This document shows positions 1-64,000 of a stretch of DNA of 64,000 nucleotides, piece after piece. The DNA is taken from contig OZ025887.1 in the NCBI GenBank assembly GCA_964019415.1, positions 1,468,306 to 1,532,305 of the forward strand, read 5' to 3'. A program made the translations under genes and the position numbers. Numbering within the stretch: position 1 is the stretch's first letter; every line of letters starts with the position of its first letter. Origin of the DNA: Ianthella basta. Its lineage: Eukaryota; Porifera; Demospongiae; Verongiida; Ianthellidae. The notes beneath the pieces are model-generated. The model saw only the letters and a program-made list of their open reading frames with translations. It had not been told where the DNA came from and did no database searches.

Positions 1-59
1 CATACTCTGTCATAAGCATTACTGAAAGCAGCCACCTATGCAGTTAGCTTAGTTTGACC

Positions 60-1320
60 CAACAGCATCAGTGAAACAATTTGATCCCTACAGCCGAGAT
101 CTGCCTCTCCTGAAGCCACCCTGTTGTTCTGCATCAAATTTGTACTCCTCAACCACCTTAGCTAACCTCTCCTTCAAAATGTGACAGAAGACCTTACATA
201 CCACTGATGTTAATGCAATTGCTCTAAATCTATCAGCCACACACACACAGTCACACTGCTTTTTGGGAACTGGAATCACCAAGCTCCTCCGCCAGTCTGA
301 TGGAATCATACCACTCCTCCAACATACCCCAAACAGGGCAAGCCATATGCACATCTTGTAAAACAGTAGCAGTCATCATTCTAAAGGACAATCTGATACC
401 ATCCTTCCCAAGAGCTGCTTCTTTCTTCACTCAGGAAAAGGTACGCTCCACTTTGTCTTAACAATTTGAGTATAGGCATATCCAATTGACTACGCAAGTT
501 GGGTTGAGGGCCATCTCCACTGCACATCGTTGGCCACAGAACATCATGCACATTCACCTCCAGTGTTCACTCTGTTCAGTTTGACCACTCAGCAATGATT
601 GAAAGTAAGATCTATGTACCTCTACAGCATCTTTCCCAGTTTTGATCTCACCCTGTTGGTCATATATTTTTACACCTCCTCCAGGTTGACCCTGCACCTA
701 TAGCAGCCCTGACACACTTCCAATAATCACTATAGCTAGAACTAGAATTTTCTATTCCAACTTCGTTCTCATACTCTGTTCATACTCTCTTTTCGCCCTA
801 TGCAAAGCTTTAGCATATGCCCTCCGCCCCTTTTCACTTTTATTCCCACTATATTATATAATTAGTAACCATGCTGATTCAGCCTTACACACCAGCCTTC
901 TCAACTCCACCAACTGCTTACTAAACCATGCTTGACTCTTCTTACACTTACTCCCCACCTCCACCAATGTACTTGCCACCAACTCCATTAAGTTTGCATA
1001 GACAGAATCAAGCTTCATCTGATCATTGTCAATTGATCGGAGCTCGATCCTCAATAATCCAGTTGATAGCAGCACCCTCTCCAGACAGGTAGCTCCTAGG
1101 TACAATGAAGTGTCTGTTAGTCCCACCTTTGATCAGCAGCACTCTTCACCTTCTCAGCCTGCACCTTCCATTTTTCAGCCATGTCCCAGTTCTACACCAG
1201 CACAGAGTGATCAGGAATTCTTTGAGTTTCAAAGTCCACACAGCCCTCTTCCTCACTCTCTGCCATTATCTTTACTTGGAACTGACTTAAGCTTCAAGTC
1301 CCCTTGGAAGACCATACAGT
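60..1320 (-). mobile_element. Non-LTR retrotransposon fragment (reverse transcriptase N-terminal part)
   Basis: Decayed LINE-type remnant read right to left. The stretch 854-1126 encodes the pre-RT linker, with a Trp-rich and basic segment (AWFSKQLVELRR). The stretch 88-354 encodes the start of the reverse transcriptase fingers: a PSDWRRSLVIPVPKK segment, then RAIALTSVVCKVF and an EQQGGFR box, the usual order in non-LTR reverse transcriptases. The two blocks are in different frames with stops between them, and upstream sequence (1130-1320) shows only scattered matches to the region between endonuclease and RT. The copy stops before the catalytic YADD box, so it is truncated at the 3' side as well. 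It is not functional. The clade cannot be assigned from this part. Confidence 0.8.
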
Positions 1321-2329
1321 AGTCAATGACAGAACATCCTTTACTGGAAATATATGTGGAATTATCTTGACCCACTCTTCCATTAATCAACCACAGCCCA
1401 TGCAGAGCTTCTCAAACAGCTAACCAAGGCTTCCCCCTGCTCTGTCTTTACCTCATTAATCACCTTTCTTGGAACAACATCCCCGTCGACATCCTTAAAA
1501 GTAGAGGCCTACCTAGAATCAGGAATATTGACCGTGAGGAGTGTTAGTGCAATACCTTCACATTCTCTTGCGCTATTGTAGATTATATCATTTTATTGAG
1601 CAGAAAAAGCTCTTTCCAATGATGTATAACAGTAGCACTTTTGGCACAGCTAGTCTAAATGAGATTGCTGTGACTGAACTTGGACCGATTCTGTACAGTG
1701 GCAGTCCTCCTGGAGTCAGCTTTGCAAGCATCAGCTTCATTCCTCTTCAGTGTGTTCCTAAAGCATGTGTGTGTGCAATGAATAGGCTATTTTGTGGCTT
1801 CCCTATGATCTTTGTCACATATGGGGCCACTTCCATAAGAGGAAGTGCCACCATTCCATCGCACTGACTTCGCAGGTGGGGGGGCTAGCACATTTATACT
1901 GTTAATATGGCCATATCTACTCTATTCATTGCACACTCCTTATCACACATTACACACTCCTTATCACTAAAACCACTCCCAGCCCAACCACATACATTTC
2001 AAAACGTTATCTTTAATGACCACCCATCGTCCTCCAAATGTTCACCACCCATCACACCCATCACACCCCCTCACCCATCTCATTTCGCTACTTCAGCGGT
2101 TGAGCACCCTCACTGATGTGTCTCTAATAGTGGATCGCTTATATATACGTAGAGTGGTAAGTGACACCTACAGAAGATGTTTACTCCAACAGAATGAGTT
2201 TCACCAAGAGTACTGGTTTGAAGCAAATCATTGGGGACGAGCACAATGAGAGAAGAGACGTTGAGTCGAAAACTTTGGGGCAAAGCCCGGCCGTGTCAGG
2301 GCCAAGATCAAAATTCCCGCCATTTAGAT

Positions 2330-3273
2330 AGCCCACACCTTACTAGCTGAGACCAGTCTGTCAGTCAGAATTGGAGAAGTAAGTGGCCAATGCTTCCAGT
2401 CAACAGTTGGGGTCCCACAAGGAGACAGCTTTAGCCCGGTAGCATTCACTACTACTTTTGAAAAGGCTTTGCAGGAAGTACGCCCAATGTTCCCTACCAC
2501 ACCAAAACTGGACCTGCAGCTTACTTTGGTCTCTGAGATGCAGTATGCAGATAATATTGACTTCGTATCCACCAGTCATGACTATCTTGAAGAAGTGATG
2601 GAAGTATTGGACACTGAACTACCTCTACGACATTTGCACTGCAACACAAACAAGACACAGAGGGTGCACGTGAGCAAAGAGGGAATAGAATGGCAGAACA
2701 TCAAGACCCTAGGTGCACTGTTAGGGGAGGAAAATGATGTCAAGCGAAGGATGTAGCTTGCAGACTTGGCTTTTCGCTGAATGTTTGGGCTCTTTGCAGG
2801 GATAGGCGCATCACTGGCACTCAAGGTCAGGGTTTGGAATGCCTTGGTACGCCCAGTCCTGTTATACGGGTGTGGGACTTGGGGGCTCACAGCAGCACTA
2901 ACCGAGAAGCCGACATTTACGAGTGATGGCAGGCTATCGGTGGCCCAAGCAAATCAGGAACGAGGCTATCTACCACTTGACACAGACAAGACCACTATCC
3001 CATGACCTACAGAGGGCCAAACTAAGGCTACTTGGTCATTGCTTACGGCTACCTAGAGATGCACCGGCCCAAAAGGCTCTAGACCTGACTGTGCACGCAA
3101 TACCTAAGGCTGGAAGAGGCAGGCCCAGGACCTGTTTACTGAGCACCCTAAGATCAGAGCTAGAGAAAGTGGGCCTGAACCTTAGAACTGCAAGTGGGCT
3201 GGAGCAGTTACATATCCATACAGTGGACAAAGACAAGTGGGAAGAGACAATAGAGCACATATACTCTGCTTAG
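2330..3273 (+). mobile_element. Non-LTR retrotransposon fragment (RT palm to C-terminus)
   Basis: A second LINE-type remnant, opposite in strand to the first. It begins near the RT motif GVPQGD (about 2407-2425), then carries the catalytic box as YADN (about 2545-2556), the thumb region (NALVRPVLLYGCGTW, 2839-2883) and the C-terminal segment LRLLGHCLRLPRDA followed by GRGRPR (3025-3130). This LGH-LRxP plus GRPR arrangement is the common tail of RTE/CR1-like elements. The reading frame changes at about 2757 and 2930, and the second Asp of the catalytic box is Asn, so the copy is dead. The end at 3273 is a natural stop shortly followed by a short (ATG)n run, consistent with a retrotransposon 3' end. 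Confidence 0.82.
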
Positions 3274-4454
3274 ATGTACTTTTTGTTATCACAGCATGAG
3301 TAATAATGTAAATGATGATGATGATGATGACTGGTTTGAAGAGGTTGACAAAGCGTGCAATAGCTAGGGGATATAGCAGGAGCGATCAACACAGAGCTAC
3401 CCACGATAGTAGAAGTTCTGAAGGCAATTTCTGCTGCAGTGTACATTACAAACTTCGTTGGTTGCGTATATAGCATTTGTGAAGATGCTTGCTGTCCTTG
3501 TCCTTCCTCATGGGCTCTGCAGGGGTGTCCTGGACATTATTGCAACTCCCGACTAGCAAACCCAAGAGTTGCACAATGCAATGCCGAGTACATTCATACC
3601 GGTGGATCAACTTATAACAGTATTCATGCATTATGTCAGAATACTAGCAGCGTTACCATGCCCACATGTAACGTGTTGCTGTGTCATTTTAGAAAATTGC
3701 TGTTTATGGTTGCATACTCTTATCTCTCATTATGTACTCTTGTTATTGTGGGTTACACATTTCACTAAGAGTAGCAGTGTCCCTTCCCATTTAGCTCACC
3801 AAATATTTTCACTAGATACCAGCTACTGGCTGTCTCATTCAGGCATATGTATATACACATGCCAACTGATGCTTGGACCCTGTAGAAACAGAGGTCTTAC
3901 TATCTATGAGGAGAATCATAACTCAAAGTAACCAGCAGTGACCCTTCCCCCTATATGTTTGTACACCTTCCCTCCCCCCTCCCCCCAGTCTGGCCCTCAC
4001 TAGCCACCAGGAAACCGGACTGATCTCATGATACCTTTACCCTTTCACTGTACAACCAGTTTCAAGTTTGGTCATGCATATTCATGTCAAGGAGAGGCAG
4101 GAAGCCACATGATGACTGGAGTAAGGGTGTACACAGCCCTTGAGGTTTTTAATTACGGTAGTGTACATAAACGATAAGGTGCTTTGTTTGCTTATGCATC
4201 AAAGGTGAGCATTCCTAACTTTGCCTGGGGCCATAACAGACAGTCCACCCCCATGGGGCATATAATTAGATTATAGAGAGAGAAGCTCAACCAGCACAAA
4301 CTCCTTGCAGGGTGTATAATTTATACAGTATGTACTGTAGGTACATTTCAAAATGGCAGTAGCATTGGAAATTCCATTTATTACACCGAAATATGCTGGT
4401 GAATGGAGTTAACAAAAGAGTTCACTTCGTGCAACGTGTAAGCACTAGACTAAG
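3274..4454. other. Intergenic stretch, no gene recognised
   Basis: AT-rich non-coding sequence between the LINE 3' end and the LTR element. It has a short (ATG)n run at 3318-3330 and a C-rich run at 3945-3990. Short open frames (for example 3569-3931, +) show no recognisable motif or splice structure. Confidence 0.6.
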
Positions 4455-4645
4455 TGTGGGGTATTGTTACTTATTATTTGTGTACGCACGCTTATTTATT
4501 ACTATGTGTGTGCTTACACGTGGTTATGTGTATCACGTGTACTTGTATGCATGGTAATGCGCATTCTCAGTTTTGTAGTAGGCCTCGTGTGCATGTTGTA
4601 GTAATTATATCCAGGTAGACTGTTGGCTGGCGTACAGATGCAACA
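4455..4645 (+). repeat. 5' LTR of the Ty3-type element
   Basis: 191 bp starting TGTGGGGTATTG and ending ATGCAACA, with the TG...CA termini typical of LTRs. It aligns with 8322-8513 throughout. It contains alternating purine-pyrimidine runs (TGTGTGTGCTTACACG). No TATA box is obvious. Confidence 0.9.
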
Positions 4646-4672
4646 ACTGTCGACGAAGGTGGGATTCGGCTA

Positions 4673-5221
4673 GTGATAGCTAAAGGCTTCCAAATTCACT
4701 GGCCGAATCAAGCTCCAGGTGAGAGCATCGCCAAGTATGTGGCAGATCTCTTACGACTTGCTACCCACTGCGAATTTAGACCATATACCTCTCTGAGGCC
4801 TTGTGAGATTAGCTGGTGTGCAGTATCCAAAGTGAGGCTACACAGAAGAGACTATTGGCAGAGGCCAAATTGGACCATCACTAAGGCCATTGAGTTTGCT
4901 CTGAGTTGTAAAGCTGCAGAGTAGAACTCACCACAACTAATAGGGTCCAAGCAGTTGCGTGTGGGGCATGTTGCACAAGTCAATGGTGTAGTCAAGGCCT
5001 GTTACCATTGTAGGGGTAGTCATAAAGAGCGAGATCGCCGCCACAAAAAAACAATGCATGATAACTGTGGCAAGAAGGGGAACCTTGTGAGCGTCTGCCA
5101 GTTCGCATGCCAGTCAACCGCGAGACAGATTTCTAGTCACGGGTGTGACAGAGCTAGGGGCAAGGTAACACAAAGTGGGTCAATTCTACTGAGTGCAACA
5201 AATCACCTAACCCCATTCTAG
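4673..5221 (+). pseudogene. Decayed gag (capsid remnant and CCHC zinc knuckle)
   Basis: Capsid-like segment at 4673-4924 with a PGESIAKYVADLLRLATHC block of the kind found in the gag of Ty3-type elements, ending at a TAG. A second frame (4955-5221) carries the nucleocapsid: CYHC, then DRRHKK, then NCGKKG and VC, a pair of Cys-rich knuckles in which some ligand positions are lost. Gag packages element RNA in intact relatives; this copy cannot encode it. Confidence 0.78.
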
Positions 5222-5250
5222 TTGTTCATGGGCAGCAGAACCCATCTCTC

Positions 5251-5556
5251 ATGATGAACCTACAGCTGAATGGTGTGCCTGTCACCATGGAGGTCAACAC
5301 AAGTGTGACCGTATCTTTGATGTCACAGGACTCACAGCGACACTTCTTTCATAAGACTGTACTCGACAGGCCTACAGTACGCCTGTACAATGGAAGCATC
5401 TCGATAGTGGGCACCATGATGGTACAGGTAAAGTATCTGAGCTATGTAGGTTCCCACACTTTGTATATATGTGGTGCAGGGGCACACTCCTGGGCCAAGA
5501 CTGGTTGCAGCATGTGCGACTTAACTGGAAAGCCTAGGGGTGGCTTACATGCATGA
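5251..5556 (+). pseudogene. Decayed retropepsin-like protease
   Basis: The frame carries LNGVPVTMEV followed by the position of the aspartyl-protease active-site triad, which here reads NTS and so lacks the catalytic Asp. The location between the gag knuckles and RT matches the family's order. The remaining ~70 residues are poorly conserved. Confidence 0.68.
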
Positions 5557-5804
5557 AAAGCCAGTGGCACTCCTAGAGATCATGGAGCGACATGCAGATG
5601 TCATCAAGGAGGAACTGGGGCTGATGGACTAGTTCACAGCTGAACTGGCTGTTAAGCCAGGAGCTTGACCTTGCTTCTGCTGATCTAGGCCTGTATTATT
5701 TGCTTTGAAAGCTGCCATCGAGCAAGAGTAAGACAGGCTGGAGGAAACGAGAGTCCTAGAGAAGGTCATGCACATTGAGTGGGCAGCCCCAAATGTGGTT
5801 ATAC

Positions 5805-6600
5805 CCAAGAGTGATGGCAACATTCGACTCTGTGGTGACTAGCTGTAAAGTGACTGTGAATCACGTCCTTGATGTTGATCAGTAACCTTTGCCATGCTCT
5901 GAGGAGTTGATGTCCAGTCTCACTGGTGGCCTCAAGTTCTCAAAGCTCGACCTGTTTTCAGCATATCAGCAATTGCCTTTGGATGTTGAATTGCGTGAGT
6001 ATGTTACCGTTAATACTCACCATGGGTTGCACTACTGCCCTTGCTTGCCTTTTGGAATAGCATCGGCCTGGCCATTTTTTAAAGGAAATGGATAGCATCC
6101 TACAAGGCTTACAGCATGTCATCTTCTACCTGGACAACATCTTGGTAATAGGTACCATGGATGAGCAACACTTGCGGAACCTCAACACAGTGCTCAGCCG
6201 GTTCGAGGAGCATGGCCTGCAGCTGAAGGAGAAGTGCTACATTTGGCAGTATTCAGTGGAAGTTCATCCCCAAACTGTCGACACTTCTGCATCCTCTCAG
6301 TGCACTGTTAATGGCTGCACAGTCCTGGAAGAGAGAACAAACATGCAAAGACTCATTTCAGGCAGCAAAGCAGCAGCTCAGCTCCACTCCAGTGTTGGTG
6401 CACTACGACCCAACACCGCCCATCCGTCTGGCAAGAGATGAATCTAGTTATTGGAGCAGTCCTGCCAATGGAACAGAACATCCCATTGTCTAAGCTTCCC
6501 AGACATTGAAGCCCAGTGAGAGGAACTATGCCCAACTGGAGAAGGAGGCTCTGTTGCTAATCTCTGGAATTCAGAAGTTCCACTAGTACATATATGGCTG
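5805..6600 (+). pseudogene. Decayed reverse transcriptase and RNase H
   Basis: RT blocks are recognisable in order: IRLCGD (about 5824), LTGGLKFSKLDLFSAYQQLPL (5916-5979), a PFGIASA block (6053-6070), the catalytic loop as YLDN (6128-6139, second Asp changed to Asn) and HGLQLKEKC (6211-6237). RNase H is partly visible at 6490-6590 (KPSERNYAQLEKEALL). Stops and frame changes interrupt it at 5842, 5881, around 6085 and beyond 6440. The order and spacing are those of Ty3-type pol. Confidence 0.85.
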
Positions 6601-6984
6601 AAGATCACACTTGTCACTTATCACTGCCCTGTGATGACCAGGGTCCCATTCCTTGCAGTTGCTCATCTGCAGTGCTGGACACTCTTGGTGCCAGCCTATA
6701 ACTACAACATTCAGTTTTGTGCCACACAAACCCATGCAAATGCTGATGGATTGTCGCAATTGCCTTTGCCTTCGTCTCCTGTGACTGAACCCAGACAGCC
6801 TACGGTGGAAACTGTATTCACAGTGTCACAGTTGCAGGTAATTGCCATGTCAGTGACCCAGCCGAAAAGAGATATGCACACCGATCTCCTGTTGAGTAGG
6901 GTTTACAGGTACATCCAAAAGTGCTGGCCAGACCAAGTACAGATGTTTCGAAGCCCTACAAGAACTGCCAGTCCCAGTTGACCA

Positions 6985-7800
6985 GTGAGGGTGGGTGTGT
7001 ACTGTGGGGAATTTGTGCGATTGTCCCCCAGAAGCTGCATGTGTCAGACTGTCTTGGACATGCTCCATGAAGGCATTGTGCACATGAAGTCCTTAGTCTG
7101 CAACTATGTCTGGTGGCCTGGCCTAGACCAAGATTTGATGATGCTATCCAAAGGAGTGTACACCATGTCAACAAGTGTCTGCAGACACCTGTTGACATGG
7201 TAGGCACAGGCACCTGCAGCAGCACCCCTCAACCCATGATTGTGGCCAGAGAAGGCATGGGCTAGGGTACATGTGAATTTTGCTGGTCCATTTATGAGGC
7301 ACATTTTCCTCATGGCAGTAGATGCCCACTCAAAGTGGCCCAAAGTGGTGCAGATGGACTGCTACCACTGCTACCCATGGCCACATAGTCACAGTACTGA
7401 GACAAATGTTTGCAACTCATGGCCTTCCAGAGCAACTAGTCTCAAACAATGGGCCACAATTTACCTCATCTGAGTTCTCAAACTTTGGTGCAGCCAACGG
7501 TGTCAAGCACATTCGAACTGCACCTTAGCATTCTTCATCTATTGGATTGGCTCAACATTTTGTGCAGTGCTTTAAAGTGGCCATGAATGAGTCTGAGAAG
7601 AATGGTCTCTCCCTTTCTCATTGCCTTGCCACTTTCCTTTTGAGCTATTGTACCATGCCACAAGCTACGACCAATGTGGCACAATGTGTCCTGCTCATAG
7701 GACAATACATCCATACAAGGTTAGCCTTACTATCCCTAGACTCTTCTGCTGTTGTCTCTGACCATCAAGCAAAGCAGAAGACACAGCATGATTAACACAG
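6985..7800 (+). pseudogene. Decayed retroviral-type integrase
   Basis: The zinc-binding region is reduced to HMKSLVCNYVWWPGLDQDL (about 7084-7140). The catalytic core starts at WARVHVNFAGPF (7259-7294) and continues with DAHSKWPKVV (7321-7350), the second catalytic block as SNNGPQF (7441-7461) and the third region IGLAQHFVQCFK (7540-7575). All three positions that normally hold the catalytic acidic residues are substituted, and stops break the frame at 7201-7203 and 7526-7528. Downstream to 8290 is low-complexity C-terminal tail sequence. Confidence 0.85.
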
Positions 7801-8309
7801 TGGATCCCGTGAGCTCCACATTGGACAAGCAGTAATGTTCGGTGATTTCCTCTGAAGTACCAAGTTGGTCCAAGGGACCGTGCTCAAACGTCTTGGCCCT
7901 GCAGCTATCTGATCCAACTGCCACGTGGTGTCCAGTGGAAGTGGCACATTGAACACATCCGGGCCAGATCAGCACCTACACCTGCTCCTGCAGAGAAGAG
8001 AGGAGAGTCCCTTGACCATTTTGGGACTGTGGCACCAACTTCCACTAATGGTACTGTGGCACAGGAGACACCAACTTCCACCAATGGTAAAAGTGTTGAG
8101 GATGATTTCACAGATAACACCACAGATGACACGGTGGATAGCTCACAACGTCCTGTGCTACTGCCTGCATTGGTTTCAGAGACAAACCCCTCGCCGGTGC
8201 CAAGTTCTCGTTATCCGTTCAAGGTTTGCACAGTTCCTGACAGTTATAGACCTTGTCTGTGCCTATCAACTGTTGTGTTGTGTTGAGGGGAAACTGGCTT
8301 CATATCTTA

Positions 8310-8321
8310 GGGGAGAGGAGA
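8310..8321 (+). other. Polypurine tract of the LTR element
   Basis: The 12-base run GGGGAGAGGAGA abuts the 3' LTR start at 8322. This is the position and composition of the plus-strand primer in LTR retrotransposons. Confidence 0.8.
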
Positions 8322-8513
8322 TGTGGTGTATTGTTACTTATTATATCGTGTATGCATGCTTACATATCATTATGTGTATGCTTACACATAGTTACGTGTA
8401 TCACATGTACTTGTATGCATGGTATTGCGCATGCTCAGTTTTGTAGTAGGCCTCGTATTGTACTAGTAGTAATTATATCCTAGTACACAGTCAGCTGGTG
8501 TATGGATGCAACA
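8322..8513 (+). repeat. 3' LTR of the Ty3-type element
   Basis: 192 bp, starting TGTGGTGTATTG and ending ATGCAACA, matching the 5' LTR at 4455-4645 along its full length with scattered substitutions and short indels. Confidence 0.9.
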
Positions 8514-8848
8514 CCTAGCTATGTCCCAAACAGCAGCACAGTGAAAGCTATTCATGCAGGTAAAAGTGGATTAGTTTGCCTCATAGTTAGCTAACTAGCT
8601 ATATGCCTCTCCTACTGTCTGATCAGGTTTGTAGCTCAAGTCCTTTTTTAAAATGTGAAATAAGAATGAATATATTAAGTTGCACATTTGCCAATCTCAC
8701 ATGCCAGCCCCCTTGGTTGCACAATCGCAATTATGCAATAACATGTGCACGGAGAAATTGGGCTGGATATGTATGGAGTGCACACAGGGAGACAACTACT
8801 GTATATTAATTTGCCGTTGCTGGGTGGTTGCTATGTTTATTGAGTGGC

Positions 8849-8856
8849 TATAAAAG
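8849..8856 (+). promoter_or_regulatory. TATA box candidate
   Basis: TATAAAAG, a consensus TATA element, about 310 bases before an ATG with a good splice donor (9161-9231). Between them is a short near-duplicate, CTTATTGGAGAGC (8907 and 8928 regions). Function is inferred from sequence alone. Confidence 0.35.
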
Positions 8857-9160
8857 TGCTACTTGCAGTGAGAGGTGACAGTTTGTTATCAGATAGCGGT
8901 TTTATCTTATTGGAGAGCGATTATATCTTATTGGAGAGCAAGAATATCTGATCGGGTTCACGAAAATATCTAATAGACCAGTTGCACAAAACTCAGGAAT
9001 GTTGTGGTTAAGGTGATAATTGCATATGACGTCATCACTGGTGGCAGTTTAATACTTAAAAAGAAAGGGGAACAGGTGTTGCACCGGCAGCCTCGAGCGC
9101 TTCATGTTGCTAAGGGATACAGTTGCCGAGATTGAGACTCGTGAAGGGAGATTTGCCGAC

Positions 9161-9231
9161 ATGAGCAACCAGAATGTGCGAAAGCACCAGAGCAGGCACC
9201 CAGATGAAGATGTCTGGAGTGGGACTAACCG
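9161..9231 (+). CDS. Possible short 5' exon with consensus donor
   Basis: An ATG opens a charged 23-codon frame (begins MSNQNVRKHQSRH) that ends at CCG|GTGAGT, a near-perfect splice donor. The frame is also open upstream of the ATG, to about 9100. A candidate acceptor at 9310 (TTTGTAG) leads to another segment that ends in CATCG|GTGAGT at about 9392, but joining the two in phase gives an immediate stop, so I could not build a coding transcript. It could equally be a non-coding or transposon-derived exon. No homology is recognised. Confidence 0.25.
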
Positions 9232-10152
9232 GTGAGTAACGGCTAATATGGCTATGACCCGTACCCCTGCATTACCATCGCTACCTGTAGCTAACCTTGA
9301 TACTTTGTAGGTGGTAGTTCAACTAGAAGCTAATCCATGTCCAGGAGTGTCAAAAATCCTGTCGAGAAGTCTCATTCACCACATTTGCATCGGTGAGTCC
9401 CCTTTCATGAGTCTCAATCTCGGTGACTGTAGGCTATATCATCCCTACATCTGGCAACATTTTCCTGCACCTCCTACTAGCTACTGTGCAACCATTCTGG
9501 CTATTCAGCTTCCCCTTTTCACTTACAGGAACAGCCTTACAATTTGCCCACATGCTTTGCTGTGCTCTATCTTCCCTTTCCACCAGGTGCATCCCTACAA
9601 ATTGCTTGCTACTCAATCTACTTTGCTGTGCTCTAGAATCTAGGATCTCCTACTCTTCCAATTCATTGCATGTTTCCATGTATCAGTTGCAGGCTCCATA
9701 TTCTTTGGGTTCATCTCTAATGTAGCCATTTCGCTCTGCCATGAGACCCTGGCAAACCACTAAACTCAACTGCAGTTTCAATGTTTACTATAGCAACAGA
9801 CTTTTATGAAGCTGCAACACAACTTCCCATATCATGAACAATCTGCCAACAAAAAAGGCAATATCTCTCCTCATTCTCCCTCACACCTTAAACTTCTGAT
9901 TCTCCGCGATCTGCTTCTTTCCTCAGTTGGAGAACGTGTTGCAATACACTTCGGAGCCCAAGATATCCAGACTGCTTGGTGAAGCCTCCGTCAACATTCC
10001 TAGCCTGCGCCGTCGATTAACTGACCGTAGATCAGCGAAAAAGAACACCGCGCGGTCGTACAGCGGCGCCATTATATCGTTTCTAACAAACTATGTGTGA
10101 CCTTTTCGGACGCTTAGACAACACCCTCGTGTGTCGTCCGGTCAGTATATAC

Positions 10153-10211
10153 ATGGACAGTGACGTTTCTGCAGCCACGCTGAAGGCAGTTCTAGACGAT
10201 GACGGCCAAAT
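10153..10211 (+). CDS. Putative first coding exon, unknown gene
   Basis: ATG followed by an acidic 19-codon frame (MDSDVSAATLKAVLDDDGQ) running directly into AAAT|GTAAGTGAG, an ideal splice donor. The surrounding sequence (10000-10500) is CpG-richer than the neighbourhood, as at animal promoters. The next exon could not be identified. A second candidate start lies at 10428. Product unknown. Confidence 0.4.
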
Positions 10212-10427
10212 GTAAGTGAGAATGCGGAGCAGAGAGAAAACCGATTAGCAACCGACCGCATTCGGGCCCATCATCGCAGAGCAGAAGAAATGCTCCAACT
10301 GCGCGGACACAGGCTTCCACGGCTCAAGTCTCGCAGGCATACGTAGCGCCTGGCAGTCGAAACAGAGACACTACTTCTACCTTCCCGTTGATGGAGTATT
10401 GCATAATCTCCACCTATAGCTTCAAGG

Positions 10428-10457
10428 ATGGCTGCCGCGGACATCGACAGTTTACCG
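10428..10457 (+). CDS. Putative alternative first exon, unknown gene
   Basis: ATG in a GCCGCGG-type context encodes MAAADIDSLP and ends at ACCG|GTGAGG, a good donor. It lies 217 bases downstream of the other ATG-donor pair in the same CpG-rich block, so it may be an alternative first exon of the same gene or a chance match. No downstream exon is recognised. Confidence 0.35.
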
Positions 10458-10724
10458 GTGAGGGGCTGCATGCGCGCTTGTTTTGACGAGAGATTACAGG
10501 CCCTTAGCCTGATCAGAAAATGGGAGGGTTCTTATCCAGCCAAAGTGGAACACAGTGCAAAACTATGGGTGCTGCTGATCACTGTTCAGTTGAGCTATTA
10601 CCATGTACAGGCATAGGTATAGGAAATTTACATGGAATAACAAGTTTGCGGGACTATAATGTAGAGTTTTCAGTGGCAGGTGGAACTTATCCAGTGCTGT
10701 GGGGGGTGCTTTCGAACTCCCCGA

Positions 10725-10744
10725 CCCCCCCCCCCCCCCCCCCC
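10725..10744. repeat. Homopolymer C20
   Basis: Run of 20 consecutive C. The exact length is prone to sequencing error. Confidence 0.9.
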
Positions 10745-12410
10745 AGCCTACGGGCCTGGATTGGTATGTGATATACAGTAAGGAGGATAACAGCAAAGGG
10801 TAACTGTAGCTGCATGCACACTGATTCAGGTTTTTAGTCAATTTAATTGGGTTGCCAGATTATCTGACAACTCTCTCCAGTTTGAGACTTGATTTTGGCA
10901 CTTTCAGCAAATCTCTTCTATTCTAAAGAAATCTGTCACACCTAATTTATACCCCGTGCATTTTGCACAAGGAGTTATGTAATCAGTGGGAACTAGATTT
11001 TGTGGATACATGTGTGTGTATAAATGTGGTTTAGTGCCTTGCCACTCAAAAGGATCTGCAGAAAGCTTCCTGTAGCCAGCTTTTTGCATGAATATGTCAT
11101 TAAATGAGCCCACTTCTTTTGTCTAGTCCTACAATCATAATATTTGCAAGTTTGCTGCTTACGACTGGCCATGTTGTCCTACAATTTAGTCCGCAGGGGT
11201 TAGCTGCTGCACACAAGCAGCTATGTTGTCATACATTTTTGCACCCTTCACATGAACGTAGGTGGCTCAGCTGCAAACTGTGAACTATTTTGCAGTTGCT
11301 GCAAGTTGATGGCTGATTTTAATCTCTTATGCCTGTATTTCATGAGTACATGAACTATATACTGTAAGCTTTTCACAGCCACATTCTGCCTCAATTAAGT
11401 ACATATGTGCTGAATGGTAAGGTAGAAGAGCTTGAGATACATTTCTGTTTGCATCATTTATACAAGGGTCCAGACTGCAAGTTGGGAAGGTCTTGAAATA
11501 CATTTTGTTTGTAATACCGCAAGCCATGAATGTCATTTACCCGTGCATAAAGACTGATTGTTCACACCACTGCTTACTGCCATTTCACATGCTGCACTCA
11601 TGAATTTTAGTCACATCATATGGCATAGTACACTATCTCACTTCTGTGCCGCCAGAGTGTGCTGTATTGCATGGAACTCTGGTGGCCCAGATCTGATGTA
11701 TACTGGGTTCACCTGTGCTTACATTGACAGCATCATGCAATGGCACATTTGCTACAATATGCTAATGTGCATGATGTGAATAACATGGTATATGAACATA
11801 GATCTCATTGCCATGGTAGCATGCATCTAAACAATGATTCTAAATGTCAGAGAAGCATTCCTATAGCTTGGTGTATGATTCTAAATCCCGTAGATGTACG
11901 TGATGGGCAGAGTGCATGCGACAATAAATTCCATACATGTACATTGCAGGCAGAGTGCACATGAAGTTTATATAACGTAATCACAGCCATTTTGTATCTG
12001 CTGTAATATGCTCTTATCACTGCAAATTATTCCTTCATTTCTCATCAAACGGCCTCCCTCCAAAGTCGGATTAAGGGCAGGCGCAAAGAAGTGTAAAGTG
12101 AAGGTTTATGGGTGCAGATCAGATGTCATTTGTCACATCTTCTTGGCAGTAGCAGCACAACTCCATTGCTCTTCTTCCAACTACGCCTACATCCAATCCG
12201 CTCTGCTCACGTGTAATAGTTACTCATACATATTCAGAAGTTTCTGTACATAATGCATTACTTACTATGAATAAGATTATCATCATGACAACTACATATT
12301 AACGAGCCACCAAGTTTTGGTGGCTGAGAACGAAACTGGTATAGGCTGTTGACCAGACCCCTTCTTGCCCTGTGATGAAGTAATGTAAAATGACGAGAAG
12401 TGAGTTGGCT
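10745..12410. other. No gene recognised
   Basis: AT-rich sequence with only short, motif-free open frames on both strands and no convincing splice structure. It could be intron or 3' region of the gene that starts near 10.2-10.4 kb. Confidence 0.5.
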
Positions 12411-12473
12411 ATGCCAGACTAGTTCCACCCTGGTTAGTTAGCTTAACCAGCCAGAGTGGAACTAGTCTGGCAT
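12411..12473. repeat. Short inverted repeat (hairpin)
   Basis: Arms ATGCCAGACTAGTTCCAC and its complement (23 bp each with one mismatch) around a 17-base centre. Compact palindromes of this kind are often relics of MITEs, but no target duplication is evident. Confidence 0.75.
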
Positions 12474-12516
12474 CCATTCGTGGGATTAGTTAAACCCCAT
12501 GATAGGGTGTAAGTTG

Positions 12517-12750
12517 TCATGAGTTTGATGTCAGCTGATGCCAATTTTCCCTTCCTCGCCTATCTTTCTTTTGAATTGGAACTTTCATTAGACCTGAGAT
12601 AATTTTGATTGGATTAGAGAACAGTTTTGGATCTATATTACTTAAATGCCGCCCTATCAGTGTCTGCAAGGATTTAGACCACTCAGCACTCAGATGCTTC
12701 ATACCCTCAAGCTTCGGGCTCTTATCCTGCAGATATCTCTTGGGTGGCAC
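12517..12750 (-). other. Unassigned open frame
   Basis: 77-codon lysine-rich frame (starts VPPKRYLQDK on a GTG; contains GMKHLSAEWSKSLQTLIGRHL). Its composition looks protein-like, but I recognise no domain and see no clear splice sites. It could be an exon or a decayed element ORF. Confidence 0.2.
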
Positions 12751-13292
12751 TTAACTATAACATATAGATGAGATACAGGGAATGTAACAACTCACACTCA
12801 TGGTGTTGACCTTGGTTTCATTGCAGGCTGGAGCAGCTTTCACTACAGGATAGTCATGACTCAGCTTGTACAAGGGGCCTCCTATAGAGGGTAAGTGTTC
12901 AAAACATGGCAGCACCAATTGGTGAACCCAAATCCCGTGGTATGCAATGCTTGCATATGACTGTAGTACACAGACACATCTGCTATTTGGGTGGTTGTTC
13001 AATGTTAGCACAAAGACTCCTGAGAACCCAAAATATAAAAAGTGTAATATTCCATATCACCAGAGTGTGTATGTGGCACTGTAATGCAGTAGGCCTCACT
13101 GAGGCGGCCACTGATGAACATAACGTCTACCCAGGCCATATACAGACGTACGTAGTCAGTCAAAATGGCGAATGGCATCTTCAGCTGATATAGGCAGCGT
13201 GCTGCAGTAAAGAAAAGCCTGTGATGCATTCGTCTTTGAAACTGGCGTGGTCTACTTCAACAGTCCATTGGCTTTTACTGCCGCAATCAAAG

Positions 13293-13386
13293 TGTTGCGA
13301 ATTGACTGTGACGGATATATATATATATATACAAACGCGAGATGACTGGGCATCGAGATTAATTGCCTCGCCTTTCGGCTCGGCAA
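13293..13386 (+). repeat. Partial third copy of the ~620-bp dispersed repeat
   Basis: It shares the (TA)n/(TACA)n-like segment followed by TTGCCTCGCCTTTCGGCTCG with the right ends of the two longer copies at 50668-51281 and 59341-59987, in the same orientation. Confidence 0.65.
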
Positions 13387-14590
13387 CTATACTGTAGCTA
13401 TGAGAACAAAATTTGAAATAGTTTTGTGGTGGGCCTGCTTGCCAGTGCAAGTTGAGCATGATGAGTGTGCAAAGCAGTGGATAGTGCAAGGCAAGAAATG
13501 GTTTGAAATAGTTCCATGACAATGAATCAATCACGTTATATAAGCTACACAAATGAGGGTGTTAAGACAGATAGAGGAGGTGTCAAGACTAGATAGAATA
13601 AGAAATGTGGATATTGGGGTAGATTGAGGCAGAGAAGTGTTGGACTTTGTTAGGAGACAGCAGCAGATTTGGAAGCAAAGGTTAGAGGAGATGAATACCT
13701 AAATCGTAGACATTTTTGTGGAGCAAAAATTATGTGAGTCAATTTTGTGCGGCATAAATTTCGTGGCCTGGGCTACCCGCGAAATTTAAACCCCACGAAA
13801 AGTAACTGTGTACATTGTTAAACCCAGCAGAATACACTGTACCACATTTTGCCAAGTGAAGATCTTGAGCTATGCCTTAAATATTCTAAAAATTCAAAAC
13901 TCTAATTTTCGCAAACTTTCCACAGTTTTGCCTTAAAACATTCCAAAATTTTGTATCCTTGGGAGACTCTAAAATTGGAATAGACCTCTAATTTTGGCAA
14001 TGGTTACTGGGGTACTGCATGATATACCTTATGATATGATAAACATACCTAATGAAGCAGTGTTGCCTGTGGAGATATCCAATGCCGGTTCAGGTTAAGT
14101 ACTGGCTAGTCGATATGAGTATTGCAGTTGGCAGCTATGGCTTTCCTATCCTTGAAGTTCATTTCCTCGGTGACCCATAAAAAATCTTCTCCTTTTAGAC
14201 ATGATTCCTGTGAATATCACACCACACGGTGACAAGGGAAGTGCCAGTGGCAGCCATTTTACTCACGGAACCTTCCAGAAAATGGTAGCTGAGAGCTTTG
14301 CAAGAGTCTTTAATTTTTGCAAGACACAAATGAAAGTGAACATATTTTCTCCTAAACTTCAATAAGCAAAAATCGAAAACTCTCAAAATTCACGAATTTT
14401 TAAATTATTTATTGTAGGCGTAAAGTGATTTACACAGTACATTTACAAACAAACATATTATTGTAGGAGTATGTACGTATGTAATAGTTAAATGCCGACG
14501 AAGTGGTCTCAATTTTCAGAGACACTGATTGGTCAACATTTAACTATTATAGATCCCGAATGATAATCAAAGCATGAATCAAGTTGCTTC
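13387..14590. other. No gene recognised; AT-rich
   Basis: Contains a small palindrome near 13760-13800 (AAATTTCGTGG facing CCCGCGAAATTT) of MITE-like composition. No coding signal was found. Confidence 0.5.
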
Positions 14591-14595
14591 ATGTC

Positions 14596-15008
14596 TTGAT
14601 AGAGATTAATCACTGGGAATATTACACCAACCAGCCTCCTACACCAATGGTGTCTCAGGAGGCTGGGGGGCATCACGCCCTATTAATGGCAACCAGTGAT
14701 CACAGCCTTCCCCCGCTAGTCATCCTACAAAGATGGTAGAGCCACAGACAGCTGTTTCGCCCTAGTTGGGGCTCATCAGTGTGGCGTACTGATGGATGGT
14801 AAGATGACTAGCTACTCTTGTGTCCACCACTAGTGAAACACTTGTGGTTTCGACAAGAGCGAATACTAATGGGGGAAGGCTGCAAGTCATTTACAAAAGC
14901 GTGACTTGGCGCAAGGTTGTTAAGAGGACAGTTTGTAGCAGTTGGTCCACTGCTGAGGTTTGGTTGATAGAGATTAATCACTGGGAATATTACACCAACC
15001 AGCCTCCT
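14596..15008. repeat. 45-bp direct repeats bounding a 368-bp ribozyme-containing unit
   Basis: The 45-mer starting TTGATAGAGATTAATCACTG occurs at 14596-14640 and again at 14964-15008 (offset 368), both followed by AGCCTCCT-type sequence. Between them lie the hammerhead ribozyme (14715-14812) and another strong hairpin (14815-14861, stems CTCTTGT/ACAAGAG). Direct repeats around a hammerhead motif are what one sees in retrozymes and in the pseudo-LTRs of Penelope-like elements. Confidence 0.75.
14715..14812 (-). ncRNA. Hammerhead self-cleaving ribozyme, type I, minimal stem III
   Basis: All core residues are present on the minus strand. CUGAUGA (14779-14773) is followed by stem II GCCC/GGGC (14772-14769 with 14762-14759; 6-nt loop), GAAA (14758-14755), a tiny palindromic stem III CAG/CUG (14754-14749) and the cleavage triplet GUC (14749-14747). 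Stem I is GCCACA (14785-14780) paired with UGUGGC (14746-14741), extended after an internal loop by a perfect 10-bp helix (14812-14803 with 14724-14715). Cleavage is expected after C14747. A stem III with no loop favours dimeric folding, a property known from hammerheads of animal retroelements and satellite DNAs. Function is inferred from secondary structure. Confidence 0.88.
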
Positions 15009-15502
15009 GCATGCTTCATGTCTTCTAGACGACGTCTGTGTCCTTGGTAATGAGTTTAGCCTTGAAGATGGCAAATAAAGCCGACAGTCAAGTCACTGCT
15101 CTGAAGAGCTCCCAGAGCCACTTCAAATCTATGCACATGTTATTGAAATGGGGATTATTTAGCCACATACTGCCACAAGTGCTAGTGAGCAGCAATAAGT
15201 GAGAAATAGCACTCCTGCCAAGACAGGAATTGCAGTGTAGAGTCAAAGAGCAAATTGTGGAATAGGGGCCAACAAAGTGCCTGCCAATACAAGGTGAAAC
15301 GAAAAATGTGTCATACTAGGACAAAACCAATGAGTATGGAGCAAACCAACTGCAAACGCCATGTGGATGTAAATATAAAATTGTTAGGTTTTGACTATGA
15401 TGGGAGCAATTGAGGCCAGTTTTTGACAAGGGGTATGCAGGTAGCTCTAGTAAGCTGAGCTTTGAGGACAGCATGACCATCACCAGACAGTGCAAGCTAT
15501 GC

Positions 15503-15841
15503 GCCAGTGTTTGTAGGAAAAAGACCACCAGTGCAAGTTGTATGTGTAACCACCATGCATGGGTGCAAGTAGAGTGTTTGCGCTGGTTGATGGAGCGAAA
15601 GAACCCCACCAGTGCAAGTTGCTAAAGTTCAGGGGACTGCATGGGCACCATGATTGATTGGCACAAGTTTGAGCGGGATGCAACAACAATGCAACTTGCA
15701 CATGGGCATGGGTGCTGTTGCTGCATCTGCGCACTGGTGATTTCTTTCATTCCAGCAACTAGCGCAAACACTTTACTTGGACTCATGGTGGCTACCCATT
15801 GCAACTCGTACTAGTGGTCTTTCTCCTGGAAGCACTGGGCC
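15503..15841. repeat. Inverted repeat with ~100-bp arms
   Basis: 15503-15603 and 15747-15841 are complementary over about 95-100 bp with roughly 15% mismatch; shared landmarks are CCACCAGTGCAAGTTG, CACCATGC and AGCGCAAACACT. The ~140-bp centre repeats the TGCAACTTGCAC motif. It is a foldback-type element or an inverted duplication. Confidence 0.75.
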
Positions 15842-15879
15842 AGGTGCATTTGCTCATGGACATTCTGCAACTTGCACTG

Positions 15880-15903
15880 TGTGGTGGTGGTGGTGGTGGT
15901 GGT
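15880..15903. repeat. (TGG)n microsatellite
   Basis: About eight TGG units in tandem. Confidence 0.9.
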
Positions 15904-15962
15904 GCCATAGGGTGGTAGTATGTGGTCCTCGTAGCAATGCCGGATATAGTGCATACACATAG

Positions 15963-16590
15963 TATTGCATGCATGCAACTTGCACTATGTTGTGGCTGGT
16001 TGCATAATGCACACATTCATTTACCATACAAGGAACATCACACAATTATGCACATGCACACAAGCACATGCGCACACAAGGTCATGCATGCACAATCACT
16101 CCCTCAAACTCGTCTGACACAACAAGAATATATCTTATATACCTAATGCATATACTGTTAAGTATAATTTACACATATACAAATTTAATTTGCCAGATTA
16201 TCATTTCAATCTCTTGCAGGTGCAACATTTTCATGCACATCCACAAACTAGGATTGTGGCATTGCCAGGATATGCCAATGGATGGTATGCAACCTGCTCT
16301 CTATATAAGGAAAGAAAATAATGTGAGAAATCCCTGACTTCCCCATAGCCAATGTCAGTCATGTGTGTGAATTGGGTTTCAGAAAACTGACACTCAAGCA
16401 GGTGAGATCTATATGGGAGAGGATGGCGTGAGGGGTGCACTCAAACCACCATAATAAGAAATATGTAGCATAATGTGCTGATATTATTTGAAGCATGATC
16501 ACATTTCATATACATCATGACTACTGACAGATGACATGTTGCAGATCCCAGGAGATGTTGACATCCATCATACCCATACTCGTACTCATA
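15963..16590 (+). repeat. Dispersed repeat R1, copy A (uninterrupted)
   Basis: About 630 bp of non-coding sequence repeated at 17241-17411 plus 18225-18660. Landmarks are CATGCATGCAACTTGCACTA at the left, ATGCCAATGGATGGTATGCA in the middle, GACACTCAAGCAGGTG and GTTGACATCCATCATACCC at the right. It has no coding capacity and no clear terminal repeats. Confidence 0.85.
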
Positions 16591-16964
16591 CCCTAATGGC
16601 GGGAAGACCAAACCACTCTGCCGTCCCAATGGCAGGAAGACCAATTAAGCCACACAGCTGCTCCAATGGTGAACAGCTAGATCAAACCACACCGCTGCCT
16701 TAATGGCAAACAGACCAAATCACTAACATTCTGTGCAAGTTGACGTACTACAGTTAACCCCCTATTACGAACTCTTTGAAACATATAGGATACATGCATG
16801 TAAACTACAACATGCGACAATATGTAAGAAATTAAAATGAATATACACGTTATAAGCTTGCACTTAAATACTACGTATGTAATAGGAATTCGAAGGAGTA
16901 TATATGATAAGCCTTAATAGAAACGAGCAATGCTGGAAATCACCCTGTACTTATTGGAAACTTC

Positions 16965-17162
16965 TCACAGATCAGCCTGTAGCGGAAGTGCGAATTTGGC
17001 AGGGGGTGGGCCCGTGGGGAAGGAGGTGGAGATACTAGCTTGCTGCAGCACTCTGAGCTGCTGTAAGATGGAAACCTGCACTTTTTGCTGTTCTAAAAGC
17101 TGCTCATGCTGCGACTGCATGCGAGGCTGTCGTTTGGCATTAGAAGCGCTTCCTTCGGTCAT
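16965..17162 (-). other. Unassigned short open frame, Gln-rich
   Basis: ATG at 17162 opens a 65-codon frame with a Gln/His/Leu-rich stretch (HEQLLEQQKVQVSILQQL) that would form a short coiled coil, then a Pro-rich tail. It sits between the two copies of repeat R1. No family is recognised; it may be a relic of a transposon ORF. Confidence 0.25.
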
Positions 17163-17240
17163 GATGCCGAGCAATGAACAGGAAAACTGACTTTGAGACT
17201 GTTTCCAGAACGTTGTTTCCAACGAAATGACACCGTCGCC

Positions 17241-18660
17241 ATGCATGCAACTTGCACTATGCAGTGGCTTGACATTCATTCACCATAGCTACAAGGACCA
17301 TCACACACAATTATGCACATGCGCACACAATGTCATGCATGCACAATCACTCCCTCAAACTCATCTGAAACAAAGATTAACGCTTTACATTGTCAAGAAT
17401 CTATTTATCTATCTATATATATAAAGAGGGATCGAGTGCAACCTTTGGTCCAGTTTTTCTCTGCCGCCCGCCGACGGATTGCCATCAAACTTGCCCGGCA
17501 CTGCGATGCCGTGGTGTAGGCTGCACAATATTCCGTGACCAAGGAGGTAGAAGCAAATGAGTCTTTTAGAAAACATGTCCGCTGACCCTTCTCCCGTCTG
17601 GTAGTAGTTTGCTACCAAACTTTCTCAGAGGCACCACGCTATGCCTTAGAGTGCCACAGGGGAAAGGTGTTCAGTGATGAACTACTCTTGCAGCATACCA
17701 AGAGGGAAAGTTTGGGTGCACTTGTGCACCAAACTCCTCCGACAGCGGCAAGTGGATTGCTATCAAACTTTCCCAATCATCTCATTCGTTGCTGCTACAT
17801 GTCACGATCACCATCATTTTTGAAAGCAGGCCTATTCTGAGCAGCGTGACAATGGTTCTTTGTTAACCTCACACATCAGCCATCTTTATCAGTGGCAGTT
17901 GCCATGTTGCCATAGAGAAGTTGAGCGAAACTTTGTCCCGACATTTCCCAAACACCTGCAAACAGATTGCCACATAACGTTCAAAGCACTACGATGCCGT
18001 GCTGCAGAGTGCACAGAATCATCAGCATTCTCCAACAGCCTACAGCCGAGGAAGGAATGCGTACGGCGAAAGAGTTTAGGCCAAACTTTACCCGCCAATC
18101 TCCCGCGCACGGGAACAGTTCGCCATCCAACTTTCAGAGGCCCAGGAACACTGAACTATGACATAGAGCGTCGCAAGGGCCAAATTTAGAGCTTGCTGAA
18201 GGTGGGGGCCTAGCTTGCAGCTAGTATATCATATACACCTGATGCATATACTGTAAGTATATGTTCACATACAATTTTAATTTGCACAGATTATCATTTC
18301 AATCTATTGCAGGTTCAGCATTTCCATGCATGTCCACAAACTAGGTTTGTGGCATTGACAGGATATGCCAATGGATGGTATGCAAGCTGTTCTCTGAACT
18401 AACATCTATAATTATAAGGAGTGAAACTAATGCGAGAAATCTCTGACTCCCCCATGGCCAATGTCAGTCATGTGTGTGAATCGGGTTTCAAAGAACTGAC
18501 ACTCAAGCAGGTGCATGAGATATATATACAGAGAGAGAGGATGGCAGGAGGGGTGCACTCGAAGCACCATGATATGAAATATGTAGTGTAGTGTGCTGTT
18601 AGCATAATTTCATATACATCATGACTACCAACAGATGAGATGTTGACATCCATCATACCC
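17241..18660 (+). repeat. Dispersed repeat R1, copy B (split by an insertion)
   Basis: The left part (17241-17411) matches copy A from 15963 and the right part (18225-18660) continues the match, so 17412-18224 is a later insertion. Similarity to copy A is high but with indels, which means that R1 is an old family. Confidence 0.82.
17412..18224 (+). mobile_element. Helitron-like non-autonomous insertion
   Basis: 813-bp insertion inside repeat R1. It begins with TCTATATATATAAAGAGG and ends with CTAG, is preceded by A and followed by T, and has no terminal inverted repeats or target duplication. These are the insertion rules of Helitrons (5'-TC, 3'-CTRR, between A and T). The last 15 bases form a small hairpin (CTAGCT/AGCTAG), nearer the end than is usual. 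Inside, a motif of the type GCCATCAAACTT...GCAC..CGATGCCGTG recurs at about 17480, 17610, 17757, 17968 and 18121. No helicase is encoded. The Helitron assignment is an inference from the ends. Confidence 0.62.
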
Positions 18661-19261
18661 AAAAGTGTGTGGCCTAGCTCAAGAAGAAAATTAACTGGTA
18701 ATAATGGATGGACACCAGCAAGCCTATCATGGTGCCTACCAGATTCGCAAAGCTTGGAATTAACAATGGATGACAGAAAGCACCAACAAAGCATTAATTT
18801 CATATGAAACCACCATGGTTCAGCAGAACAGAGCCACAAAAGAACCTAGCTATGCCAGAGACACATACTCCAAGAAACTGGAAAGACAGACGAAGACTAT
18901 ATACAAACAACGACCGCCATCCCTACATAGACAGCACTATACCATGCTGTCTGATATGCACCATAAAACTGTTAATTTATACTACTGTGTGGTGTGCAGA
19001 CACCCTAGGCCTCACAGACATGCATGGTCAATGTACACATGATCACAGCCACACATGGAAACACACGCACATCACCTATGGCTTGGGCTCCTTAAATTGC
19101 GCAATACTTCCGGTGGGAGTAGCAATAGTGTCCTTGTTAAAGATGAGTCCGGTTGAAATGCATTCAGAGCCATCACAATCAATCGGCACGAAGCTTTCAG
19201 ACGTCTTAATTAATGCAAAAGGCGTAGAACTCCCTTCCACTGCATGGCAGAGACGTGCGCG

Positions 19262-19269
19262 TATAAAAG
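19262..19269 (+). promoter_or_regulatory. TATA box candidate
   Basis: TATAAAAG preceded by a GC-rich stretch (GACGTGCGCG). An ATG-initiated short frame starts 135 bases downstream at 19404. Confidence 0.4.
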
Positions 19270-19403
19270 CTTCGACGCAGATCCAGTTTCACTGCTTTAG
19301 CTACCTAGCTAGGTGATCTCTTTCGCACCAAGTCTCTACTGTGTATGTAGCTACGTCGCGTGTGCCAGTACTAGCAGACAACAGGCGCAGACTACTAGCG
19401 GCT

Positions 19404-19487
19404 ATGGAGATCGGGCACGACCACACGGAAGCTGCAGGAGCTGCATGGAACCAGCCTCAACAACAACAACAGGTCCTGGAATGCTGA
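19404..19487 (+). CDS. Short open frame downstream of a TATA box
   Basis: 27 codons, MEIGHDHTEAAGAAWNQP followed by a Gln run and a stop at 19485-19487. It is the first substantial ATG frame after the TATA box at 19262. It may be the 5' end of a longer spliced frame (a possible but weak donor, CAACAG|GTCCTG, lies inside the Gln run) or a chance ORF. No homology is recognised. Confidence 0.25.
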   Translation: MEIGHDHTEAAGAAWNQPQQQQQVLEC

Positions 19488-19732
19488 TTGCACCCTAGCT
19501 AGCTAGCTACCCATGCACCGCGTAGGCCCACTGCACAGAATGTCACATGCGCTGTTCCTTTGTGTTCGCACAGCCTCACAACTACTATGGATCCCACGGA
19601 AAGTTGCAGCGCTTTCAGACTCTATAATCGCGCTCAGGCTCGCCCCGTGCACGATGATCGTCATCTGTCTAGTCAGATAAGACGACCATCCTGAGCCACA
19701 TGGGCACACTGTTCTGTAGCAGTTCATCAAAC

Positions 19733-20008
19733 ACTAGTACACGTATGAAGCGAGGGCTTCTCAGCTGGCTCAGGCATCAGAAAGGGTTGGTTCTCTAATA
19801 CCAGCTTCACAACATGGTTGAAAACCTTGCCGACGTTTCGACCAGATGCTCTGGTCTTCTTCAGGGCGAAGAAGATCTTCGTACCTTATGCAAGAAGAAG
19901 ATCTTCGCCCTGAAGAAGACCAGAGCATCTGGTCGAAACGTCGGCAAGGTTTTCAACCCTGTTGTGAAGCTGGTATCAGAGAACCAACCCTTTCTACTAG
20001 TACACGTA
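19733..20008. mobile_element. Foldback insertion with 13-bp target duplications
   Basis: A near-perfect inverted repeat (arms of about 97 bp, 19779-19875 and 19900-19995) with a short centre. The whole insert 19746-19995 is flanked by direct repeats of ACTAGTACACGTA (19733-19745 and 19996-20008). The arms contain GGTCGAAACGTCGGCAAGG. The centre includes a 17-base copy of the sequence that follows the insertion (GTACCTTATGCAAGAAG at 19881 and at 20006). The 13-bp duplication suggests target-primed reverse transcription with template switching rather than a cut-and-paste element. Confidence 0.75.
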
Positions 20009-20560
20009 CCTTATGCAAGAAGAGACTCAGCCAGCCATTGAACGTTCGGTAGCCAATTAGCTCACCCACGGTGTGGCGGCGGAAAGTATACATATTAGAT
20101 TAGTGCAATCAGTAATGTTAATTGCACTGTTTACGGAACGGAGTTTGGTATAGAAATCAATACGCAACGAAATTGGCTGAAAGCACGTGCGTCTGCCCAA
20201 CCGAGGATCTAGGGTTATTGAGAGCTTGACCTTTGGAACACATGCATGGCCTTCTGCGGGCTTTCTTGCTTTATTGCGTAGTTCCGATAGAGTAGGGATC
20301 GAGAGTAGCCGCTGTAACGACGGCAGCTAGCTGACCTTAGCTAAATTCGATCCTCCAGTGGCCTAGTATAGCCAGATCTGCGCTGCGCAAGGAACTGGAA
20401 GAACACAGAGAACGCCACGAAGAAGAACGGGTGATTTCGACCTGTGGAGAACTCTTCTTGGCCTAATCCCTCTTAGATTTAACTATTCTAAGCGGCGTTT
20501 CGTATGTAAGTGTGGCAAGAATCAAAGGGTTAGTGTAATATTAACCCTATAATAGGAGCT

Positions 20561-21007
20561 TTAGCATAGCGTAATAACGTTACGGTATCCATGGATACCG
20601 TACCATTTCAATGCCTTCAGCGCGTTTGGCATAGGGTAATTTGGTAAGAACGGTAGAACCAGTAAAATGGCGGTGACGGAACTCACGGCTTGACAGATTA
20701 CTTGCCAAAGCAAGAAGACAGCGAGAAGCAATAAGATGTCGCCCTCCGCAATCGAGTACAAGAAGCACCTAGACCGGTAGCGAGTTCCGCCGAGGCAGGT
20801 GACACTATATAGGCAGGTCTGCTCGTGTCCGACGAACTCGCGAAGCAGGAAGACGTCGCCGGCAATGCTAAAAAGTACAGGTGAAGCTGTGTGTATCCTT
20901 GTAAGAAGAGCGACAGCCGTATAAGCGAATAGAATATTTACAGTGTGTATGTGTATAAATTCGCTATGCGCGTGCTTCCCGGACACAGTCACGTGATACG
21001 TGGCCAC
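20561..21007 (-). other. Unassigned 148-codon open frame
   Basis: ATG at 21007 opens a hydrophobic, Leu/Ile/Val-rich frame of 148 codons. It recognises no family, has no clear signal peptide and overlaps CpG-rich sequence whose opposite strand is also partly open (an LRKELEEHRERHEEE segment at about 20383-20427, +). It may be a chance ORF. Confidence 0.2.
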
Positions 21008-21073
21008 CCTCCTCTGGATTGATTTAAATTTGTTTGTGATCTCCAGTGGCTGTGTATATATATACTAGCATCT

Positions 21074-21827
21074 AGTCTGGCTTGCTAGACCGTCCCGTAA
21101 GCGCCCGCTAGGCGTGGAATGGAAGGGACGGTCTAGCGGCAGTATAGATTAAATAACACCTTTTCGACCAATCAGATCCGTTTCCCCGGAATCCCGGGTA
21201 ATAGTATTCATTGACGATTGAAGAAGACGGGGCAAGCGTGTGCGATGAGTTCGGAGCCGGATCGTTGCTGCTATCTTTGCATTGGCTCCGTAGAGCAACC
21301 GTACTACTTGGTTAAGCGAGGCGCGCTAACATTAGCTGGTGGAGGCTCTCTCGCAGCTCGTAGCATTTAACTGCAGCGCCGAAGTCAGAAACAATGGAGC
21401 TCCGTGCCTCTGCAAAGGTTGTTACAACGCGGTAATGCGGCTAAAGAGTACACTACCAACACAGAAGGTAGTGCCGAACATTCCTCCATAGTACTCGCAA
21501 CAATGCGGCGAGCACTCGAATATGATGGACTTCCCATGTCCAGTGACTCGGCAGCAGGCTTACGAACGTATCCTTACGGCTGATGACGCTCTTCAAGGCT
21601 TCCTTCTGATGTCTCGTTAGGACCGACATTGACTTGCGCAGTGCACTCAAAGCGAATGATACAGCCCCTTCGAATGACTCCTCCATGATCAGCCGGTACT
21701 AGACAGGTGCGACGTAATAATTGGCACGATAATGCAAAGGTGTTACCTAATCTATACTGCCGCTAGACCGTCCCTTCCCTTCCACGTCTACCGGGCGCTT
21801 ACGGGACGGTCTAGCAAGCCAGACTAA
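21074..21827. mobile_element. Long-TIR DNA element (Mutator-like), non-autonomous
   Basis: Terminal inverted repeats of about 90 bp (21074-21163 and 21742-21827; outermost AGTCTGGCTTGCTAGACCGT) enclose 754 bp and are flanked by a 9-bp direct repeat CTAGCATCT (21065-21073 and 21828-21836). Each TIR contains its own sub-palindrome (CTAGACCGTCCC facing GGGACGGTCTAG). A 9-bp target duplication with long TIRs is the Mutator/MULE pattern. There is no transposase inside, but there is a helicase-like fragment on the minus strand. Confidence 0.78.
21453..21686 (-). pseudogene. RecQ-helicase-like N-terminal fragment inside the long-TIR element
   Basis: The frame reads LTRHQKEALKSVISRKDTFVSLLPSH, which resembles the region leading into the Walker A box of RecQ-family DNA helicases (hydrophobic/KxxQ motif, then 'GKDVFVSLPTG'-type segment). 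The Walker A itself is not intact (LLPSHWT), and the frame ends soon after. It lies wholly between the TIRs, so it looks like a captured or eroded gene piece. Assignment rests on about 27 residues and is tentative. Confidence 0.5.
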
Positions 21828-22557
21828 CTAGCATCTCACCTGGTACAAATTGAATCTAGCAGCTGCTCCAGAAGTGTGGCAAAATGTCAATTTGCTGTCT
21901 TCGATCACTTACAATTTTCCAGCATGCATGTTTCACATCCACCTGCCTACTTATTCAGTCCCTCAGGATTGAATCTATATAGCTACTGGGCGCGAGGAAG
22001 CCATGGCACATCCACTACTATGCATTTAACTATAGTCACAATGTTAACTCTCCTAGCATGCAAGTCCTGATAATCTACATTCCCAAAAGAATTAAGTCTT
22101 AAGGTACATGCACATATGGCTGCGCCTTGCCATACACACAGGATATGGCTCATGCACACAACATGCACATGACTCCACGTGACTTATAGGAATGCTAGCG
22201 CTTTTTCAACACAACTCAAAAGCAATGAACTATGAACTTATAGTTGACTTATATATAATTAGGTAAAATTAATCTCAAGCACAACCAAAGCTGATAAACT
22301 ATGAATTTAGTTAAATGAACACACAGCCAGCTTCCCATAACAAACCTGGCTCAGGCCTAATAGCGCTGACAGTACTATATGTAGTTCTGTCTGTGCACCT
22401 GGCCACGTGCGCAGTGCAATAGGATACGCTTACTATACTACACATCTGTACATCTCAGGACAATAAATACAAAAACAATGAAGGAAACTAGAAATGTGCG
22501 AGATTACACTGTGTGCATGTATATGAAGTCCATTTCATTGGGCACAACAGCATCAAT

Positions 22558-64000
<41,443 letters not shown>

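Follow-up and report, generated by a model that had tools for sequence, protein, structure and literature searches.

The genome of the sponge Ianthella basta contains a family of short, hammerhead-bearing repeats, which we consider with good probability to be non-autonomous retrozymes whose self-cleaved RNA circles are copied by the machinery of Penelope-like elements (PLEs) from both ends of a staggered break in the target DNA. PLE machinery is favoured because the retrozyme and the PLEs of the same genome have the same anatomy, with head-to-head arms, paired ends and target duplications. The family is a new one of a known kind, the animal retrozymes, and its addition to that kind is the insertion signature.

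The hammerhead ribozyme and its insertion

The window, i.e. the whole 64-kb stretch of DNA that was analysed, contains a sole Rfam match above the gathering score, a type I hammerhead ribozyme (RF00163) on the minus strand at 14741-14785. The match reached 42.5 bits in the Rfam covariance search (gathering score 34, E 1.7e-7) and covers model positions 1-45 of 45. A preliminary description of this DNA had read a hammerhead from the bases and had named such a search as its check, which the ribozyme has now passed. Reading of the bases on the minus strand located the hammerhead core (CUGAUGA at 14773-14779, GAAA at 14755-14758, U at 14748 and C at 14747), stem II (14769-14772 with 14759-14762) and the proximal stem I (14780-14785 with 14741-14746). 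With the 10-bp distal stem I (14715-14724 with 14803-14812), which belongs to an inverted repeat (I16) of 93% complementarity over 14 nt, the ribozyme extends over 14715-14812. Thus, the core bases, stem II and both parts of stem I are all found as had been claimed. The invariant core and the three helices of RF00163 are all there, both loop 2 and the internal loop of stem I exist, and the cut is expected between 14747 and 14746, in agreement with the position proposed before. Stem III is indeed the bare palindrome CAGCUG (14749-14754, minus strand) that had been pointed out, but this feature is not special, as the Rfam consensus has the same four-pair, loop-less palindrome. The hammerheads of the newt and axolotl satellites, whose repeats are near 330-350 nt long, likewise have a very short palindromic stem III (PMC7229834), and dimeric hammerheads with a weak stem III have been described for newt, axolotl and PLEs (PMC7229834, PMC7761336). 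From this literature and from its own weak stem III, it is a fair guess that the hammerhead of the window works as a dimer. Since the window copy has a single ribozyme, it can on its own neither form a dimer in cis nor release unit-length RNA.

The ribozyme is part of an insertion of 416 bp (14596-15011), which comprises 1.13 copies of a 368-nt unit. We numbered the unit on the minus strand so that u1 (14746) is the base that follows the expected cut. One full unit occupies 14596-14963 (minus strand; u151 = 14596, u152 = 14963 and u368 = 14747), and a partial second copy of 48 nt (u104-u151; 14964-15011, minus strand) follows as repeat D1 at a spacing of 368, with 98% identity to the other copy. 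Comparison of the flanks revealed a 13-bp target duplication, TGCTTCATGTCTT, at 14585-14597 on the left, where the last two bases are common to the element, and at 15012-15024 on the right. The repeat unit, the partial second copy and the target duplication go beyond the preliminary description. Its suggestion of a hammerhead of the retrozyme kind is backed by the RF00163 match, by the repeat unit and by the 498 copies in the genome described below. According to arm mapping, the window copy has one arm only, and its 3' end at 14598 (minus strand; u149 here) belongs to an end class termed S, which is the proposed start of reverse transcription. The position of a second end class, L (about u194; 14921, minus strand), is internal in the window copy and is an outer end elsewhere. 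Between S and L, the minus strand contains the hairpin AGCAGU-GGACCA-ACUGCU (14937-14954).

The window holds further repeats. Nested inverted repeats at 15469-15898, with arms of 28-46 nt that are 81-85% complementary, are likely to be a foldback element adjoining the retrozyme. At 30906-31598, a 21-bp unit is repeated 33 times, the copies being 98% alike and lying within open frames of both strands. A 399-aa frame at 45477-46676 has many relatives, some of them with a reverse-transcriptase domain, and is probably another retroelement. A Pfam search of seven ORFs of the window gave no match.

The retrozyme family and the anatomy of its insertions

By searching the genome (209 Mb, 96 contigs) with a 33-base ribozyme pattern and up to two mismatches, 498 copies (251 + 247) were found, while the reversed pattern used as a control gave none. 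The genome contains at least two subfamilies of the retrozyme: A, to which the window copy belongs (368-nt unit), and B (374 nt), which shares about 70-79% identity with A over the aligned parts of three sites (L004, L010 and L011). The element search yielded at least 96 matches, corresponding to at least 40 sites of subfamily A. All 40 were retrieved, and 38 of them are independent, two sites (L059 and L075) having been dropped for flanks identical to those of L058 and L074. Subfamily B was recognised through the ribozyme pattern search and is represented by six two-arm sites (L098-L101, L011 and L004) and by a seventh, B-like site with one arm (L010). In the tandem unit, the longest run free of stop codons has 99 codons, and the retrozyme encodes neither a reverse transcriptase nor a GIY-YIG endonuclease. 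Lacking a long reading frame, it is therefore not itself a PLE.

Like the metazoan non-LTR retrozymes, the family combines a type I hammerhead and a noncoding unit (368 and 374 nt, within the published 170-400 nt) with single to several tandem copies, target duplications of more than 4 bp, a self-paired predicted circle and the presence of PLEs in the same genome (PMC7229834). The GC contents of 49.5% and 47.9% are below 50% but not below 45%, both of which are given as limits in the available text of that study. Plant LTR retrozymes are also noncoding elements using a ribozyme and RNA circles (presumed in our case), but differ by their type III hammerhead, their LTRs and their 4-bp duplications (PMC7229834). 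The predicted folds of A and B are similar, each being a self-paired circle in which ribozyme stems I and II are formed and an additional CUG-CAG pairing is present in the core. In the alignment of 21 rows, 12 of the 76 consensus pairs are changed on both sides, mostly as a contrast of A with B and hence in few independent events.

Some copies lie in a particular genomic context. Three sites on one contig (L006, L007 and L015) carry related retrozyme copies beside similar exons, of which those of L006 and L007 encode an Ig domain and that of L015 resembles them by eye. Because of the adjoining similar exons, these copies were probably spread by gene duplication. The Ig domain, like matches of the genome to the IP3/ryanodine-receptor family (PF01365), is consistent with an animal. 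Five other insertions (L082, L084, L011, L098 and L100) are situated in arrays where ATCTTGCC-like repeats abound, which may reflect a target preference or simply an easy target.

The arms of the insertions, mapped onto the circular unit, range from a few tens of bases (about ten in cases read by hand) to 3.3 units, and 33 of 56 A arms are longer than one unit. Two arms are present at 25 of the 38 independent A sites, and in all 25 they are arranged head-to-head, with the antisense arm on the left and the sense arm on the right. The same arrangement is seen among the 100 ribozyme places listed, where opposite-strand neighbours within 1.2 kb were head-to-head in 14 cases and tail-to-tail in none. 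Exact flanking repeats of at least 10 bp occur at 26 of 40 A sites (11-15 bp at 25 of 40), compared with 7 of 1560 mismatched flank pairs, a control that includes both duplicate sites. At two of the 40 sites the target repeat has just 6 bp, and at nine no repeat of at least 6 bp was detected, two of which (L062 and L077) were later recovered; L082 and L084 are situated in repetitive flanks.

After trimming of the target repeats, the outer ends fall into the two classes S (u139-157, around u147) and L (u185-206, around u192), which are about 45 nt apart. The classes were defined post hoc on the A data, and subfamily B and the PLEs served as independent checks. Second arms were added by hand at four sites (L062, L068, L070 and L077); at L070 the added arm matches at 10 of 12 bases and the target repeat has only 6 bp. 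The two windows make up 11% of the unit, yet they contain 58 of 63 A ends. At the two-arm A sites, S is paired with L in 20 of 25 cases, and neither S/S nor L/L was found; the other five (L078, L080, L081, L085 and L086) have one end outside both classes. The one-arm A sites, including the window copy, all end at S (seven) or L (six). In subfamily B, all six two-arm sites are of the S/L type, with ends at b149-156 and b199-206. Thus, in A and B together, every one of the 26 sites having both ends in a class is mixed, out of 31 two-arm sites overall.

These insertions could in principle be a satellite repeat that is spread by DNA recombination and carries a relic ribozyme along, as the units stand in tandem and have no long reading frame. 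The dispersed insertions with target repeats, the recurrent ends and the conserved ribozyme make this explanation hardly credible. A further alternative is that the inverted arm arises through snap-back of a single cDNA that primes itself, or from an antisense template, rather than by priming at both ends of the target. Self-priming has been suggested for rotifer PLEs on account of junction palindromes (PMC3846280), and it would fit the near-symmetric junctions at L074 and L081 as well as the five or more shared bases at 7 of 27 arm junctions, compared with 0.7% by simulation. However, microhomology fits the joining of two cDNA ends equally well, and self-priming predicts one defined outer end, whereas both ends are defined, and of different class, at 26 of 31 two-arm sites. 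We therefore regard self-priming as improbable and favour priming at both ends of the target.

The RNA template of the arms

In the counts of variants and of crossings of the cleavage site, arms shorter than 120 nt were left out. The cleavage site is crossed unbroken by 50 of 56 A arms and by all 13 B arms, and none of the 69 arms ends within 3 nt of it. Since the arms run across the cut site and do not stop there, the template was not a cut linear monomer. Some insertions carry changes that are unique to their site and present in every copy of the unit: two changes in all four copies at L057, one insertion in all four copies and both arms at L060, and one change in every copy at L073. Overall, site-only variants at positions covered at least twice are present in every copy in four cases and in some copies in 132, and at positions covered by both arms they are found in both arms in three cases and in one arm in 90. 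Later mutation would explain most of the unshared site-only variants. There is thus modest support for both arms of an insertion having been copied from one template. In a wider count of variants, 54 were shared and 136 were not within sites, versus 706 and 12159 between sites. We had read this within-site excess as many private variants common to both arms, but it is carried largely by subfamily markers, and the recount restricted to site-only variants failed to back that reading.

Instead of a circle, the template could also be a multimer that was transcribed from a tandem copy and left uncleaved, the ribozyme then having no role in transposition. Multimers would equally give long arms across the cleavage site, and the ribozyme was dispensable for the insertion of a PLE in vitro (PMC11167929). 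Against this stands the conservation of the ribozyme: in the A arms, its 40 positions (u335-368 and u1-6) vary in 0.5% of cells (13/2587), compared with 2.3% elsewhere (489/21528), which amounts to a roughly fourfold lower variability of its bases. The site-only changes in all four copies at L057 also speak for a circle, although an earlier tandem copy that was itself derived from a circle would match them too. Altogether, we judge the multimeric transcript to be rather unlikely and prefer the circle as template. Within the unit, the stretch from S to L (u150-194) has a variability of 4.4%, compared with 1.7% at u7-140 and 1.8% at u201-330, to which alignment ends may contribute.

Penelope-like elements and the proposed insertion mechanism

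The PLEs of the genome were found through a GIY-YIG-like frame near another hammerhead (L018), a frame that has no Pfam match on its own. The genome contains 150 PLE matches, and among the 149 of them that were typed, opposite neighbours within 5 kb are head-to-head in 18 of 18 cases. Three longer PLE frames matched the Pfam domains RVT_1 (above the cut-off in one of the three) and GIY-YIG (above it in two). Five two-arm PLE insertions were read, and four of them (L095, L096, L097 and L103) consist of a short and a long arm placed head-to-head, with ends 32-35 nt apart and target repeats of 9, 12, 15 and 14 bp, respectively. In the fifth (L102), the left arm is truncated and a clear target repeat is lacking. 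Of the partly seen copies, L090, L092 and L094 include the tail, while L091 and L093 stop before it; L089 has a 79-nt inverted arm without S/L ends.

This anatomy agrees with published PLE insertions, which are head-to-head with one arm tailed and have duplications of 8-10 bp (PMC3846280). In vitro, the anole PLE has two start sites and cuts and extends both DNA strands (PMC11167929). Indeed, the retrozyme resembles Penelope/Poseidon-type PLEs in its head-to-head arms, the extra tail on one of two arms, the target duplications, the hammerhead motif and the two start sites (PMC3846280, PMC11167929). It differs from PLEs by having no coding region, by an S-L spacing of about 45 nt rather than the 31-35 nt of the PLE ends, and by the failure to find a PLE tail that matches it. 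In local BLAST searches, the only match of the unit in L089-L094 was to the other hammerhead of L089, and in L095-L097 there was only an 11-base match (E 2.9), with none at the ends. Comparison by eye of the tails of L102 and L103 with the S-L stretch revealed no resemblance.

The 3' ends of eight PLE copies (L090, L092, L094, L095, L096, L097, L102 and L103), representing three PLE groups, are predicted to form a likely H-type pseudoknot of 13 pairs across both end positions. In this model, 94.4% of cells are paired, compared with 14-43% when the pattern is slid, the rows comprising only seven distinct ones. The covariation score exceeds those of all 500 shuffles; three pairs of stem 1 are changed on both sides, a number that shuffles reach in 152 of 500 cases. 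Inspection by eye recognised no such pseudoknot in the retrozyme. One PLE copy contains a palindrome of about 104 bp within a hammerhead-like region (L092:2047-2151). Six further loci (L008, L012, L014, L016, L017 and L018, near position 1500) carry hammerheads with a longer stem III, and L016-L018 adjoin coding stretches that resemble one another on visual comparison. The idea that these six are PLE ribozymes was dropped, as they seem to be part of other repeats.

The retrozyme might instead be mobilised by a LINE-type element, the head-to-head arms being the outcome of ordinary twin priming; twin priming of L1 elements also produces 5' inversions. However, both outer ends lie at two recurrent internal positions of the unit, one each, no poly-A tract was present at the outer ends inspected, and the PLEs of the same genome share the pattern, in a comparison confined to PLEs. 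Mobilisation by a LINE is thus very unlikely, although LINEs or PLEs are named as candidates in print (PMC7229834) and one or the other is still named in a review of 2024 (PMC11722881). In line with PLE machinery, PLEs have been considered a strong candidate for the mobilisation of retrozymes (Cervera and de la Pena 2020, PMC7229834).

We infer expression, cleavage, circle formation and the use of a PLE protein in the following way. Transcripts from copies with at least two ribozymes would be self-cleaved to unit-length RNAs, from which circles would be formed by a host ligase. A PLE protein, with its reverse transcriptase and GIY-YIG endonuclease, would then make a staggered break in the target, and both 3' DNA ends would prime cDNA synthesis on the circle, with S as the start for one end and L, at a distance of about 45 nt, as that for the other. 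Either cDNA may round the circle more than once, and the two cDNA ends would finally be joined head-to-head, at times via microhomology. The window copy would be an insertion that ended with one arm only, from S. Tentatively, and with less confidence than in PLE machinery as such, we suggest that one RNA circle carries both S and L, each being used by one DNA end, and that two PLE subunits may copy this circle simultaneously. The strict S/L pairing would need to be reconciled with the in vitro data for the anole PLE, which in the available text of the report indicate no apparent difference in start sites between the top and the bottom strand (PMC11167929).

The available part of the description of metazoan retrozymes includes neither head-to-head arms nor two paired end positions, unlike the present family (PMC7229834). 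No description of a paired S/L end pattern for retrozymes was found in the literature searched, which mostly did not extend to subscription journals. According to the accessible sections of a 2020 review, metazoan retrozymes have no motif revealing which autonomous element moves them (PMC7761336). The paired ends render PLEs as the answer directly testable with purified PLE protein, and the S/L rule is a precise prediction for both DNA strands. If it is true that two primers are extended on one circle during an insertion, this event has left its trace in the strict S/L pairing. Such a mode of insertion would decide the question of the machinery behind animal retrozymes and would also provide a mechanism for the tail of PLEs.
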